Shown piece by piece: positions 1 through 64,000 of a stretch of 64,000 nt of DNA. The position numbers and the translations under genes are program-made. The notes under the pieces were generated by a model that had not been told where the DNA came from, did no database searches, and saw nothing but the letters and a program-made list of their open reading frames with translations. The DNA lies in assembly GCA_025517565.1 (NCBI GenBank), contig JAOPKD010000001.1, forward strand, positions 310,001 to 374,000, written 5' to 3'. The stretch comes from Halapricum hydrolyticum. Its GTDB lineage: Archaea; Halobacteriota; Halobacteria; Halobacteriales; Haloarculaceae. Each line of letters begins with the position of its first letter. The stretch's first letter is position 1.

Positions 1-1288
1 TCTCGATGTACTGGGGTTTGTAGGCGATGTCGAGCCGCGCGTCGATCTCGCCCTCGTCGGGTTCGAGTCTGCCCGCGAGCAACTTCGCGAAAGTCGATTT
101 CCCGATCCCGTTGGGGCCGACGACACCCAGGACTTCGCCCTCGCGGATCTCGCCGCCGGTGACCGACAGCGAGAACTCGCCTTCGCCGTAGCTCTTCGCC
201 AGAGCCGGATACTCGACGACGGCCTCGCCACCGGCGACCGACCGCGGGGCGTGTTGCTCGAACGTGATCGCGTCCTGGCGGATCCGCATGTTCTCGTTCT
301 CCAGATAGCCCTTGAGGTACTCGTTGATCCCGTTTTTCGTCGATTTGGGATCTGTGATAACACCGAACGCACCGGGCCCACCGTAGGCGACGTGCAGGGC
401 GTCCGCAAGCAGATCCAGGATCGCCAGGTCGTGCTCGACGACGAGCATCGATCGGTCGCCCTCCTCGGCCAGTTCCTGGATGATCCGGGCGGCAGTCATT
501 CGCTGGCCGATATCGAGATAGGGAGTGATCTCGTCGAGGAAGTAGAAGTCGGCGTCCCGTGCCAGCGCCGCGACGAGGGCGACGCGCTGGAGCTCCCCGC
601 CGGAGAGCGTCTCGATGTCCTGATCGACGACCGGTCCGATCCCGACCCGCTCGATCAGCGCGTCGAGTTCGCCCCGCTCGTCGGTTCGTTCGAGCAACTG
701 GCGGGTCGTGCCGTCGAACTGATCGGGGATCTGATCCACGTACTGGGGCTTGCGAGCGACGGTTACCTCGCCGTCGATCAGTGCCTCCAGATAGTCCTGC
801 AGGGCGGTTCCGCGGTACTCTTCGAGGACGGCGTCCCAGCCGGGATCGGCGTTGTACTCGCCGAGGTTCGGCGTGAGTTCGTCGGCCAGGATGTGGACAG
901 CCGTCGTCTTCCCGATTCCGTTCGGTCCCAGGATGCCGGTCACGCGCCCTTCACCGGGGGCGGGCAAGCCGTACAGGGCGAAGGCGTTCTCGCCGTAGCG
1001 GTGGATCGGCTCGTCCTCGAGTTCCTGGGGGAGGTTGATGATCTCGATGGCATCGAACGGGCACTTCTCGACGCAGATGCCACAGGTCTCGCCCAGACAG
1101 ATCTCTTCGGAGATGCGAACCTGGTCGGGTTCGCCCTCGAACGGTTCGTCTTCTTCGTATGTGTCGCCGCGCTTGACGATGCACTCCTTGCCCGTCCGGT
1201 TGGGCGGACAGAAGTTCATGCACTCGTAGTTGCAGCGGTCGGGCTGGCAACGGTCAAGATCGACGACGGCGATGCTATCATCAGCCAT
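1..1288 (-). CDS. rli: Ribosome recycling/biogenesis ATPase RLI (ABCE1), 3' end outside window
   Basis: Archaeal RLI/ABCE1, the iron-sulfur ABC ATPase that splits ribosomes after termination. The 429 visible residues start with two cysteine clusters (the second reads CGICVEKCPF), which fit the family's N-terminal 4Fe-4S domain. Nucleotide-binding domain 1 follows, with Walker A GPNGIGKTT, signature LSGGELQRVA and a Walker B/D-loop region ending in YLDIGQR. The Walker A of domain 2 (GPNGIGKST) is present; the rest lies beyond base 1. The ATG at 1288 gives the expected N-terminus. The EMC6-like gene ends 14 bases upstream on the same strand, so the two are probably cotranscribed. Soluble cytoplasmic protein; identification is secure. 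Confidence 0.96.
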   Translation of the reverse strand, partial: MADDSIAVVDLDRCQPDRCNYECMNFCPPNRTGKECIVKRGDTYEEDEPFEGEPDQVRISEEICLGETCGICVEKCPFDAIEIINLPQELEDEPIHRYGENAFALYGLPAPGEGRVTGILGPNGIGKTTAVHILADELTPNLGEYNADPGWDAVLEEYRGTALQDYLEALIDGEVTVARKPQYVDQIPDQFDGTTRQLLERTDERGELDALIERVGIGPVVDQDIETLSGGELQRVALVAALARDADFYFLDEITPYLDIGQRMTAARIIQELAEEGDRSMLVVEHDLAILDLLADALHVAYGGPGAFGVITDPKSTKNGINEYLKGYLENENMRIRQDAITFEQHAPRSVAGGEAVVEYPALAKSYGEGEFSLSVTGGEIREGEVLGVVGPNGIGKSTFAKLLAGRLEPDEGEIDARLDIAYKPQYIE

Positions 1289-1302
1289 TGTGGGTCACCC
1301 GG

Positions 1303-1605
1303 TCAGACGGCCGAGGCAGTGAGAATCAGCGTCCAGGAGACGAACCACAGCGAGAACGTCATAAACGCGACGTAGAGGTAGTCCTTCGTGCTGAAATCCT
1401 GTACGTCGACGCCCAGGGCCTGCAGGATCGGGATCTGAACTGCGATCGCACCCAGCACGACGAACACGTTGATCCGTCCCGAGGGAGACGCCCCGAGGCC
1501 GTACTCGGAGACCAGTGCTGCGATGATCCCCATCAGGGAGGCCAGCGTGGTCACTGTCACGCTACGGACGTGACCGGTCAACCCGTCGGCCGTCTCGGTA
1601 GCCAT
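1303..1605 (-). CDS. EMC6-like small membrane protein
   Basis: A 100-residue protein with three predicted membrane segments (about residues 18-36, 46-62 and 76-98) and a short polar N-terminus. Size, topology and the position directly upstream of RLI match the haloarchaeal proteins called EMC6-like. EMC6 is a subunit of the eukaryotic ER membrane insertase, so a role in membrane-protein insertion is possible, but this is inferred from the family name. The start at 1605 is the only reasonable ATG. It is separated from RLI by 14 bases and is probably the first gene of that operon. Confidence 0.72.
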   Translation of the reverse strand: MATETADGLTGHVRSVTVTTLASLMGIIAALVSEYGLGASPSGRINVFVVLGAIAVQIPILQALGVDVQDFSTKDYLYVAFMTFSLWFVSWTLILTASAV

Positions 1606-2004
1606 ACCTCACTGTCGGCTACCCGAACTAAAAAGCCGTTCGTTACGGGTCGGCTCATACGGACTGCCGTCGGTCTACTCCGCATCGACCACACGCGTGG
1701 GGCGGAGCACTGACCTCTCCAACAACTGAAGTCGTGGGCTTTCGCGCTGTTCCCGCTCTAAATCGTTACAGCAGTCCGTAGCAGGCACAGCCGTCCGATA
1801 TCAGGACTCCGAATCCCTCGTTCTCGATGGCTGGGATCGTCACTTCGAGAACCGCTTCGAACGGACCGTCGAGAAGGAGTGACCTGCGGCTCCATGCGGC
1901 GATTTGATACGAACAGCCTCGATCGCGGGGAACCGAAACCGCGATCTCAACACCGGAATCCATTGCCTCAATATTTATACGGGACGGGGCCCTGATTTCA
2001 CTTA
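1606..2004. other. Intergenic region, no convincing gene
   Basis: 399 bases between divergent genes. Bases 1719-1755 read like the terminal hairpin region of haloarchaeal IS200/IS605-type elements (a segment around GAAGTCGTGGGCTTTC), but no transposase or TnpB is present. A 65-codon minus-strand frame (1766-1963) has poor third-position GC and no promoter at a suitable distance, so I do not call it. The right end holds the TATA box of the winged-helix gene. Confidence 0.5.
1972..1980 (+). promoter_or_regulatory. TATA box for leaderless winged-helix gene
   Basis: The segment TATTTATAC is centred about 28 bases before the ATG at 2005. That is the spacing expected when transcription starts at the initiation codon, as is usual in haloarchaea. 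Confidence 0.6.
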
Positions 2005-2271
2005 ATGACAGAATCCGACGGGGAGGATATCACGGATCTGCCGCCGAGTGCGAAGCTCGTATTCAAGGTTCTCGAATACAAGGGACCACTCACACAGAAG
2101 GGGATCGTCGAGGAATCGATGCTCTCGGCCCGGACAGTCCGGTATGCCCTCGAGCGACTCGAGGAAGTCGGCGTCGTCGAGGAGGACGTCTACTTCGCTG
2201 ACGCCCGACAGAACCTCTACGAACTGACCATCGATGACGCCGACAAGTCGGAACAGGCACTCTCTGACTGA
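2005..2271 (+). CDS. Small winged-helix DNA-binding protein (MarR/TrmB-like)
   Basis: An 88-residue protein made almost entirely of one winged helix-turn-helix. Residues 15-75 contain the sequence PLTQKGIVEESMLSARTVRY, a typical recognition region, followed by a wing ending in LYEL. It lacks an effector domain, so it probably acts as a dimeric repressor or activator whose signal cannot be read from sequence. The charged ends (ESDGED, DDADKSE) are halophilic features. It is transcribed alone from a leaderless promoter and converges on udp with a five-base gap. Confidence 0.8.
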   Translation: MTESDGEDITDLPPSAKLVFKVLEYKGPLTQKGIVEESMLSARTVRYALERLEEVGVVEEDVYFADARQNLYELTIDDADKSEQALSD

Positions 2272-2276
2272 TTTTC

Positions 2277-3107
2277 TTACAGGTCGTCGATCTGCAATCC
2301 CGGGTGCCAGTGGCTCGCTCCCGCTCTGTCGGCCGTCGCGTCCATCTCCGCGAGAATCGAGACGGCTTCGGTAGCAGTCGCCGCGGCCTTTCGCTCGCCG
2401 GCCGTGCGGAACTCGCCCGTGGTTCGATTGGCGTAGACCGTACAGACCGCGCCCGCCCGGAGTCCGTACAGCGACGCGAGCGTCAGGATCGAGCTGGCTT
2501 CCATCTCGAAGTTGAGCACGTTCGCCCCCTGTAATTCCGCGACCAGTTCGTCGCTGCCCCGTGCCTCGAACCCCTCGAATCCGGGACGTCCCTGTCCCGC
2601 GTAAAAAGAGTCCGTCGAGCAGGTCAGTCCGACGTGATACTCGTAGTCCAGTCGCTCGGCGGCGGCGATCAGTGCCGAGACGACGGCGTGATCGGCAACG
2701 GCGGGGTAATCCTCGCGGACGTACTCGTCGCTGGTTCCCTCCTGGCGGACCGCGCCCGTCGTGATCACGAGGTCGCCGACCTCGACCCCGGGCTGGATCG
2801 AGCCACAGGAGCCGACGCGGATCAGCGTCTCGCTGCCGACGCGCGCGAGTTCCTCGACCGCGATCGCAGCCGAGGGGCTCCCGATCCCCGTCGAGGTGAC
2901 CGAGATCGGCGTCCCGTCGTAGGTCCCGGTCGCCGTCCGGTACTCGCGGTGGTCGGCGACCACCGCTGCGTCGTCCCAGCCGTCGGTGATTTTCGAGACA
3001 CGCTCGGGGTTGCCCGGCAGGAGCACGCTGTCGGCGACGTCGTCGGGCGTCACTTCGAGGTGGTACTGCTCGCCGTCATTGGGGTCCTCGGCAGGGTCGG
3101 AAGTCAT
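2277..3107 (-). CDS. udp: Uridine phosphorylase (NP-I family)
   Basis: A 276-residue nucleoside phosphorylase of the NP-I family, which splits uridine with phosphate to uracil and ribose 1-phosphate. Diagnostic parts are the phosphate loop VLLPGNPERV (about residues 28-37), the segment SVTSTGIGSPSAAIAVEEL, the RVGSCGSIQ loop, and the C-terminal NFEMEASSILTLASLYG segment that contacts ribose. The gene starts inside the stop codon of cdd (ATGA, four-base overlap), so cytidine deamination and uridine cleavage are translationally coupled in a pyrimidine salvage operon. The subfamily substrate (uridine rather than a purine) is inferred from overall similarity and this neighbour. Confidence 0.9.
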   Translation of the reverse strand: MTSDPAEDPNDGEQYHLEVTPDDVADSVLLPGNPERVSKITDGWDDAAVVADHREYRTATGTYDGTPISVTSTGIGSPSAAIAVEELARVGSETLIRVGSCGSIQPGVEVGDLVITTGAVRQEGTSDEYVREDYPAVADHAVVSALIAAAERLDYEYHVGLTCSTDSFYAGQGRPGFEGFEARGSDELVAELQGANVLNFEMEASSILTLASLYGLRAGAVCTVYANRTTGEFRTAGERKAAATATEAVSILAEMDATADRAGASHWHPGLQIDDL

Positions 3108-3493
3108 CGGTCCAGGTGGGCCGCAGTGATCGTGTTCGGGAGCAACTCGCCGAGCGTGTACGTGCTGTGCTCGCCGTCGCCCTCGTCGCAGTAGATCGCG
3201 AGGTCGTCGTCACAGAACTCCGCCAGGGTCTGGCGACACATCCCGCAGGGAGTCACGCCGTCGCGTTCGCTCGAGGCCACGGCGACCGCGCCGAACTCGC
3301 GGTGGCCGGCCTCGACCGCCTTGCTGATCGCCAATTCCTCGGCGTGAACGCTGTTGGAGTAGTTCGCGTTCTCGATATTGCAGCCAGTGAAGACGGTCCC
3401 GTCGGCCGTCCGGATTGCCGCGCCGACTCGGTACTCCGAGTAGGGTGCGTAGGAAGTGTCTATCGCCTCGCGTGCGCGTTCCAGCAGTTCCAT
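3104..3493 (-). CDS. cdd: Cytidine deaminase
   Basis: A 129-residue tetrameric-type cytidine deaminase that converts cytidine or deoxycytidine to uridine. The substrate segment FTGCNIENANYSNS is followed by the zinc motif HAEELA (His ligand plus catalytic Glu) and by the second zinc site PCGMCRQ. An open frame continues far upstream, but family length and alignment place the start at the ATG at 3493. The last four bases overlap the udp start. A palindromic element (3561-3640) lies in the upstream region shared with the divergent membrane-protein gene. Confidence 0.95.
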   Translation of the reverse strand: MELLERAREAIDTSYAPYSEYRVGAAIRTADGTVFTGCNIENANYSNSVHAEELAISKAVEAGHREFGAVAVASSERDGVTPCGMCRQTLAEFCDDDLAIYCDEGDGEHSTYTLGELLPNTITAAHLDR

Positions 3494-3560
3494 ATCCCCT
3501 CCCTCGTTGCCGGCCGGCAAATACGCTGGGGGCCACGCCTCACTTTGGCCCTGGTTGCTG

Positions 3561-3640
3561 ATACTGCCGGCTGTACCATTGCGAAATGATTCGCCACCCC
3601 GAGGTGGCGAATATCTGTACGAACGTACAGCCGGCAGTAT
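3561..3640. repeat. 80-bp palindromic element, family E copy 1
   Basis: Perfect 16-base terminal inverted repeats, ATACTGCCGGCTGTAC at the left and its complement at the right, enclose an inner perfect 10-base hairpin (ATTCGCCACC, loop CCGA, GGTGGCGAAT, 3589-3612). Copy 2 at 9050-9129 is identical at 76 of 80 positions, and more diverged copies lie at 27840-27919 and 54028-54106. It has no coding capacity. The flanks read TGA on both sides of the TACTG...CAGTA core, suggesting a three-base target duplication. It lies between the divergent starts of cdd and a membrane protein. Confidence 0.85.
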
Positions 3641-3716
3641 GACGATACAGCGCTGCCGGCCGACGCTACTCGTTCCACTAGTTTTTCCTTCCAACGCGCC
3701 ATCGAGCACGACAAGG

Positions 3717-4475
3717 ATGAAGCGGTTCGCCCTCCGGATCGCACTGATGGCGTACGCGGCGCTCCTGATCGGGCCCGTCGGGTCGCTGTTGCCGGGCAAC
3801 GAGTGGGCGATGCTCGTAGCCGGGGGCGGCGTCGGTGCAGTCGCCGGGATGGTCACAACGGACGTCCGTGACCCGACGGCGTTCGTCAGCACGGCCCCTC
3901 GGGGAATCGCAGGCATCCTCGTCCCGCTGGCGTGGCTCGGGCCGGCGATCGTCCGTGCCGAGTCGGTCGTCTCGCTGTTCGTCAGTCCGTGGTTCGTCGG
4001 TGCGCTGGCCGTGCTCGTCTGGATCGTCGCCCTCCTGCTCGGCCACGAAATCCGCCAGGAGCAACTGCAAGAGCGTCTGCTGCCAGTCGCCACCTTCGAG
4101 GCAGGGCCGCCCGAGACGGTTCGTCGACAGACGAGATACGCCGTCGACGTCTTGCTCGCCGCGACGGCTGTTATCGTCGTCGGAACGGCAGTGCTGGGCG
4201 ACGACGTCGAACTCACGACGTACGTCTGGCTTCCGGCGCTGCTCCCGGTATGGCTCAGTCTGTTCAGCGAGCAAAAACAGTCCGTCGAGATTACCGACGA
4301 GGGGGTTTTCGCCCAGGGCACGCTCCACGAGTGGGAGACGGTCGACGGCTACGAGCGCGACGGCGACGCGCTCCGGCTAACGCGGACCGACTGGTACCGA
4401 TCGACGATACAGTTCGACGTCGAACACATCGACGACGTCGACGCGGTGACGGACGCGCTCGATCGCTATCTTTGA
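3717..4475 (+). CDS. Membrane protein with C-terminal PH-like domain, function unknown
   Basis: A 252-residue protein. Residues 1-180 carry about six hydrophobic segments in pairs (around 5-50, 67-112 and 140-180). The soluble C-terminus (about 185-252) has an alternating strand pattern, VEITDEGVFAQGTLHEWETV and DALRLTRTD, that resembles bacterial PH-like membrane domains. I chose the ATG at 3717, just after an AAGG, because residues encoded upstream fall in the repeat element and look non-coding. The 3' end overlaps the convergent glmM by ten bases. No function can be assigned. Confidence 0.75.
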   Translation: MKRFALRIALMAYAALLIGPVGSLLPGNEWAMLVAGGGVGAVAGMVTTDVRDPTAFVSTAPRGIAGILVPLAWLGPAIVRAESVVSLFVSPWFVGALAVLVWIVALLLGHEIRQEQLQERLLPVATFEAGPPETVRRQTRYAVDVLLAATAVIVVGTAVLGDDVELTTYVWLPALLPVWLSLFSEQKQSVEITDEGVFAQGTLHEWETVDGYERDGDALRLTRTDWYRSTIQFDVEHIDDVDAVTDALDRYL

Positions 4476-5830
4476 GTGACGTCCGCCACCGCTTCTTCGA
4501 CGGCCGACTGCACGTCCGCGAGCATCTCCTCGACGTCCTCGCTCTCGACGTAGACCCGGACGTACGGTTCGGTCCCGCTCGGTCGGACCAGCGTCCAGGA
4601 CCCGTCCGGGAACGACAGGCGTACGCCGTACTCGAGCGAGACTTCGGCATCGGGAAAGGCCTCGGGCAACCGCGTTTCGAGACGGTCCATCACTGCCGAC
4701 TTGTGCTCGTCCGGACAGCGCACTGGATCCTTTCGATAGGGGCGCTCGGTGACCGGTTCGCGCAGCGCGTCGAGACCGCTTTCGGCGACGAGACGGGCGA
4801 ACACGGCTGCGCTGGCCACGCCGTCGATCCACCCGCCGAGTTCGGGATGGACGTGCTTCCAGGGCTCGGCGGCGAAGACGATCGCCGTCTCGTCGGTGGC
4901 TGCAGCCCGGATCTCGGCGATACCCTCGTGAAGAACGCCGAGACCCGTACGCTCGGTACGGCCACCGACAGCTTCGACCCGCTCGTCGATCCGCTCGGAC
5001 GCGTTCGGCGTCGTCAACACGACCGGATCGGCGGCGTCGCTCTCCCTGACGTAGTGTTCGGCCAAGATGGCCAGCACCGTGTCCTCGTGGACGATCTCGC
5101 CGTCACCGTCTACGATCACGATGCGATCGGCGTCGCCGTCGTGGCCGATCCCCAGGTCGACGGCGCCGTGCTCGGCCACGAAGTCACATAGCCCGGTCAG
5201 CGTCTCGGGCGTCGGTTTGCTCCCCCGGGCGTCGAAGTGGCTGTCGACGTTCGCGTTCAGCGCCCGCACGTCCGCCCCGAGTTCGCGCAGCACCTGTGGC
5301 GTCGCGAGCGAGGCCATCCCGTTCCCGCAATCGATTGTCACTCGGAGCCCCTCCAGCGGTGCGCCGTGCTCGCGTGCGTAGTCGGTGATCGTTTCGCGGT
5401 AGACCCCGAGCACGTCCGCGCGGTCGGCACTCGCCCAGTCGGCCCAGTCTGCCGGCTCGACGCCGGCCTCGACGCGTCGCTCGATCCGAGCCTCGGCGTC
5501 GCCGTCGAACTCGACGCCGTCGACGAACAGCTTGATCCCGTTGTCTTCGGGCGGGTTGTGGCTGGCCGTGAGCATGACGCCGTGCTGTCCGCGCGACGCC
5601 AACGCGAGCGTCGGCGTCGGGACTGTCCCGAGTCTGCGGACGCGAGTGCCAGCCGATTCGACGCCGGCCTCGACGGCCGCGGCCAGCGCACTCCCGGACT
5701 GGCGGCCGTCACGGCCGACGACAACTGTCTCCGCCTCGCGGCCGACGGCCCGGCCGACCGACAGCGCCAGCTCCGGCGTGACAGTCTCCTTGACGGGACC
5801 GCGTATCCCGGCCGTTCCGAACAGATCCAT
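4466..5830 (-). CDS. glmM: Phosphoglucosamine mutase / phosphohexomutase
   Basis: A 454-residue alpha-D-phosphohexomutase with all four family domains. The catalytic phosphoserine loop TASHNP has Ser90. The metal loop is DGDADR, the sugar loop lies around residues 325-330, and the C-terminal phosphate loop reads VRPSGTEPYVRVYVE. The N-terminus MDLFGTAGIRG is typical of archaeal GlmM-type enzymes, which make glucosamine 1-phosphate for surface glycans, although phosphomannomutase activity cannot be excluded. It lies 98 bases downstream of psmB on the same strand and converges on the membrane-protein gene. Confidence 0.9.
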   Translation of the reverse strand: MDLFGTAGIRGPVKETVTPELALSVGRAVGREAETVVVGRDGRQSGSALAAAVEAGVESAGTRVRRLGTVPTPTLALASRGQHGVMLTASHNPPEDNGIKLFVDGVEFDGDAEARIERRVEAGVEPADWADWASADRADVLGVYRETITDYAREHGAPLEGLRVTIDCGNGMASLATPQVLRELGADVRALNANVDSHFDARGSKPTPETLTGLCDFVAEHGAVDLGIGHDGDADRIVIVDGDGEIVHEDTVLAILAEHYVRESDAADPVVLTTPNASERIDERVEAVGGRTERTGLGVLHEGIAEIRAAATDETAIVFAAEPWKHVHPELGGWIDGVASAAVFARLVAESGLDALREPVTERPYRKDPVRCPDEHKSAVMDRLETRLPEAFPDAEVSLEYGVRLSFPDGSWTLVRPSGTEPYVRVYVESEDVEEMLADVQSAVEEAVADVTQR

Positions 5831-5928
5831 ATCCGTGGTTGCTTTGCCGACGATAAATAGGCTGTCGGCTGCAGCGTGTCATCTGTCGGCTGAAGCGCGG
5901 CAGAAATCGGGCGTCGAAACGCGGAGGG

Positions 5929-6651
5929 CTAGATGTCGTAGTCGTCGTAAGTCGTGATGTCGACGCCTGCCTCGGTGACCTCGGCGACGCAGAGCCCGTT
6001 TCCGGAGCCGGTGTCGCGCTCGGCGGCAGCCTCGATCGAGACAGCGGCGACTTCGGTGGCCTCCTCGATGCTCATGTCGGGTTCGTAGCGGTCCTCGAGA
6101 GTCCCGTAGGCGACGGTCAGTCCGGAGCCGGTGACGGTGTAGTCGTCTTCCATGACACCGCCGGCGGGATCGATGCTGAAGACGTGGCTGCCCGTCTCGT
6201 CGATCCCACCCAGGATCGGGTTGATCGCGAAGAACGGGCCACCGCGTGCGAAGTTGCCCGCGAGCGTCGAGAGCGCCTGCATGCTCATGTCCTGGCCACG
6301 GCGCGCCTCGTAGAGGTTGACCTCCGCGCGGAGCGTCCGGATGAACGACTGGGCGCCGCCGACACTCCCGACGAGGGTGAGCGCGGCAGTCGGGTGGATC
6401 TGTTCGACCTTCTGGACGCTCTTGTTCGAGACGAAGCGCCCGCCGAGACTGGCCCGGCGGTCGGTCGCGACGACGACGCCTTCCTCGGTCGCGATGCCGA
6501 TAGTCGTCGTACCGGTCTTGTTGACTGTTTCCTCGTCACGGTCGCTGCTGGGAAGCGACCCGAGCTGCGGCTCGTAGGGCGACTCCAGCTGTCGACCGCC
6601 GGGCTGCTGGCGGTGCTGCGAGAACGCGGGTCCCGCGTGTGGGTCGTGCAT
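5929..6651 (-). CDS. psmB: Proteasome beta subunit
   Basis: A 240-residue beta subunit of the archaeal 20S proteasome, the catalytic subunit of the central rings. A propeptide of about 47 residues precedes the autocleavage site in KTG/TTTIGI, making Thr48 the mature N-terminal nucleophile. The Asp17-equivalent (TDRR) and Lys33-equivalent (Lys81 of the precursor, in SVQKVEQI) complete the active site. The long, polar propeptide rich in Gln, Ser and Pro is usual in haloarchaea. It stands 71 bases downstream of the CDP-alcohol phosphotransferase gene. Confidence 0.96.
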   Translation of the reverse strand: MHDPHAGPAFSQHRQQPGGRQLESPYEPQLGSLPSSDRDEETVNKTGTTTIGIATEEGVVVATDRRASLGGRFVSNKSVQKVEQIHPTAALTLVGSVGGAQSFIRTLRAEVNLYEARRGQDMSMQALSTLAGNFARGGPFFAINPILGGIDETGSHVFSIDPAGGVMEDDYTVTGSGLTVAYGTLEDRYEPDMSIEEATEVAAVSIEAAAERDTGSGNGLCVAEVTEAGVDITTYDDYDI

Positions 6652-6722
6652 ACCCGACGGCTACTGGCCCGGCGTTGATAAAGGCTCCCGTTATGGTCGC
6701 TCTGGCTCTCCAGCGAACGCGG

Positions 6723-7331
6723 TCACCGCAGGTCGCCCATCGCGTAGTAGAACCGCTGGAGTGCGGTGAGGTGGCCCACAACCGCGAAGACAATCAGCAG
6801 CCAGCCGACGATAGTGAACCCCTGAATCGGATCGGTGACGACGACCGCGAGCGCGCCGACGACGCCGATCAGCGCGAGTCGGTCGGCCCGCCCCAGGAGA
6901 CCGCCGTAGACCCGGTCGAGACCGACTGCCTGTGCCTGCGTCCCGAGATAGGAGGTCATCAACACACCCGTCACTGCGGCCAGGCCGAGATCGTACCGAC
7001 CGATGCCGGCCGCGAGACCGGCGATGATCAGGATGTCGGCGTATCGATCGAGGACGTGATCCAGCAGGTCGCCGGCTTCGGAGGCGACCTCAAGCCGGCG
7101 GGCGAGCGCGCCGTCGAGCAGGTCGAGCCAGCCGTTGACGAACACGAGCAGCGCGCCGACGCCGTACAACAGCGGTTCGTCCCCGCCGAGATAGAACGCG
7201 CCCGCCGCGAGGCCGGCCACGACGATCGCGAGGACGCTCACGCCGTTGGGGGTGAGGCCGAGCCTCGCTGCAGCGGTCACGAACGGTTCGAGCGCGCGAT
7301 CGGCGAGCGAGCGGTATTTATCCAGTGTCAT
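6723..7331 (-). CDS. CDP-alcohol phosphatidyltransferase family enzyme
   Basis: A 202-residue integral membrane enzyme with five to six membrane helices. It carries the full family motif D-G-x2-A-R-x8-G-x3-D-x3-D (DGALARR followed by GDLLDHVLD, residues about 73-95), which binds the CDP moiety and two metal ions. Such enzymes make archaetidylinositol phosphate, archaetidylserine or archaetidylglycerol phosphate; the sequence does not let me choose among them. Together with the downstream-facing adenylate kinase and hisC genes it forms a tight same-strand cluster. Confidence 0.87.
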   Translation of the reverse strand: MTLDKYRSLADRALEPFVTAAARLGLTPNGVSVLAIVVAGLAAGAFYLGGDEPLLYGVGALLVFVNGWLDLLDGALARRLEVASEAGDLLDHVLDRYADILIIAGLAAGIGRYDLGLAAVTGVLMTSYLGTQAQAVGLDRVYGGLLGRADRLALIGVVGALAVVVTDPIQGFTIVGWLLIVFAVVGHLTALQRFYYAMGDLR

Positions 7332-7385
7332 CGTGGTCTGTGTCGATTATCCGGCGTCATGGTGATCGATGAAGGCGGTCCAGCG

Positions 7386-7892
7386 TCATAGGTAATCGGT
7401 GTAATCGACGGTGCCGGCGCTCGGTTCGCGCTCGCCGGCGATCACGGCGTCGATTTCGGCCGCGACCGCCTCTGGCGAGCGGTCGGTCGTCTCGATCTCG
7501 TAGACGTTGTCTTCCCCGTGATTCTGGACGGCGTGGCCCAAAATCACGTCTAGCGCCTCGCTCTCGGCGTTTTCCCGGGCCGACTCGGCCGACTCGCCGC
7601 GCTCGCGCAGCCGGCGCTCGATCACCTCGGGCGCACACCGCAGGACGATCACCCTGTCTGCGTCGAACTCGTGGGCGAGATGAGATTCGACGACGACGTT
7701 CTCGCGGTCATCGAGCCACGACTCGACGGCGTCCAGATCGGCGATCCGGGTGTCGCGCTCGTCGTCGTGGCCGGTCGTCAGCCCCTGCTCGCGGATGACC
7801 TCGTTGAGGTGGATCACCTCGAAGTCGGACGCAAGCAGTTCCGTCGCGGTCGTCTTGCCCGTTCCGGGCGTCCCGGTGACGGCGACTCTCAC
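7386..7892 (-). CDS. Adenylate kinase family NTPase (Fap7-like)
   Basis: A 168-residue P-loop kinase. The N-terminal Walker A is GTPGTGKTT, followed by the nucleoside-monophosphate region HLNEVIREQGL and a VVVESHLAHEFD strand. The LRCAPEVIERRLRERG segment resembles the lid/LID-arginine region of the archaeal Fap7/AK6-type group. These proteins have adenylate kinase activity and help small-subunit ribosome maturation in eukaryotes and archaea. It begins six bases after the hisC stop codon, so the two are cotranscribed. Confidence 0.85.
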   Translation of the reverse strand: MRVAVTGTPGTGKTTATELLASDFEVIHLNEVIREQGLTTGHDDERDTRIADLDAVESWLDDRENVVVESHLAHEFDADRVIVLRCAPEVIERRLRERGESAESARENAESEALDVILGHAVQNHGEDNVYEIETTDRSPEAVAAEIDAVIAGEREPSAGTVDYTDYL

Positions 7893-7898
7893 ACGCGA

Positions 7899-8981
7899 TC
7901 ACCTCTGGACATCCGCGAGCACCTCGTTGATCGTCTCGACGGCCTGGCGCGTCTCCGAGCGCGTGCCCGTCGTGACGCGGATGCACTCCGGGAGCCCGAA
8001 ACTCGTACAGTCTCGAACGATCACGCCCTCCCGCTGGCAGGCGTCGGCCACGGCCGAGGCGTCGCCGACCTCCACGAGGACGAAGTTCCCGCCGCTCTCC
8101 CAGGTCTCGGCCTCCAGATTCTCACGCAAGTACTCGCGGCCCCAGCGCGCGGTCTCGATCGTCTCCTCGAGGAACGCCTCGTCATCGAGGGCGGCCAGCC
8201 CGGCCCGGCAGGCGATCTCGCTGGCGGCGAAGGGCGTGTTCACGCGGGCGTAGGCGTCGCCCCACTCTTCGGGGGTGATCGCATAGCCGAGACGGATCCC
8301 GGCCAGTCCGTAGGCCTTCGAGAACGAGTGGAGCAGCGCCACGTCGTCGCGCTCGCGGACGAGGTCGATCTTGCTCGCGCGCTCGGTGAACGCCTCGTAG
8401 GCCTCGTCGACGACGACCAGCGTCTGCTCGTCGGTCTCCTCGGCGATCTGTTCGACCTCGTCGATCGTGACCTCGGAGCCGGTCGGGTTGTGCGGGCTCG
8501 TCAGGTAGACGATCCGGTGGCCGTCGTACGCGTCCAGCACGCGCTCGGGCGACTGATGGAAGTCCTCGGCCTTCGAGAGCTCGAACGTCTCGACTCGCCC
8601 GTGGTGGTACTTCGCGCTCATCCCGTGGTACGTGAAGTCCGGATCGGGCACGAGAACGGCCTGGCCGGGTTCGAGCAGGGCACGCGAGAGGTAATCGAGC
8701 GCCCCGTCGCCGCCGTTGGCCAGCCAGATCTGTTCGTCGCTGACTCCCCACCTGTCGGCGAGTTTCGCGATCAGATCGGTATGTGAGGACTTCGGATAGT
8801 AGTGGACGTCTTCGGCGACGTCACGGATCGCGTCGACGGCCTTCGGGGACGGCCCGAGGGAGTTCTCGTTCGAGGAGAGCTTGATCAGTTCGTCCGGGTC
8901 CAGTCCCAGCTCCCGGGCGACTTCTTCGATCCCTCGCCCCGCCCGATAGACGGAGTGCATCGAGAGGTCCCGTGGTTCCAT
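7899..8981 (-). CDS. hisC: Histidinol-phosphate aminotransferase
   Basis: A 360-residue class I/II aminotransferase that transfers an amino group from glutamate to imidazole acetol phosphate in histidine synthesis. Visible motifs are KLSSNENSLGPSP near the N-terminus, LTSPHNPTG, VVDEAYEAF, and the PLP lysine in SFSKAYGLAGIRLGY (Lys222). The open frame continues upstream into the palindromic element, but the ATG at 8981 gives the family N-terminus. It is the first gene of a hisC-adenylate kinase-phosphotransferase cluster. Confidence 0.93.
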   Translation of the reverse strand: MEPRDLSMHSVYRAGRGIEEVARELGLDPDELIKLSSNENSLGPSPKAVDAIRDVAEDVHYYPKSSHTDLIAKLADRWGVSDEQIWLANGGDGALDYLSRALLEPGQAVLVPDPDFTYHGMSAKYHHGRVETFELSKAEDFHQSPERVLDAYDGHRIVYLTSPHNPTGSEVTIDEVEQIAEETDEQTLVVVDEAYEAFTERASKIDLVRERDDVALLHSFSKAYGLAGIRLGYAITPEEWGDAYARVNTPFAASEIACRAGLAALDDEAFLEETIETARWGREYLRENLEAETWESGGNFVLVEVGDASAVADACQREGVIVRDCTSFGLPECIRVTTGTRSETRQAVETINEVLADVQR

Positions 8982-9049
8982 ACTCGGGGAAAGCGGACGG
9001 CGGGCCTTAAGCGTGCCCAAGCAGGCTGCACGTATCGGCAGTGCTCGCC

Positions 9050-9129
9050 ATACTGCCGGCTGTACCATTGCGAAATGATTCGCCACCCCGAGGTGGCGAA
9101 TATCTGTACGGACTCACAGTCGGCAGTAT
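9050..9129. repeat. 80-bp palindromic element, family E copy 2
   Basis: It is 95 percent identical (76 of 80) to the copy at 3561-3640. The first 61 bases match exactly, including the inner 10-base hairpin. All four differences are in the right arm, which now pairs at 13 of 16 positions. The last base, T9129, is also the final base of the TGA stop of the minus-strand membrane gene that ends at 9129. Insertion at that stop codon therefore left the reading frame intact. Confidence 0.85.
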
Positions 9130-9527
9130 CAGGCTGTGTGTGACTCTGGCCGGTGTCCACGACCGAGCAGCCAGTACGCGACGGGCAGCGAACCCGCAAA
9201 GACGATCGGCCACACCAGAAGTTGTGTGAGGGGATCGGGTGGCGCGACCAACGAGGCGATAACGAACCCCCCGAGACCGGCGACCGCGACCGCTGCAGCG
9301 TAGCGTTCTCGGCGTGATCGCGGTCGTGTGCGGTCACGGTGACGCCGCCACCAGAACGCGTAGTACAGCAGTATGACCCCCGGCGGGATCGATGCAAATA
9401 CGGCCCACAGGATCGGATGCGAGCTGTCGTGTGCCCGGGCGTCGAGCGCGACCCACGTCCCGACCGCGATCAAGACAGCGAAAAAGAGGAGCAGGCCGGG
9501 AAGGACTACCAGGCCAGCAGGGTCCAT
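9129..9527 (-). CDS. Four-helix membrane protein, function unknown
   Basis: A 132-residue protein with four predicted membrane helices (about residues 5-25, 38-58, 75-97 and 104-122). A strongly basic cytoplasmic loop, WWRRHRDRTRPRSRRER, sits between helices two and three. The ATG at 9527 is preferred over an in-frame GTG four codons upstream. The TGA stop is formed at the edge of an 80-bp palindromic element. No family recognised; haloarchaeal genomes hold many such proteins. Confidence 0.6.
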   Translation of the reverse strand: MDPAGLVVLPGLLLFFAVLIAVGTWVALDARAHDSSHPILWAVFASIPPGVILLYYAFWWRRHRDRTRPRSRRERYAAAVAVAGLGGFVIASLVAPPDPLTQLLVWPIVFAGSLPVAYWLLGRGHRPESHTA

Positions 9528-9679
9528 ACGTCTCGTCACAGTTCGAGCGATTGTAACGTTTCTGCACCGGTGCGGACTGCAGTCACGAGTTCCAGGGGCA
9601 GTCGCCTCCGTCAGGCGTTTCGCCAGCCGCGCCCTGACCGAAACGACTACGACGCCCGGCCCTGACCCTCAGGTAGGGA

Positions 9680-10315
9680 ATGCCACTGTTGATCGACATC
9701 CGGAAACTCCGGATCATTAATACGCTGATGAAACGCGGGACCGAGAACGTCACGCGATCGCTGTCGTCGCTTGCGGACGTGGACGCGAACGTCGAGATCA
9801 AGAGCCTCTCGTTCGTCGAACCGAGCGACATCGCTGCCGAGATCGGTACCGACGAGATCTACAGCGCGTCGATCGACTTGCGCGAACCGCCATACGGCGT
9901 CTTCCTGCTCACGTTTCCGCCCGAGACGGCCGTCGAGATTGCGACGCTGATGACCGGCTCACCCGTCGAAGACGGATTCAATCGCCTCCAGAAAAGCGCC
10001 CTCCAGGAGATGTGCAACATCCTCACCTCGGGGTTCATCGACGGGATCGCGAACACGCTCGGGACGACCATCGACATGGAGACGCCGGAGTTGCAATACT
10101 CAAACGGCGACGTCGTCGCCGAGAAGACGCTCTCACACGTCCGAACGGACGCGCTGTCGATCGTCCTCGATTCGATGATCGACGTGGCCGACGAGGACGC
10201 CGCGTTCAAGATCCGGATCTTTCTGGTCCCCGATCCCGGCTCGTTCGTCAACCTGCTCGATCACCTCAGCGTCGATGAGATCTCCGACCGGGCCGAGTCC
10301 GCAGGCGAGTTGTAG
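9680..10315 (+). CDS. cheC: CheC-family chemotaxis phosphatase
   Basis: A 211-residue CheC/FliY-fold protein. The active-site helix reads LQKSALQEMCNILTSGFIDG (about residues 108-127), with the family pattern S/D-x3-E-x2-N. These proteins dephosphorylate CheY-P and help set archaellum switching. Only this one helix carries the pattern clearly; the matching site in the second half is not evident, so it may be a single-site CheC. No other chemotaxis genes are within the window, so it is an orphan here. Confidence 0.85.
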   Translation: MPLLIDIRKLRIINTLMKRGTENVTRSLSSLADVDANVEIKSLSFVEPSDIAAEIGTDEIYSASIDLREPPYGVFLLTFPPETAVEIATLMTGSPVEDGFNRLQKSALQEMCNILTSGFIDGIANTLGTTIDMETPELQYSNGDVVAEKTLSHVRTDALSIVLDSMIDVADEDAAFKIRIFLVPDPGSFVNLLDHLSVDEISDRAESAGEL

Positions 10316-10362
10316 AACTTCGATCCTTCACATTCAAGGGCGCGCCGCCCTCGAACGCGAAT

Positions 10363-10818
10363 ATGGATCCTGAACTCGCCGGGCTGTACGCGCTGCATAC
10401 GCTGTTTGCCGGCCTCTGGACCGGCGGTGTCGTCTTCGTGATGTGGGCGGTCCTGCCCGTGGCTCGTGACGGCGGCCTCGACGCCGACCCGCTCGGCTCG
10501 ATCACGAGACGGGTGAAGCGGCTCTCACGGGTCAGTGCCGTCCTGCTGGCGCTGACCGGCGTCCGGATGGCGATGGTGCTCGATTACACCGAGACGGCAG
10601 TGCTCTTCGAGACGACTCGCGGGTATCTCCTCGTCGGGATGATCGCCCTCTGGCTGGTCTTGATGGGGCTCGTCGAAGTCGGCGCGAGCAAGCTGGCCGA
10701 CGGGACCGGACGGCGGAAGGTGCGGGAACCGGCCCGGAACGCTCGACCGTTCTTCCTCGGGGCGACGGTCGTCGCCGCGCTGTTGCTCGTCGACGCCGGC
10801 CTGCTCGCCGCCGTGTGA
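10363..10818 (+). CDS. Four-helix membrane protein, CopD-like
   Basis: A 151-residue protein with four membrane helices (about 8-33, 55-75, 86-108 and 128-150). The arrangement and residues such as LHTLFAGLWTGGVVF resemble the CopD/heme-copper-associated membrane proteins in which a His in helix one and Arg-rich turns line a pore, but the similarity is weak. It follows cheC by 47 bases and is probably read through from it. A T-rich run at 10843-10847 shortly after the stop may end transcription. Confidence 0.6.
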   Translation: MDPELAGLYALHTLFAGLWTGGVVFVMWAVLPVARDGGLDADPLGSITRRVKRLSRVSAVLLALTGVRMAMVLDYTETAVLFETTRGYLLVGMIALWLVLMGLVEVGASKLADGTGRRKVREPARNARPFFLGATVVAALLLVDAGLLAAV

Positions 10819-10842
10819 GGGCGCATACGGATCACCGCCGTC

Positions 10843-10847
10843 TTTTT
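10843..10847 (+). terminator. Putative T-rich terminator
   Basis: A short oligo-T tract (CTTTTTC) lies 25 bases after the stop codon of the CopD-like gene and ahead of the next promoter. Archaeal RNA polymerase terminates at such tracts. No strong hairpin precedes it. Confidence 0.4.
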
Positions 10848-10931
10848 CAGGCCCGACTGTACGGCGCGGACGACCGTTTTCCGGTATAACAGCCACGACT
10901 GGCGGGAATCCCAGGCCGGATTTGAAACAAC

Positions 10932-10938
10932 TTATATA
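10932..10938 (+). promoter_or_regulatory. TATA box for leaderless UspA gene
   Basis: The segment TTATATA is centred about 26 bases ahead of the ATG at 10961 and is preceded by a purine-rich TFB-recognition-like stretch (GAAACAA). Confidence 0.65.
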
Positions 10939-10960
10939 GCTGTATTCGAGACTGAGACCA

Positions 10961-11830
10961 ATGAGCGTCAATTCGGACGAGTGTCCGTGGCCGCAGACAC
11001 TCGATCACAGAGACATGGAGTGGCCGTCGGAGAACCAGCGTCTGCTGGTTCCGTTCCGCGAGGCCGCCAACCAGACGGAGACGAGCCTGCTCGGGGCCAG
11101 TATCGCGTTCGGAACGGATGGTGAGCTGTATCTGCTCCACGCCGTCGAGGCCGACAGCAATCCCGACCCGGACGAACTCCGGCGTGACGCGGAGACGAGG
11201 TTGGCGATCGAACAGCAGTTTCCGGTCCCGATCGTCGAGCGTCGCGAGGAGTTTTCGCCCGGACTCTTGGACACGTTCGTCGATGCCTGCTCGATAACCA
11301 GCGTCCTCGTCGACACGGAAGAGGTGAGCTTCTTCAGCCGGAACGGATCCGACCAGGCCGACGGGCTGGACTGCCACACGCTCGTCGGGACGGGCATGGA
11401 CGAGTTCGAGTCGCCGTCGACAATCCTCGTGCCGGTCGATCGGGGGCCGCACTCCGGAATCGCGACCCGGATCGCCGAGGCGATCGCGACCGCGTACGGC
11501 AGCCGCGTCGACCTGTTTCACGTGATTCCCGAAGACGCCTCCGAAGACCGGAAAGACGACGCGACGAAACTGCTCGACGCGTACAGCTACCGGATCGACG
11601 ATCGGATCGACGTCGAGTATCACGTGCTGCGCGACGCCGACCCGGCAGCGGCGATCATCGATCAGTCCCAACAGCACGATCTGACGGTGCTCGGCGCACC
11701 CGAGAAGGGGAAACTCAGGCGGTTTCTCTTCGGATCGACGGCGGATAGCGTCGTGGAAGGCGGGGATGGCGAGCCCGTCCTGGTCGCCCATCGAAACGGC
11801 ACAGAGTCGCTGATCTCCCGCTGGTTCTGA
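10961..11830 (+). CDS. Double-domain universal stress protein
   Basis: A 289-residue protein with two Usp folds. The N-terminal copy (about 25-140) is degenerate. The C-terminal copy (about 148-280) starts ILVPVDRG and ends with GAPEKGKLRRFLFGST, close to the ATP-binding pattern G-x2-G-x9-G-S but with Glu replacing the second glycine. Usp proteins bind nucleotides and modulate transporters or stress responses; no partner is adjacent. It is transcribed alone from a clear leaderless promoter and converges on the GMC oxidoreductase gene. Confidence 0.82.
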   Translation: MSVNSDECPWPQTLDHRDMEWPSENQRLLVPFREAANQTETSLLGASIAFGTDGELYLLHAVEADSNPDPDELRRDAETRLAIEQQFPVPIVERREEFSPGLLDTFVDACSITSVLVDTEEVSFFSRNGSDQADGLDCHTLVGTGMDEFESPSTILVPVDRGPHSGIATRIAEAIATAYGSRVDLFHVIPEDASEDRKDDATKLLDAYSYRIDDRIDVEYHVLRDADPAAAIIDQSQQHDLTVLGAPEKGKLRRFLFGSTADSVVEGGDGEPVLVAHRNGTESLISRWF

Positions 11831-11920
11831 CCGCCGTCGGATTGCGGACTTCCCGACGTGGCCGCGCAGCGTCAGCTGCGGACTGGAACACTCGTCGGGC
11901 AGGAACCCCGGACGTCACAG

Positions 11921-13504
11921 CTATTGTTGAGACAGCGTCTCCGCGAGGTGATCGGCGACCCGCAGTGCCAGTGCTGCGATCGTCAGCGTCGGGTTCATCG
12001 CCCCCACGCTGACGAACACGCTGCTGGAGGCGATCCAGGCGTTGTCCAGATCGTGGGTCCGACACTGCGGATCGACGACGCTCGTCTCGGGATTCGCGCC
12101 CATTCGCGTGGTCCCCATGTGGTGAGCGGCCGGACCCGTCGCGTCCCGACCGACGACCCACTCGATGTCGGCGTCGAGTTCCTCGAGAATCGATCGCTGG
12201 ATCTCGGTCGCCCGCCCGACCGCCTGTCGGTCGCGATCGCTGATCGACCAGTGGACCTGCGGCACGGGATTGCCGTGGTCGTCCGTGCGGGAGTGATCGA
12301 GCGTGATCCGGTTTTCCGGTCTGGCCTCCTGCTGGACGAGGCCGGCGACTTCGAGGGTGTTTCCATAGGTTTCTCGTAGCGTCTCCAGCAACTCGTCACC
12401 CCAGTGGTCGGCCGAAAGAGCGGTCCCGACGGGCGGCTGACCGGCGTAGTTCACCAGTTCGAGCTTGATCGGCGGGTGGTCGTCGCTGTCGTAGAACTGG
12501 TGGGACTCGGTCGTGATAAACTCGATGTGGTGCTGGCGGGTTCGCCGATCGATCGTGCCGCCGACGCGCGCGCCGAGGTGCTCGGTGAAGTAACGACCGA
12601 CCAGTCCCGAAGAGTTCGCCAGCCCGTCCGGGTAGTGATCGCTCGCAGAGAGCAACAGCAGTCGCGGGATCTCGACGCCGCCCGCGGCGAGCACGAACTG
12701 CCGGGCTTCCTGTCGATGTTCGACTCCCTCGGGCGTCGCGTAGACGGCGGCTTCGATCCGATCCGCGCTGTGTTCGAGACGCTGGACGGGCGCGCGGTCG
12801 ATCACGCGCGCCCCGTTCGCTTCGGCTTTCTCGACGTGCGCTAACGCCTCGTATTTCGCTCCGGCGGGACAGACCGGCTTGCACGTGCCAAATCCCACGC
12901 ACGTGCCGCGGCCGTCGTAGTCCTCGGAGTTGCGGGCGTTCGGTGCCGAATGGGTCGCGATCTCCAGCGACTGGCAGGCCTCCGCGAAGATCGAGTCGCT
13001 GTGGGAGGGCGGGAACGCGGCCATCGGAAACGGCTCTTCGCGCCGGGGCCCGAACGGGTTGTCGTCGGCTCCGGCGACGCCAAATTCCTGCTCCGCCTGA
13101 GCGTAGTACGGCCGGAGGTCGGCGTAGTCGATCGGCCAGGGATCGCCGCCGTTTCGCCCGTCGAAATCCCGCTCGTGGAGGCGCACGACCATCCCGTGCC
13201 AGGCCAGGGTCGTTCCGCCGACGCCCTTCGTCCGAGTGTGGTTCAGCGGATAGTGGTCCGGCCCGGCGGACGTGTAGGCGTCGCGCTCGCCGCCCACGTC
13301 CCAGACCGACTGTGGTGCGTGCGATGGTCGGAGCGACTGCTCCATGCGCTCGATTCGCTGCTCGCGGTCGAACCGCGGCCCCGCTTCCAGCACGACGACG
13401 TCGTAGCCGGCCGCCGTGAGACGGTGGGCCACCAGCGCTCCGGCCGGCCCGGCCCCGACGATACAGACGTCCACACGGTCGGACGGGCGTCGATCAGTAT
13501 CCAT
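11921..13504 (-). CDS. GMC-family flavin oxidoreductase
   Basis: A 527-residue glucose-methanol-choline type flavoprotein. The FAD motif VCIVGAGPAGALVAHRL opens the chain (residues 13-29). A GVGGTTLAWHGMVVRL segment follows, then a four-cysteine stretch GTCVGFGTCKPVCPAGAKY. The C-terminal part contains HHMGTTRMG and ASSSVFVSVGAMNPTLTI, the family's catalytic/flavin region. Substrates in this group are sugars, alcohols or gluconate-type acids, not predictable here. An iron-regulator-like inverted repeat overlaps the promoter, 11-26 bases before the ATG. Confidence 0.9.
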   Translation of the reverse strand: MDTDRRPSDRVDVCIVGAGPAGALVAHRLTAAGYDVVVLEAGPRFDREQRIERMEQSLRPSHAPQSVWDVGGERDAYTSAGPDHYPLNHTRTKGVGGTTLAWHGMVVRLHERDFDGRNGGDPWPIDYADLRPYYAQAEQEFGVAGADDNPFGPRREEPFPMAAFPPSHSDSIFAEACQSLEIATHSAPNARNSEDYDGRGTCVGFGTCKPVCPAGAKYEALAHVEKAEANGARVIDRAPVQRLEHSADRIEAAVYATPEGVEHRQEARQFVLAAGGVEIPRLLLLSASDHYPDGLANSSGLVGRYFTEHLGARVGGTIDRRTRQHHIEFITTESHQFYDSDDHPPIKLELVNYAGQPPVGTALSADHWGDELLETLRETYGNTLEVAGLVQQEARPENRITLDHSRTDDHGNPVPQVHWSISDRDRQAVGRATEIQRSILEELDADIEWVVGRDATGPAAHHMGTTRMGANPETSVVDPQCRTHDLDNAWIASSSVFVSVGAMNPTLTIAALALRVADHLAETLSQQ

Positions 13505-13514
13505 TCGCGACGTG

Positions 13515-13536
13515 TTTAGGCTACCCTAAATTTAGG
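13515..13536 (-). promoter_or_regulatory. DtxR/SirR-like operator overlapping GMC promoter
   Basis: TTTAGG-CTAC-CCTAAA (13515-13530) is a perfect six-base inverted repeat with a four-base spacer, followed at once by a third half-site TTTAGG (13531-13536). It resembles the TTAGG...CCTAA operators of metal-dependent DtxR-family regulators. It covers the position of the basal promoter of the leaderless GMC gene, so a bound regulator would block transcription. Confidence 0.55.
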
Positions 13537-13560
13537 CGTTTCCATCTCCCGGCCCCGCGT

Positions 13561-14289
13561 CTACCTGTCCTGTCGCACGTCGTGTTCGAGCGTGCCGATC
13601 CCCTCGATTTCGATCTCGACGTGGTCGCCGTCGGTCAGCGGGCCGACCCCCTCAGGGGTGCCAGTCGCGATCACGTCGCCTGGTTCGAGCGTCATGTAGG
13701 TCGTGATCTCGGCGATCAGATCGGGGATCGAGAAGATGAAGTGCTCGATCGAGGACGATTGGCGAACCTCCCCGTCGACCCGGAGTTCGATGGCGGCGTC
13801 GTCCGGGATCTCTTCGGTCAGGACGGGACCCATCGGGGCGGCGTTGTCGAAGGCCTTCCCGCGGACCCAGTTCTGTTCGCGGGACTGGTCGTCGCGGTTC
13901 GAGACGTCGTTGAAGCAGGTGTACCCGCGGATCACGTCCCCGGCGTTCTCGGGATCGACGTGCTTGCACTGTTCGTCGATGACCACGGCGAGTTCGGCTT
14001 CGTGTTCGATCTGCGCTTTTCCCTTCGGGAGCGTGATCGTCGAGCCGTGGCTGGCGACGGCGTTCGGCGGCTTGAGGAAGAGCAGCGGTCGGTCGGGCAC
14101 GTCCTCGCCGCGCTCTGCGGCGTGTCTGGCGTAGTTGCGACCCACGCAGATGATCTTCGTCGGCTCAGCCGGTGCGAGGACGTCCACCGCTTCGAGGTCG
14201 TACGCGTCGTCGCCGAAGTGGACGTGATCGTCGTGCAAGAGCCCGTTTCGAACAGTCCCGGCAGGATCGCGGAATCGAATGTCGTCCAT
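13561..14289 (-). CDS. Fumarylacetoacetate hydrolase family protein
   Basis: A 242-residue FAH-fold enzyme acting on 2-oxo acids, hydrolysing or decarboxylating acylpyruvate-like compounds. Visible motifs are KIICVGRNYARHAAE, FLKPPNAVASHGSTI, the metal ligands in IEHEAELAVVI, the aspartate in CFNDVSNRDDQ, and the C-terminal GDVIATGTPEGVGPL. The length fits the short bacterial/archaeal subgroup. It lies 56 bases upstream of the GMC oxidoreductase on the same strand, but an operator-bearing promoter sits in between. The exact substrate is unknown. Confidence 0.9.
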   Translation of the reverse strand: MDDIRFRDPAGTVRNGLLHDDHVHFGDDAYDLEAVDVLAPAEPTKIICVGRNYARHAAERGEDVPDRPLLFLKPPNAVASHGSTITLPKGKAQIEHEAELAVVIDEQCKHVDPENAGDVIRGYTCFNDVSNRDDQSREQNWVRGKAFDNAAPMGPVLTEEIPDDAAIELRVDGEVRQSSSIEHFIFSIPDLIAEITTYMTLEPGDVIATGTPEGVGPLTDGDHVEIEIEGIGTLEHDVRQDR

Positions 14290-14363
14290 ACCCTCGCTAT
14301 CGAGCGGCCGGGCAAAAGCGTACGGGACCGACTGCTTTTATCCGTCGGGGCTGAACTGGCGAT

Positions 14364-14963
14364 ATGGACGAGGAACTGGTGGCCCGGGTGCTGCCGGGCC
14401 CCGACGAGGACGGCGACGGGGGCGAGCGAACGCTCCGGGTGTTCGATCGGGAGCGATACGAACCGATCGACGTCCGGGTCGGGGCCGACGACGCTGCCGA
14501 CCTGCGACCGGGATATCTTCTCGACGCACGTCTCGACTGGTCAGAGCCCGCGCGCCTCGATGCGTTCTCGTTGCGACGGCCGACGCTGTACGCCTTCGCC
14601 GACGGGATCGATCCCGTCTTCGAGGTCGCGGCGGACCTCTGGCGGGATGCACAGGCAAAGGGGGACGGAATGAACAGCAGCGTCACCAGAAACACCGACG
14701 GTGAGGTGAACGGCGTCTGCTACGTGTTCGCTGACAGCGGGGCGGGGGACCGGTTTCGGGAGTTCCGCGAGGGGACGCGACCGCTCGAACCGCTCGTCGA
14801 CCGCGTCAACGACGCCGGGTCAGCCCCGCGCGAGGCGTTCGTCCTGCGCCCGGCCGACAGTGCGTTCGTCGTCGTGACGATCGCCCTCGAGAAAGGTGGT
14901 CACTTCGCCGACACGCTCCGGGAAACGTACGACCTGGACCGTCCCGCAGAGCCACTTGCGTAG
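14364..14963 (+). CDS. Conserved haloarchaeal protein, function unknown
   Basis: A 199-residue acidic soluble protein with no membrane segment or recognised catalytic motif. The N-terminal half is strand-rich. The C-terminal half (about 105-199) contains FADSGAGDRFREFREGTRPL and FVVVTIALEKGGHFADTLRE. Codon use is typical of the genome (strong third-position GC), supporting a real gene. It diverges from the FAH gene with a 74-base gap. I believe related proteins occur across haloarchaea as an uncharacterised family, but cannot confirm it here. Confidence 0.75.
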   Translation: MDEELVARVLPGPDEDGDGGERTLRVFDRERYEPIDVRVGADDAADLRPGYLLDARLDWSEPARLDAFSLRRPTLYAFADGIDPVFEVAADLWRDAQAKGDGMNSSVTRNTDGEVNGVCYVFADSGAGDRFREFREGTRPLEPLVDRVNDAGSAPREAFVLRPADSAFVVVTIALEKGGHFADTLRETYDLDRPAEPLA

Positions 14964-14993
14964 CCGATCAAAGTCCCTCTTGCGGCTCGGGAG

Positions 14994-15404
14994 TTACCCG
15001 GTAGTGTCCGGCACGACCGTGACGGGGACGGTCGCGGCGTCGATGACGGCCTGGGCTGCACTGCCTCGGGTTATCTCTTCGAGCAGCCCTTTCGACGTGT
15101 GGCCCATGACGATGTGCGTCACGGTCACGTCGGAGGCCAGTTCGATCACGTCCTGACCGATGCGCGGCCCGGTTCGCGCGAGCCCGTGACCGACGTATTC
15201 GAGCGAGACTGTCGCAGCGACGTCCGCGGATCGAACGCGCTCGCGGATCTCGTCGCGGATCTGCTTTGCGGTCCCGTCGGCCGTCTCCTCTTCGACCAGA
15301 TGGACGATGTAGAGGTCTTCCCCGAGCGCCTGCCCGAGTTCGATCGCCGTCTGGAGCACGCGATCCCGGAGGGGGCCGCTTGCGACTGGCACCAGAATTG
15401 TCAT
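14994..15404 (-). CDS. Universal stress protein (single domain)
   Basis: A 136-residue Usp protein. It begins TILVPVASGPLRDRVLQTA and ends with the nucleotide loop GHTSKGLLEEITRGSAAQAV, in which the G-x9-G-S spacing is kept although the second glycine of the classical motif is serine. It lies 53 bases downstream of the SLC13/RCK transporter on the same strand, a frequent haloarchaeal pairing in which the Usp protein may modulate the transporter. Confidence 0.88.
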   Translation of the reverse strand: MTILVPVASGPLRDRVLQTAIELGQALGEDLYIVHLVEEETADGTAKQIRDEIRERVRSADVAATVSLEYVGHGLARTGPRIGQDVIELASDVTVTHIVMGHTSKGLLEEITRGSAAQAVIDAATVPVTVVPDTTG

Positions 15405-15457
15405 CGTCGATAATTAGGACTGGGATCACAAAGTGGTATGCCCGCCGACGGTCTCGA

Positions 15458-17296
15458 TCAGACTCCCCAGATCGCCGCGATACCGAGCGTCGTCACCACG
15501 GCGAGCAGCAACTGCAGCGGCGCACCGATCCGCACGTAGTCGGTGAACCGATACCCGCCCGGACTGTAGACCATCAGGTTCGTCTGATAACCCATCGGGG
15601 TCATGAAGGCCGTCGAGCCCGCGAACGTGACCGCCAGCACGAACGCGAACGCGTTCGCACCCAGATCCGCCGCCGTCGAGACGGCGATCGGCAACACCAG
15701 CGCGACGCTGGCGACCGGCGTGATGAGGTTCGCGAGCAATCCGGTCAGCAGGTAAAACAGCGCGACCGTGCCGATCGCGGGCAGCACCGTCGACACGTCG
15801 GTGATGTGTGCCGCGAGATACGCTGCCGCGCCGGTCCGGTCCATCGCCAGCCCGAGCGGGATCACGCCCGCGAGCAGGAAGATGACTTCCCAGTTGACGG
15901 CCGCGTAGGCCCGTTCCGGATCGATGATGCCGCCGAGGACCATCGCCACGACGCCACCGAGCGCCGCGACCGAGATTGCCAGCAGATCGGCGGCGGCGAC
16001 CGCGATCACGCCGAGGACGATCCCGATCGCGAGCCCCGCCTCGCGCCAGTCGATCGGCTCCGGCTCCGGGAGTCCGTCGCCGACAGCTTCCGTGACGAGC
16101 AGTTCGCCCGTCTCTTCGAGGTGGTCGATCCCGCTCTGCGTCGCGTAGATCAACAGTCCGTCCCCTTCAGAGAGTCCCACGTCTGCAACGTCTTGGACGA
16201 CAAGGGACCCACCGCGGCGAGCGGCCAGCACCGTCGCGTCGAATCGCTCTTCCAGGCGAGCGTCGCCGACCGCCTGCCCGATCAGTCCCGACCTGCTCGG
16301 CACGATCACCTCCGCGAGCGTCCCCCGGCCAGAACCCAGCGCCAGTTCCTCTTCGGTCACCCTGGCCTGCGGAAGCCGACGCAGCCCGGCCACGTCGACA
16401 AACGACTGGGCGGCCGGCGCTTCCGCCCGGATCGTCAGCACGTCACCGGCCTTGATCGCCCGGTCAGAGCCGGTGGCCACGAACGTCTCCCCGCCACGGA
16501 GCAGCTGCAGGATCTTGACCGCGTCCGTCCGGGCTTCGGCCGGCGTGAGACCGACCACCGACGACGACTCCGGGACGTACACCCTGGAGAGCCGTCCCCC
16601 GAGACCGAACTCCTCGGTGAGGTCGTGAGGCTCGATTCGGGACGGCAACAGCAGCGGCCCGACCGTCAGCAGATAGACCGAGCCGACCGCGAGCACGAGC
16701 AGTCCCAGCGGCGTGAACTGGAACATCGAAAACGGCGTGCCGGCCACACCGAGATCGGCGGCGACCGAACTCGCGAGCAAGTTCGTCGACGTGCCGATCA
16801 GCGTCAGCGTCCCGCCGAGCATCGCGGCGTAGGACAGGGGGATGAGGAACTTCGAGGGCGAGGTGTGGGTCCGATCGGCCAGGTCCGTGATCATCGGGAT
16901 GAAAAGCGCGACGACCGGCGTGTTGTTGACGACGCCGGCCAGCGGCCCGGTGATACCGACGGTCGCGCCGAGCAGTCGCCCTCGGCTGTCGCCCGCGTAC
17001 CGCGCGACGACGTGTTCCAGCTGGTCGACCACGCCCGTCCGCTGGACGCCCGCGCTGAGGATGTACATCGCGAGGATCGTGATCGTCGCAGTGCTGGCGA
17101 ACCCGGAGAGCGCGGCCTCGGCGTCGACGCCCGTGTAATCCTGCAGGACGACCAGCGAGACGAGCACCGACAGCGCCGTGATGTCGCTCGGGATCGCCTC
17201 GCTGACGAACAGCACGACCGCCGCCGCGACGACCGCGAACACGACGGCGATCCCGGGCGTCAGTTCCAGACCGGCCTGCAAGAGCATTGTCCGCAT
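15458..17296 (-). CDS. SLC13/DASS-family permease with two RCK_C (TrkA-C) domains
   Basis: A 612-residue anion or dicarboxylate/sulfate-type symporter. The two membrane halves (about 1-195 and 410-612) each hold the family's hairpin motifs, including GPLAGVVNNTPVVALFIPM and the second-half LITPVASVALVLPIA. Between them lie two soluble RCK_C domains (about 215-300 and 305-395), which bind regulatory ligands. Such proteins move sulfate, citrate or similar anions with sodium; the substrate is not predictable. A 5-7-5 inverted repeat (ATGCA...TGCAT, 17354-17370) lies upstream, and a Usp gene lies downstream in the same operon. Confidence 0.88.
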   Translation of the reverse strand: MRTMLLQAGLELTPGIAVVFAVVAAAVVLFVSEAIPSDITALSVLVSLVVLQDYTGVDAEAALSGFASTATITILAMYILSAGVQRTGVVDQLEHVVARYAGDSRGRLLGATVGITGPLAGVVNNTPVVALFIPMITDLADRTHTSPSKFLIPLSYAAMLGGTLTLIGTSTNLLASSVAADLGVAGTPFSMFQFTPLGLLVLAVGSVYLLTVGPLLLPSRIEPHDLTEEFGLGGRLSRVYVPESSSVVGLTPAEARTDAVKILQLLRGGETFVATGSDRAIKAGDVLTIRAEAPAAQSFVDVAGLRRLPQARVTEEELALGSGRGTLAEVIVPSRSGLIGQAVGDARLEERFDATVLAARRGGSLVVQDVADVGLSEGDGLLIYATQSGIDHLEETGELLVTEAVGDGLPEPEPIDWREAGLAIGIVLGVIAVAAADLLAISVAALGGVVAMVLGGIIDPERAYAAVNWEVIFLLAGVIPLGLAMDRTGAAAYLAAHITDVSTVLPAIGTVALFYLLTGLLANLITPVASVALVLPIAVSTAADLGANAFAFVLAVTFAGSTAFMTPMGYQTNLMVYSPGGYRFTDYVRIGAPLQLLLAVVTTLGIAAIWGV

Positions 17297-17435
17297 TTCG
17301 TCGATGGGTCACGTCAACGTTCGGGTCGATGATCGACGGCTCCCGAATATAGTATGCAATATCAATGCATCCTAATTTCGAATAGTAGAGAGTGATACAT
17401 TAGCTACTCCGTTCTCCTTGCCACCTTCCCGTAGC

Positions 17436-17443
17436 TATATTAT
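17436..17443 (+). promoter_or_regulatory. TATA box for Usp gene
   Basis: TATATTAT sits 26-33 bases before the ATG at 17469, fitting a leaderless start. Confidence 0.55.
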
Positions 17444-17468
17444 CTCTGGCGTGAGAATTTACTGACAG

Positions 17469-17873
17469 ATGTACCGGGTGCTGATGCCGATCGATGGGAG
17501 CGAGTCACGTGGGCAAGCACAGGCCGAGGCAGTCACCGCGTTTCCCGATGCGGCAGAGAGCGTCCACGTGACACTACTGTACGTGTTTGACGACGAAGAC
17601 GAAAAAGAGACGACTGCTCCCGAAGAGATCGACGGCGGACGAGTAGCAGCAACTCGATTACGGGACGCAGGCATTACCGTCGAGCAATCCTCCCGCGTCG
17701 GCGACCCGGCAATCGAGATCCTCGCTGCAGCCGACGAGATCGACGCCGACCAGATCGTCCTGGGCGGCCGCAAGCGGTCCCCGGTCGGTGCGATCCTGTT
17801 CGGCAGCGTCAGCCAGTCCGTTATCACTGATGCCGACCGACCCGTCACCGTCACGGGCGAAGTGACACGTTGA
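17469..17873 (+). CDS. Universal stress protein
   Basis: A 134-residue single-domain Usp. It opens YRVLMPIDGSESRG and closes with GGRKRSPVGAILFGSVSQSV, a well-kept nucleotide-binding loop of the form common in haloarchaea. It is divergently placed from the SLC13 permease gene, giving a Usp gene on both sides of the transporter. A three-copy 28-bp tandem repeat follows directly after the stop codon. Confidence 0.9.
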   Translation: MYRVLMPIDGSESRGQAQAEAVTAFPDAAESVHVTLLYVFDDEDEKETTAPEEIDGGRVAATRLRDAGITVEQSSRVGDPAIEILAAADEIDADQIVLGGRKRSPVGAILFGSVSQSVITDADRPVTVTGEVTR

Positions 17874-17884
17874 CCTCCGATGGC

Positions 17885-17968
17885 GGACCGAAAGCGAGCC
17901 AGCGGTGAGGGAGGGCCGAAAACGAGCCGGCGGTGAGGGAGGGCCGAAAACGAGCCAGCGGGGAGGCG
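17885..17968. repeat. 28-bp tandem repeat, three copies
   Basis: Units 17885-17912, 17913-17940 and 17941-17968 each follow the pattern GG(A/G)CCGAAA(A/G)CGAGCC...GGTGAGGGA with a few substitutions. The array starts 11 bases after the Usp stop codon. The period is not a multiple of three and no reading frame is conserved, so it is non-coding. Confidence 0.8.
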
Positions 17969-18087
17969 GCCAGAGCCGATCCCGATGACCACGTGGGCAC
18001 GCAGCGGGGTGACTGTGCCACCGTCGCCACCGGCGTCTACTGACGGTATAATAAAGGGTGTACCGGAAGGTCAAACAGCGTTTTGAG

Positions 18088-18822
18088 CTACCGGAGGTGC
18101 CAGACGAGCAGCCACAGCGCGAGGACGACCGCACCGCCGGCGAAAAACAGCAGTCCGGGTTCGATACCGGCCGCCGCGTCGGTCGCTTCCGGAGTCGACG
18201 TGACCGTCGTCGTCACGTCCGTCGCAGTCGTCGTTATGGAGTCTGTCACGTTCGTCGCTTGGAGGACGTACTCCGTCCCATTGACCGCAGTCTCGCCGCC
18301 CGACGTCGTGCCGGTGGCTCCGTCTAGCGCCGCCGTCTCGTTGCCACCCGGCACCGCGCTGCCCTCGCCGGGTGATGTTCCGGCGTCACCGTACAACCGC
18401 TGGACTGCGAGGCTCCCGATTCCGAGGATGCCGAGCCCGCCGAGTAGCCGCGAGAGGGCCGCTCTGAGACCAGTCGTGTCGTCTTCGTTGCCGGCGAAAA
18501 TGACCAGCGGCTGATCCGCGGGCGCGTACACGTCCATCTCGCGGCCTTTCGCGGAATAGGCCGTGTCGACGACAGACACCGCACCGGCAGACTGGAGCTT
18601 CTCGAGGTGGTACTGAGCGTTCTGCAGGGACGTGTCCGCGCGCTCGGCCAGCTCGGAAGGTGGCGCGGGTTCCTCGTGTAGCTCGGCCAGCAGTTGCCGG
18701 GCAGTGTCCGAAGAGAGTGCCGAAATCACGTCGTCAGCGTCGTCGCTGTCGACGCCGATCACCCGTGGTTCGGCGTCGGCCTCGGCAGCCGACGTGTCCG
18801 GTCGGGAGGGCAGCAGCGACAT
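18088..18822 (-). CDS. Membrane-anchored winged-helix (ArsR-like) regulator
   Basis: A 244-residue protein. Residues 25-105 form an ArsR-type winged helix (ISALSSDTARQLLAELHEE, then a recognition helix around SLQNAQYHLEKLQSAGAV). Two membrane segments follow (about 120-140 and 222-243). Between them is an 80-residue loop rich in Thr, Gly and Asn, which by topology should face the outside. Such membrane-bound one-component regulators may sense surface conditions. It is transcribed alone; the upstream side holds a 101-bp palindromic element. No ligand or target can be predicted. Confidence 0.78.
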   Translation of the reverse strand: MSLLPSRPDTSAAEADAEPRVIGVDSDDADDVISALSSDTARQLLAELHEEPAPPSELAERADTSLQNAQYHLEKLQSAGAVSVVDTAYSAKGREMDVYAPADQPLVIFAGNEDDTTGLRAALSRLLGGLGILGIGSLAVQRLYGDAGTSPGEGSAVPGGNETAALDGATGTTSGGETAVNGTEYVLQATNVTDSITTTATDVTTTVTSTPEATDAAAGIEPGLLFFAGGAVVLALWLLVWHLR

Positions 18823-18874
18823 TACTTCCCGGTAACACAGCCGATTGTATGAATCTTGCCCGTCGATCCGAAGT

Positions 18875-18975
18875 GTAGGGATTATCGTAGCCGGTTGGAG
18901 GAGTCCCCACGCCCGACCGAGCGGTGGAAATCGATTGCACCAGCGAAATCGATGGATTGCTACGATAATCCCTAT
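18875..18975. repeat. 101-bp palindromic element, family A copy C
   Basis: The ends GTAGGGATTATCGTAG and CTACGATAATCCCTAT pair at 15 of 16 positions. The interior aligns without gaps to the elements at 27739-27838 (same orientation, one base shorter) and 27921-28021 (reverse), keeping segments such as TTGGAGGA and the inner hairpin AAATC-GATG-GATTG. It is non-coding and lies between the membrane-bound regulator and sod. Confidence 0.82.
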
Positions 18976-19037
18976 CGCTCCCTGCGAAGAGAGACGTCAC
19001 TCCGGAAGGTTCGAAAAACGAAGGAAGTTGAGCCGAC

Positions 19038-19649
19038 TTACTCGATCCGGCTGACGACTTTCTCGTACTGTTCGGCGACGTTGTCCCAGTCGACGACCTC
19101 GAAGAACGCGTCGATGAACTCGCCGCGCTTCGGGCCGTAGTCGTAGTAGTAGGAGTGCTCCCAGACGTCAAGCGCCAGGATCGGGTGTGAGCCCCACAGC
19201 GCGCCCTGGTCGTGCTTGTCGACGACGAGGTTGCGCAGCTGCTTGGCAACGGGGTCGTATACCAGCAGCGCCCAGCCACCGGCGGCACCCGCAGCGGCCT
19301 CGAATTCACCCTTCCAGCCCTCGTAGGAGCCGAAGTCTTCCTCGATGCGCTCGCGGAGTGCGCCGTCCGGTTCGCCGCCGCCGTTGGGATCCATGTTCTC
19401 CCAGAACAGCGTGTGCAGGTAGTGACCGCTGCCGTTGTGGGTCACGCTGCGGATCGCGCTTCCCGACGAACCGAACTCGCCGGCCTCACGGTTCGCCGCG
19501 AGCGTCTCTTCGGCGCTTTCGAGGCCGTTCACGTACCCCTGATGATGGGTGTCGTGATGCCAGGTCAACACCTGCTCGGAGATGTGTGGCTCCAGCGCGT
19601 CGTAGTCGTACGGGAGTGGGGGTAGCTCGGGTTCTGAATGCTCGCTCAT
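19038..19649 (-). CDS. sod: Superoxide dismutase (Mn/Fe type)
   Basis: A 203-residue Mn/Fe superoxide dismutase that converts superoxide to oxygen and peroxide. All four metal ligands are visible: a His in LTWHHDTHHQGYVNG, a His in GHYLHTLFWENM, the Asp of ALDVWEHSYYYDYG and the His that follows it. The frame continues upstream, but the ATG at 19649, preceded by GGTGAT and a TTTAAC box further up, gives the family's N-terminus (PPLPYDYDALEPHI). It diverges from the MBL-fold gene. Confidence 0.96.
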   Translation of the reverse strand: MSEHSEPELPPLPYDYDALEPHISEQVLTWHHDTHHQGYVNGLESAEETLAANREAGEFGSSGSAIRSVTHNGSGHYLHTLFWENMDPNGGGEPDGALRERIEEDFGSYEGWKGEFEAAAGAAGGWALLVYDPVAKQLRNLVVDKHDQGALWGSHPILALDVWEHSYYYDYGPKRGEFIDAFFEVVDWDNVAEQYEKVVSRIE

Positions 19650-19782
19650 CGGAATATCACCGTCTGTATCATCGGCCGGTAACCTGTTAAACTTTGAGGA
19701 AGCATTCGGTAACACACCACACGAACAGCCTGACGGCGGGACGACCGTCACGCCTTTTCGCCACCGACACGATACCCAGACT

Positions 19783-20535
19783 ATGGACGTGACGTTTCTC
19801 GGGACGGGCAGCGCGATGGCGACCGGCGACCGGTTTCAGACCGGCCTGTTGCTGGAGGCCGGATCGGATCGACTGCTACTCGACTGTGGGAGTGGCATCC
19901 TGCACGCGCTCGGGCGGACCGATGCGGGATACGAAAGCGTGGACACGGTGCTTTTGACCCACCACCATCTGGACCACGTGTCGGACCTGCTGGCGCTGTT
20001 GAAAGCGCGCTGGCTCGCCGGCGCCGACTCGCTTTCGGTCGCCGGCCCGCCTGGCACGTCGACGCTCGTGGACGATCTGCTCGACGTCCACGAATACCTC
20101 GACGGCCGCGTCGATCTCGCGGTCCGGGATCTGACGGGTGAGCCGTTCTCGCTGGCCGGATTCGACGGTCGAACGATCGAGACCACCCACTCGATGCAGT
20201 GTTTCGCGTATCGGCTCACTCATCCCGACAGCGACGCCACGTTCGTCTTCAGCGGCGACAGTGCGGCCGCGCGCGATCTGCTCGCGTTCGCCGACGGGGC
20301 CGACGTCCTCGTCCACGACTGTTCGTTTCCCGACAGCGTCCAGACGGATAATCACGCGACGCCGACGCAACTGGGACGTGCGCTGCGGGACGCTGACGCG
20401 TCGTTCGAGCGCGTGTATCTGACCCATCTCTATCCGCACACGGACGGGCACCACGAGGAAATGCTCGACTCGATCGGCAAGTACTACGACGGTGACGTCC
20501 GGTTCGCGTCCGACGGGCTGACGATCAGCCTCTAG
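19783..20535 (+). CDS. Metallo-beta-lactamase fold hydrolase (RNase Z-like)
   Basis: A 250-residue MBL-fold protein. The motif THHHLDHVSD (residues 59-68) gives the zinc site. A later His lies in ETTHSMQCFAYRL, the Asp in FSGDSAA, and the final His in YLTHLYPH. The overall pattern is closest to RNase Z/arylsulfatase-like phosphodiesterases, but it lacks the exosite of true tRNase Z and is shorter than that family. The end overlaps the convergent histidine kinase gene by four bases. Confidence 0.85.
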   Translation: MDVTFLGTGSAMATGDRFQTGLLLEAGSDRLLLDCGSGILHALGRTDAGYESVDTVLLTHHHLDHVSDLLALLKARWLAGADSLSVAGPPGTSTLVDDLLDVHEYLDGRVDLAVRDLTGEPFSLAGFDGRTIETTHSMQCFAYRLTHPDSDATFVFSGDSAAARDLLAFADGADVLVHDCSFPDSVQTDNHATPTQLGRALRDADASFERVYLTHLYPHTDGHHEEMLDSIGKYYDGDVRFASDGLTISL

Positions 20536-21686
20536 ACGCGCTGGAGCGTCACCCGAAACTCCGCCCCGCCGTATTCGCTGTCGGTCACTTCGACTGCCCC
20601 GCCGTAGGATTCGGTCAGCGTGCGCACGAACCCCAGGCCGAGCCCCGTGCCGTCGCTACTCGGGCCTTTCTCACCCATCTCGAACAGTTCGTCACGGATC
20701 TCCGCTGGGATCCCGCTGCCGTCATCGGCCATCCCGACGACCACGCTCGACGGCGTCGCCTCGGCATACATCGAGACCGTGACACCCCCCTCGTTGTGCA
20801 CGGCCGCGTTCGAGAGCACGTTCTGGAAGACCGAGTCCAGCAGGTCGCCGCCGTAGACCCGATAGTCGAATTCGGCCGGATCGAACTCGACAGTGAGTGA
20901 CTCGTACTGTGAGTGGGTGGTTTCGACGACGGACGCGAGTGCGTCCCTGAGGTCGCGCGGCACGGGTTCCGCTTCGGCTTCGAGCCTCGAAACGAGGTTA
21001 CCGACGCGCTGGATGAGATCGCTCGAACTCTCGGCTGCACGACATATCTTCCTCGCGTAGCGCTCGTGGTCTCCCTCGAGCTCCTCGACGAGGATATCGG
21101 CGAACCCGGAGATGACCTGCAGGTCGTTGCCGAGGTCGTGACGTAACAGCCGGTCGTACAGCTCGACCATCTCCTTTCGCTTGGCGAGGTCCGTGCGCGC
21201 TCGCTCGAGTTCCTGATGTGATCGAATGTTGCTGATCGCGGTCGCGGCGTGTGACGCGAGCATCTCCAGCGGCGTGGCGTAGCTCTCGCCGATGTCCTCG
21301 TTCGTGGCCGTTCTGACAACGAGCACGACCACCACGTCGTCGACGATCGTCGCCGGCACGGCCAGCGCCGCCTCGGCGCCCGAATCGGTAGGCACACCAG
21401 CCTCACTGTCGGTCTCAGTCGTCGTCTCACCGGACTCGACGGCCGCCCGGGCGACCGGTCCTGGCTGATCCCCAGCACTCCGGTCCAGGCGTGTGCTCTC
21501 GATAATCTCGGGTTCCCCTTCCCGGACTTCGATAAACGTCGTCGACTCGAAATCGAACAGCAGTGACACCGCCTCAAGAGTGAGCGACACGACTTCTTCG
21601 ACCGTTTCGCAGCTGTTGAGTGCCTGCCCGTAGTTGTTCAGGTCTGCGACCTGGCGGGCGAATTCCGGCTGTTCCTCGAATGACAT
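20532..21686 (-). CDS. GAF-domain sensor histidine kinase
   Basis: A 384-residue soluble two-component kinase. A GAF domain spans about residues 15-155, a short coiled linker follows, then a HisKA helix with the phospho-acceptor in LLRHDLGNDL (His183). The ATPase domain has N-box QNVLSNAAVHN, G1 DDGSGIP and G2 GTGLGLGFV. No membrane segment is present, so it senses an intracellular signal. No response regulator gene is adjacent, as is typical for haloarchaeal orphan kinases. Confidence 0.92.
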   Translation of the reverse strand: MSFEEQPEFARQVADLNNYGQALNSCETVEEVVSLTLEAVSLLFDFESTTFIEVREGEPEIIESTRLDRSAGDQPGPVARAAVESGETTTETDSEAGVPTDSGAEAALAVPATIVDDVVVVLVVRTATNEDIGESYATPLEMLASHAATAISNIRSHQELERARTDLAKRKEMVELYDRLLRHDLGNDLQVISGFADILVEELEGDHERYARKICRAAESSSDLIQRVGNLVSRLEAEAEPVPRDLRDALASVVETTHSQYESLTVEFDPAEFDYRVYGGDLLDSVFQNVLSNAAVHNEGGVTVSMYAEATPSSVVVGMADDGSGIPAEIRDELFEMGEKGPSSDGTGLGLGFVRTLTESYGGAVEVTDSEYGGAEFRVTLQRV

Positions 21687-21761
21687 CTGTTCGCTGTCAG
21701 TCCAACTATTCTGTCATCAACGTATGACGACAAAATCGTTTCGGTCGCCGTCGCGTGGTTG

Positions 21762-22829
21762 TCAGGAGATGCGATATCGAAGGAGCGCGGCGATCCCGCC
21801 GAGATTCGATAGTTGCTGGCCGGGGTCGAACTCGCCCGAAAAGACGGTCACGCCCCCGCCTTTCTGTTCGGTCGTCTCGATGATCCGATCGGCGTCCAGG
21901 TCCCACTGATCCCCGCCGGACCGCTCGGATCGGAGGTGTTCGTCAAGGACGAGCAGGTGTTCGATTGCGCCGTAGTCGGCCGCTTCGGCGACTTCGTCTG
22001 GTCCGTAGGCGACCGGCTCGTCGGTCGCGATCCGTTCGGTCAGTTCGTCGATCAACTCGGCCTCGTTCGCGATACGGGTCTCCTGCTGGATCTCCTCGAC
22101 TGCGCCGCGCTTGAGGACTTCGTGGACGCCCCGATCCCCGACGGCGCTGGTATCGACGGTCGTGATCGACTCGGCCAGTTCCGGGGCGCTGTCCTCGATG
22201 TAGTCCAAGGCGTCCTGTTTCGTGAACCCCGGGCCGGCGAGGACGATCGCGTCGACGTCGAGGCGAGTCAGGACGGCAGTCAACTCCTCGAACAGCTCTT
22301 CGCGTGGCCGGGCGTAATCGCCCTTTCCGGTCGGACCGGAGATGCTCGCGCGCTCGTCGGTCCCGTACTGAGCGATCGTGTGCACGTAGGCCTGTCCCTC
22401 TTCGACAGTCGCGATGGCGACGTCGGGGTTGTCGGCGGCCTCCTCGGCCTCCTTGAGGCGGTCGAGCTGGTCCGGATTCCAGACCTTCTCGATGTCGAGT
22501 TCGGTGTGCTCCTCGACGTTGATCGTGTGATGGAGGCCGAGCTGGTCTTCTCGCGAGCAGTCGGCGATGACGCCGGAGACGCGCAATCGGTTGGCGAACT
22601 TCGCGAACTCGACGTCCTCAACGTCCAGTTTCACCCACAGGTGTTCGCGCTCGCCGCCCGTGTCCCGCAGTTCCTCCTCGTTGCGCTGGATGCGCCGCGT
22701 GGTGTCGCCGGCGACCTGATCGCCGGGGTCGATGACGTGCGAGAGGTGCCACAGGTCGTCGAGGCTCTCGGGGACGACGGTGATCCGCTCGCCCCCACCT
22801 TCGACCGGCTGGCGCTCTGCGATTCGCAT
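21762..22829 (-). CDS. pelA: mRNA surveillance protein pelota
   Basis: A 355-residue archaeal pelota (Dom34), the eRF1 relative that recognises stalled ribosomes and acts with an EF1A-like GTPase and RLI to split them. The Sm-like N-terminal domain (about 1-130) contains [20 protein letters not shown]. The central domain (about 135-260) lacks the GGQ motif of release factors, as expected, and the C-terminal eRF1_3 domain ends the chain. It lies 75 bases upstream of the histidine kinase gene and 69 bases downstream of ipk, all on the minus strand. Confidence 0.94.
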
Positions 22830-22898
22830 ATCCCTCGTTCCGGCTGGCGTCGGTAAGTGCCTGCTGATAGTGTCGTCAGTGTCAACCGCTACGACCGA

Positions 22899-23639
22899 TC
22901 AGCGCTCGCGATGGACGAGCGTTCCGGGACGGCCACCGGACAGGAACGTCCGCAGGTCCGCGGGACCGAACACCGACGCTGGCGTCTCGAGTTCCAGCAG
23001 CGCCCGTATCTTGGCGGCCATCCCGCCGGTCACGTCGGTCGCCTCGCTCTCACCAAGTGCCGACGCGACCGTCTCGAAATCAGTGATCCGGTCGATCACC
23101 TCGCCGCCGTCGAGGACGCCGGGGACCGTCGAGCAGACGCCGACGCGATCGGCTCCCAGTCGCTCGGCCAGCAGGGTGACGATCTCGTCGCCGCTGAGGA
23201 TCGTCGCCCCCTTGTCAGCCTGGACGACCACGTCACCGTGGGTGACTGGCACGAACCCCTCGTCGAGCATCGTCGCGACCGGTTCGCCCGGGAACGCCGT
23301 TCGTCCGTCGCTGTCCCTGTAGGCGACCGAGAGCGGGCGGACAGGGAGCGCCGGCACGCCCCGGTCCTGCAGCGCCTCGACGACGGCGTCGTTCAGTGCC
23401 CCCATGGCGTCGTGGATCTCGCGGACGCCAGCGGCGTCGTGGGTCCCGTTCGTGTCGGTGACGCCGTGGGCGGCGGCGTGTGGATGGCCGAAGCTCCCGC
23501 CGCCGTGGATCACGACCAGCTCGTCCGCGTCCGCGTCGGCGACGGCGTCGGCCGCGTCCGCCAGCGTCGCCCGATCGACCGTCTCGGGTTCGTCCTTCTC
23601 GGTGACGACGCTCCCGCCGAGCTTGAGCACCGTCGTCAC
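22899..23639 (-). CDS. ipk: Isopentenyl phosphate kinase
   Basis: A 246-residue amino acid kinase-fold enzyme that phosphorylates isopentenyl phosphate to isopentenyl diphosphate, the last step of the archaeal mevalonate pathway. Visible motifs are VLKLGGSVVTEK at the start, VIHGGGSFGH with the catalytic His52, and the substrate region FVPVTHGDVV and ILSGDEIVTLLA. The start overlaps the mvk stop by four bases, so the two isoprenoid-lipid genes are translationally coupled. Confidence 0.94.
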   Translation of the reverse strand: MTTVLKLGGSVVTEKDEPETVDRATLADAADAVADADADELVVIHGGGSFGHPHAAAHGVTDTNGTHDAAGVREIHDAMGALNDAVVEALQDRGVPALPVRPLSVAYRDSDGRTAFPGEPVATMLDEGFVPVTHGDVVVQADKGATILSGDEIVTLLAERLGADRVGVCSTVPGVLDGGEVIDRITDFETVASALGESEATDVTGGMAAKIRALLELETPASVFGPADLRTFLSGGRPGTLVHRER

Positions 23640-24625
23640 GGTTCCACCCGGACTCCTTCGGTGTCCAGTTCGGCCCGGAAGACAGACTCACAGCCCTGCG
23701 TGTACCGCAGGGCCGTCTCGGTTCCATCGTCGGGATCGAGCGCGACGATACAGCCGCCACCGCCGGCCCCAGTCAGCTTCGCCCCGAGCGCGTCGCCCTC
23801 GCGGGCCGCCCAGACCATCGCGTCGAGCGTGCGCGAGGAAACGCCCAGCGCGGACAGCAGGCCGTGGTTGAAGTCCATCAGCTCACCCAGTTCCTCGAGG
23901 TCCCCCGCGGCGAGCGCCTGCTCGCCCCGACGGACGACGTCACCGATCGCGGCGACGGTGTCGGCGGCGAAGTCGTACTCCTCGCGCAGGTCCCGGACCC
24001 CGGCGACCAGCGCACCGGTATCGCCCGAGCCGCCGTCGTAGCCGACCACGAACGGCAGGTTCGGTACGTCCTCGATCCGACGGCAGTCGTCGCCCTCGAC
24101 GCGGACCGCACCGCCCATCGCCGAGCAGAACGTATCTGCGCGGGAGGCCTGGCCGTCCTGGACCTCGTACTCGACCCGATAGGCGCGGTCGGCGATCTCC
24201 GCGGCGTCGAGTTCGACGCCCAGTTCGCGCGTCGCGGCGTCGATAGCGGCGATCACGACCGCTGCCGAGGAGCCGAGCCCGGCACCGAGCGGGATCGCAC
24301 TCTCGATCGTGACGTCGAATCCGGCGTCGGGTGCGTCGGCCGCATCCCGGGCCTGCTCGACCGCCTCGTTGACGTAGCCCATCCCCTCTTCGAGCAGAGG
24401 CTCGGCGACGTCCACGTCCGGCGTTCCGGTCGCGTCGCCGTCGTATTCGACGGTGAACCCGTCGAGCGTCAGGTCGGTCGCGTTGACTCGCAACTTGTCG
24501 TCCCCGCGGCGTTCGGCCGTGACGCGGGCGCGACGTTCGATCGCACAGGGAACGGCAGGCTCACCGTAGACGACCGCGTGTTCCCCGAAGAGATACACCT
24601 TCCCGGGGGCGCTGGATGTGACCAT
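23636..24625 (-). CDS. mvk: Mevalonate kinase
   Basis: A 329-residue GHMP kinase that phosphorylates mevalonate. The family motifs are SAPGKVYLFGEHAVVYGEPA at the N-terminus, the ATP loop PLGAGLGSSAAVVIA near residues 110-125, and the C-terminal GAKLTGAGGGGCIVAL. The open frame runs about 55 codons further upstream, but the ATG at 24625 matches the family N-terminus (VTSSAPGKV). It is first in the mvk-ipk operon, which supplies C5 units for archaeol lipids and carotenoids. Confidence 0.95.
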   Translation of the reverse strand: MVTSSAPGKVYLFGEHAVVYGEPAVPCAIERRARVTAERRGDDKLRVNATDLTLDGFTVEYDGDATGTPDVDVAEPLLEEGMGYVNEAVEQARDAADAPDAGFDVTIESAIPLGAGLGSSAAVVIAAIDAATRELGVELDAAEIADRAYRVEYEVQDGQASRADTFCSAMGGAVRVEGDDCRRIEDVPNLPFVVGYDGGSGDTGALVAGVRDLREEYDFAADTVAAIGDVVRRGEQALAAGDLEELGELMDFNHGLLSALGVSSRTLDAMVWAAREGDALGAKLTGAGGGGCIVALDPDDGTETALRYTQGCESVFRAELDTEGVRVEP

Positions 24626-24695
24626 ACCCGTCCGTTGCAGTCCGGGGCACAAAGTGTGTTTCCAAGTACCGATCACGTCGCCGGCCGTTCCGATC

Positions 24696-25019
24696 TCACG
24701 TCGCCCGCCGGTCGGGCACTTCGATCTCTTCGGGCGCGGGCATCCAGAAGTAATCGAAGGTCGCCCCGAGCGACAGCGGCAGGGCGACAACGCCGAGGAC
24801 GACTACCGCCGGCGAACCGAGGTTCGGACCCAGACCCAGGGCACCCCCGAGCACGAGCGTCAGCGCCAGCAGCACGATCGAGCCCACGAACGCGACGTAC
24901 ACCAGACTCCCCCAGGAGGTCGCCAGCCGGACTCTGAAAAACCGGGTCAGCAACGCCGCAACGATGCTGTTGAGGAGAAGAATGATTGCGAGCCCGATCG
25001 CGTCCGCGACGCTGACCAT
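24696..25019 (-). CDS. Three-helix membrane protein, function unknown
   Basis: A 107-residue protein with three predicted membrane helices (about 5-27, 37-59 and 70-92) and a short charged tail after FWMPAPEEIEVP. Codon use matches neighbours. It lies 70 bases upstream of mvk on the same strand and 90 bases downstream of an Lrp-like gene. I recognise no family. Confidence 0.62.
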   Translation of the reverse strand: MVSVADAIGLAIILLLNSIVAALLTRFFRVRLATSWGSLVYVAFVGSIVLLALTLVLGGALGLGPNLGSPAVVVLGVVALPLSLGATFDYFWMPAPEEIEVPDRRAT

Positions 25020-25109
25020 ACCTGGGATACTGACTCGACACTCTTTGACGTATCGCTGGAGGCAATGTGCTCCGGGCGAGTACTGACGGTGTGCCTCGGG
25101 TGAGGCCCG

Positions 25110-25340
25110 CTACTCCAGACAGATGTACGTCCGCGTGTCGGACACACCATCGAGCGCACGGATATCGCCGGAGACCGACTGCATGACGTCGTAGACTCCT
25201 TCGCCTGCAGTCTCTGCGATGATGTCGTACTGACCGGCGACGATGTGTGCCTCTTCGACACCCTCGACTGCACGAATCGACTCCAGGAGCACCTCTGACT
25301 TCCCTGCCGCCGTCTTGATCATGACGAACGCCCGTACCAT
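25110..25340 (-). CDS. Stand-alone Lrp/AsnC ligand-binding (RAM) domain protein, copy 1
   Basis: A 76-residue protein made only of the alpha/beta RAM domain of Lrp/AsnC regulators, without a DNA-binding domain. The pattern VRAFVMIKTAAGKSE...VEEAHIVAGQYDIIAE...TRTYICLE is typical. The frame extends 19 codons upstream, but the ATG at 25340 matches its paralogue at 26117. The two paralogues have the same length and lie on either side of trkA, one divergent and one directly downstream, which suggests they act with TrkA, perhaps as ligand-binding partners. Confidence 0.85.
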   Translation of the reverse strand: MVRAFVMIKTAAGKSEVLLESIRAVEGVEEAHIVAGQYDIIAETAGEGVYDVMQSVSGDIRALDGVSDTRTYICLE

Positions 25341-25400
25341 TATGACGTATGATACAACACCACATAGCAAGTAAGTTGTGCCCCTGCCGCGGTGCATACC

Positions 25401-25406
25401 TTTATT
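25401..25406 (+). promoter_or_regulatory. TATA box for trkA
   Basis: TTTATT lies 26-31 bases before the ATG at 25432, in the 91-base region between the divergent RAM-domain gene and trkA. Confidence 0.5.
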
Positions 25407-25431
25407 CCCCAGGGTCAGTATATCCTACCAC

Positions 25432-26115
25432 ATGCGATACGTTATCGTGGGTGCAGGACGCGTCGGGCTGCGGACGGCCCGTGCGCTACGCGAGAGCGGC
25501 CACGAGGTCGTGCTCGTCGAGCGATCGAACGAGCGGGCCGAGCGGGCCAGAGCCGACGGGTTCACCGTCATCGAGGGTGACGGATCGCTCGAAGAGATCC
25601 TGCTGGAGGCCGACCTCGAATCGGCGGACGCGCTCGGCGGGTTGACTGGCGATCTCAACACGAACTTCGTCGCGTGCCTGATCGCCGATCACTACGGCTG
25701 TCGGACGGTCATGCGTATCGACGAGGACTACCGCGAGGAGATCTACCGCAAGTACGCGGACGAAGTCGACGAAGTGGTCTATCCGGAGCGGCTGGGGGCG
25801 ATCGCCACGAAAAACGCGCTGCTGGGCGGGAACGTCCGGGCGATCGCCGACGTCGCTCAGGACGTGCAACTCGTCGAACTGACGATCAACGCGGCCTCGC
25901 CGGTTCGGGGCTACAGCATCAGCGAGCTCGAACTGCCCGCCAACACTCGCCTGCTCGCGTTCGGCAAGGAAGGCGAACCGCTTACTGTTCCGACGGACGA
26001 CGTGTCGCTCGAAGACGGCGACAGTCTGGTCGTGGTCGCCGATTTCGACGTCCTCGGAGACGTCCGGAGCATCGTCGTCGGAGAAACCGGCCGTGCGGCT
26101 CCCGGAGGTGCCTGA
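25432..26115 (+). CDS. trkA: TrkA-type potassium uptake regulator (RCK_N + RCK_C)
   Basis: A 227-residue cytoplasmic gating protein for Trk/Ktr potassium channels. The nucleotide-binding Rossmann domain begins MRYVIVGAGRVGLRTA and runs to about residue 135 (including VIEGDGSLEEILLEA and AIATKNALLGG). The RCK_C domain, with SELELPANTRLLAF and DGDSLVVVAD, follows. The ATG at 25432 excludes 18 unlikely upstream codons. No TrkH subunit is nearby. The downstream RAM-domain gene starts one base after the stop, so both are cotranscribed. Confidence 0.93.
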   Translation: MRYVIVGAGRVGLRTARALRESGHEVVLVERSNERAERARADGFTVIEGDGSLEEILLEADLESADALGGLTGDLNTNFVACLIADHYGCRTVMRIDEDYREEIYRKYADEVDEVVYPERLGAIATKNALLGGNVRAIADVAQDVQLVELTINAASPVRGYSISELELPANTRLLAFGKEGEPLTVPTDDVSLEDGDSLVVVADFDVLGDVRSIVVGETGRAAPGGA

Positions 26116-26116
26116 T

Positions 26117-26347
26117 ATGGTCATCGCATACGTTATGGTCAAAGCTCACACTGGCGAAGCGGACCGACTGAAATCGGAAATCGAACGACTCGACGGCGTG
26201 GTCGACGCACACATCGTCGCCGGCGACGTCGACCTCATCGCGAAGGTCGACGTCGAGTCGCCAGCACACGTCAAAGACATCGCCGCCACCCAGATCCAGG
26301 AGATCGACGGCGTCGAAGGAACGCAGACCTATATCGCGATGGACTAG
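26117..26347 (+). CDS. Stand-alone Lrp/AsnC ligand-binding (RAM) domain protein, copy 2
   Basis: A 76-residue RAM-only protein, the paralogue of the gene at 25110-25340. Both share the blocks VMVK/VMIK, AHIVAG and a TYI near the C-terminus. It begins one base after the trkA stop codon and must be translated from the same transcript. RAM domains form oligomers and bind amino acids or other small molecules at subunit interfaces. The tight link suggests a ligand input to potassium transport control, which is inference. Confidence 0.86.
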   Translation: MVIAYVMVKAHTGEADRLKSEIERLDGVVDAHIVAGDVDLIAKVDVESPAHVKDIAATQIQEIDGVEGTQTYIAMD

Positions 26348-26372
26348 CCGATACTGCAACTGTCGCCCGCGG

Positions 26373-26891
26373 CTACAGCGGCGTCCCGCCGCGGTCGCCC
26401 TGCGCGCTACCGGACTGTGCCTGATTAAGCAGTCCCGCCACCGGCGGTCGGTAGTCGTACCCGGGGATGATCCCTTCGACGTAAGTCCCCTCGACGTATT
26501 CGACGAGCGTCTTCGCGACGTCAGCCGCCTGTGATTCGCTCCCGGTGGTGAAAGCGTAGGTGACCTCGACCTGCTGGTCGTCGCGCTGGACCTCGAAAGC
26601 GTCCAGTTCGAGGTTCGCACGGGTGGCCATGGGAGCGTCTTCGAGCCGGCGTTCGAGCGTCTCGAACCATCCGTCTTCGACTGCCGGCCCGACGACCTCC
26701 TCGACGACCGCCGATAGCGTTGGCACCTCGACGGTCACGACGTACCGGCGGTTCCAGTCGGCCTCGGCCCCTTCGACCGTCACTCGTCCGTCGAACACCG
26801 TCGTCGTCACGCGTGCGTGCTCGTCTGTGACCTCATAGCCGTCGTGCGTCTCGAAGGCATCCCGCACCGCGTCGGGCAACTCGCGTGTCAT
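26373..26891 (-). CDS. Conserved haloarchaeal protein (DUF5813-like)
   Basis: A 172-residue soluble protein. It alternates strands and helices (YEVTDEHARVTTTVFDGRVT, then RYVVTVEVPTLSAVVEEVV) and ends in a flexible tail rich in Gly, Ser and Gln. The start at the ATG at 26891 is preferred to one nine codons earlier because the conserved-looking sequence begins MTRELPDAVRDAF. I associate it with DUF5813, an uncharacterised haloarchaeal family, from memory only. It converges on the trkA operon with a 25-base gap. Confidence 0.7.
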   Translation of the reverse strand: MTRELPDAVRDAFETHDGYEVTDEHARVTTTVFDGRVTVEGAEADWNRRYVVTVEVPTLSAVVEEVVGPAVEDGWFETLERRLEDAPMATRANLELDAFEVQRDDQQVEVTYAFTTGSESQAADVAKTLVEYVEGTYVEGIIPGYDYRPPVAGLLNQAQSGSAQGDRGGTPL

Positions 26892-27070
26892 TGACCGCTG
26901 TAACGGCGGGACGAGCAAAAGTACGTCGTGTCGGGTATACGTAATTTCTGCAATGATATATCGGGAAACAGTCTGCGCGATCTTCGAATTGATGATATAT
27001 ACTTCCGTGTGGACGATGACCCGGTAAGCGCTTCGCAGTCCAAAGTAGGTGTTATCGGCGGCACAACCCT

Positions 27071-27076
27071 TTTAAA
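27071..27076 (+). promoter_or_regulatory. TATA box for vapBC
   Basis: TTTAAA lies 23-28 bases ahead of the vapB ATG, placing transcription initiation at or just before the start codon. Confidence 0.55.
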
Positions 27077-27077
27077 T

Positions 27078-27097
27078 CGATATATCCCAATATATCG
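27078..27097. promoter_or_regulatory. Palindromic operator of vapBC
   Basis: CGATATAT-CCCA-ATATATCG is a perfect inverted repeat with eight-base arms and a four-base spacer. It fills the space between the TATA box and the vapB ATG. Related half-sites (GATATATCGGG at about 26955, GATGATATATAC at about 26990) lie upstream. The placement fits autorepression by the VapB-VapC complex. Confidence 0.6.
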
Positions 27098-27098
27098 T

Positions 27099-27347
27099 AT
27101 GGTCAAAACCATCCGAGTCTCTGAAGAGTACCACGAGTGGTTGAGTGCCCACAAGAAAGACGACGAAACGATGGAAGAGACGTTACGCCGGATGACACGC
27201 GGTCCGCATCCGGACGACGTCGCCGGGCTGCTGGCCGAACAAGAGGCGGAAAAAGCCAAAGAGGCAGTCGGCCGGCTCCGGGGGCGCGACCGCGACCGGC
27301 TCGATGCTGCACGCAGCACCTTCGAACGTGGAGACACGGACGGATGA
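27099..27347 (+). CDS. vapB: VapB-type antitoxin
   Basis: An 82-residue protein. It starts VKTIRVSEEYHEWLSAHK, a ribbon-helix-helix or AbrB-like start typical of archaeal antitoxins, and continues as a charged, mostly helical tail (LLAEQEAEKAKEAVGRLRG) that would wrap the toxin. The four-base ATGA overlap with the PIN-domain gene is the usual toxin-antitoxin arrangement. A palindrome lies at the start. The unusually long open frame upstream includes the promoter and is not coding. Confidence 0.82.
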   Translation: MVKTIRVSEEYHEWLSAHKKDDETMEETLRRMTRGPHPDDVAGLLAEQEAEKAKEAVGRLRGRDRDRLDAARSTFERGDTDG

Positions 27348-27739
27348 TTGTCGACGCTTCGTACCTCTTCGATCTGATGGCAGGGGATCCGGACGCGTTC
27401 GCGAAGGGTGACGAACTCGTCGAGAACGGTGAGATGCAGTGGTTGCCGACACCGGTAGTCGCAGAGGCCTACTACGGCGTTGCGACGGTCCGAAGCGAGA
27501 CGACCAGCGAGGAGATACGAAACCGTCTCCTCGGGTACCCACGCGTCGATGTTGACGAGGAGATCGCTCGGACGGCCGGCGAGTTACTCGCAGCGGCAGA
27601 CGACCGTGCTGGAGGCGATGCCGGCGTCGGGTCGAACGACGGATACATCGCTGCGATGGCCGATGTCCTCGACGACGCGGTCCTGACGGACAACGTCGAT
27701 GACTTCGAAATCCTGGGTGTGCCGGTCGAAACCTACTGA
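27344..27739 (+). CDS. vapC: PIN-domain ribonuclease toxin VapC
   Basis: A 131-residue PIN nuclease. The acidic metal-binding residues are Asp4 in MIVDASYLFD, Glu in PTPVVAEAYYG, Asp in GSNDGYIAAMAD, and Asp in LTDNVDDFEILG. VapC toxins cut tRNA or rRNA when the antitoxin is lost. The gene starts within the vapB stop codon. The final A of its TGA stop at 27739 is also the first base of a 100-bp palindromic element. Confidence 0.88.
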   Translation: MIVDASYLFDLMAGDPDAFAKGDELVENGEMQWLPTPVVAEAYYGVATVRSETTSEEIRNRLLGYPRVDVDEEIARTAGELLAAADDRAGGDAGVGSNDGYIAAMADVLDDAVLTDNVDDFEILGVPVETY

Positions 27740-27838
27740 TAGGGATTAGCGTAGCCGATCGGAGGAACTCTCACTCCGATCGGGTGACCGGATCATCGTT
27801 CCCGGGCGAAATCTATGGATTTCTACGCTAATCCCTAT
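27739..27838. repeat. 100-bp palindromic element, family A copy A
   Basis: Perfect 16-base terminal inverted repeats (ATAGGGATTAGCGTAG and complement) enclose two inner hairpins. One is CCGATCGGAG/CTCCGATCGG (27755-27764 with 27774-27783); the other is AAATC/GATTT. It aligns along its length with copies at 18875-18975 and 27921-28021. The flanks are TGA on each side of the TAGGG...CCCTA core; the left TGA is the vapC stop codon. Confidence 0.85.
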
Positions 27839-27839
27839 G

Positions 27840-27919
27840 ATACTGTCGGCTGTAACATCTCGGCAGGATTTCGGCACCCCGGATGTCAAAGATCTCCACG
27901 AACGTACAGCCGACAGTAC
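27840..27919. repeat. 80-bp palindromic element, family E copy 3
   Basis: The termini ATACTGTCGGCTGTA and TACAGCCGACAGTAC pair at 14 of 15 positions. The stem uses TCGGC/GCCGA where copies 1 and 2 use CCGGC/GCCGG, a compensatory change. The inner hairpin is weaker (seven pairs with a bulge). It is wedged one base after element A and one base before element B. Confidence 0.78.
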
Positions 27920-27920
27920 G

Positions 27921-28021
27921 ATAGGGATTATCATAGGAATCCGTAGATTCCGCCCGTGACATCGAACTCCGCCGCCCGGTCGGAGATGAGGATGCCTCCG
28001 GCCGGCTACGATAATCCCTAT
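27921..28021. repeat. 101-bp palindromic element, family A copy B (reverse)
   Basis: Reverse-oriented homologue of the element at 27739-27838. The ends ATAGGGATTATCATAG and CTACGATAATCCCTAT pair at 15 of 16. Read on the minus strand, the inner hairpin is GAATC/GATTC, where copy A has AAATC/GATTT, so both sides of the stem changed together. The orientation makes A and B an inverted pair around element E3. Confidence 0.82.
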
Positions 28022-28062
28022 AATGCGACTCGCGTGGTTCGAATCCAACATACGCACCTCTC

Positions 28063-28120
28063 GCTCACGGCGTGTTCGCGACAAGTGGCTCACGGCGTGT
28101 TCGCGACAAGTGGCTCACGG
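28063..28120. repeat. 25-bp tandem repeat, 2.3 copies
   Basis: Two identical 25-base units (28063-28087 and 28088-28112) beginning GCTCACGGCGTGTTCGCG are followed by a partial third (GCTCACGG). The array lies between palindromic element B and tRNA-Leu. A tRNA T-arm-like string GGTTCGAATCC occurs just upstream, at about 28036-28046. Confidence 0.75.
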
Positions 28121-28176
28121 CTCGCCACGCTCGCCGTTCGCCTGTTCGAGGCGCTCCCGATGGTCGCGCCTCGCTA

Positions 28177-28261
28177 TGCGAGGGATGGGATTCGAACCCA
28201 TGGACCCCTGCGGGAGCGGGTCTTAAGCCCGCCGCCTTTGGCCTGGCTCAGCCACCCTCGC
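28177..28261 (-). tRNA. tRNA-Leu (UAA anticodon)
   Basis: An 85-base class II tRNA on the minus strand. The acceptor GCGAGGG pairs with CCCTCGC (seven pairs, discriminator A, CCA not encoded). The anticodon stem GCGGG/CCCGC holds the loop CTTAAGA with anticodon UAA. A long variable arm (CCC...GGG) is present, and the T-arm ATGGG-TTCGAAT-CCCAT is perfect. No intron. It lies 49 bases after the stop of the upstream minus-strand gene, and downstream of it are repeats and vapBC, a setting common for integration hot spots. Confidence 0.95.
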
Positions 28262-28310
28262 GCAAGCGACACTCGGTTCCTCTGCGGAAAATCGGTTTCG
28301 ATCCGGGGCG

Positions 28311-28856
28311 CTACATCTCGTAGGCGTAGATCCGTTCCGGATGCGGGAAGAACGCCTCGGGATCGTCGTGCTCGATCGTGCCCAGATTCGTCCCGTCGAG
28401 TTTCTTGACGTGGGTGTACATCCGCCCGCGATCCATCGCTGTCCGGACCAGCGGCGCTGCGAACTGCAACTGATAGGTTCCCGCGATGAACAGCGCGATC
28501 TCCTCGTCGTGATCGAGGCACTCCGTGACGATAAATGCGAATCCAGTCGAATCGGCTTGATAGACACCGGTCTCCTCGAAGGTCGCCCGCTCGTAAACGT
28601 CGGTGAAATCGTCCGCGTAGTTGCTCGGGATGATATACGACAGTCCCCACTCGTCTGTCTCGCCTGCTGATGGTGGCTTCGGGGTCGTATCGCCCGCAGC
28701 GATCGTGAGTACCTCATACCCCGAATCCGCACGGTCAGCGGCCATCCGCCGCATGTCGGAGATCGTCTGCTCCCAGCCGCTCTGTGCCTGCTCGCCTGCC
28801 TGTGCCAGGTGATCGCTCGGATCCGGCTCCGCCCCGTCGGGCCCTGATCGAACCAT
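28311..28856 (-). CDS. Conserved haloarchaeal protein, function unknown
   Basis: A 181-residue acidic soluble protein. The first 60 residues are polar and helical (HLAQAGEQAQSGWEQTISDM, ending in YEVLTIAAGD). The C-terminal part, with GLSYIIPSNYADDFTDVYE, YQADSTGFAFIVTECLDHDE and AGTYQLQFA, is strand-rich and may bind a ligand. No catalytic motif is evident. Codon use is normal. It is followed by tRNA-Leu on the same strand. Confidence 0.72.
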   Translation of the reverse strand: MVRSGPDGAEPDPSDHLAQAGEQAQSGWEQTISDMRRMAADRADSGYEVLTIAAGDTTPKPPSAGETDEWGLSYIIPSNYADDFTDVYERATFEETGVYQADSTGFAFIVTECLDHDEEIALFIAGTYQLQFAAPLVRTAMDRGRMYTHVKKLDGTNLGTIEHDDPEAFFPHPERIYAYEM

Positions 28857-28985
28857 ACCGATAGATCGGGCTACGGACAGATAAAGGGTGGAGAGACGCG
28901 GTGTCGACGCTCCCGTACAGACTGCTGGAAGCCCGTACCGTATCGAACGTCGTCCTGCGGTGGTCGCGGTGGATCGGTGCAGCGG

Positions 28986-29408
28986 TCACGCGGACACGCC
29001 AAGTCCGTACTCCAGCACGAGCGAGACGCCGAGCACGACAAGACTGGTCAGAAACACCTTCACGTCCCGGTTCACCCTGTCGCCGGCCGGGATGGGGTTG
29101 CCTCGCAACGGAGGGAACCGCTGCAGTTTCTCTTCGAACCCCCAGAGTTCGTCCGAGTCGACCGTGAACCGCTTTTTCTCGCGCCTCGGCGATTTCGGCT
29201 GGATACCGAAGCTCCCCACGCCGAACAGCAGGAAGCCGACGACAAAGAGCACATACTTCAGCGTCAACAGCCCGCTCCCGAAGAGCACAGCTCCCAGCGC
29301 ACTGAGGGCAACGATAGCGGTCGAGACGGTGCTCACCCAGACAGCCAACTCGGCGATTCGGAGCGTGTTACTCGTCACTGGTACGGCGGGAGATGACCGG
29401 GTCGACAT
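28986..29408 (-). CDS. Membrane protein downstream of the ABC operon
   Basis: A 140-residue protein with membrane segments at about 15-36, 42-62 and 115-135. A basic loop, IQPKSPRREKKRFTVDSDE, leads into a soluble stretch containing FEEKLQRFPPLRGNPIPAGD. The frame is open far upstream, but the ATG at 29408 (MSTRSSPAV) is the likely start. It overlaps the end of the ABC ATPase gene by 41 bases, so it is read as the last gene of that operon. Function unknown. Confidence 0.62.
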   Translation of the reverse strand: MSTRSSPAVPVTSNTLRIAELAVWVSTVSTAIVALSALGAVLFGSGLLTLKYVLFVVGFLLFGVGSFGIQPKSPRREKKRFTVDSDELWGFEEKLQRFPPLRGNPIPAGDRVNRDVKVFLTSLVVLGVSLVLEYGLGVSA

Positions 29409-30705
29409 CCTCGTATTCGTTTGCGTGGCGGTGACAGTAGCTGTACCGGGCAGTTCCAGATGTCTCGTAGAATTTCGGCTTCTCACGATCGCAGACGCTA
29501 CTGAATTCCTCGTAGAGGTATTCCCTCGCTTTCGACGGATAGCCCTTCTTGGCGTATTCGACGGCCTGCTCGATGTGGACTCGCACCTCCTCGGGGACGT
29601 CAACTCCCTCGAACAGATCTGACACCGCCTCCTCGAGATCGTCGAACCGCGAGAACCGGCCGACGCCACGCCTGGCGAGGCCCGTCACGCCGAGGTCCAT
29701 CCGGGACCGCTCCCGGATCACTTCCCGGAACCGCTCGATGCCGTCCCAGACGTCCTCGTCGAGATGAGTATACTCCTCCGGCCGGATCTTCGCGGGACAG
29801 CGCGTCGCGAACGGACACCCCTCCGGCGCGTCACGCGGGCTCGGGGGCGTCCCCGGGAGGGTGATGCGGCGCGTCGTGTCCGTCGGATCCGGACGAGGGA
29901 TGGCCGAAATGAGTGATTTCGTGTACGGGTTCGACGGGTCCTGGAACAGTTCTTCGGTCTCGCCGAGTTCCATGATCTTCCCGAGATACATCACCGCAAC
30001 CCGATCGCAGATGTGGCGGACGACAGAGAGGTCGTGAGCGATGAACAGGTACGTGAGGTTGAACTCCTCCTGCAAGTCTTCGAGCAGACTGATGATCTTC
30101 GCCTGGACGCTCACGTCCAGTGCCGAAACTGGTTCGTCCAGCACGAGGAACTCCGGTTCGAGCGCCAGTGCCCGCGCGATTCCGACGCGCTGGCGCTGAC
30201 CGCCGGAGAACTGGTGGGGGTACCGGAAGTAGTGCTCGTCACGAAGTCCAACCGCGGACAGCAGATCGAGTACACGCTCGCGTCGTTCCTGCTTGGTCTT
30301 CCAGTCGTGGGCGTCCAGCGGTTCGCGGATGATCTCACCGACGGTCATCCGATCGTTGAGGCTCGATTCGGGGTCCTGAAACACCATCTGGGCGTTGCGC
30401 CGCCACTCTTTCAGGTCCGAGCCCGAGAGGGTCGTCACGTCCGTCCCGTCGAATGTGATCGACCCCTCGGTCGGGGTTTCGAGTTGCAACAGCGTGCGAC
30501 CGAGCGTACTCTTTCCGCAGCCTGATTCGCCGACCAACCCGAGCGTCTCGCCACGCTTGATCGTGAAATCGACCCCGTTGACTGCTTTTACCGGTGGCCC
30601 GGCGAAGAAGCCCTCGCCACCGTAGAACTTCTTGAGGTCAGTTACGTCGACCAGTACTTCGTCCCCTTGGGCGGCTGACTGCGGCCGGCTCGTCGTTTTG
30701 CTCAT
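29368..30705 (-). CDS. Peptide-type ABC transporter ATP-binding protein (DppF/OppF-like)
   Basis: A 445-residue ATPase. Visible motifs are Walker A GESGCGKST, Q-loop VFQDPESSLNDR, signature QFSGGQRQRVGIARAL, Walker B FLVLDEPVSALD and H-loop LFIAHDLSVV. The first cysteine pair of the oligopeptide C-terminal region (GCPFATRCP) is separated by about 100 residues from a second cysteine region (SVCDREKPKF and YSYCHRH), so the tail is much longer than in bacterial DppF. The ATG at 30705 overlaps the previous ATPase stop by four bases. Confidence 0.92.
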   Translation of the reverse strand: MSKTTSRPQSAAQGDEVLVDVTDLKKFYGGEGFFAGPPVKAVNGVDFTIKRGETLGLVGESGCGKSTLGRTLLQLETPTEGSITFDGTDVTTLSGSDLKEWRRNAQMVFQDPESSLNDRMTVGEIIREPLDAHDWKTKQERRERVLDLLSAVGLRDEHYFRYPHQFSGGQRQRVGIARALALEPEFLVLDEPVSALDVSVQAKIISLLEDLQEEFNLTYLFIAHDLSVVRHICDRVAVMYLGKIMELGETEELFQDPSNPYTKSLISAIPRPDPTDTTRRITLPGTPPSPRDAPEGCPFATRCPAKIRPEEYTHLDEDVWDGIERFREVIRERSRMDLGVTGLARRGVGRFSRFDDLEEAVSDLFEGVDVPEEVRVHIEQAVEYAKKGYPSKAREYLYEEFSSVCDREKPKFYETSGTARYSYCHRHANEYEDVDPVISRRTSDE

Positions 30706-31784
30706 GTGTCTCCCTCCGTGTCGTCGTTCGCCAGCGACAGATGCTTCTCGACCCGATGCGACTCGGTTAGATCCTCCGGATAGAGCAGACACGCTGCGGT
30801 ATGATCGTGTTCGTCGCTCACCGAGACATGCTGCGGTGGGACGTTCTCACAGGCGTCGAACGCTTTCGGACAGCGAGGCGCGAACCGGCAGTGGTCCGCC
30901 GGTTCGTTCGGCGTCGGCACCTCGCCCTCGATCGTCTCCAGCCCCTCCTTGCGGGAGTGCTCGCCGGGGATCGAGTCGATGAGCGCCCGGGTGTAGGGGT
31001 GTTTCGGGTTGGCAAACAGCTCCTCCACCGGTGCCTGCTCGACGATCTGGCCCGCGTACATCACGTTGACACGGTCAGCTATGTCCGCGATGACGCCCAT
31101 GTCATGGGTGATAAACAGGATCGACAGGTTCCGCTCTTCTTGCAGGTCCTTGAGCAGGTCGAGGATCTGCGCCTGGATCGTCACGTCCAGGGCTGTCGTC
31201 GGCTCATCACAGATCAGAAAGTCCGGATCACAGGCCAGCATCATCGCGATGACCGCCCGCTGGCGCATCCCGCCGGAGAACTGGTGCGGATACTCGTCGA
31301 GCCGGCGTTTCGCGTCGGGGATGCCGACCGCTTCCAGCAGATCCGTCGCTTCCTCGACCGCTTCTTCGCCCGTGATACCGCGGTTTATCTTCAGCGATTC
31401 TCGGATCTGGTTGCCGACGGTGTAGACGGGATTCAACGACTGCTGGGGATCCTGAAAGACCATCCCGATGCCGCTGCCCCGAACCGACCGGTACTCCGCG
31501 TCGGAGAGTTCCGTGAGTTCCTGCCCCTGGAACTTGATCGAGGATCCCGGCATGATCCGACCCGGCGAATCGATCAGACCCATGATCGAGCGTGCGGTGA
31601 CACTCTTCCCGGATCCGGACTCGCCGACGATGCCAACCGTCTCGCCGCGTTTGACATCGAAACTGATCGAGTCGACGGCCCGGATAGTCTCGCGATCGGT
31701 ATAGAACGCCGTCTGGAGGTTCTCGACAGTGAGGATCGGCTCCGTGTCGCCCGCTGTCGGGTCTGCGTGCGTCTCCGAGGACAT
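30702..31784 (-). CDS. Peptide-type ABC transporter ATP-binding protein (DppD/OppD-like)
   Basis: A 360-residue ATPase with Walker A GESGSGKSV, Q-loop VFQDPQQSLNPVY, signature QFSGGMRQRAVIAMML, Walker B FLICDEPTTALD and H-loop LFITHDMGVI. It has the normal oligopeptide C-terminus with the cysteine cluster (CRFAPRCPKAFDAC and AACLLYPE). It overlaps the DppC-like permease gene by one base upstream and the second ATPase gene by four bases downstream. The two ATPases form the heterodimeric motor of the importer. Confidence 0.94.
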   Translation of the reverse strand: MSSETHADPTAGDTEPILTVENLQTAFYTDRETIRAVDSISFDVKRGETVGIVGESGSGKSVTARSIMGLIDSPGRIMPGSSIKFQGQELTELSDAEYRSVRGSGIGMVFQDPQQSLNPVYTVGNQIRESLKINRGITGEEAVEEATDLLEAVGIPDAKRRLDEYPHQFSGGMRQRAVIAMMLACDPDFLICDEPTTALDVTIQAQILDLLKDLQEERNLSILFITHDMGVIADIADRVNVMYAGQIVEQAPVEELFANPKHPYTRALIDSIPGEHSRKEGLETIEGEVPTPNEPADHCRFAPRCPKAFDACENVPPQHVSVSDEHDHTAACLLYPEDLTESHRVEKHLSLANDDTEGDT

Positions 31785-33334
31785 CAGCCACCACCTCCGG
31801 CTGCGGCTTCCTCACCTTCGGCACTACCACCGGCCTCCGGATCGATCGCGTCGCGGATCCCGTCACCGAGTGCGTTCAATCCCGTGACGAGGAGCACGAT
31901 CATCAGTCCCGGAAGCAGCGAGATGTGCCAGGACGGACCCGACACGTAGTCCTGGCCCATCGAGATCGCCCGTCCCCAGGCCGGTGTGGGCGGCGAGATT
32001 CCGAGGCCATTGCCGAGGAACGACAATGCTGCCAGCCCGATGATGATACCCCCTGTCGACATCGACGCGTACACGAGGAGATAGCCGACGATATACGGGA
32101 ACATGTGTTTTCGCATGATCGTGCGGGGCTGCTGTCCGTAGCTTTTGGCGGCCAGTATCCATTCCTCCTGGGCGACCTGTAACGCCGGACCACGGACCGC
32201 CCGCCACAGGAACGGCCAGGTGGTAAACGCGAAGATGATCGCCAACAGGAAACCGCCGTTGAGGACGTTCCCGATCCAGTGATTCGCGAAGACGGCGCTG
32301 ACGAGGATCAACAACAGTAGCCGGGGTATCGAGACGACGCCGTCGGCAGTCGTCAGGATCGTCAGGTCCACGCGGCCGCTGTAATACGCCGAAAACATCG
32401 AGAAGACGGCCGCAATCAGGGCCGCTCCGCCGATCGCCAGGGCTGAAACGATCATCGTAATCCTCGCGCCGCCCATCATGAAGGTGAACAGGTCACGGCC
32501 GTTCGTGAGCGTCCCGAACGGATGGAATCGACCGTAGTCGTCGTAGGACATCGGCCCCACGTTGAACTCGGCAGATCCCTTCGACTTGGAGTTGAAGTTA
32601 GCGTCGCCCGGGAACACCTGATCGACTTCCCCGGTATCCTCGTTGAAGTAGTTGATCCGTTCGCTGTAGGGGCTCTGGATGTTCTGCTCGACCGTCGTCG
32701 GACCGAGCGCCGAACCGAACACCGCCATCGTCAAGAACAGAATGAGCACGAAGATACCGAACTTGCCCCACTGGTGGTTGCTGAGGTTGTCGACGATGTC
32801 GTCGGTCGGCGTCCAGTCCGCCTCCCGGTAGTGATCACGGTAGACGAGCCAGCCTCTGAACACCCAGTAGGCCGTGAACAGCGCGTACGCGAAGATGAGC
32901 GTCGCTCGGAGTGCCCACGCGTAAGCCGGTTCGAGTCCCAGGAACGTCCCTTCCCACGGCCCGTTCGGTCCGGTCTGGTATCCCTGATTCGGGATCACTT
33001 CCCGGCTGAACAGCGTCGGAAGGCCGTCCACGAACCCGCCAGCGTCGCGAAGTACCCCGACGACCGCATACTGGGCGTCCCGGATTGTCTGTGACAGACC
33101 GGACGACACCAGGCCGATCGCAGCGTCCAACAGGCCCGTCACGCCGATCACGACAGCGTCGAGCATGCCGAAGGCGACACCAGCATACGTCGGGAACTCG
33201 ACGGCGATCAACACCAGCATCGGGACGGCCCATTTGAAGAACGGCCTCGGGTTGTTCGCGATGCGGGTATACAGCGATAGTTCGTCGCGTTGCGTGAGAT
33301 CCTCTCGGATCGATTTGGACGTTGTCTCAGACAT
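31784..33334 (-). CDS. Peptide-type ABC transporter permease (DppC-like, extended N-terminus)
   Basis: A 516-residue permease, about 200 residues longer than bacterial DppC. The standard BPD domain occupies about residues 290-495 and contains the coupling-helix motif EEWILAAKSYGQQPRTIMRK. The N-terminal part has extra hydrophobic segments (about 34-90 and 135-165), and the canonical first helix (GKFGIFVLILFLTMAVFGSAL) starts only near residue 190, followed by a large extracellular stretch rich in Asp, Asn and Ser. It overlaps the downstream ATPase gene by one base and the upstream permease gene by one base. Confidence 0.9.
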   Translation of the reverse strand: MSETTSKSIREDLTQRDELSLYTRIANNPRPFFKWAVPMLVLIAVEFPTYAGVAFGMLDAVVIGVTGLLDAAIGLVSSGLSQTIRDAQYAVVGVLRDAGGFVDGLPTLFSREVIPNQGYQTGPNGPWEGTFLGLEPAYAWALRATLIFAYALFTAYWVFRGWLVYRDHYREADWTPTDDIVDNLSNHQWGKFGIFVLILFLTMAVFGSALGPTTVEQNIQSPYSERINYFNEDTGEVDQVFPGDANFNSKSKGSAEFNVGPMSYDDYGRFHPFGTLTNGRDLFTFMMGGARITMIVSALAIGGAALIAAVFSMFSAYYSGRVDLTILTTADGVVSIPRLLLLILVSAVFANHWIGNVLNGGFLLAIIFAFTTWPFLWRAVRGPALQVAQEEWILAAKSYGQQPRTIMRKHMFPYIVGYLLVYASMSTGGIIIGLAALSFLGNGLGISPPTPAWGRAISMGQDYVSGPSWHISLLPGLMIVLLVTGLNALGDGIRDAIDPEAGGSAEGEEAAAGGGG

Positions 33335-34422
33335 TATTGGGTATCCTCCAGACTGATACGTGGGTCGATATACGTGTACAGCAGGTCCTGTACGATGTTC
33401 ACGGTGACCTGGATAATGACGAAGATGAACACGAGCGCCATCACCAGCGGGATATCAGGCCCGAGGATGGACCTGAAGAACAGGTTCCCGAGCCCGTTGA
33501 TCCCGAACACCTGTTCGACGAGGACGGATCCACCGATCAGCAGGTAGAACTCGCCCATGATAACTGGCAACAGCGGGATGATCGCGTTCCGTCCGACGTG
33601 TTTGTAGATGATTTTCCGGCCGGAGACCCCCTTCGATTTGGCGGTATCGACGTATTTGGAGTTGATACTTTCGAGGACGGCCGTTCGGCCGATCCGGACC
33701 TCGTTACCCATCGACGACGAGCCGAGGACCAGCGCCGCCGGAAGGATCCACTTGAACGCGATAGCCATCGGTATGAGGTTCGGAACCGGAATCGCAAGCG
33801 CTTCGAGGAGCGGGATTCCCTCGAAGACATGATATAACGTAAACAGGTTGTTGAGGACGTCTGGTGTGCCGGTGACGGTCGTCGTCACGATGAAGTCTTT
33901 GTACCAGTCGAGGGCGCCACCAGCAGTGATCAGACCGGCGAGGATCACGGCGAGCCAGAAGTTCGGCATGGCACGCCAGATGATGCCGAAGCCGGACGCG
34001 AAGTAATCGCGGTACGTGTTCGCCCGCAGGCCAGCATACAGGCCCAGCGGAATGCCGACGAACAGCGCGATCAAGACCGACCAGAACCCGAGCCAGATGG
34101 TCGCGGGCATGCGGCCGACGATGAGATCGATGACGGGCGTCTGGCGCTGGACCGTCCAGGACTGGCCGAACTCGAGCGTGAACAGGTCCCACATTACTCG
34201 CAGGTACTGATCCCACAGCGGCACCGGTTCACCGTTCGGATAAATGATGTTTAGCTGGATCCGGAGCTGCCTGATGTCTTCAGGCGTTGCCTGCCGGCCG
34301 AGGATAGTCCCGACCGGGTCGATCGGACCCAGATAGAGGATAAGAAACGACAGTGTCAGCCCAAAGAGCATGACGGGGACGGCCAGCAGGAGACGCTTGA
34401 TGAGGTAGAGTCCCCGGTTCAT
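33334..34422 (-). CDS. Peptide-type ABC transporter permease (DppB-like)
   Basis: A 362-residue permease with six membrane helices. The N-terminal MNRGLYLIKRLLLAVPVM is typical of DppB/OppB. A long extracellular loop (about 35-95) follows helix one. The coupling helix reads SKYVDTAKSKGVSGRKIIYK. It pairs with the DppC-like protein, whose gene it overlaps by one base. It is separated from the binding-protein gene by 231 bases. Confidence 0.93.
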   Translation of the reverse strand: MNRGLYLIKRLLLAVPVMLFGLTLSFLILYLGPIDPVGTILGRQATPEDIRQLRIQLNIIYPNGEPVPLWDQYLRVMWDLFTLEFGQSWTVQRQTPVIDLIVGRMPATIWLGFWSVLIALFVGIPLGLYAGLRANTYRDYFASGFGIIWRAMPNFWLAVILAGLITAGGALDWYKDFIVTTTVTGTPDVLNNLFTLYHVFEGIPLLEALAIPVPNLIPMAIAFKWILPAALVLGSSSMGNEVRIGRTAVLESINSKYVDTAKSKGVSGRKIIYKHVGRNAIIPLLPVIMGEFYLLIGGSVLVEQVFGINGLGNLFFRSILGPDIPLVMALVFIFVIIQVTVNIVQDLLYTYIDPRISLEDTQ

Positions 34423-34653
34423 CGGCCGACCACCACTGTTGATGCAGACCGATTCATCCGTCGAAGGTCGGTGCCACCTCCGCCGACGCCACAGCCCGGA
34501 ATCGCCTCGTCACACGCTCGAACCGCGTTGTGCGAACGAGATAACGCTGGGGGCAGACGAAGGGATGCTCTCTGAGCTAGACACATGGTACGCAAGCTTA
34601 CCTGAGAAATGCAAGTGCGGAGGTTTAACTATATTGATCCGGCGGGCGCGTCG

Positions 34654-36507
34654 TTACTCCTGCCAGTGGGCCTGGTACCCCTCAGGACCGTCGGGGAAAA
34701 CCTGTGGCGGCGTGAGGTGGAACGCCGATTCACCACGGCCCTTGAAGACGTTGCTGACGAACTGGTCGCGAGTGATGACGTAAGCCATCGCCTGCCGGAC
34801 AGGCTTGGGAACCTCCTGCATGTTGAACGCGATGTAGAACGTGTCGATCGTCGGCGTCCGCGCCATGTTGACGGTCTTGCCGTCGCCGATCGGACCGTAC
34901 TCACCCAGCTGTGTGACACCGTCTTCGTCCTGGAAGTTGACCAGACTCTCGTCGTACTGGGAGGTCGGGATCGCCGACACGTCCGCGTTTTCGTTGAGGA
35001 ACCGGTTGTAGATGGCGTTGGGGTCGGACTGGATTCCCGTCCGGATCTCGCCGACCGCCGGTTCGCCGTCGTGGTAGTCCTCGAACGCACTCGCCCGGAA
35101 CTCGCCACCGATTCCGGGTTCCCAGCTCTCGAAGACGAAGGGCCCACAGCCGACGGGGTTCGTCGAGAACTCCTGCCAGTCCATGTCGCCGTCGTAGCCC
35201 TCGATGTCGCCAACGATGCCTTCGGGGACGACCGAGAACGCCGAGTACGCCAGCACCTCGAGCGTGTAGCCGAACGCTTCCCGGAGCGTGACCGTGAAGG
35301 TGTAATCGCCGGTCGCCTCGACAGCGGTCGAGCCGGGGACGACGCCGCCATCGTCGTTTTCCTCGCGATCGATGTTGAGGACGCTGAGCGGGAAGTACGT
35401 GTTCGTGGAGTTGGTCGACTCGACGAGCCGCCGGATCGAGTAGACGACGTCGTCGGCGGTAACCTCGCCGTAATCGCCGTGGAACTGGATACCCTCCTTG
35501 AGCGTGAACTCGTACTCGGTGAGGTCGTCGCTGACCGAGTAGTCTTCGACGATGAGGGGTTCGACTTCGACGGACCCGTTGACGTAGTTCAGCGGGGCGT
35601 CGAACATGTCCATGACCTTGTCGCCACTGGCGGTGTTACCGGAGGCGATCGGGTCGAGAGAATTGAACGTCGGCGAGGTCAGGCCGAGCGTGTCGCTGCC
35701 CTCCAGGCTGTTCACGGAGGTGCTGGTTTTCGCCCGGGAGCCGCCCATCCCGCCGGGTGGGTTGTAGTCGACGCGGTCGTACCAGTAGGAGTCGGCGACG
35801 TTGTGGTAAATCGGGAGCAACGCAGCCGAGTCCCAGAGCAGTTCTTCCATCCGCCGGGTCGCTTCCGCACGGGTCTGTACGGCGTCGTCGGAATTACCCG
35901 GGTTGTTCTGAATCCTGTCGAACTGCTCGGTCATGCCGTCCCGGACCTCGGTGTCGGTGTAGGCGTCCTCGGTCCAGAACAGACGGGCGCCGTTGGGGGT
36001 AGCACCCTCGGCGCCGTAGATCGTGTTCTCCGGATCGACCAGCTGCAGGAAGTTCCGCGGGGCTGGATAGTCAGCGATCCACCCGAGCGTGTACGCCTGC
36101 ATGTCCCCGTTCTCGGTCCGATCGAGCAGTTGCCCGAAGTCGGCCGAGGACCGATTCATGTCGATATAGGCCTGTTCCAGCCGTGCCTCAATCGTCGTCG
36201 CCATTTCCTCCCAGGCCGGGGAATTATACTGGAGCCAGTCCAGCTGGAAGCGGTTGTCCTCGCCGTAGCCGGCATCTTCCATTACGGACCGGGCTTCATT
36301 GATGAGATTTTCGTTAGCACCGTACGGATACGACACGCTGGATCCGGGAGTACCAGTGGGCGTTCCGTTGCCGTTACCGTTGCCGTTTCCGTTGCCGTTT
36401 CCGTTGCCGTCGTCGTCACCGCTACAGCCAGCGAGGCCGACGGTAAGGGCCGACGCACCGGTGGCCTGCAGGAACCGACGTCGCTTCATTTGGTTGTCTT
36501 CAGACAT
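34654..36507 (-). CDS. Substrate-binding lipoprotein of SBP family 5, apparently circularly permuted
   Basis: A 617-residue Tat lipoprotein. The twin-arginine segment MKRRRFLQATG and the lipobox LAGC (Cys28) are followed by a Gly-Asn repeat linker (residues 34-48). Next come residues 60-262, which match the C-terminal part of family 5 (YPYGANENLINEARSVMEDA, then GWIADYPAPRNFLQL, then LPIYHNVADSYWYDRVDY). A short linker (about 263-270) leads to residues 271-617, which match the N-terminal and middle parts (LGLTSPTFNSLDPI, FTLKEGIQFHGDYG, NPVGCGPFVFESWEPG, VPKPVRQAMAYVITR). The chain stops at HWQE, where normal members continue into YPYG. Start at ATG 36507 after a TTTAAA box. It supplies peptide or similar ligand to the downstream importer. 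Confidence 0.88.
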   Translation of the reverse strand: MSEDNQMKRRRFLQATGASALTVGLAGCSGDDDGNGNGNGNGNGNGNGTPTGTPGSSVSYPYGANENLINEARSVMEDAGYGEDNRFQLDWLQYNSPAWEEMATTIEARLEQAYIDMNRSSADFGQLLDRTENGDMQAYTLGWIADYPAPRNFLQLVDPENTIYGAEGATPNGARLFWTEDAYTDTEVRDGMTEQFDRIQNNPGNSDDAVQTRAEATRRMEELLWDSAALLPIYHNVADSYWYDRVDYNPPGGMGGSRAKTSTSVNSLEGSDTLGLTSPTFNSLDPIASGNTASGDKVMDMFDAPLNYVNGSVEVEPLIVEDYSVSDDLTEYEFTLKEGIQFHGDYGEVTADDVVYSIRRLVESTNSTNTYFPLSVLNIDREENDDGGVVPGSTAVEATGDYTFTVTLREAFGYTLEVLAYSAFSVVPEGIVGDIEGYDGDMDWQEFSTNPVGCGPFVFESWEPGIGGEFRASAFEDYHDGEPAVGEIRTGIQSDPNAIYNRFLNENADVSAIPTSQYDESLVNFQDEDGVTQLGEYGPIGDGKTVNMARTPTIDTFYIAFNMQEVPKPVRQAMAYVITRDQFVSNVFKGRGESAFHLTPPQVFPDGPEGYQAHWQE

Positions 36508-36534
36508 CCTGTGCAATTCATTGGCAGGGTGAGA

Positions 36535-36540
36535 TTTAAA
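36535..36540 (-). promoter_or_regulatory. TATA box for the ABC operon
   Basis: TTTAAA lies 28-33 bases ahead of the binding-protein ATG at 36507. It supports that ATG over an in-frame TTG at 36516. Confidence 0.5.
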
Positions 36541-36802
36541 AGTACCGCCTGTGGAGATGAGCCGCGGGTGGTGCGAAAACGTCCCAATTATTGAGTGAGT
36601 ACCCCTATTGACTGAACATATCTCCAGACATGTTGTACGTCAACAGGTATGAGAGGATCGAACTCGGCGCGGTAATCTTAAATATTAATCATTATGGGCT
36701 AGAGCGGTAACACAGTATTCTGACCAGACACCTCAGCAGTCATCCGTTTCGTGCGCAACGCTTCTGGTAAGTCTTAAGGTAGGAGCAACCGACTGGAGCC
36801 AC

Positions 36803-37630
36803 ATGGATATTTCCTGGCAGCCATATGACGGCGACCCCGACGGCACCGTCGTCGGGGACGTTCGGGTTTCCGACCCGATAGTGGCCGACTACCTCGACAT
36901 CGAACGCGAACTGCTGGCGTATCTCCCGCCGAGCTACGAAGACGGCGACGAGCACTATCCGGTCGTGTACATGCACGACGGGCAGAACCTCTTCGACGAG
37001 GCGACCAGCTACGACGGCGAGTGGCAGGTCGACGAGACGATGGAACGACTGGCCGAGGAGGAGCTCGAAGCGATCGTCGTCGGAATTCCGAACGCGGGCG
37101 AAAAGCGGCCGATAGAGTACGCACCGTTCTACGACCCGGCTGCGGCCCCGGACGACGTGGATATCCCGGACGACGCCGAACCGATGGGCGACGCGTACGC
37201 CGACTGGCTCCTGAAGACCGTCCGACCGGCCGTCGAATCGACGTTTCGCGTCTCGGACGTGCGCGGCGTGTTCGGTTCGTCGATGGGTGGGCTGATCAGC
37301 CTCTATTCGTTCTTCCGGGACCCGGAGGCGTTCGCGTTCGTCGGCGCGATGAGCCCCGCCGTCGGCGGTCCCTGGCACGAGATGATCGAGTGTATCGAGG
37401 ACGCCGAATACGTCGACGGTCGCGTCTACGTTGACGTCGGCGGCGACGAGTTCTCGGATGATCCCGACCTGTCAGACGCGTTCGAAAGCGGAGCCGAGCG
37501 GCTGGTCGAAACGCTGGAATCAGTAGGATACGACGAACAGCTTCGGTACGTCTACGACGACGACGCGATCCACCACGAGTCCGAGTGGGCTCGGCGGTTC
37601 CCCGACGCGATCCGGTTTCTGCTCCCGTGA
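36803..37630 (+). CDS. Alpha/beta hydrolase, esterase-D/enterochelin-esterase-like
   Basis: A 275-residue hydrolase. It reads LLAYLPPSYEDGDEHYPVVY and MHDGQNLFDEATSY, characteristic of the putative esterase (Esterase_D) group. The nucleophile elbow is GVFGSSMGGLIS, and the final His appears in DDAIHHESEWARRFPDA. No signal peptide is seen, so it is cytoplasmic. Substrates in this family include thioesters, siderophore esters and sugar esters. Transcribed divergently from the ABC operon across a 295-base gap that holds both promoters and no gene. Confidence 0.86.
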   Translation: MDISWQPYDGDPDGTVVGDVRVSDPIVADYLDIERELLAYLPPSYEDGDEHYPVVYMHDGQNLFDEATSYDGEWQVDETMERLAEEELEAIVVGIPNAGEKRPIEYAPFYDPAAAPDDVDIPDDAEPMGDAYADWLLKTVRPAVESTFRVSDVRGVFGSSMGGLISLYSFFRDPEAFAFVGAMSPAVGGPWHEMIECIEDAEYVDGRVYVDVGGDEFSDDPDLSDAFESGAERLVETLESVGYDEQLRYVYDDDAIHHESEWARRFPDAIRFLLP

Positions 37631-37760
37631 TCGTACAACAACAGTCGGTCGAGACGGGAGTCACGCTGCTTGTTTTGCGTTCGGACGGCGGCTAGGCTCG
37701 TCGAGGTGCAGAGTCCGCTCGAGACAGGCTAGCCGACAGAGCCACTGACAGCGGTCACCC

Positions 37761-37859
37761 TCACGCGCAAGACTTGCAGAGAGCGTGTCGTCGGTATACG
37801 GTGGGGCTATCGAGCTCCTGCTCACACTCCTGACATCGGTGGTACGCTTTCACTTGCAT
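37761..37859 (-). CDS. Possible 32-residue zinc-binding microprotein
   Basis: A short frame starting ATG at 37859 encodes 32 residues with two CxxC pairs (Cys9/Cys12 in HRCQECEQ and Cys28/Cys31 in LCKSCA), spaced as a single zinc ribbon or knuckle. GGAG lies seven bases before the ATG as a ribosome binding site. A perfect palindrome, GTAAAC-A-GTTTAC (37884-37896), sits 25-37 bases upstream. Haloarchaea are known to encode many such small CxxC zinc proteins. It was recognised by eye and is too short for statistics, so it remains tentative. Confidence 0.45.
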   Translation of the reverse strand: MQVKAYHRCQECEQELDSPTVYRRHALCKSCA

Positions 37860-37883
37860 ACGCTGTCTCCAGTGGAGTGAGAC

Positions 37884-37896
37884 GTAAACAGTTTAC
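37884..37896. promoter_or_regulatory. Palindrome upstream of the zinc microprotein frame
   Basis: GTAAAC-A-GTTTAC is a perfect six-base inverted repeat with a one-base spacer, at the position expected for a basal promoter or operator of the minus-strand frame. Confidence 0.35.
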
Positions 37897-37990
37897 AGAA
37901 CGGGCGGGTTCTGCCTCTTTTTAGGCTCGCCAAAAACAGGGCGGGAGAGGAACGCTTTTGCTGGAGCCGAACAAATGAGGAGGGTGGACT

Positions 37991-38212
37991 ATGAATTCCG
38001 AAGACCTCCAGGAGATGCTCGAACGGAACGGTGAACTGATGGTCGCAGTGAGCGAATTCGACCAGCCACTCGAGCTGCACCTCCACGACGCCGAGATCGG
38101 CGACGAGACAGTACGGCTCCAGCTGACCGACGGCGTCCTCGAGTTCGACGTCGACGAGGTCACCGGCGCCTGGCAGCACACCCACTCGCTTGCGGATCTC
38201 GGGCTCGAGTAA
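37991..38212 (+). CDS. Small conserved acidic protein, function unknown
   Basis: A 73-residue protein, mostly strands, with sequence ELMVAVSEFDQPLELHLHDA followed by VRLQLTDGVLEFDVDEV. It is highly acidic, has no cysteines or membrane segment, and uses codons typical of the genome. It converges on trmO with a 32-base gap. I recognise no domain. Confidence 0.65.
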   Translation: MNSEDLQEMLERNGELMVAVSEFDQPLELHLHDAEIGDETVRLQLTDGVLEFDVDEVTGAWQHTHSLADLGLE

Positions 38213-38244
38213 CGCCAGCCCGGCTGTTTTCGGCACGTTGCTCC

Positions 38245-38757
38245 CTAGACGAATCGGTCGTCGGCGTATTCTCGCCCGTCTTCGTCGGCCGCAGCGGCGA
38301 TCCAGCCGCTCTCGGTCCGTTCGGGCACGTCGAACTCGGGGACGAACGGTTTGACGTCCAGCAGCGGCGTCCCGTCGAGGACGTCGATTCCGGTGACGGT
38401 GAGCGTCGCGTCCTCGACGGCGTCGATGGCGACGACCGAGAGCCCGATCGAGTTCGGTCGTCGCGGTGCTCGCGTGGCGAACAGTCCGCGTTCGGTGGCA
38501 TCGAGAAACGGCGTGACGGTCAGGTCACTGTCGGGTTCGCTGGCGTGAAAGTGATACAGCAGGATGCAGTGAGAAAAGCCCTCGAGATCCTGCAGTGCCG
38601 GGGCGTACTCCGGGTCGAGCTCGACGACACCGGTCGTGTCTGCAGCCACCGGGGGCTGGATCGGCATCCCCTCGGCGCGGTCGAACGGCGTCGAGATTTC
38701 GCCGATAGGCTCGTAGCTGATCGATCGTCCATACGGTGAATACCGGTGGTCCGGCAA
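38245..38757 (-). CDS. trmO: tRNA m6t6A37 methyltransferase TrmO (TsaA/UPF0066)
   Basis: The TrmO fold methylates t6A37 in tRNA. Visible motifs are YEPIGEISTPFDRAEGMPIQ, GVVELDPEYAPALQDLEGFS, YHFH, LFATRAPRRPNSIGLSVV, and LDGTPLLDVKPFVPEFD. No ATG or GTG lies in frame close ahead of YEPIG. The nearest in-frame initiator is TTG at 38757 (170 residues). An ATG at 38732 would give the normal short leader but is one base out of frame. Starting at the internal ATG 38673 would lose the conserved PIG motif. The start is therefore uncertain. Confidence 0.85.
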   Translation of the reverse strand: MPDHRYSPYGRSISYEPIGEISTPFDRAEGMPIQPPVAADTTGVVELDPEYAPALQDLEGFSHCILLYHFHASEPDSDLTVTPFLDATERGLFATRAPRRPNSIGLSVVAIDAVEDATLTVTGIDVLDGTPLLDVKPFVPEFDVPERTESGWIAAAADEDGREYADDRFV

Positions 38758-39146
38758 TGACAGTGGTGGTCGTCGGGCCTGGCGGTGCCCAGCCGCCACG
38801 ACACATCTGTATTGCAATATCGCCGAAAATCCATTCCAGGGTTCGATCCTGGTGGGGCCGGTACATGGCACGACATTACGAGAATTGGAGCAGAATGAAT
38901 AGAGACAGAAGGCTTTAGTAGTGTGGAGTGAATACAATATATTGCAACGGGGATCCGTCCCCGGCCGGGGTCGGCGTCGGGCCCCGCCCACGATCGATCG
39001 ACGCGATGCCATCCACTCTACAGCGGTCGCCGGACATGCCACCCGCGACCGCCATCCCAGCCGAACCGGAACCTCTGGCCTCCCCGGCGTTCCAGTTCGG
39101 TGCTTTTCACGTACCGTCGAGCCGCAGCCGTCGCCACCGCGCCGCG

Positions 39147-39192
39147 ACGTGAGCCACCCGTGGCAGTTCACGTGAGCCACCCGTGGCAGTTC
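39147..39192 (+). promoter_or_regulatory. Two tandem 23-bp operator-like repeats upstream of GH2 gene
   Basis: The units 39147-39169 and 39170-39192 are identical (ACGTGAGCCACCCGTGGC then AGTTC). Each contains the inverted repeat GCCAC-CC-GTGGC. The second unit ends one base before the TATA box (TTTTATA, 39194-39200). Adjacent identical palindromes at a promoter suggest a cooperative regulator site. Confidence 0.55.
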
Positions 39193-39193
39193 G

Positions 39194-39200
39194 TTTTATA
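39194..39200 (+). promoter_or_regulatory. TATA box for GH2-like gene
   Basis: TTTTATA is centred about 28 bases before the ATG at 39225. It supports that start over an in-frame GTG at 39183, which falls within the repeat. Confidence 0.6.
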
Positions 39201-39224
39201 CGCCCGGCGGTCACTGTCGAGCAT

Positions 39225-41075
39225 ATGGAATGGCGTGGTGCCGAAGTCGAGCCCGACGGGACACGTCCAGAACCGGAATCGTGGGCACCGGTGGACGTGC
39301 CGGGGCGCCCTGCACAGTTCGCCGGAGCCGAAGCCGTCGCCTATCGGACCGTCCTCGAGGATCCGCTCTCGGGACCGATGTCCCACGCCGTCCTGGAGCT
39401 GCGCGGCTGTTACGGCGAAACGACCGTCTGGTGTGACGGCGAGCGGGCCGCGACGCACGACATTCCGTTCACACCGTTTCGGGTTTCACTGGACCGGTGG
39501 CTCGATAGCGGAGACGAAACGACAGACGTGCGGGTGGTCTGCCGGCGGCCGACCGACGGGTTCGGCGGGATATACGAGACCGATGTGATTCCCGCGACCG
39601 AGTCCGTTCCCGGCATCTGGTGGGATGCGACACTCCGGCAGTATCCGGGCACGTATATCAATCAGTTGCTGGCGACACCGAGGCTGGAGGGCGACAAGGG
39701 ACTGATCGACGTCCGCGCGACAGTCGTCGCAGACGAGCCGATCGACGATCGCCTCACGATTTCCGTCCGTCCCGCGGGGAGCAGCCGGGGACGCGGCATG
39801 ATGGAGCGTGTCCCGATCGACGCCGCGGCGGGCGAGCGCGTCACCGTCGAGCACACGGTCGAAACCCGCGATCCGGCGCTGTGGTGGCCGGCCGATCTCG
39901 GGCCACAGAACCGCTACGACGTCGTCGCGAAGTTGGAAGGGATGGAGAGGACTGTCACGACCGGTTTCTCGGACGTTCGCTACGACGGCGAGACGCTGAC
40001 AGTCAACGGGACGGAAACGACGCTACGGGGAGTGAATCTACTCGACGCCACGCCAGCGGACGTCACTCGCGCAGCAGCGACAAACGCGAACCTCGTGCGG
40101 ACACACGCACACGTCCCCTCCCGAGAGGTCCTCGAAACCTGCGAGACCGAGGGCATGCTGCTGTGGGCCGACCTGCCGCTGACTGGCGATACGGTCCCGG
40201 ACGTCGGCCGGGGGCGGGAACTCGCGGCGGCACTCGGCGAGCACTACGGCCGCGCGGCGTCGCTCGCGGCGGTCGGCGTCCACGACGATCCCGTGAACCC
40301 GTTCGAGACGCCGCTCGGATCCGGCTTGCTCGACTGGCTGCGGTTCCGCTGGCGGGCCTGGCGTGCGAGCTACGACGACTCGAACGCCCGTACGATAGCC
40401 GAGGCACTCCCGTCGTCGCTGCTCTCCGTTCCCGTGATCGGCCCACCCGGAATCGACGCGGACGCGGCGACGCTGTATCCCGGCTGGCGCTACGGGGGCG
40501 TCAGTGACCTGCACCGACTTCTCGACGCCGACGTCGTCGCCGAGTTCGGGGCCGGGTCGCTGGCGACCGACGATCCCGAGGACCTCACTGGGTTCGACCG
40601 GCGAGTACACGACAGTCACGTCGGCGACGGCCTCGAAGCGTCACAGCGGTATCAGACACACGTCGTCAAACGCGTCGCGGAAGGGCTCCGCAACGACGGC
40701 GTGTCGATCCTGGCAGCGTACGCGCTCCGGGACACCGGCGACGCGGGGATGGGCGTCCTCGGGGTCGACGGCGAGCCGAAGCCGGCGTTCGACGCGCTCG
40801 CGACGGCCTTCGAACCGATCCAGGCGACGCTCGCCGATCCGGCCGGCGACGAGAGCGACGTCCTCGTCCACAACGACCTCGACACGCGACTTACCGGCAC
40901 GCTCACCTGGGAGTCGCCGGCGTCCACCGGCGAGACGGAGGTCACCGTCGGCACGAACGCGACGGCGTCGGTCGAAACGATCGAGTTGCCCGAGGGAGGG
41001 GCGGTAACGCTGACGCTCTCGGCGGCCGATCGAACCGTCGAGAACAGCTACCCGCTCGCGGGTCGAAGTTTATAG
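39225..41075 (+). CDS. Glycoside hydrolase family 2-like protein
   Basis: A 616-residue protein with GH2 layout. A sugar-binding jelly-roll domain comes first (about 1-140, with YRTVLEDPLSG and FTPFRVSLDRWLDSG), then an immunoglobulin-like domain (about 145-250). A TIM-barrel-like part begins LTVNGTETTLRGVNLLDAT and includes LVRTHAHVPSREVLETCETE and GMLLWADLPL. A possible nucleophile Glu is in VVAEFGAGSL, but where GH2 enzymes show WSLGNE this protein has VGVHDDPVNP, so the acid/base residue may be missing. No signal peptide. A C-terminal strand domain closes the chain. Confidence 0.72.
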   Translation: MEWRGAEVEPDGTRPEPESWAPVDVPGRPAQFAGAEAVAYRTVLEDPLSGPMSHAVLELRGCYGETTVWCDGERAATHDIPFTPFRVSLDRWLDSGDETTDVRVVCRRPTDGFGGIYETDVIPATESVPGIWWDATLRQYPGTYINQLLATPRLEGDKGLIDVRATVVADEPIDDRLTISVRPAGSSRGRGMMERVPIDAAAGERVTVEHTVETRDPALWWPADLGPQNRYDVVAKLEGMERTVTTGFSDVRYDGETLTVNGTETTLRGVNLLDATPADVTRAAATNANLVRTHAHVPSREVLETCETEGMLLWADLPLTGDTVPDVGRGRELAAALGEHYGRAASLAAVGVHDDPVNPFETPLGSGLLDWLRFRWRAWRASYDDSNARTIAEALPSSLLSVPVIGPPGIDADAATLYPGWRYGGVSDLHRLLDADVVAEFGAGSLATDDPEDLTGFDRRVHDSHVGDGLEASQRYQTHVVKRVAEGLRNDGVSILAAYALRDTGDAGMGVLGVDGEPKPAFDALATAFEPIQATLADPAGDESDVLVHNDLDTRLTGTLTWESPASTGETEVTVGTNATASVETIELPEGGAVTLTLSAADRTVENSYPLAGRSL

Positions 41076-41098
41076 GACGTGACGTGGTACTACAACGC

Positions 41099-41392
41099 AT
41101 GAGCGACATCGACGACGTCGACGTCACGTTCGGCACGGAGATATACGACGAGAATGGCAACCGGCTGGGAGCGGTGCGAGGGTTCGACGAACACGGTTTC
41201 TACGTCAGCACGGACGAAGGGATCACGGCGATGTCCAGCGAGCACGTCGCCTCGGGGATCCCGGGCGAAGCGGAACTGACCTGGCGGTGCTACGAGTGTG
41301 GCGCGATCGGGAACATCGAGGACCTGCCGGAGGAGGGCTGTCCCGACTGCGGTGCACCACAGGAAGCCATCTACTATCACGTCCAGGATTGA
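41099..41392 (+). CDS. Rubredoxin-like zinc-ribbon protein
   Basis: A 97-residue protein. The N-terminal half (about 8-55) resembles a PRC-barrel-like strand domain (DVTFGTEIYDENGNRLGAVR). The C-terminal half is a rubredoxin-like ribbon with CYECGAIGNIED and GCPDCGAPQEA. Such proteins bind zinc or iron. It begins 24 bases after the GH2-like gene, and its stop codon is followed immediately by the panE ATG, so it is cotranscribed with panE. Confidence 0.8.
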   Translation: MSDIDDVDVTFGTEIYDENGNRLGAVRGFDEHGFYVSTDEGITAMSSEHVASGIPGEAELTWRCYECGAIGNIEDLPEEGCPDCGAPQEAIYYHVQD

Positions 41393-42280
41393 ATGCAGGT
41401 CGTCGTCTTCGGGGCGGGAAGCCTCGGCAGTTTGATCGGCGGGCTGCTCGCCGACGAGCACGACGTGACCCTCGTCGGCCGTGAGCCACACGTGGGGGCC
41501 GTCCGCGAGCGCGGCCTCGAGATCACCGGCGAGATCGAGACGACGACCCGTCCCGACGCGGCCACGACCGTCCCCGGCTCGGCCGAGCTGGCGATCGTGA
41601 CGGTCAAGAGCTACGACACCGCCGAGGCGGCCCGGGCGCTGTGGGCGGCCGATCCCGACGTCGTCCTCTCGCTGCAGAACGGGCTCGGCAACGAGGAGAC
41701 GCTGGCCGGGACGCTCAATGGGACGGTCCTGGCGGGGACCTGTACCTACGGAGCGCGGCTCGTCGAACCCGGCGTCGTCGAGTGTACCGGCGTGGGAACG
41801 GTAACCCTCGGGTCGAGATCGGGAGGGCGTTCGGACGCGGCCGAGCGGACGGGCAGCGCCTTCGAGAGAGGCGGTATCGACACGACCGTCGCGACCGACA
41901 TGCCACGACGGCTCTGGGAGAAGCTCGCGATCAACGCCGGGATCAACGCCATCACGGCACTCGCCCGGGTCGAAAACGGTGCCCTCCGGGACGGGCCGGC
42001 GAGCGAGATCGCCGCACGGGCGGCCCGGGAGGTCGCACGCGTCGCCCGGGCGAGCGGGATCGACCTGGCCGACGAACGCGCGGTCTCGGCACTCGAAGGC
42101 GTCGTCGAAACGACAGCACCGAACCGCTCGTCGATGTATCAGGATCTCGTTGCCGAGCGACGGACCGAGATCGACGCCATCAACGGGGCCGTCATCGAGC
42201 GGGCGAGCGTCCCCGTCCCGGTAAACGAGACGCTCACGGGGCTCGTCAGAGCCTGGGAACGCGAGCGAAACGTGCGATAG
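41393..42280 (+). CDS. panE: 2-dehydropantoate 2-reductase (ketopantoate reductase)
   Basis: A 295-residue NADPH-dependent reductase making pantoate for coenzyme A. The Rossmann motif is VVVFGAGSLGSLIGGLLA. The nucleotide region includes AIVTVKSYDTAEAA and SLQNGLGNEETL. The catalytic Lys is in RRLWEKLAINAGINAITAL, and the C-terminal helical domain ends with NRSSMYQDLVAERRTEIDAI. It starts directly after the rubredoxin-like gene's stop, and convergently faces the NifU-like gene with a four-base gap. Confidence 0.93.
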   Translation: MQVVVFGAGSLGSLIGGLLADEHDVTLVGREPHVGAVRERGLEITGEIETTTRPDAATTVPGSAELAIVTVKSYDTAEAARALWAADPDVVLSLQNGLGNEETLAGTLNGTVLAGTCTYGARLVEPGVVECTGVGTVTLGSRSGGRSDAAERTGSAFERGGIDTTVATDMPRRLWEKLAINAGINAITALARVENGALRDGPASEIAARAAREVARVARASGIDLADERAVSALEGVVETTAPNRSSMYQDLVAERRTEIDAINGAVIERASVPVPVNETLTGLVRAWERERNVR

Positions 42281-42284
42281 GGGT

Positions 42285-42656
42285 TTAAAACGGAGCCTGG
42301 GGACCTTCGTCGTCGTCGTTGCCGTCGTCGATGCTGCCGCCGCGGGACTCGCCCGGCAGCGTCGGGCCGTCGCCAGCGCCGCCCATGCCGCCGCCGGCAC
42401 CGGTGTTGGCGTGAACAGTGTTGATCTCGGGGATCTCCTTCGTCATGCGAGTCTTGATCGCCTGAATCGTCATCGGCGAGATCCCGCAGCCACTGCAGGC
42501 CCCACCCAGCGCGATCGTGACCTCTCCCTTCTCGGGATCGAGCTCCCGGATCGCAGCACTGCCGCCGTGCATCTGGATCTGCGGGAAGTTCCGCCGCAGG
42601 AAGTTCGCGACGCGCTCTTCGAGGTCGCTCTGTCCGTCTTCCGTTTCGGTGCTCAT
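42285..42656 (-). CDS. NifU C-terminal domain iron-sulfur scaffold protein
   Basis: A 123-residue NifU-C/Nfu protein. Residues 10-80 contain VTIALGGACSGCGISPMTIQ, whose CxxC binds a bridging Fe-S cluster that is passed to target apoproteins. The last 40 residues are a low-complexity tail rich in Gly, Asp and Met (GAGGGMGGAGDGP). It is transcribed alone, and is a likely general Fe-S carrier. Confidence 0.9.
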   Translation of the reverse strand: MSTETEDGQSDLEERVANFLRRNFPQIQMHGGSAAIRELDPEKGEVTIALGGACSGCGISPMTIQAIKTRMTKEIPEINTVHANTGAGGGMGGAGDGPTLPGESRGGSIDDGNDDDEGPQAPF

Positions 42657-42764
42657 ACTCCCGCGTACGTGAGCACGGCGTTTGAACCTTTGGTTCCCGA
42701 CAGTCCCGAAACGAACGGTTTCAGCCCTGCTCGTGCGGATTTCTGATGATTGTTGATGGGTCGA

Positions 42765-43091
42765 TCATGAACCGGACAGATCGAACACGTCTCGTAGCTG
42801 CCGTTCGAGTTCGTCCGTGTACGCCGCGTAGACGTCTTCCAGTTCTGCCCTGTCGAGTTCCGTTTCGGGGGCGACCCGCTCGATCGCGTCGTCGGGGAGT
42901 TCGATGCGGAACTGCCCGTCGCCCTCGTAGAAGGGCTCGCTCTCGGCCAGCGTGTACTGGTCGATCGCGTGGATCAGTCCGGAGTCGTAGCGGTCGGACA
43001 TCACGTCGAACGCGCTCTTGTACGCCTGCTGGAGTTCGGTGAAGTAGTGTTCGTACTTGTCCTCGAACCGCTCGGGATCGAAGTCAGTCAT
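42765..43091 (-). CDS. Conserved haloarchaeal protein (DUF5783-like)
   Basis: A 108-residue acidic, helix-rich protein. It starts MTDFDPERFEDKYEHYFTEL and contains FDVMSDRYDSGLIHAIDQY and LEDVYAAYTDELERQLRD. The ATG at 43091 is chosen because upstream codons in this frame look non-coding. I associate it with DUF5783 from memory. No cysteines, membrane helix or catalytic motif is visible. It stands alone between nifU-like and photolyase genes on the minus strand. Confidence 0.7.
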   Translation of the reverse strand: MTDFDPERFEDKYEHYFTELQQAYKSAFDVMSDRYDSGLIHAIDQYTLAESEPFYEGDGQFRIELPDDAIERVAPETELDRAELEDVYAAYTDELERQLRDVFDLSGS

Positions 43092-43193
43092 CGGTCGACA
43101 GTTGGCGTACGCGGACAAAAGGCAGACGATACCTACAATTACGGCCGCTGCGGACGCTCGACTCCTGCAGTGCCGTCGGCTACGAACGCTCGA

Positions 43194-44723
43194 CTACAGT
43201 TCGCTCCGCTGTGCGCGCTCGCGGAGCGCCTCGGCGCGTTCACGGATCGCTTCGCGTTCGCCGTCGTCTTTGTTCTCCAGGTGGTTGTACACCAGCCCCA
43301 TCCGGTGGTTGTCGGCGAGGTGTTCGGCGTTGCGATCCAGGAAGTCCCAGTACAACGCGTTGAACGGGCAGGCGCCCTCGCCGGTAGTCTTGGTCTTGTA
43401 GTAGGGACAGTCGCTGCAGTAGTCGCTCATCTTGTCGACGTAGTTAGCCGAGGAGACGTAGGGTTTCGTCGAGAGGGCGTCCGTGCCGAACGTCCCCATG
43501 CCGACGACGTTGGGGGTCGTCACCCAGTGGTAGGCGTCGACGTAGGCCGCGTGGAACCACCGGTTCAGCTGCTGGGGTTCGACGCCGAGCAGCGTCGCGA
43601 AGTTCGAGAGGATCATCAGCCGTTCGATGTGATGTGAGTATCCCCGCGTGCGCACGCCGTCGATCACGTCAGCGAGACAGGCCATGTCAGTCTCTCCGGT
43701 CCAGAAAAACGGCGGCAACGGCTCGGTCTGTTCGAGCTGGTTCGCCCCGGCAAGCTCGGGCATCTCCCGGCGATAGACGTGGCGCATGAACTCCCGCCAG
43801 CCGAGCACCTGCCGGACGAACCCTTCGACGCTGTTCAGCGGGACGTCCCGCTCGTGGTAGGCCTCGATCACCCGTTCGATCGCTGTCCGCGGGTGGATCA
43901 GGCCGAGGTTGATCGCGGGTGAGAGCAGCGAGTGGTGCAGCGCCCACTCGTCGGCCACCAGCGCGTCCTGATAGGGGCCGAACTCTTCGAGTCGGTCGGT
44001 CACGAACGCCTCCAGCACGGACAGGGCCTGCTCGCGGGTCACCGGCCACCGGAACGGTCCGGGATCGGCCCACGCACCGCCGTACGGTGGCTCCTCGTAG
44101 CCGCCGTCGAACGTCTCGGCGACCCGGGATCGCACGTCGCGAGTGATCGCGTCCGGCTCGAAGGTCGGGGGATCCGGAGGGACGTATCCCTCAGGAGGCG
44201 TCTCGCGATTCTGGTCGTCGTAGTTGTACTCGCCGCCAACGGGTTGCGAGCCGTCCATCAGGTAGCCGGTCTCGCGGCGCATGAATCGGTAGAAGTCCTC
44301 GTGGCGATAGCTCGACCGCTCGCCGGCCCAGCCGTCGAACTGCTCGGGCGAGCAGAGGAACAGTTCGTTCTCGACGACCGTGAGCTGTCCGCCGTAGCGC
44401 TCGACGAGGGCGCGCAATCGCTCGCCCGCCCGATCGCTCGGGGGCCGCATCACGACAAGGTCGTCACCGGGGTGGGCGTCCAAGTGCGCTTCGATTCCGT
44501 CGGCGAAGCGCTCGACCTGTCGGTACTCGACGGTCCGTCCCGACTCGCGAAGCCGGTCCCGAAAGTGTCGCATCGCGCTGAACACGAGCGTGAGCTTGTG
44601 CGGGTGATACGGCAGCCGCCGGGCGAGGTCCGCCGCCTCGATCAGCAGGACGGGATCGTCGGGGCGGTCGGCCAGCGGACCGACGTGAGCGTTCAACTGA
44701 TCGCCCAGCACGAGGACAGTCAT
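43194..44723 (-). CDS. Cryptochrome/photolyase of the FeS-BCP (PhrB-like) class
   Basis: A 509-residue flavoprotein of the deoxyribodipyrimidine photolyase-related group, which repairs (6-4) UV lesions in bacterial PhrB. The N-terminal Rossmann part starts TVLVLGDQLNAHVGPL. The helical FAD domain includes QVLGWREFMRHVYRREMPEL, GYSHHIERLMILSNFATLLG and YHWVTTPNVVGMGTFGTDAL. The three clustered cysteines in YCSDCPYYKTKTTGEGACPF fit the 4Fe-4S site, with a fourth upstream (DMACLADVI). The UV exposure of brine pools makes repair roles plausible. Confidence 0.9.
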   Translation of the reverse strand: MTVLVLGDQLNAHVGPLADRPDDPVLLIEAADLARRLPYHPHKLTLVFSAMRHFRDRLRESGRTVEYRQVERFADGIEAHLDAHPGDDLVVMRPPSDRAGERLRALVERYGGQLTVVENELFLCSPEQFDGWAGERSSYRHEDFYRFMRRETGYLMDGSQPVGGEYNYDDQNRETPPEGYVPPDPPTFEPDAITRDVRSRVAETFDGGYEEPPYGGAWADPGPFRWPVTREQALSVLEAFVTDRLEEFGPYQDALVADEWALHHSLLSPAINLGLIHPRTAIERVIEAYHERDVPLNSVEGFVRQVLGWREFMRHVYRREMPELAGANQLEQTEPLPPFFWTGETDMACLADVIDGVRTRGYSHHIERLMILSNFATLLGVEPQQLNRWFHAAYVDAYHWVTTPNVVGMGTFGTDALSTKPYVSSANYVDKMSDYCSDCPYYKTKTTGEGACPFNALYWDFLDRNAEHLADNHRMGLVYNHLENKDDGEREAIRERAEALRERAQRSEL

Positions 44724-44803
44724 ACCCGCGGGTTATGGAACGGGTCGACAAAAACGCCCGCCTCGACGGGGTCGATCATCGCCCGGCCAGGGGAGGAACA
44801 CGC

Positions 44804-45763
44804 TCACCCGTCCATCCGGCGAATCCACGCGCTCGGACGTTCGATCTCGTCCTCGGTCGGCAGGTTCTCCGGTCGGTCCCACACCTTCCCGGCGAACTCG
44901 ATCCCGCGAGCGTCGGCGACCGCGTCGAAGAAGTCCTTGCCGCGCTCGTACTGGCGGCGCTTCATGCCCAGCCCGAGCGCCCGGCGGATCAGCTTCTGGA
45001 TCGGGCCGCGACCCCGGCGGCGGCGTTCGATCTCTTCCCGGAGATCCCGATACTCCTCGTCGAAAGCCCGATCCATCAGCAACTCGGCGTAGCCCTCGAC
45101 AGCGGTCATCGTCGTATCGAGTTCGCCCAGTGTCCCCCGGTCGATGTCGCCGTTCGCGAGCTTCTCGATCGCCGATTCCATCCGCGATTCGAGGTGGCCG
45201 GGCAGCCATGGAGCCGCACCGAACTCCGCGGCGTGGGTCACCTCGTGGAAAGCGATCCAGCGCCGGAACCGGTCGCTGTCGGCCTCAAGCGAGTCGGCGA
45301 CGCGCGTGACGTTCGGATAGACGAAGTACAGAGCGTGATCGTCCGCGCCGTCGCCCTCGGCCAGCAACAGCGGGTCGTACTGTCCGAGGACGTTGCGCGC
45401 GAGAAACGAGAGCGCGACCGTCATCGAGCCGGTGTTGACCACGCGGGCGGCGGCGGGGAACATCCCGACGTGGTCTTCGAGCGGCGCCATCACTCGCTGG
45501 AACGTTTCGATGTTGTTGTCGATCCAGTGATGGCGGTTGATGATCTCGATCGTCTCCGGCAGGTCGAACTCGAATCCGGAGACCTCACGGACGCGATCGC
45601 GTGCGTCACCAACGTCAGTCGCGTACCCGTCACGCTCGGCCGGGCTGACGTCGAGCGATCCGGGGTCGGTCCCGGCCTTCGAGGCCTCGGCGACGGCCCC
45701 CCAGTCGATCGGGCCCGTCCCCGAGGCCTCGGTGACGGCGCGCACGCTGCGATAGAGTCCCAT
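44804..45763 (-). CDS. Putative zinc metalloprotease (DUF2342-like)
   Basis: A 319-residue protein with the zinc-binding HExxH in FHEVTHAAEFGAAPWL and a downstream Glu in TAVEGYAELLMDRAF, the pattern of the DUF2342/zincin-like family found in actinobacteria and haloarchaea. The region IINRHHWIDNNIETFQRVMA is a family hallmark. The ATG at 45763 (MGLYRSVRAV) is chosen over an upstream one. Some relatives are annotated as coenzyme F420-associated; the true substrate is unknown. Confidence 0.8.
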   Translation of the reverse strand: MGLYRSVRAVTEASGTGPIDWGAVAEASKAGTDPGSLDVSPAERDGYATDVGDARDRVREVSGFEFDLPETIEIINRHHWIDNNIETFQRVMAPLEDHVGMFPAAARVVNTGSMTVALSFLARNVLGQYDPLLLAEGDGADDHALYFVYPNVTRVADSLEADSDRFRRWIAFHEVTHAAEFGAAPWLPGHLESRMESAIEKLANGDIDRGTLGELDTTMTAVEGYAELLMDRAFDEEYRDLREEIERRRRGRGPIQKLIRRALGLGMKRRQYERGKDFFDAVADARGIEFAGKVWDRPENLPTEDEIERPSAWIRRMDG

Positions 45764-45913
45764 ACCCGCCGTAGGAGACAGGCGAGTAAAGGACTTCGGC
45801 TCCGGGACTGCCGGGAGCGTCACTCAGAGGAAGTGGCGTCGAAATCCCGGATCTCTCTGTGGAAACCGGCATCCGTCGCCCGGTCGAAGCGGGTATTTCT
45901 CCGACCGGCGACG

Positions 45914-46135
45914 CTACTCCCGATCACTGCGACGTCTGCGGACGAGGGCAGCGATCGCGACTGCCAGGACGAGCAGGAGGATCAGTTTCACCGGCACTGT
46001 CGACCCCTCGGTCTCGCCGTCGTCGTCCGTATCGTCGCGCGTGACGGAGCTGAACGGGAGCGACACGATCCCGTCGGCGGACCCCTCGATCGAGGCGTCG
46101 TCGAGGTGGATCTCGAAGAGCGTGAATTCGGCCAT
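45914..46135 (-). CDS. Small single-pass membrane protein
   Basis: A 73-residue protein. The N-terminal part (AEFTLFEIHLDDASIEGSAD) looks like a short strand-rich domain, followed by an acidic linker (RDDTDDDGETEG). A C-terminal anchor VKLILLLVLAVAIAALV is followed by RRRR, placing the N-terminus outside. The ATG at 46135 is preferred over the longer open frame. Codon use is normal. No family recognised. Confidence 0.58.
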   Translation of the reverse strand: MAEFTLFEIHLDDASIEGSADGIVSLPFSSVTRDDTDDDGETEGSTVPVKLILLLVLAVAIAALVRRRRSDRE

Positions 46136-46278
46136 ACGAGACAATTCACAGACAGAGGATAAAACCGTTACCCAGACGCGCGACTGTCCGTTGTCGCGAC
46201 CACGTCGTTCTCGTCTCCTAACACGATTGCCGGACGGTTCGGAAAGAGTAAGTATCTCTCGGGGAAACGCCCGGTAGC

Positions 46279-47622
46279 GTGACATCGACAGTGCGGCGCG
46301 CGGGCGCGTTCGCCGGCGTCGGAGTCCTGTCGCTGGCGGTCCCAGTACTGGATCGCCTGTTCACTGGCCCGGCCGTGACGGCCGCTGCGGCCGCGCCGTT
46401 TCTGGCGATCGCCGTCCTCGCACTGGTAGCGACCGACGACAGCGTGATCTTCGAGTTGTTCGCCCGGCCTGGAGATCGCCGGGACGGTCGCCTCTTCGGG
46501 CTGGCCGGCTTCGCGCTCGCGATTGCCGGGCTCTCGCTGCTCGCGACGCAGTTCGGAATGGGTATCCCGGTGTTCGTCGCGAGCGTGGTCGTCCTCTCGA
46601 CGGGGAACCTCGCCGCTCACGCGGCCCGTTCCCGTGGGATCGAGCCGTTCGGCGCGATGACCGCGTTCGTCACCGGTGGCTTCCTGGCCGGGATCGGCGG
46701 CTATCTGGCTGCGGCCGCGATCCTCGAGATCGCTCTCGAACTCCCGCAGGTGGTGTTTCTGGCCGCGACCGGCTCATTGACCGGAGCGCTCGTCCGATCG
46801 GTGCTGTTCGAGCGCGACGATCTGGTCGTGTTGCTCGCCATCGGACTGTTGCTGTGGCTGTTCTCCGATCTCTCGATCGACGTTACGGCCACCGGCATCA
46901 CCGCGGCGGTCGCCGTCACCGTCGCACTCGGGTACGTCTCCTACGCGCTCGAGACGGCTTCGCTGCCGGGCATGCTCACCGGTGTCCTCCTGAGTCTGCT
47001 GACGCTCGTCGTCGGCGACGTGGGCTGGTTCGCCATGCTGATCACCTTCTTCGGCCTCGGCGGCCTCTCCTCGAAACTCCGGTACGAACAGAAAGTCAAA
47101 CGCGGGATCGCCGAACCGAACGAGGGAGCACGCGGTAGCGGCAACGTCCTCGCGAACTCTCTGGTGGCGCTGTTTGCCGTCATTGCCCACGCTGCCAGCT
47201 CGCAGGTGACAGCCGTCCCCGAGGATCTGTTCCTGTTCATTTTCGCTGGATCGGTCGCAGCGGCGATGAGCGACACGTTCTCCAGTGAGATCGGGGGGCT
47301 GTACGACAATCCCCGGCTCATCACGACGCTCGAGGTCGTCGACCCCGGTACCGACGGCGGCGTCACCTGGCAGGGAGAGCTCGCCGGATTCATCGGAGCC
47401 GCACTGATCGCCGGGATCGGCGCTGCGGCGTTCGACCTCGGCACTCGTGGCGTCGGCGTCGTCGTCGCTGCCGGTCTCGTCGGGATGACCGTCGACAGCG
47501 TCCTGGGGGCGACCCTCGAGGGACGGCTGGTCGGCAATCAGGGAGTCAACTTCCTTGCGACGTTTTCGGCCGGACTGGCTGCTGGAGGGCTCGCGATCGT
47601 CTCGGGCACTGTCGCACTATGA
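46279..47622 (+). CDS. DUF92-family membrane protein
   Basis: A 447-residue protein with about 12 membrane helices. The C-terminal half (about 215-447) carries DUF92 features: GGLSSKLRYEQKVKRGIAEP, RGSGNVLANSLVALFAVI, MSDTFSSEIGGLYDNPRLIT, and VDSVLGATLEGRL near the end. Plant DUF92 member VTE6 phosphorylates phytyl phosphate; archaeal members may handle isoprenoid phosphates, but that is inference. The start codon is GTG at 46279. Its end overlaps the GNAT gene by four bases. Confidence 0.85.
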   Translation: MTSTVRRAGAFAGVGVLSLAVPVLDRLFTGPAVTAAAAAPFLAIAVLALVATDDSVIFELFARPGDRRDGRLFGLAGFALAIAGLSLLATQFGMGIPVFVASVVVLSTGNLAAHAARSRGIEPFGAMTAFVTGGFLAGIGGYLAAAAILEIALELPQVVFLAATGSLTGALVRSVLFERDDLVVLLAIGLLLWLFSDLSIDVTATGITAAVAVTVALGYVSYALETASLPGMLTGVLLSLLTLVVGDVGWFAMLITFFGLGGLSSKLRYEQKVKRGIAEPNEGARGSGNVLANSLVALFAVIAHAASSQVTAVPEDLFLFIFAGSVAAAMSDTFSSEIGGLYDNPRLITTLEVVDPGTDGGVTWQGELAGFIGAALIAGIGAAAFDLGTRGVGVVVAAGLVGMTVDSVLGATLEGRLVGNQGVNFLATFSAGLAAGGLAIVSGTVAL

Positions 47623-48053
47623 CCGGTATTCGGGGGATCCGATCCGACGACCGCGAACGACTACGACGGATCCAGCAGGCAGTGCTCTCCGATCCCAGTC
47701 CGTCCGTGCTCGCGGCAGCACTCGACGGGCCGCTGTTCGGCCTCGTTGCCGAAGACTCCGGTATCGTCGTCGGCTACCTGCTGGCAGTGGTCGGCGAGAC
47801 GCGTGCGTACGTACCGGAACTGGCGGTGGCGGCCGACGCCCAGCGCCAGGGGCACGGGTCCGCGCTGCTCACGACGGCGATCGACCGATTCCACGACCGC
47901 GGCCTGACGACCGTGCGGCTGACGGCACGCGCCGACGACTCGGCTGCACGGCGGTTTTACGAGGAACTGGGATTCGAGGCAGTCGAGCGGGTTCCAGACC
48001 ACTACGACGACGCCGCTGGAGTCGTCTACGAGCGTCGGATCGATGACGAATGA
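47619..48053 (+). CDS. GNAT-family N-acetyltransferase (RimI-like)
   Basis: A 144-residue acetyltransferase. The acetyl-CoA loop is ELAVAADAQRQGHGSALLTT, followed by VRLTARADDSAARRFYEELG, the B motif characteristic of the GNAT fold. It begins within the DUF92 stop codon (ATGA), so both are translated from one message. Targets may be protein N-termini or small amines; not predictable. Confidence 0.88.
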   Translation: MTGIRGIRSDDRERLRRIQQAVLSDPSPSVLAAALDGPLFGLVAEDSGIVVGYLLAVVGETRAYVPELAVAADAQRQGHGSALLTTAIDRFHDRGLTTVRLTARADDSAARRFYEELGFEAVERVPDHYDDAAGVVYERRIDDE

Positions 48054-48083
48054 CGGGTCGGGGACGTCGACGACTGCCCGTGA

Positions 48084-49505
48084 TCAGGAAACGACTCGGA
48101 GGCGGACGGACGTCGGCTTCTTGACGAACTGCCCTTCTTCGGTCGCGATCACTTGCCCGACACCGCGCTGTGCGGCCACGTCAAGCACGCGCTGATCGAC
48201 CGATCCGTCGACGACGACCGTCGCGGGCGTCGTCTCGGCGTCGGCGACGGCGTCGAACACCTCGCCAGCGTCGCGTTCGTCGAGGGGGTTCAAACCGTCG
48301 TCGAGCAACCGGACTCGCCCGCTCCCGTTTTTGATGACGTGCGCGACGTGGTCGCCGAGCGTTCGCTCACGCTCGGCCGCTGTCGACTCGGCCTCGGCTC
48401 CGTCCGGGCTCGTCTCGTCGGTCTCGGTCCCACCCTCGCTGACCTCGTCGGCACCGGCTTCGACCTCGGCTGTATCGTCGGTGTCCGCCGATACGCCCGT
48501 CTCGCCGTCGTCCAGAGACTCGACGTCGCTCTCGTCTGCTTCAACGTCTTCGTCGCCGGATTCGGCGTCGTCGGCCGATTCGGACCTGCTGTCGGCTTCG
48601 GACGACGCCGCCAATTCGTCAGCCGCTGTCCGTGCCTGTGCGCTCGCGCCGTCCGCCAGTGTCGGCTGTTCGTCGACGTCGCCGCTCTGTTTGCCGGCTG
48701 CGCCGTCGAGAGCGTCCTCGTAGGCGACTTTCTCGCGGAGGGCAGCCATGACCTCCTCCCGCGAGAGGTCCTCGACCGACTTGTCGTCGGGTGCGAACGC
48801 CACGTAGTCCACGTCGCCGACCTGCGCCAGTTCGCGCAGAATGAGCTCCCCACCGCGGTCGCCATCGAGAAACGCCGTCACCGTTCGCTCGTCAGTCAGA
48901 CGGGCGACCGCGTCGGGGACGTTCGTGCCCTCGACTGCGATAGCGTTTTTGATCCCGAACTGCAGCAGCTGCAGCACGTCCGCACGTCCCTCGACGACGA
49001 TGATGGCGTCGCTGTCGGCGACGCGTGGTCCCGCAGGATACCCCTCGAAGTCGGTGATCCGCTCGACGCGGGCCTGTCGGCGAACCTCCTCGACGAGTTC
49101 CTGACTGGAGAGGACCGACTCGTCGAACCGCTCCAGCAACTCGGTGGCCCGCTTGACGATCTCGCGGCGCTTGGCCTGGCGGACGTCCTCGAGGTCGGTC
49201 ACCTCGAAGGTCGCCCGACACGGCCCGACCCGGTCGATCGTTTCCAGGCTTGCCGCCAGGATCGACGTCTCGACGCGGTCGAGGCCGCTGGCGATCGTCA
49301 CTTCGCCGACCGACTGGCCGCCTTTGGAGTCGATCTCGACGTCTATCCGGCCGAGTTTGGCCGACTCCTGGAGTTCGCGTATCTCGAGTTCGTCGCCGAG
49401 CAACCCCTCCGTCTGGCCGAAGATCGCGCCGACGACGTCACTCCGCTCTACCACCCCGTTGGCGGTGATCTGTGCATGTATGAGGTACTTGGATGAATCC
49501 TGCAT
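48084..49505 (-). CDS. dnaG: DnaG-type TOPRIM protein (archaeal DnaG)
   Basis: A 473-residue archaeal DnaG. The N-terminal domain starts MQDSSKYLIHAQITANGVVE. The TOPRIM domain (about 170-265) reads DAIIVVEGRADVLQLLQFGI, with TAFLDGDRGG. A long acidic, low-complexity insert (about 270-395, rich in Glu, Asp, Ser and Ala) separates it from the C-terminal domain. Archaeal DnaG associates with the exosome and can act as primase. Start at ATG 49505; upstream sequence in the frame is not conserved-looking. Confidence 0.94.
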   Translation of the reverse strand: MQDSSKYLIHAQITANGVVERSDVVGAIFGQTEGLLGDELEIRELQESAKLGRIDVEIDSKGGQSVGEVTIASGLDRVETSILAASLETIDRVGPCRATFEVTDLEDVRQAKRREIVKRATELLERFDESVLSSQELVEEVRRQARVERITDFEGYPAGPRVADSDAIIVVEGRADVLQLLQFGIKNAIAVEGTNVPDAVARLTDERTVTAFLDGDRGGELILRELAQVGDVDYVAFAPDDKSVEDLSREEVMAALREKVAYEDALDGAAGKQSGDVDEQPTLADGASAQARTAADELAASSEADSRSESADDAESGDEDVEADESDVESLDDGETGVSADTDDTAEVEAGADEVSEGGTETDETSPDGAEAESTAAERERTLGDHVAHVIKNGSGRVRLLDDGLNPLDERDAGEVFDAVADAETTPATVVVDGSVDQRVLDVAAQRGVGQVIATEEGQFVKKPTSVRLRVVS

Positions 49506-49551
49506 TGGTGATCTGGGCCTCACGACCCGGTGATGGTGCCATGACTGAGCG

Positions 49552-49566
49552 CATGGACGGTCCATG
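49552..49566. promoter_or_regulatory. Palindrome upstream of dnaG
   Basis: CATGGAC-G-GTCCATG is a perfect seven-base inverted repeat with a one-base spacer, 47-61 bases before the dnaG ATG. It may be a regulator site or chance. Confidence 0.3.
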
Positions 49567-49705
49567 TGTACGAGATCCAATCGCAAATGCCTGTCGAGAG
49601 CCGAATGCGATCGGACAACAGTCTTGATCAAAAAAATCCTTCAAACGGATATACTGATGGCCAATGATAACGGTTAAGACGATATAGTAGCAAATACAGC
49701 CACCT

Positions 49706-49927
49706 GTGACCGAACGAGTACAGATCATCCTGTGGGGCGCGATCGGGTTCGTACTGATCGGGCTGGCCGTGCCGTGGTTCATGTGGCGTTCCGATGCGGT
49801 CGTCGCCGGCTTGCCGATCTGGATCTGGTGGCACATCGGCTGGCTCGCGCTGGCAAGCGTCGTCTTCTACGTCTTCGCGCAGCGGGCGTGGGGACTCGGC
49901 GTCGAACGGGGTGGTCACCGTGGCTAA
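49706..49927 (+). CDS. DUF3311-family symporter accessory protein
   Basis: A 73-residue protein with two membrane helices (about 8-28 and 40-62), starting from GTG at 49706 preceded by a GATATA box at leaderless spacing. The arrangement MTERVQIILWGAIGFVLIGL, then PWFMWRSD, is typical of DUF3311 proteins, which pair with sodium/solute symporters as small subunits. Its end overlaps the symporter start, so the two are translationally coupled. Confidence 0.85.
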   Translation: MTERVQIILWGAIGFVLIGLAVPWFMWRSDAVVAGLPIWIWWHIGWLALASVVFYVFAQRAWGLGVERGGHRG

Positions 49928-51473
49928 CGTCGGCATGCAGATGGGGGTCGTCGTCGGCTACCTCCTGCTTGCGCTGGGGATCGGGCTCGTCGCCTACCGG
50001 CTGACCGAGCGCACGGCCGAGGACTACTACCTGGCCAGCCGGACGCTCGGGACTGTCGTCCTGTTGTTCACGACCTTCGCAACGCTGTTGTCGGCGTTTA
50101 CCTTCTTCGGCGGCCCAAACATCGCCTACCTGTACGGTCCGGAGTGGATCCTCGTGATGGGACTGATGGACGGGATTATCTTCGCGATCCTGTGGTACGT
50201 GATCGGCTACAAGCAGTGGCTGATCGGGCGAAAACACGGCTACGTCACGCTCGGAGAGATGCTCGGCGACCGCTTCGGGTCCCGGAACCTCAGGGTCCTG
50301 ATAGCCGCGATCAGTCTCTTCTGGCTGTTCCCCTACGTGATGCTCCAGCAGATCGGTGCCGGGACGGCGCTGGCAGCGCTGACAGAGGGCGCGGTGCCGT
50401 TCTGGGCCGGGGCGACCCTGATTACCGTGTTCATGGTCATTTACGTCGTGCTCGCGGGGATGCGCGGGATCGCCTGGACGGATACTCTTCAGGGGGCGTT
50501 CATGCTGGTGACGGTCTGGGCCGCCCTGCTGTGGGTGATGGTAGCGATCGACGGGATCGGGACTGCAACCGACGGACTCGCCGCGACGGCCCCGGAGTTT
50601 CTCAAGCTGGGCGGTGGTTTCTATACGCCCCAGCGGATCCTCACGTTCGCGATCTCGATCGCTTTCGGGGTGACGATGTTCCCGCAGGTCAACCAGCGGT
50701 TTTTCGCCGGTGACTCCGAGACCGTCCTGAAGCGGTCGTTCGCTCTCTGGCCGGTGCTGGTTCTCCTGCTTTTCGTCCCGGCGTTCCTGCTCGGCGCGTG
50801 GGCGAAAGGGCTCGGCGTCGAAGCGGCGGTCGGTGAAGGACAGAACGTCCTCCCGCTGGTACTCGCGGAGTACACGCCCGGCTGGTTCGCCGCGCTGGTG
50901 ATCGCCGGTGCCATCGCCGCGATGATGTCCTCCAGCGACTCGATGCTCCTGTCGGGGTCGTCGTACTTCACGCGGGATCTCTACCGGCCGCTGATCGACG
51001 CCGACATCTCCGATCGCAGGGAGGAGTTGCTCGGCCGGATCGGCGTCGCGGTGTTCGCGACCAGTGCCCTGATCGGCAGTCTGATCGTCGGTGGTGAGAC
51101 TTCGGTCGGCGTCGTCGGGGAAGTCCTCATCGACATCGGGGACACCGCGTTCGGCGGGTTCGCCCAGCTGGCGCTGCCTGTCGCGCTGGCACTGTACTGG
51201 TCGAGGGTGACCCGACCGGGACTGTACGCCGGCCTGCTGGGTTCGCAGGCCATCTACGTGCCCGGGGTATTGTTGCCGGTCGTCGAGGTCACCGTTCCAG
51301 TCGTCGGGTCGATGCCGCTGGGCGTGCCTGAGACGTACCTCGGATGGGGGATCTCGCTGTACTGCATGGTTTTCGGAGTTGTGTTGACAGTCGTCGTCTC
51401 CCTGGTGACCACTCCCGCTCCGGAAGAAAACGCCAGCCGGTTCAGCGATCTGCGGGCGGCCGACGCGGATTGA
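49920..51473 (+). CDS. Sodium:solute symporter (SSS family)
   Basis: A 517-residue symporter with about 13 membrane helices. Family features are EDYYLASRTLGTVVLLFTTF, FTFFGGPNIAYLYGPEW, LAGMRGIAWTDTLQGAFMLV (the SSS signature) and IAAMMSSSDSMLLSGSSYF, the Na2-site serine-rich segment. The likely start is GTG at 49920 overlapping DUF3311; an ATG at 49935 is an alternative. Substrates in this group are organic acids, sugars or amino acids. No catabolic gene adjacent points to one. Confidence 0.92.
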   Translation: MANVGMQMGVVVGYLLLALGIGLVAYRLTERTAEDYYLASRTLGTVVLLFTTFATLLSAFTFFGGPNIAYLYGPEWILVMGLMDGIIFAILWYVIGYKQWLIGRKHGYVTLGEMLGDRFGSRNLRVLIAAISLFWLFPYVMLQQIGAGTALAALTEGAVPFWAGATLITVFMVIYVVLAGMRGIAWTDTLQGAFMLVTVWAALLWVMVAIDGIGTATDGLAATAPEFLKLGGGFYTPQRILTFAISIAFGVTMFPQVNQRFFAGDSETVLKRSFALWPVLVLLLFVPAFLLGAWAKGLGVEAAVGEGQNVLPLVLAEYTPGWFAALVIAGAIAAMMSSSDSMLLSGSSYFTRDLYRPLIDADISDRREELLGRIGVAVFATSALIGSLIVGGETSVGVVGEVLIDIGDTAFGGFAQLALPVALALYWSRVTRPGLYAGLLGSQAIYVPGVLLPVVEVTVPVVGSMPLGVPETYLGWGISLYCMVFGVVLTVVVSLVTTPAPEENASRFSDLRAADAD

Positions 51474-51533
51474 TCCGCGTCGACACGACGGCGTCCGGTC
51501 ATTCGCTCTGCTACTCTCCGCTGGCTGAGCCGG

Positions 51534-51544
51534 TATTATTATAT
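51534..51544 (+). promoter_or_regulatory. TATA box for halolysin-like protease
   Basis: TATTATTATAT covers the position about 27 bases upstream of the ATG at 51568, supporting that ATG and a leaderless transcript. Confidence 0.6.
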
Positions 51545-51567
51545 CCCCGAGCCTGGTGTATGATCAC

Positions 51568-53652
51568 ATGCACCACGATGGAAATAGTGAACACGAAGAC
51601 GCGGGGATATCAAGGCGAGAGGTCCTTCGGGAGTCGATAGCGGCGGGGGCAGGCGCGTTCGCTCTCGGTGCCGGAGTGGGAAGCGCGAGCGCGTCGCCGG
51701 ACGGCGAGTACAACGTCGGGACGGAATCGCCGGCCGCCGAGGAGGCAACGGAGCGGGCCGCCGAGAACGTCCAGCGCGTCTTCGACTGGGGGGACGGCCA
51801 GCGGACGTTCACCGGGCGGTTCTCCGAGAAGGCCGCCGAGAACCTGGCGAAGCGTCCGGACGTGCGGTACGTCGAGGAGAACGGCGAGATGCACGCGCTC
51901 GGCCAGACGCTGTCGTGGGGAATCAACCGCGTCGACGCGGACGTTCTCCACGACAACGGCGAGACCGGCAACGGCGCGGACGTCGCTATCATCGATACGG
52001 GAATCGACGACGACCACCCCGACCTGGAGGCGAACGTCGGCGCAGGCAAGGCCTTCGTCGACTGCAAGGGGCCGAACTGCAACTACTCCTGGTCGGACGA
52101 CGACGACCACGGAACCCACTGTGCGGGCATCGCCGACGCCGTGAACAACAGCGAGGGCGTCGTCGGGGTCTCGATGGAAGCGACGCTCCACGCGGTGAAG
52201 GTACTGGACAAGAACGGCTCCGGGTCGTTCTCGGACGTGGCGGCCGGAATCGAGTACGTCGCTGACCAGGGCTGGGATGTCGGCTCGATGTCGCTGGGAG
52301 CGTCGTCGGGATCCCAGACGGTCAAAGACGCCTGCCAGTACGCCTACGGGAAGGGTGTGTTGCTGGTCGGTTCCGCTGGAAACGACGGTCCCTGTTCGGA
52401 CTGCGTCGGCTATCCCGCGGCCTACGAGGAAGTCGTCGCCGTCAGTTCGACCGACCAGGACGATTCGCTGTCGAATTTCTCTTCGACGGGGCCGGAGGTC
52501 GAACTCGCCGCACCCGGTGGGAGCATCTACTCGACGGTCATCGGCGGCTACGACACGTTCTCGGGAACCTCGATGTCCTGCCCGCACGTCTCCGGCGCTG
52601 GCGGGCAGTTGATGGCCAACGGCTACACGAACACCGAGGCCCGGCAGCGACTTCAGGACACGGCCGAGGATCTCGGTCTCAGCGTCAGCGAGCAAGGCGC
52701 CGGCCTGCTGGACGCCGAAGCGGCAGTGCTCGACGGAGGGAGCGACTCGACACCGAGCGTCTCGTGGGTGGACCCGAACGACGGCGAAACCGTCAGCGGG
52801 ACGATGACTGTCCGGATCGACGCCAGCGACAGCGAGGATAGCGACGACAGCCTGGACGTGACCTACACTGTCGACGGGGGCTCAGAGCGTTCGACGTCCT
52901 ACAACTCCACGTCGGGGTACTACGAGGACGACTGGGACACGACGGGCGTCGGAGACGGCGATCACACCCTCGAAGCGACGGCGACGGACTCGGCAGGCAA
53001 CACGAGCCGCTCGTCGATCACGGTCACGACGGACAACACCGAGAGCGCACCGACGGTCGACAGCCTCTCGGCCAGCGAGGTGGAGACCAGCGATTCGGAC
53101 GCCGAGTTCGACGTCGACTGGGGGGTCTCGGATGACGACGGCAACCTCGATACGGTCGACCTGACGCTGACCGACGACACCGACGGGGAGACCGAGGACA
53201 CGGCGACAATCGACGTCAGCGGCGACAGCGCCAGCGGAACGAACCGACTGGTCGCCGCTGGCGACGACGGTTCGGGGAACGACTACACGGTTGCAGCAAC
53301 TGTCACGGACTCGAACGGCAATACCGGCTCGGACACGACCGCGGTTAGTGAGACCGAGAATACCGACAGTGGGCCGGTCATCGACCAGTTCGATCTGACG
53401 GACGACAGCAACCCGGCCTGGACGCGGTACGGCGTCGACTGGGCCGTCTCGGACGACGACGGTGACCTCTCCGGCGTCACATCGGAGATGCTCGACTCCT
53501 CCGGCAACGTGCTCGACTCCGATTCGAGTTCGGTCAGCGGCAGTTCCGCCTCCGGCACCCACTCCGTTAGATCGAAAGGGAGCGCGAGCGATATCAGACT
53601 GACTGTCACCGACGAAGCCGGCAACAGTACTAGCGACCCGCGGTCGATCTGA
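51568..53652 (+). CDS. Halolysin-type subtilase with Tat signal and C-terminal repeats
   Basis: A 694-residue secreted serine protease. A Tat signal (SRREVLRESIAAGAGAFALG) is followed by an inhibitor-I9-like propeptide (about 45-112). The S8 catalytic domain has Asp143 in IIDTGID, His181 in DDHGTHCAGI, oxyanion Asn272 in GSAGND and Ser335 in FSGTSMSCPH. Residues 400-694 hold about three strand-rich repeats of about 90 residues, each with a (S/D)W(G/A)V or SWVDP start and Asp/Ser-rich turns, probably for cell-surface or substrate binding. The start at ATG 51568 fits the TATA box. A BsuPI-like inhibitor gene follows 40 bases later. Confidence 0.95.
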   Translation: MHHDGNSEHEDAGISRREVLRESIAAGAGAFALGAGVGSASASPDGEYNVGTESPAAEEATERAAENVQRVFDWGDGQRTFTGRFSEKAAENLAKRPDVRYVEENGEMHALGQTLSWGINRVDADVLHDNGETGNGADVAIIDTGIDDDHPDLEANVGAGKAFVDCKGPNCNYSWSDDDDHGTHCAGIADAVNNSEGVVGVSMEATLHAVKVLDKNGSGSFSDVAAGIEYVADQGWDVGSMSLGASSGSQTVKDACQYAYGKGVLLVGSAGNDGPCSDCVGYPAAYEEVVAVSSTDQDDSLSNFSSTGPEVELAAPGGSIYSTVIGGYDTFSGTSMSCPHVSGAGGQLMANGYTNTEARQRLQDTAEDLGLSVSEQGAGLLDAEAAVLDGGSDSTPSVSWVDPNDGETVSGTMTVRIDASDSEDSDDSLDVTYTVDGGSERSTSYNSTSGYYEDDWDTTGVGDGDHTLEATATDSAGNTSRSSITVTTDNTESAPTVDSLSASEVETSDSDAEFDVDWGVSDDDGNLDTVDLTLTDDTDGETEDTATIDVSGDSASGTNRLVAAGDDGSGNDYTVAATVTDSNGNTGSDTTAVSETENTDSGPVIDQFDLTDDSNPAWTRYGVDWAVSDDDGDLSGVTSEMLDSSGNVLDSDSSSVSGSSASGTHSVRSKGSASDIRLTVTDEAGNSTSDPRSI

Positions 53653-53692
53653 CGATATCGCCCGGCTGCCCGTACTCACGGTGATTTCGGAC

Positions 53693-54028
53693 ATGTCTCT
53701 TGATTCCACCCTCGACATCACGGTCGAACGTGCCGGCGTCACGTTCGCGTTCGGCGTCACGAACCCCGACACGGAACCTATCGACCTAACGTTCCGGACC
53801 GGCATGGTCGCTGACGTCGCAGTCTACCAGGACGGCGTTGAAGTGTGGCGCTGGAGCGACGGTCGGATGTTCACCCAGGCTATCGAAACGCAGACGCTCG
53901 CGCCGGGCGAGACGCTCGTCTTCGAGGCGAACTGGGACGACCCCACGCCGGGATCGTACACTGCCGAGGCGTCGCTCGCGGCGACGAACGTCACTCTGGT
54001 AGAGCGGGAGCCGTTCGAGACTCCCTGA
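53693..54028 (+). CDS. BsuPI-like proteinase inhibitor
   Basis: A 111-residue protein matching the BsuPI domain (Bacillus subtilis intracellular proteinase inhibitor). The pattern is FAFGVTNPDTEPIDLTFRTG, DVAVYQDGVEVWRWSDGRMF and LAPGETLVFEANWDDPTPGS, a beta-sandwich. It has no signal peptide and so is cytoplasmic, where it could hold back the adjacent protease before Tat export. It lies 40 bases after the protease on the same strand. The last base of its TGA stop is the first base of a palindromic element. Start is ATG at 53693 rather than GTG at 53681. Confidence 0.85.
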   Translation: MSLDSTLDITVERAGVTFAFGVTNPDTEPIDLTFRTGMVADVAVYQDGVEVWRWSDGRMFTQAIETQTLAPGETLVFEANWDDPTPGSYTAEASLAATNVTLVEREPFETP

Positions 54029-54106
54029 TACTGGTGGCTATAAGTTCGTAAGATATCCGGCACACCGTCGTGCCGGATCATTTCGAAATGTTATAGCCAC
54101 CAGTAT
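54028..54106. repeat. 79-bp palindromic element, family E copy 4 (reverse)
   Basis: Perfect 16-base terminal inverted repeats (ATACTGGTGGCTATAA and complement) and a perfect nine-base inner hairpin (ATCCGGCAC/GTGCCGGAT, 54055-54078). Read on the minus strand it aligns with copies 1 and 2 along its length (shared blocks CGAAATGAT, ATATCT and TACGAAC). It differs mainly inside stems, with both arms changed together. The flanks are TGA on each side, the left being the BsuPI stop codon. Confidence 0.83.
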
Positions 54107-54340
54107 GATCACGCGACACTCGCGGGATCGAGCGTGGCGCAGCGGTCCGGCGGTCATCAGAGCGGGAACTCGCCGGTCCCGTAGCCGAGCGCGTCGCAGG
54201 ACCCGGCATCGAGGAAGAGGGGTCCCTCGTTCCGCTCGCTCACATCGCCCGAGATGCGGCCCGCGATACCCGTGAGGGGTATGCTCCGTACCGGCTGCAG
54301 AACTGGTGATTTATATAAGCGTCCGGCCGTTGTGTCGCGT
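54107..54340. other. Intergenic region upstream of CARF/wHTH-like gene
   Basis: 234 bases after the palindromic element. A minus-strand frame of 65 codons (54157-54354) has reasonable codon use at its 3' end (LFLDAGSCDALGYGTGEFPL), but no promoter, ribosome site or recognisable domain, and I do not call it. The right end holds the TATA box of the next gene. Confidence 0.45.
54310..54318 (+). promoter_or_regulatory. TATA box for CARF/wHTH-like gene
   Basis: TTTATATAA is centred about 27 bases ahead of the ATG at 54341. Confidence 0.65.
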
Positions 54341-55246
54341 ATGCACACCCACATCGTCCCGGTCGGGTTCGACTACGACCGGTTGATCGCGCCGCTGGTG
54401 CGCGAGCAACTCGACGTCGATCGGGCGATTCTACTGGAAGGCGCGGTCGGCAGCGAGGCCAACGTCGAGTACTCACAGCAACTGGCCGCCCAGCTGGAAA
54501 CCGATTTCCAGAACTTGCTGGGTGCGGAGACCGAGCGTATCTCACTCGCAGACGTCTACGACTACGACGCGGCCTTCGAGGAAGCCTACGCGCTGATCAA
54601 CGCCGAGCTCGATCACAGTCCCGAGGCGGAAGTCTGGGTCAATATCTCCGCGATGCCCCGGCCGGTGTCCTTTGCTTTCGCGACGGCTGCCAACTCGATC
54701 ATGGTCGAGCGCGAGGGCGATCGAGACCGGATCCACACCTACTACACGGCCCCCGAGAAGTACCTCGAAACGGAACTGGCCGAAGAGTTGCGCGAGGGGA
54801 TCGACCTTGCGGCCGACCTCGGTGAACAGATCGACGACGACCGAATCGAGGAGTGGCTCACGAGCGCTCGGGACCTGCTCGAAGAGTTCGACGAGCGCGG
54901 GACGACCATCGGTGCCAAGGAGATCGACGGCAGCTACGTCGTCGAATTACCGGTGGCGTCGTTCTCGAACGTCAAGCCCTTCGAGGAAGTCATCCTCTTC
55001 ACACTGGGCGAACACGGCGAGTTCGAGTCGGTCTCCGAGTTGGCCCAGCAACTGGCCAAGGAACTCGGCGAAGAGTACACCGACAGCTTCCGCTCGAAGG
55101 TGCTGTACAACGTCGACCGGCTCGGGCCCGGCGGCAAGGGATACATCGAACAGGAATCACACGGCAAGTCCTACCGGACCCGCCTCTCGCGCATCGGACA
55201 ACTGTGGGTGCGCGCCCACTCAGACGACGATCACGACCGGCTGTGA
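54341..55246 (+). CDS. HFX_2341-type transcriptional regulator (CARF-like + winged helix)
   Basis: A 301-residue protein. The N-terminal domain (about 1-130) begins HTHIVPVGFDYDRLIAPLV and contains EVWVNISAMPRPVSFAFAT, a Rossmann-like fold reminiscent of CARF domains of Csa3-type regulators. A helical linker follows. The C-terminal winged helix (about 215-290) includes VSELAQQLAKELGEEYTDSF and a charged end. I recall such proteins as the HFX_2341 family of haloarchaea (also DUF6293). If CARF-like, it would sense a nucleotide signal; no CRISPR locus is in the window. Confidence 0.78.
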   Translation: MHTHIVPVGFDYDRLIAPLVREQLDVDRAILLEGAVGSEANVEYSQQLAAQLETDFQNLLGAETERISLADVYDYDAAFEEAYALINAELDHSPEAEVWVNISAMPRPVSFAFATAANSIMVEREGDRDRIHTYYTAPEKYLETELAEELREGIDLAADLGEQIDDDRIEEWLTSARDLLEEFDERGTTIGAKEIDGSYVVELPVASFSNVKPFEEVILFTLGEHGEFESVSELAQQLAKELGEEYTDSFRSKVLYNVDRLGPGGKGYIEQESHGKSYRTRLSRIGQLWVRAHSDDDHDRL

Positions 55247-55424
55247 CGGTTCGTCCATAGATAGAAATTCAATTTCAGACAATACTCGCGTGGGATAGGT
55301 CACGATAAATGTGGTATGTGGGCGATGAACAAGGCAATATACCGTCCGAAATGGGGAACATAACCGGGAAGGGCCTGAAGGGACCGAGCAATTTATCCGT
55401 GTACGGAATTGTGTTTTAGGTACA

Positions 55425-56336
55425 ATGACGGACGTAGCGATCATCGGTGGCGGACCGGCTGGATTGAGTGCAGCGGTGTACACGGCGCGTGCGGACCAGG
55501 AGACCCTGGTCTTCGACAAGGGCGATGGGACGACGGAGAACGTCGATTTCATGGAGAACGTCTACGGTTTCCCGGAGGGCGCGACCGGGCCGGAACTCGT
55601 CGATGTCGGCCGCGAGCAGGCCACGAAGTTCGGCGCGGAGATCGTCCAGGAAGAGGTCGTTCGCGTCGCCCAGGAGGGCGACACCTACCTCGTCGAGACC
55701 GAGGCCGACGAGTACGAGGTACGCGGGGTCATCCTCGCGACGGGCGCGTCCTACGAGTCGCCGGCGATCCCCCACGTCGACGACTACGAGGGCAAGGGCG
55801 TCTCTTACTGCGTCGAATGTGACGCGTTCTTCTACAAGGACTCGCCGGTCGGCATCGTCGGTGCTGGCAACTACGCCGCCAAAGAGGCGATGATGATGCT
55901 GGATTACACCGACGACGTCCGCGTGCTGACCAACGGCAACGACGTCGAGATGGACGAGGTCCTGCAGGAACAGCTCCAGGAGGAGAACATCGAGATCATC
56001 ACCGAACCCGTCGATCACATCGTCGGCGACGAGATGGTCGAAGGCGTCGAGCTCGAGGACGGCGACGTCATCGAACTCGAAGGGCTGTTCGTCGCGCTCG
56101 GCGCGGCCGGTGGCGCGGACATCGCCGACATGCTGGGCATCCCGCGAGACGGGTCGTACCTCGACGTCGACGACGACCAGTTCACGGGCGTCGATCGGGT
56201 CTACGCTGCCGGTGACCTCACTGGCGGCCAGCGCCAGGTCAACGTCTCCGTCGGCGAGGGCACGACCGCCGCGATCAACCTGCTGGAGGACTTCCGCGGC
56301 GGCGAGTACGTCGACTACAAGAAGATCGAAGCGTAG
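55425..56336 (+). CDS. Thioredoxin reductase-like FAD/NAD(P) oxidoreductase
   Basis: A 303-residue flavoprotein of the TrxB group. The FAD motif is VAIIGGGPAGLSAAVYTARA. The redox pair is Cys129/Cys132 in SYCVECDAFFYKD, where classical enzymes have CAxC followed by Asp-Gly. The NAD(P) motif GIVGAGNYAAKEAMMML has Asn at the third glycine position. The C-terminal FAD loop reads RVYAAGDLTGGQRQVNVSVG. It likely reduces thioredoxin or a related disulfide protein. The convergent flippase gene overlaps its end by 22 bases. Confidence 0.88.
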   Translation: MTDVAIIGGGPAGLSAAVYTARADQETLVFDKGDGTTENVDFMENVYGFPEGATGPELVDVGREQATKFGAEIVQEEVVRVAQEGDTYLVETEADEYEVRGVILATGASYESPAIPHVDDYEGKGVSYCVECDAFFYKDSPVGIVGAGNYAAKEAMMMLDYTDDVRVLTNGNDVEMDEVLQEQLQEENIEIITEPVDHIVGDEMVEGVELEDGDVIELEGLFVALGAAGGADIADMLGIPRDGSYLDVDDDQFTGVDRVYAAGDLTGGQRQVNVSVGEGTTAAINLLEDFRGGEYVDYKKIEA

Positions 56337-57856
56337 GCTACTAGCGTCTCCGCGATCGTTTCGCGATATCGGGCCGACAGTTCTGCGACGACGAGTCGAT
56401 CACGTGGGTCGATACCGAGCACGACCAGACCGAGCAAGTAGCTCGCGAGGCCGACGGCCGTACCGGCTCCGACGGCAATCAGGCCGGACAGCGACGCCCG
56501 CACGACGAGCATCGTCGCAATCATGCCGCCGCCGGCGACCAGCGGCTTCAGGAAGGTCCGGTCGAACGGGAACAGTCCCTCGAACCGGCGGAGCAGTAGC
56601 ACCTGGAGCCCGTTCTGCGTGGCGATCGCCAGCGAGGTTCCCAGGGCCGCGCCGACCAGTCCAAATCTGACGGTAAACGCGTACGTCAGGGCCACGTTCA
56701 GGACAGCGAGCAGCCAGTCCAGGACCATGCGGGCGTACTGGTGGTCGGTCATCATCAACAGCCACCCGGTCGCACCGACGGCGCTGCCGACGAACACGCC
56801 GCCGAGATACACGACCAGCGGAACGTACCCGCGTGCGTACGTCGGGCCGAAGACCCCGAGCAACTGCTCCCCGTAGACGCCGAGCACGGCGAGGAAGGGA
56901 AGGACCGTCGTCACGATGAGTCGCGTCACCGACGAGTAGACGGCGTTCAGCGTCGCCATGCGGTCGTCGGCGTACAGGTCCGAGGCGACCGGTGGCAACA
57001 GCTGGTTGAACGACAGAAGCGGGATCCAGGTGATCGAGATCAACACGAGCACGACGTTGTACGTCCCGGCGTCGACAGCCGTCAGCAGCGCGCCGACCAG
57101 CAGGATGTCGATCCGGTTCTGGAACACCTTCCCGAGGCTGCTCATCGCGACCGGCCCGGCGTGGTTGTAGAACCGTCCAGCCTCGCTACGGATCCCACGA
57201 ACTCGGGGCACGATACCGGTCGAACGGATCGACGCGGGCACGCCGACGACGACCAGCGCGAGCGTGCAGGCGACGATCGCGCCCGCGACGCCGACGACCG
57301 AATAGCCCAGCGCCAGCGCGAGCAACGCACCGACGAGCCGGGCCGACGGTCGCAAGAGCTTGTTGAACAGCACTTCCCCACGTGCGGAGCCGATCGCCCG
57401 GAACGTCGCCGCGACGATCATCACGAGCCCGAAGAGCCCGACAAGAAGCCCAAATAGACGCATCGCCGGCGTGAACGCCGGTTCGGCGACGGTGCGCTCG
57501 TTGATCAGCGGAGCGAGCACCCAGACGGCGACCGCGATGGCGCTGCCGAACCCGAGCGTCGTCAGGTAGGCCAGTCCGGCCACGCGTGATCGCTGTGTGT
57601 CGTCGGCTGCGGGGAGAAACCGCTGGAGAGCGGGGACGCTCCCGAACGTGACCAGCCGCGTCAGAACCTGGGCGATCCGCCAGGCCAGCGCGTACACCCC
57701 GTAGGCGACGGGACCGAGACCGCGAGTGAGGACGAACTCGGTCGCGGTCGACAGAGCTCGCTGCGCCGAAACGGCACCCGAAGTGACGACGGCACCGTGA
57801 GATATCGTGAGCAGAGCCTCCCGTTCGTCCTCGTCGATATCAGCGTTGGGTGCCAC
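56315..57856 (-). CDS. Oligosaccharide flippase family (Wzx/MATE-like) protein
   Basis: A 513-residue polytopic membrane protein with about 14 helices. The start GAVVTSGAVSAQRALSTATE and segments YALAWRIAQVLTRLVTFGSV and GRFYNHAGPVAMSSLGKVFQ match polysaccharide-biosynthesis flippases that move lipid-linked glycans across the membrane. It begins four bases after nuoN on the same strand, so it may be read through from the complex I operon, with no obvious functional link. Confidence 0.88.
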   Translation of the reverse strand: MAPNADIDEDEREALLTISHGAVVTSGAVSAQRALSTATEFVLTRGLGPVAYGVYALAWRIAQVLTRLVTFGSVPALQRFLPAADDTQRSRVAGLAYLTTLGFGSAIAVAVWVLAPLINERTVAEPAFTPAMRLFGLLVGLFGLVMIVAATFRAIGSARGEVLFNKLLRPSARLVGALLALALGYSVVGVAGAIVACTLALVVVGVPASIRSTGIVPRVRGIRSEAGRFYNHAGPVAMSSLGKVFQNRIDILLVGALLTAVDAGTYNVVLVLISITWIPLLSFNQLLPPVASDLYADDRMATLNAVYSSVTRLIVTTVLPFLAVLGVYGEQLLGVFGPTYARGYVPLVVYLGGVFVGSAVGATGWLLMMTDHQYARMVLDWLLAVLNVALTYAFTVRFGLVGAALGTSLAIATQNGLQVLLLRRFEGLFPFDRTFLKPLVAGGGMIATMLVVRASLSGLIAVGAGTAVGLASYLLGLVVLGIDPRDRLVVAELSARYRETIAETLVAYASIFL

Positions 57857-57860
57857 GCGA

Positions 57861-59381
57861 TCAGAGCAGTGCGCCGGCAGCAGCGATCGCTTCCTCCGCG
57901 ACGACGCCGAACCCGGGCAGCAGCAGGACCGTCACGACGGCCGCAGCGACGACCGCGGCGTAGATGCCGGCCGGGTAGGAGTCGATCTCGTGTGGCGTCT
58001 CGGGCGTCTCGATCCACAGCGCCTTGACGAGCCGCGAGTAGTAGTACAGGCTCAGCGCGCTGTTGACAAGCGCGATGACGACCAGCCACCACAGGCCGGC
58101 CCCGATCACGCCCATGAAGAGGACGTACTTCGAGAGGAAGCCCGCGCCGACGGGCAACCCGGCCAGGCTGAACAGGAAGACGGTCATCGCGGCGGAGGCA
58201 ATCGGCGCTTCCCGCCAGAGGCCGTTGTAGTCCTCGAACCGTCGGCCGACGCCCCAGTATTCGGCCAGCGCGACGAACAGGAACGCACCGGTGTTCATGA
58301 AGCCGTAGACCAGCAGGTGCATCATCCCGGCACCGAGCAGCAGGCTGTCGTTGCTCACGTCCGCGAGCAGGCTCTCCGCCCCGGTGCCGGAGAACGCGGC
58401 CAGCGCCATCAGCACGTAGCCGGCGTGACCGATCGAGGAGTACGCCAGCATGCGCTTGACTTTCTCCTGGGTCGCGGCCGCGAAGTTCCCGAGCGTCATC
58501 GTGACGATCGACAGGATCAGGAACGCCAGCGTCCAGTCGAAGGTCCCCGACACTGCGTCGAGCGGGAACGCGACGGTGAACACGCGGAACGCGAGCACGA
58601 ACCCGGCGGCCTTGGAAGCAGAGGAGAGGAAGCCCGAGATCGGCGCAGGCGCACCCTCGTACGCCTCGGGTGCCCAGAAGTGGAACGGCACGGCGGCGGT
58701 CTTGAACGCGACTCCACCGATGACCATCAGGATGCCGAGCCCGAGAATGCCCGGGCCACCGGTGAGGGCGTCGCCGTCGATCGCCGTGGCGATCATATCG
58801 AACTGCAACGCCCCGGTCGCGCCGTAGACGAGGCTGATCCCGTAGACGAAGATCGCCGAGGACAGCGCCCCGACAAGGAAGTACTTCAGCCCGGCCTCGA
58901 CGGATCCACGATTGTGCTTGAGATAGGCCACGAGCGCGTAGGACGGCAGCGAGACGAGTTCGACGGCGACGAACGCGGCGGCCAGGCTGTTCGCGGAGGC
59001 GACCATCGCCATCCCGGTCGCCGCCAGGAAGACCAGCGAGTAGTACTCGGCCCGATAGTCCGTCTCGGCGATGTAATCGTGACTGCCGAGCACGACCAGG
59101 GCGGTGACGCTGCCGATCAGCGCCGTGAAGAACAGACTCATCTCGTCGACGACGTACGCGCCAGCGAACAGCTCGACCGGGCCGGCCTCGAGGAGGAACC
59201 AGCCCGAGAGAACCACAGCGGCCAGCGAGCCGATCAGGCCGACGCCCGTCAGGACTGTCAGGCTCAGCGAGTCCGATTCCGGTTCGATACTGTCAAGCAG
59301 GAATAACACCAGCGCCGTCACGGCAAAGGCGAGCATCGGAGCCATCCCGGCCCAGTCGGGCAGGTTGACGAGTGGATCCAT
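57861..59381 (-). CDS. nuoN: NADH-quinone oxidoreductase-like complex subunit N
   Basis: A 506-residue antiporter-like subunit of complex I with about 14 helices. The family core includes AFVAVELVSLPSYALVAYLK (with the conserved Glu of helix 5), GGVAFKTAAVPFHFWAPEAY with the key Lys and His, and SSIGHAGYVLMALA. It is the last subunit gene of the operon, overlapping nuoM by one base (TGATG). In haloarchaea the complex lacks the NADH module and is thought to use another donor such as ferredoxin. Confidence 0.95.
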   Translation of the reverse strand: MDPLVNLPDWAGMAPMLAFAVTALVLFLLDSIEPESDSLSLTVLTGVGLIGSLAAVVLSGWFLLEAGPVELFAGAYVVDEMSLFFTALIGSVTALVVLGSHDYIAETDYRAEYYSLVFLAATGMAMVASANSLAAAFVAVELVSLPSYALVAYLKHNRGSVEAGLKYFLVGALSSAIFVYGISLVYGATGALQFDMIATAIDGDALTGGPGILGLGILMVIGGVAFKTAAVPFHFWAPEAYEGAPAPISGFLSSASKAAGFVLAFRVFTVAFPLDAVSGTFDWTLAFLILSIVTMTLGNFAAATQEKVKRMLAYSSIGHAGYVLMALAAFSGTGAESLLADVSNDSLLLGAGMMHLLVYGFMNTGAFLFVALAEYWGVGRRFEDYNGLWREAPIASAAMTVFLFSLAGLPVGAGFLSKYVLFMGVIGAGLWWLVVIALVNSALSLYYYSRLVKALWIETPETPHEIDSYPAGIYAAVVAAAVVTVLLLPGFGVVAEEAIAAAGALL

Positions 59382-60916
59382 CAGGCACCACCTCCGAGAC
59401 TATTGACGATGGGATTGATCGCGTCCTGGATCATCCCCATGAAGAGGTCGGGATTGACCCCCAGGACGATCACGCAGGCGAGCAACACCGCAAGCGGCGC
59501 GACGTCGTGCAGCGGCGCACGGCCGACCTCGTAGTCGGTACCGAGGTCGAACTCGCCGAACAGCGTCCGCTGCATGGCCCACAGCAGGTAGCCGGCGACG
59601 ATGACGATGCCGAACATCGCCGCGGCCGTGAACAGCGGGGCCAGCGAGAGATACGGCGCGTCGAAGGATCCGAGGAAGACGAACACCTCGGCGGCGAACC
59701 CGCTCATCAGCGGCAGCCCCATGTAGCCGAAGGCGGCGGCGACGAAGATCCCGACCGTCCAGGGCATCCGGTCGGCCATTCCGGACATGTCGCCGACCAT
59801 CCGAGTGTGAGTCTCGTTGTAGATGACGCCGACGACCATGAACATCAGCCCGGAGATGAACCCATGGGAGATCATCTGGAAGGTCGCGCCGCCGACCCCG
59901 TAGGTCGTGTACGCGACCAGGCCGAGGATAACGTAGCCCATCGAGGAAATCGAGGAGTAAGCGACGATCCGCTTGAGGTCCTGCTGAGCCAGCGCGAGCA
60001 TCGCGCCGTAGATCACGCTGATCACGGCGATCACCGCGATGAGTTCGGCGTAGTCGGTCGCGACGTCCGGAAGCATCGTGAAGTTGAACCGCAACAGGGC
60101 GTAGGTTCCCATCTTTAGGAGGACGCCCGCCAGCAGCACCGACACCGGTGTCGGGGCCTCGACGTGGGCGTCCGGAAGCCACGTGTGGACCGGGACGACC
60201 GGTACCTTCACCGCGAAGCCGAAGAACATCAGCGCGAACGCGAACAGCTTGACCGTCTCCGGGGCGAAGCCGGCGATCGAGCCGACGGCACCGCCGGCCT
60301 GCAGCGCCTGTGCGACCTCGGGCAGACCGAGCGTCGTCACGCTGTCGCCCATCGCGAAGACGAGCGTCAGGAACCCGACGAACATGATCAGGCTCGCGAC
60401 GTTCGTGTAGACGAAGAACTTGATCGCCGCGTACTTGCGGCGCGGACCGCCCCAGATGGCGATCAGGAAGTACATCGGCACGAGGACGACCTCCCAGAAG
60501 ACGAACCACACGAAGAAATCCAGCGCCGCGAACACGCCCAGCAGCCCGAACTCCAGCAGGAGCACGAGCCCGTAGAACTGCGACTGTCGCTCGTCGATGG
60601 GCGTCCAGGCGCTGACGATCGCTGCAGTCGTCAGGATCGTCGTCAACACGATCAGCGGCAGGCTCACGCCGTCGAGCCCGACGTGCCACTGGAGCGTGTA
60701 TCCGATGTCCATCCACTCGATCGTCGTCTCGTAGGCGATCTCGCTGCCGTCGAGCAGGGCGTTCCCGCTACCCTCGAAGTCCAGCCACAGCCAGAGACTG
60801 CCGACGAGCGGCAGGAGGCTGAGCACGGCAGCGAGTTTGCCGGCGTACCGGTCGGGGGCGAAAAACACCACGCCGGCAGCCAGCAGCGTCGCGACCAGCA
60901 GTGCTTCGATCAACAT
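59381..60916 (-). CDS. nuoM: NADH-quinone oxidoreductase-like complex subunit M
   Basis: A 511-residue proton-pumping antiporter-like subunit. Conserved parts are FWEVVLVPMYFLIAIWGGPR (helix-5 Glu), GFAVKVPVVPVHTWLPDAHV (Lys and His) and YSSISSMGYVILGLVAYT. I chose the ATG at 60916, sharing one base with the nuoL stop (TGATG), over an in-frame GTG three codons earlier. Overlaps nuoN by one base at its end. Confidence 0.95.
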   Translation of the reverse strand: MLIEALLVATLLAAGVVFFAPDRYAGKLAAVLSLLPLVGSLWLWLDFEGSGNALLDGSEIAYETTIEWMDIGYTLQWHVGLDGVSLPLIVLTTILTTAAIVSAWTPIDERQSQFYGLVLLLEFGLLGVFAALDFFVWFVFWEVVLVPMYFLIAIWGGPRRKYAAIKFFVYTNVASLIMFVGFLTLVFAMGDSVTTLGLPEVAQALQAGGAVGSIAGFAPETVKLFAFALMFFGFAVKVPVVPVHTWLPDAHVEAPTPVSVLLAGVLLKMGTYALLRFNFTMLPDVATDYAELIAVIAVISVIYGAMLALAQQDLKRIVAYSSISSMGYVILGLVAYTTYGVGGATFQMISHGFISGLMFMVVGVIYNETHTRMVGDMSGMADRMPWTVGIFVAAAFGYMGLPLMSGFAAEVFVFLGSFDAPYLSLAPLFTAAAMFGIVIVAGYLLWAMQRTLFGEFDLGTDYEVGRAPLHDVAPLAVLLACVIVLGVNPDLFMGMIQDAINPIVNSLGGGA

Positions 60917-62961
60917 CAGAACCACCCTCCTGTGACGCCGAAGAAGGCAACGAGCAACACGAGCGCCAGCGTCAGCAGGGCGGCGTAATTACGCACGACG
61001 CCGGTCTGGATCCGTCGCACGCCACGGCCGGCGAAGCGACTCACGCTGCTGATCCCGTTGACGACGCCGTCGATGATGCCTTGATCGAACGTATCGGCGG
61101 CTTTCGCGACCGGGACCGTCAATCCCGTCGCGAGCCACACCTGGTACTCGTCCTGATAGTAGTTGTGCATGAGAAGCGTCTTCACGCGACCGAGTTTGTC
61201 CGTGTGTTCGACCGGCTCGGGCACGTTGTACAGCCGGTAGGCGAGCCCGGCGCCCGCGAGCGCCAGCCCCAGCGAGAGCGCCGCCGAGGCCAGCAGTCCG
61301 GTCGTGCCGATGTCGGCCGCGCCGTAGCCGGCTTCCACTTCGAGCAGTTCCGCGTAGTGGTGAACCGACGTCAGGAACCCGCTGGGTGCTTCGTCGAGGA
61401 ACTGATGGAGGAAGTCGATGTCCGCGTCGGTCAGTTTCTTGATCGGGACCATGTTGATCGCGCCCAGGACCGTCGCGAGCACGCCGAGCACGACCAGCGG
61501 CCCTTTGACGTTCCAGCGGACCGGCTCGGGGTCTTCGGCGACGTCAGTCCGGGGCTCGCCGTGGAAAGTGAGAAACACCATCCGGAAGGTGTAAAAGCCG
61601 GTGAACACGACCGCGAGCAGCCCCATGGCGTACCCGCCAAGAAGCAGCGGGCTCTCACCCAGTCCGTGGATCAGCGTCTCGTAGAGCACCTCGTCTTTGG
61701 ACCAGAAGCCCGCGAACGGGAAGATGCCCGCAAGCGCGAGCGAACCGGCGAGGAACGTCCAGTAGGTGACGGGCATCTTCTCTTTCAACCCGCCCATGTC
61801 CCACATGTTCTCGTTGTGGTGCATGGCGATGATGACCGACCCGGCACCGAGGAACAGAAGCGCCTTGAACACGGCGTGGGTCGTCAGGTGGAACACGGCG
61901 GCGACGTAACCGCCACCGCCCAGCGCGAGCATCATGTACCCGTACTGGGAGATCGTCGAGTAAGCGAGCACCTGCTTGAGCTCCTGTTTGACGACGCCCA
62001 TCGTCGCCGCGAACAGGGCAGTGAATCCACCGATGAAAGCGATCACGCCGAGCGCGGTCGGCGAGAGCGCGTAGAAGCCGTACATCCGGGCGACGAGGAA
62101 GACGCCGGCCGCGACCATCGTCGCCGCGTGGATCAGCGCCGAAACAGGGGTGGGACCTTCCATCGCGTCCGGCAGCCACGTGTGCAGCGGGAACTGCGCG
62201 GACTTGCCGATCACGCCGCCGAGCACGAGCAGGCCGACGACGGTGAACCACGCCTGTTCCCCGAGTCCGAGGAACGTGTTGACGGAGTGCTCGCCGTGCA
62301 GCGCCTGCTCGGCGAGGTGCGGGAAGCTCTCGCTGCCGGCGAACGCGCCGGTCCCGAACGTCGCGAAGATCGCGACGACGCCGACGAGGAAGAAGTAGTC
62401 CCCGAACCGGGTCACGAGGAACGCCTTCTTGGCCGCGCTGGGCGGGCCGGCCTCGCGGAACCAGAAGCCGATCAGCAGGTACGAACAGAGCCCGACCAGC
62501 TCGAAGAACATGAACGCCATCAGAATGTTGCTGGCGAACACGAACGCGAGCATCGAGAAGCTAAACAGGCCGAGTCCGGCGTAATACCGCGGGAGACCGG
62601 TCTCGCCCTCGTCGTTCATGTAGCCCAGCGAGAAGACGTGCACGAGGAACGAAATCAGCGAGACGACGACCAGCATGAGCGCAGAGAGCGGGTCGATCAG
62701 CACGCCGAGTTCGAGCGAGAACGGGGCCGAACTGCTTCCCTCGAGGAACGTGTACAGCGTCTCGTTGTAGCCCGTGTCGGCGCCGTCACTGGTCGCAACC
62801 GTCAGCGCCACGAGCAGCGACAGCACCAGCGAACCGCCGGTCGCGGCGATTCCAGCCAGCGCGCCCTTCTTGGGCAGATACTTGCCCGCGAACAGCGCGA
62901 CGACGAACGATACCAGCGGCAAGAGCGCGATCGCCGGAACGAGGTCGTATATCCATGTCAT
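60916..62961 (-). CDS. nuoL: NADH-quinone oxidoreductase-like complex subunit L
   Basis: A 681-residue largest antiporter-like subunit with about 16 helices and the long lateral helix near the C-terminus. The core contains FFELVGLCSYLLIGFWFRE, GVIGKSAQFPLHTWLPDAME, ALIHAATMVAAGVFLVARMY and AYSTISQYGYMMLALG. It starts one base after the nuoK stop and ends overlapping nuoM by one base. Confidence 0.96.
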   Translation of the reverse strand: MTWIYDLVPAIALLPLVSFVVALFAGKYLPKKGALAGIAATGGSLVLSLLVALTVATSDGADTGYNETLYTFLEGSSSAPFSLELGVLIDPLSALMLVVVSLISFLVHVFSLGYMNDEGETGLPRYYAGLGLFSFSMLAFVFASNILMAFMFFELVGLCSYLLIGFWFREAGPPSAAKKAFLVTRFGDYFFLVGVVAIFATFGTGAFAGSESFPHLAEQALHGEHSVNTFLGLGEQAWFTVVGLLVLGGVIGKSAQFPLHTWLPDAMEGPTPVSALIHAATMVAAGVFLVARMYGFYALSPTALGVIAFIGGFTALFAATMGVVKQELKQVLAYSTISQYGYMMLALGGGGYVAAVFHLTTHAVFKALLFLGAGSVIIAMHHNENMWDMGGLKEKMPVTYWTFLAGSLALAGIFPFAGFWSKDEVLYETLIHGLGESPLLLGGYAMGLLAVVFTGFYTFRMVFLTFHGEPRTDVAEDPEPVRWNVKGPLVVLGVLATVLGAINMVPIKKLTDADIDFLHQFLDEAPSGFLTSVHHYAELLEVEAGYGAADIGTTGLLASAALSLGLALAGAGLAYRLYNVPEPVEHTDKLGRVKTLLMHNYYQDEYQVWLATGLTVPVAKAADTFDQGIIDGVVNGISSVSRFAGRGVRRIQTGVVRNYAALLTLALVLLVAFFGVTGGWF

Positions 62962-62962
62962 G

Positions 62963-63265
62963 TTACCACCGCATCGTCGTTGGGACGGTCACGTCGATCG
63001 TCTCGAAGTTGCGATACAGCACGAGGATGATCCCCAGGCCGATGGCCACCTCGGCCGCGGCCAGCGCCATCCCGAACAGTGCGAACACCTGGCCGGTGAG
63101 GTTGCCGTGCTGGAGCGAGAACGCGACGAGGTTGATGTTCGCGGCGTTGAGCATCAACTCGACGGACATCAGATAGATCAGGGCGTTCTCCCGAACGAGG
63201 ATGCCGAGCAGGCCGATCGAGAAGACCCCGGCCGACAGCAACAGGTACCACTGGGTCTCGATCAC
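62963..63265 (-). CDS. nuoK: NADH-quinone oxidoreductase-like complex subunit K
   Basis: A 100-residue three-helix subunit. It includes GVFSIGLLGILVRENALIYL, then MSVELMLNAANINLVAFS with the conserved membrane Glu of MSVELM. The gene overlaps nuoJ2 by four bases upstream and precedes nuoL by one base. Confidence 0.95.
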   Translation of the reverse strand: MIETQWYLLLSAGVFSIGLLGILVRENALIYLMSVELMLNAANINLVAFSLQHGNLTGQVFALFGMALAAAEVAIGLGIILVLYRNFETIDVTVPTTMRW

Positions 63266-63561
63266 GACTCGTCACCCCCCTCCTCGCGTCGAGCCAGCAG
63301 GATCGCACCGTCGAGCGCCGCGTCGAGCACGATCGCGATCGCGAGGAACGCGAACAGGAAGCCCTCGGTCACGAGCGGCGACTGATCGACGAGATCGAAC
63401 AGCGCGTAACCGATCCCCTCCATGACGCTGGCTCCCGCTTCGAACCCCGCAGGAGCGTCGAACCCGGCGGTCAGGAAGACGGCCGCGAGCACGCCGAACA
63501 GCGCAAGCGCGGCCACGCCCGGGAGCAGGTCGAGGTCTTCGGCCAGCCGCGGGCGATTCAT
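63262..63561 (-). CDS. nuoJ2: NADH-quinone oxidoreductase-like complex subunit J, second part
   Basis: A 99-residue protein with two main membrane helices (about 14-34 and 65-88), equivalent to the C-terminal half of bacterial NuoJ. Splitting NuoJ into two adjacent genes is known in haloarchaea, so this is not a frameshift. It overlaps nuoJ1 by four bases upstream and nuoK by four bases downstream. Confidence 0.85.
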   Translation of the reverse strand: MNRPRLAEDLDLLPGVAALALFGVLAAVFLTAGFDAPAGFEAGASVMEGIGYALFDLVDQSPLVTEGFLFAFLAIAIVLDAALDGAILLARREEGGDES

Positions 63562-63830
63562 GCGACCACCTCACTGTCGTCCGCGTCTGTCTGTCTGCGC
63601 GTGAGCATCACGGCGAACGTGATCAGGATGAGGACCCCGCCGACGTACACGAGGACCTGCATTACTGCCAGGAACGGCGCTTGTGCCAGTACGAAGTGGA
63701 CGGCGACGCTCAGAAGCGCCACACCCAGCAGCAGCGCCGAATGCCACACGTCACGCACCAGCACGACGCCCAGACTCGACCCGAGCGTGACGAGGGCAAA
63801 CAGCGCAAAAGCGAGTGTCTCATACACCAT
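63558..63830 (-). CDS. nuoJ1: NADH-quinone oxidoreductase-like complex subunit J, first part
   Basis: A 90-residue protein with three helices, matching the N-terminal half of NuoJ. ALFALVTLGSSLGVVLVRDV is followed by HSALLLGVALLSVAVHFVLA and MQVLVYVGGVLILITFAVML, the last being the well-conserved VxYxGAVxxLxxF-type helix. The ATG at 63830 gives the expected short N-terminus. Further nuo genes are expected past the right edge. The last 170 bases show no gene, only an AATATT stretch at about 63902. Confidence 0.9.
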   Translation of the reverse strand: MVYETLAFALFALVTLGSSLGVVLVRDVWHSALLLGVALLSVAVHFVLAQAPFLAVMQVLVYVGGVLILITFAVMLTRRQTDADDSEVVA

Positions 63831-64000
63831 ACTACCGGTCACTCCGACCGGACGCCCTTTGAAGATTACTGTCTCAATGCGGGTGTGACGACCAAAAGTA
63901 GCAATATTTTCCCGCTTCGCGGCGGTCACCGCCACGGGCGACACATTCGCTGCCGACGACGTCGAGAAACACCGAGGCCGCGCTGTCCTATCCGGACCGA

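What the first reader, a model, noticed from the sequence alone, without database searches (positions are those of the whole stretch)
34654..36507. Circularly permuted substrate-binding protein in a peptide ABC operon
In family 5 binding proteins the order is signal, then the LDP/ytF-L-gv-F block, then the GxGP and vRxAxxyai blocks, then the AkxLLxeaG and gwxxD block. Here the order after the Tat lipoprotein signal and Gly-Asn linker is reversed. Residues 60-262 are the usual C-terminal part (starting YPYGANENLINEA and ending RVDYNPPGGMGGSRAK). Residues 271-617 are the usual N-terminal and middle parts (starting LGLTSPTFNSLDPI), and they end at HWQE, exactly where normal members run on into YPYG. 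The original N- and C-termini are joined by a short linker, and both lie in the same lobe in known structures, so the permuted chain could fold. The permease and ATPase genes downstream are intact. Tandem duplication with loss of the outer parts is one route; an assembly error is another.
Basis: partly seen in the sequence, partly recalled or inferred. Interest (0 to 1): 0.86.

Follow-up and report, generated by a model that had tools for sequence, protein, structure and literature searches.

The report
Repeatedly re-cut archaeal nutrient-binding protein
A salt-loving archaeon carries a nutrient-catching protein whose two halves are joined in swapped order, and a family tree of its relatives needs at least seven such re-cuttings at three points, two of them used more than once, which is likely tolerated because these proteins are predicted to be exported already folded.

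Summary
The gene (minus strand, 36507-34654) encodes a 617-aa Tat-type lipoprotein whose SBP_bac_5 halves are swapped. It is not an assembly error: the order is found full-length in 26 of 391 haloarchaeal genomes (own included; nine on a single contig) and in 88 of 120 listed homologues. dN/dS to two relatives is 0.14-0.15.

The larger result is that the swap is one of several. In 217 distinct relatives the chain is opened at four places: canonical (62), the window's CP1 (105), CP2 (9) and CP3 (41). A tree of re-rotated cores needs 7 register changes (CP1 once, CP2 four times, CP3 twice). One origin for CP2 or for CP3 is rejected; a permease/ATPase tree agrees. One CP2 lineage keeps a CP1-like lipoprotein linker as an internal scar, so it was probably permuted twice. 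A distant, separately permuted subfamily exists, with a member in this genome.

Function is inferred: a peptide-type binding protein for the adjacent Dpp-like importer. Origin by tandem duplication, and tolerance through folded Tat export, are hypotheses. Eight paper searches listed no prior report.

The parts
34654..36507 (-). permuted SBP_bac_5 lipoprotein gene, 617 aa (CP1 register), including stop
36424..36507 (-). residues 1-28: twin-arginine signal with lipobox LAGC
   Evidence: sequence; twin-Arg plus lipobox pattern in 100 of 105 distinct CP1 cores
36334..36423 (-). residues 29-58: Gly-Asn-rich flexible linker
   Evidence: pLDDT <50 for residues 1-57
35722..36333 (-). residues 59-262: canonical C-terminal part (blocks A+B), carrying GWIAD; D146 aligns with DppA D408
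35938..35973 (-). residues 179-190: loop where CP3 relatives have their termini (homologous position, approximate)
35698..35721 (-). residues 263-270: joint of the canonical C- and N-termini
34657..35697 (-). residues 271-617: canonical N-terminal and middle part (blocks C+D)
35341..35361 (-). residues 383-389: loop where CP2 relatives have their termini (homologous position, approximate)
33334..34422 (-). DppB-like permease
   Evidence: PF00528 109.3 bits
31784..33334 (-). DppC-like permease
   Evidence: PF00528 78.5 bits
30702..31784 (-). DppD-like ATPase
   Evidence: PF00005, PF08352
29368..30792 (-). DppF-like ATPase (exact start uncertain)
   Evidence: PF00005, PF08352

Best explanation
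The gene encodes a circularly permuted family 5 (SBP_bac_5) binding lipoprotein that is predicted to work as the ordinary peptide-type binding subunit of the Dpp-like ABC importer encoded directly downstream. SHOWN: the halves are swapped; the order is conserved, with dN/dS about 0.15; the downstream operon order is the same in 16 of 18 regions looked at, all four registers among them; the tree needs seven register changes at three opening loops (CP1, CP2, CP3), CP2 and CP3 arising more than once. INFERRED: the chain still folds into the Venus-flytrap domain pair and the old termini are bridged by a short joint; the lipid anchor now enters the fold at what is, in canonical members, the middle of the chain. 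INFERRED for the route: in-frame tandem fusion of two copies followed by loss of the outer parts, which can repeat on an already permuted gene (CP1 to CP2 in Haloglomus). INFERRED for tolerance: these binding proteins are predicted Tat lipoproteins, so they would fold before export and hang on long unstructured linkers, which would relax constraints on where the chain begins.
For: Swapped order. Conservation: 88 of 120 listed; 26 of 391 genomes. Four registers among 269 sequences (CP1 139, CP0 63, CP3 41, CP2 10, 16 fragments/weak/unassigned; duplicates included); 217 distinct cores. Tree: 7 changes, CP2 four and CP3 two, both forced by starred branches. AU tests reject all-CP2 as one clade (p 1.5e-59), all-CP3 (1.5e-47) and CP1 without the nested CP2 (5e-7). 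The DppB+C+D tree shows the same nesting (CP2 L168 inside CP1, CP2 L154 with CP0 L165, CP3 L156 with CP0 L159), 6 changes among 19 operons. Operon order SBP-B-C-D-F in 16 of 18 regions. Scar: linkers ending F-x-GLD-x-YPY occur in 20 of 139 CP1 entries (some are one gene twice), and FDGLSG-YPY or FNGLKG-YPY appears inside Haloglomus-type CP2. A tandem-fused SBP in one open frame exists in a haloarchaeon (L197). dN/dS 0.14 and 0.15. [quoted passage not shown]
Against: No experiment shows folding, binding or transport. The substrate is unknown: the DppA R355 position seems not conserved, and CP3 entries have Ser, not Asp, at the D408 position in 40 of 41. The tandem-fusion example lies in a different SBP_bac_5 subfamily. 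CP2 P0089 lies within the CP1 clade on an unstarred branch (96/75) and bears no scar. The AlphaFold model of a canonical member was poor (pLDDT 59), so no permuted-versus-canonical model comparison was made, and the structural aligner covered only the rear part. AlphaFold may place the halves from memory of the fold.
Confidence: 0.88

Rival explanations
1. Assembly error or collapsed tandem duplication in this genome.
For: The genome is in 52 contigs.
Against: Same order full-length in 26 of 391 genomes, nine of them on one contig, and in proteins from several databases.
Confidence: 0.01
2. The permutation is real but came from gene fission and re-fusion (or cut-and-paste recombination between paralogues), not from tandem duplication.
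For: The D/A scar of Haloglomus-type CP2 is expected under fission-fusion too. CP1 and canonical SBP genes occur together in one genome (for example G002 and G017).
Against: A tandem-fused pair in one open frame exists (L197), as do two neighbouring SBP genes of one register (L200). I noticed no split SBP gene, but did not search for one.
Confidence: 0.3
3. The registers are adaptive: moving the lipid anchor to another lobe changes how the binding protein docks on its permease or is released, so permutants are selected rather than merely tolerated.
For: Reuse of the CP2 and CP3 opening sites; CP1 and CP3 kept over large clades; dN/dS 0.12-0.31 in four CP3 pairs.
Against: Reuse of sites is also expected if only a few loops tolerate opening. 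The permease/ATPase tree keeps step with the SBP tree, but I did not look for register-specific permease changes. Lobe positions of the openings rest on recalled DppA domain limits.
Confidence: 0.25
4. A decaying gene: the permuted protein no longer binds or transports.
For: No functional data.
Against: dN/dS about 0.15; of 17 conserved columns picked for a look, 15 are invariant in all 139 CP1 entries and two lack one entry by a gap; signal peptide and operon intact.
Confidence: 0.02

Closest known systems
DppA/OppA, cluster C substrate-binding proteins (PF00496)
   Different: Halves in swapped chain order; Tat lipoprotein signal now precedes the former C-terminal part
Circularly permuted glycine-betaine-binding proteins, molybdate-binding proteins and CysB described with CPSARST (PMC2395249, one named section read)
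   Same: Natural circular permutation among ABC binding proteins
   Different: Other binding-protein types; detected by structure at <24% identity; the section read does not describe repeated permutation traced on a tree
Multi-register families such as DNA methyltransferases (named in PMC2395249 passages and in the first third of PMC3320104)
   Same: One fold with circular permutation and permutation-by-duplication intermediates
   Different: Those are enzymes; here the permutants are exported binding proteins, some 65-68% identical across registers (P0051, P0055, P0056), so events can be placed on a tree and a scar is visible

Membership tests
SBP_bac_5 (PF00496) | Score above Pfam gathering cut-off | tested here: met
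   193.2 bits against 32.4
SBP_bac_5 (PF00496) | Profile matched in one colinear stretch | tested here: not met
   Two stretches in reversed order; contrast 31 of 31 matches in 7 bacterial plasmids in one stretch (that profile ends before the CP3 site, so CP3-type openings would be missed)
SBP_bac_5 (PF00496) | Two-lobe fold of OppA/DppA | tested here: inconclusive
   Confident AlphaFold2 model; 266-617 align with the N-terminal 2/3 of the fold; residues 59-262 not covered by the aligner
Dpp/Opp peptide importer subunit | Encoded with two BPD_transp_1 permeases and two ABC_tran+oligo_HPY ATPases | tested here: met
Dpp/Opp peptide importer subunit | NCBIfam equivalog cut-off for a DppA/OppA-type model | tested here: not met
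   Best NCBIfam match 81.4 bits against cut-off 650; none of 10 listed models reaches its cut-off
Dpp/Opp peptide importer subunit | Ligand-binding Asp (DppA D408) | tested here: met
   D146 in 139 of 139 CP1, 54 of 63 CP0 and 10 of 10 CP2 entries; Ser in 40 of 41 CP3
Dpp/Opp peptide importer subunit | Ligand-binding Arg (DppA R355) | tested here: inconclusive
   Falls one residue outside the alignment, opposite Leu92
Dpp/Opp peptide importer subunit | Peptide binding and uptake | not testable with these tools
   needs biochemistry
Haloarchaeal Tat lipoprotein | Twin arginine plus lipobox | tested here: met
   sequence; pattern in 100 of 105 CP1, 51 of 62 CP0, 8 of 9 CP2, 39 of 41 CP3 distinct cores

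The most novel reading that the evidence does not exclude
Haloarchaeal SBP_bac_5 proteins are a natural circular-permutation experiment: because they fold in the cytoplasm, leave by Tat and hang from the membrane on long linkers, their chain start is nearly free to move, so the family has been re-cut again and again (at least seven times in one subfamily, once more in a distant one, once on top of an earlier permutation) at a few reusable loops, moving the membrane tether from lobe to lobe without changing the operon.
Probability: 0.45. Interest if true: 0.85.

Novelty: new variant of a known kind. Interest (0 to 1): 0.73.

Why it matters
Natural circular permutations are usually known as old events between distant proteins (general knowledge). 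Here one gene position in a conserved operon shows repeated permutations that can be placed on a tree, including a second permutation on top of a first with a readable linker scar. That makes open questions testable: how permutations arise, which loops allow them, and whether Tat export of folded proteins frees a fold from its N-to-C order. Practically, profile searches split or truncate such proteins, and the natural opening sites could guide biosensor design.

Tried and rejected
Assembly error: rejected. Remnant of a second copy near the gene: none found. A reading in normal order: rejected. Using the canonical AlphaFold model: dropped, confidence too low. Viral contigs: no relative of P0055. 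L189 was fetched as a second-subfamily candidate and later taken as canonical with a long linker, since its PF00496 match runs 18-333 in one piece; it was still among the rows of the profiles and of the 141. AU tests for 'three CP2 near CP1' and 'L087 with P010x' did not finish and were not repeated. Overlap of terminal residues in CP2 P0104 (TVEQ) was seen but is too short to argue from. One search filed P0106 as canonical; the doubled-template mapping corrected it to CP2. The quick tree with very distant outgroups was replaced. Rows come from a sequential aligner; that they leave out residues 59-262 shows nothing. and one search scored at most 3 candidates per genome and one search lists a capped set of rows, so canonical and CP3 genes are undercounted there. 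Paper searches listed no report of circular permutation in family 5 binding proteins; only open PubMed Central papers are searched, and searches showed 25 of 414 and 15 of 586 papers. A search for permutation words in the OpuA structure paper (PMC2861598) found none.

Full report

NOT AN ARTEFACT. Of 391 haloarchaeal genomes, 26 (the window's own included) hold a one-piece match over essentially the whole protein in this order, nine of them on a single contig. Of 276 homologues found in the large protein set, 120 are listed, and 88 of these have this block order. Against two same-genus relatives dN/dS is 0.14 and 0.15.

FOUR REGISTERS. Mapping the relatives on a doubled template gave an unexpected result. 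Of 269 sequences, 139 are opened where the window protein is (CP1, residues 617|59), 63 at the canonical place (CP0, near 263-270), 10 near 383-395 (CP2) and 41 near 150-200 (CP3); 16 were fragments, weak or unassigned. With identical cores removed there are 105, 62, 9 and 41. These are not sampling frequencies, since sequences were fetched by similarity. In the CP3 members printed from both CP3 groups, those whose end is shown close soon after a YTNW/YYLDW-like motif and start again before the next helix; in CP2 the chain opens in the variable loop before PGSxAVEA. In 391 genomes, a CP2 query at E <= 1e-95 met a full-length CP2 gene in only two, G366 and G106.

INDEPENDENT EVENTS. After rotating the cores to one register, a careful tree of 67 rows needs 7 register changes: CP1 once, CP2 four times, CP3 twice; starred branches force the CP2 and CP3 counts. 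The rows were chosen from the 253 register-assigned sequences by identity thresholds (71), then 11 were dropped and 7 neighbours added by hand. Holding all CP2, all CP3, or all CP1 without the nested CP2 together is rejected (p 1.5e-59, 1.5e-47, 5e-7). The order SBP-B-C-D-F is the same in 16 of 18 regions, which cover all registers; two regions (L152, L162) hold the SBP without these neighbours. So the binding-protein gene appears to have been permuted in place.

A PERMUTATION ON A PERMUTATION. Haloglomus irregulare F16-60 (L168) and three further database proteins (P0051, P0055, P0056) are CP2, and those placed in the tree (P0051, P0055) are nested in CP1. Where block D meets block A they carry an insert ending FDGLSG-YPYSPN/E or FNGLKG-YPYSPN. 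Of 139 CP1 entries, 20 (some are one gene twice) have F[DTGSQ]GLD[AS]-YPY as the end of their lipoprotein linker. The simplest reading is that the CP1 linker became an internal scar when CP1 was permuted again. The other CP2 proteins printed lack the insert, as expected if they came from CP0; P0089, which sits in the CP1 clade, lacks it too, which does not fit neatly.

A SECOND PERMUTED SUBFAMILY. A PF00496 search of 18 haloarchaeal genomes showed 8 open frames with reversed profile order (three of them CP1 genes), and many matches stopping at profile ~287. I fetched 20 such loci. In these and in L003 of the window's own genome the N-part profile match starts at residue 241 or later of the stop-to-stop frame; the front part was recognised by the CP-family C-part profile in only two (L174, L178). 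L189 was then set aside as canonical with a long linker. Profiles of the subfamily's two halves match the canonical protein L033 in swapped order (54.6 and 176 bits), and profile-profile comparison pairs the front half with the canonical C-part (probability 94%) and the rear half with the N-part (100%). Most chains end near an AAKxxFxxAGYxYDxxGxL motif (pattern found in 14 of 21), about 30 residues past the CP1 opening, and 131 of 141 aligned members share this register, the other ten being fragments, distant members or unclear. As a control, 31 of 31 PF00496 matches on 7 bacterial plasmids are in one colinear stretch; CP3-type openings would escape that profile.

FUNCTION AND MECHANISM. The neighbours are two BPD_transp_1 permeases and two ABC_tran/oligo_HPY ATPases. 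D146 aligns with DppA D408, which binds the peptide amino group (PMC8566422, passages read), and is kept in 139 of 139 CP1, 54 of 63 CP0 and 10 of 10 CP2 entries, but is Ser in 40 of 41 CP3. The R355 partner appears not to be kept (it falls one residue outside the alignment). So a peptide-type ligand is likely for CP1 and the exact substrate is unknown. The route is inferred: tandem fusion and trimming, as in the permutation-by-duplication model (PMC3320104, first of three parts read). One open frame with two PF00496 matches in tandem behind one twin-arginine signal exists in a haloarchaeon (L197), though in another subfamily. [quoted passage not shown] That Tat carries folded proteins is general knowledge. 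Proteins folded before export and tethered by linkers of median 15-30 residues should care little where the chain starts. That CP1 and CP3 open in the C-lobe and CP2 in the outer N-lobe rests on recalled DppA domain limits.

NOVELTY. Circular permutation is well known, and is recorded among glycine-betaine- and molybdate-binding proteins (PMC2395249, section read). Eight full-text searches listed no report for family 5 binding proteins or of repeated permutation of this kind in haloarchaea; only open PubMed Central papers were searched, and two of the lists were long and shown in part.

Noticed in passing
G000:C1:448926-449888 (L003), outside the window: The same genome carries a second, distantly related SBP_bac_5 gene that is also permuted, with a different opening point.
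   Followed up: yes
L197 (G010:C1:2361000-2368500): One open frame holds two SBP_bac_5 copies in tandem behind one twin-arginine signal (no lipobox Cys seen).
   Followed up: partly
L200 (G040:C2:221500-231500): Two second-subfamily permuted SBP genes lie near each other on one strand.
   Followed up: no
CP3 loci, for example L014, L017, L056, L058, L059, L090-L121: CP3-register proteins have Ser in place of the ligand-binding Asp (40 of 41), which suggests a different ligand.
   Followed up: no
L169 (Haloquadratum J07HQW1), 3983-6630: Matches to a second DppB-C-D set lie directly upstream of the CP1 operon.
   Followed up: no
window 34609-36594, + strand: A 661-aa open frame runs antisense over the whole SBP gene; probably a by-product of G+C-rich coding sequence.
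   Followed up: no
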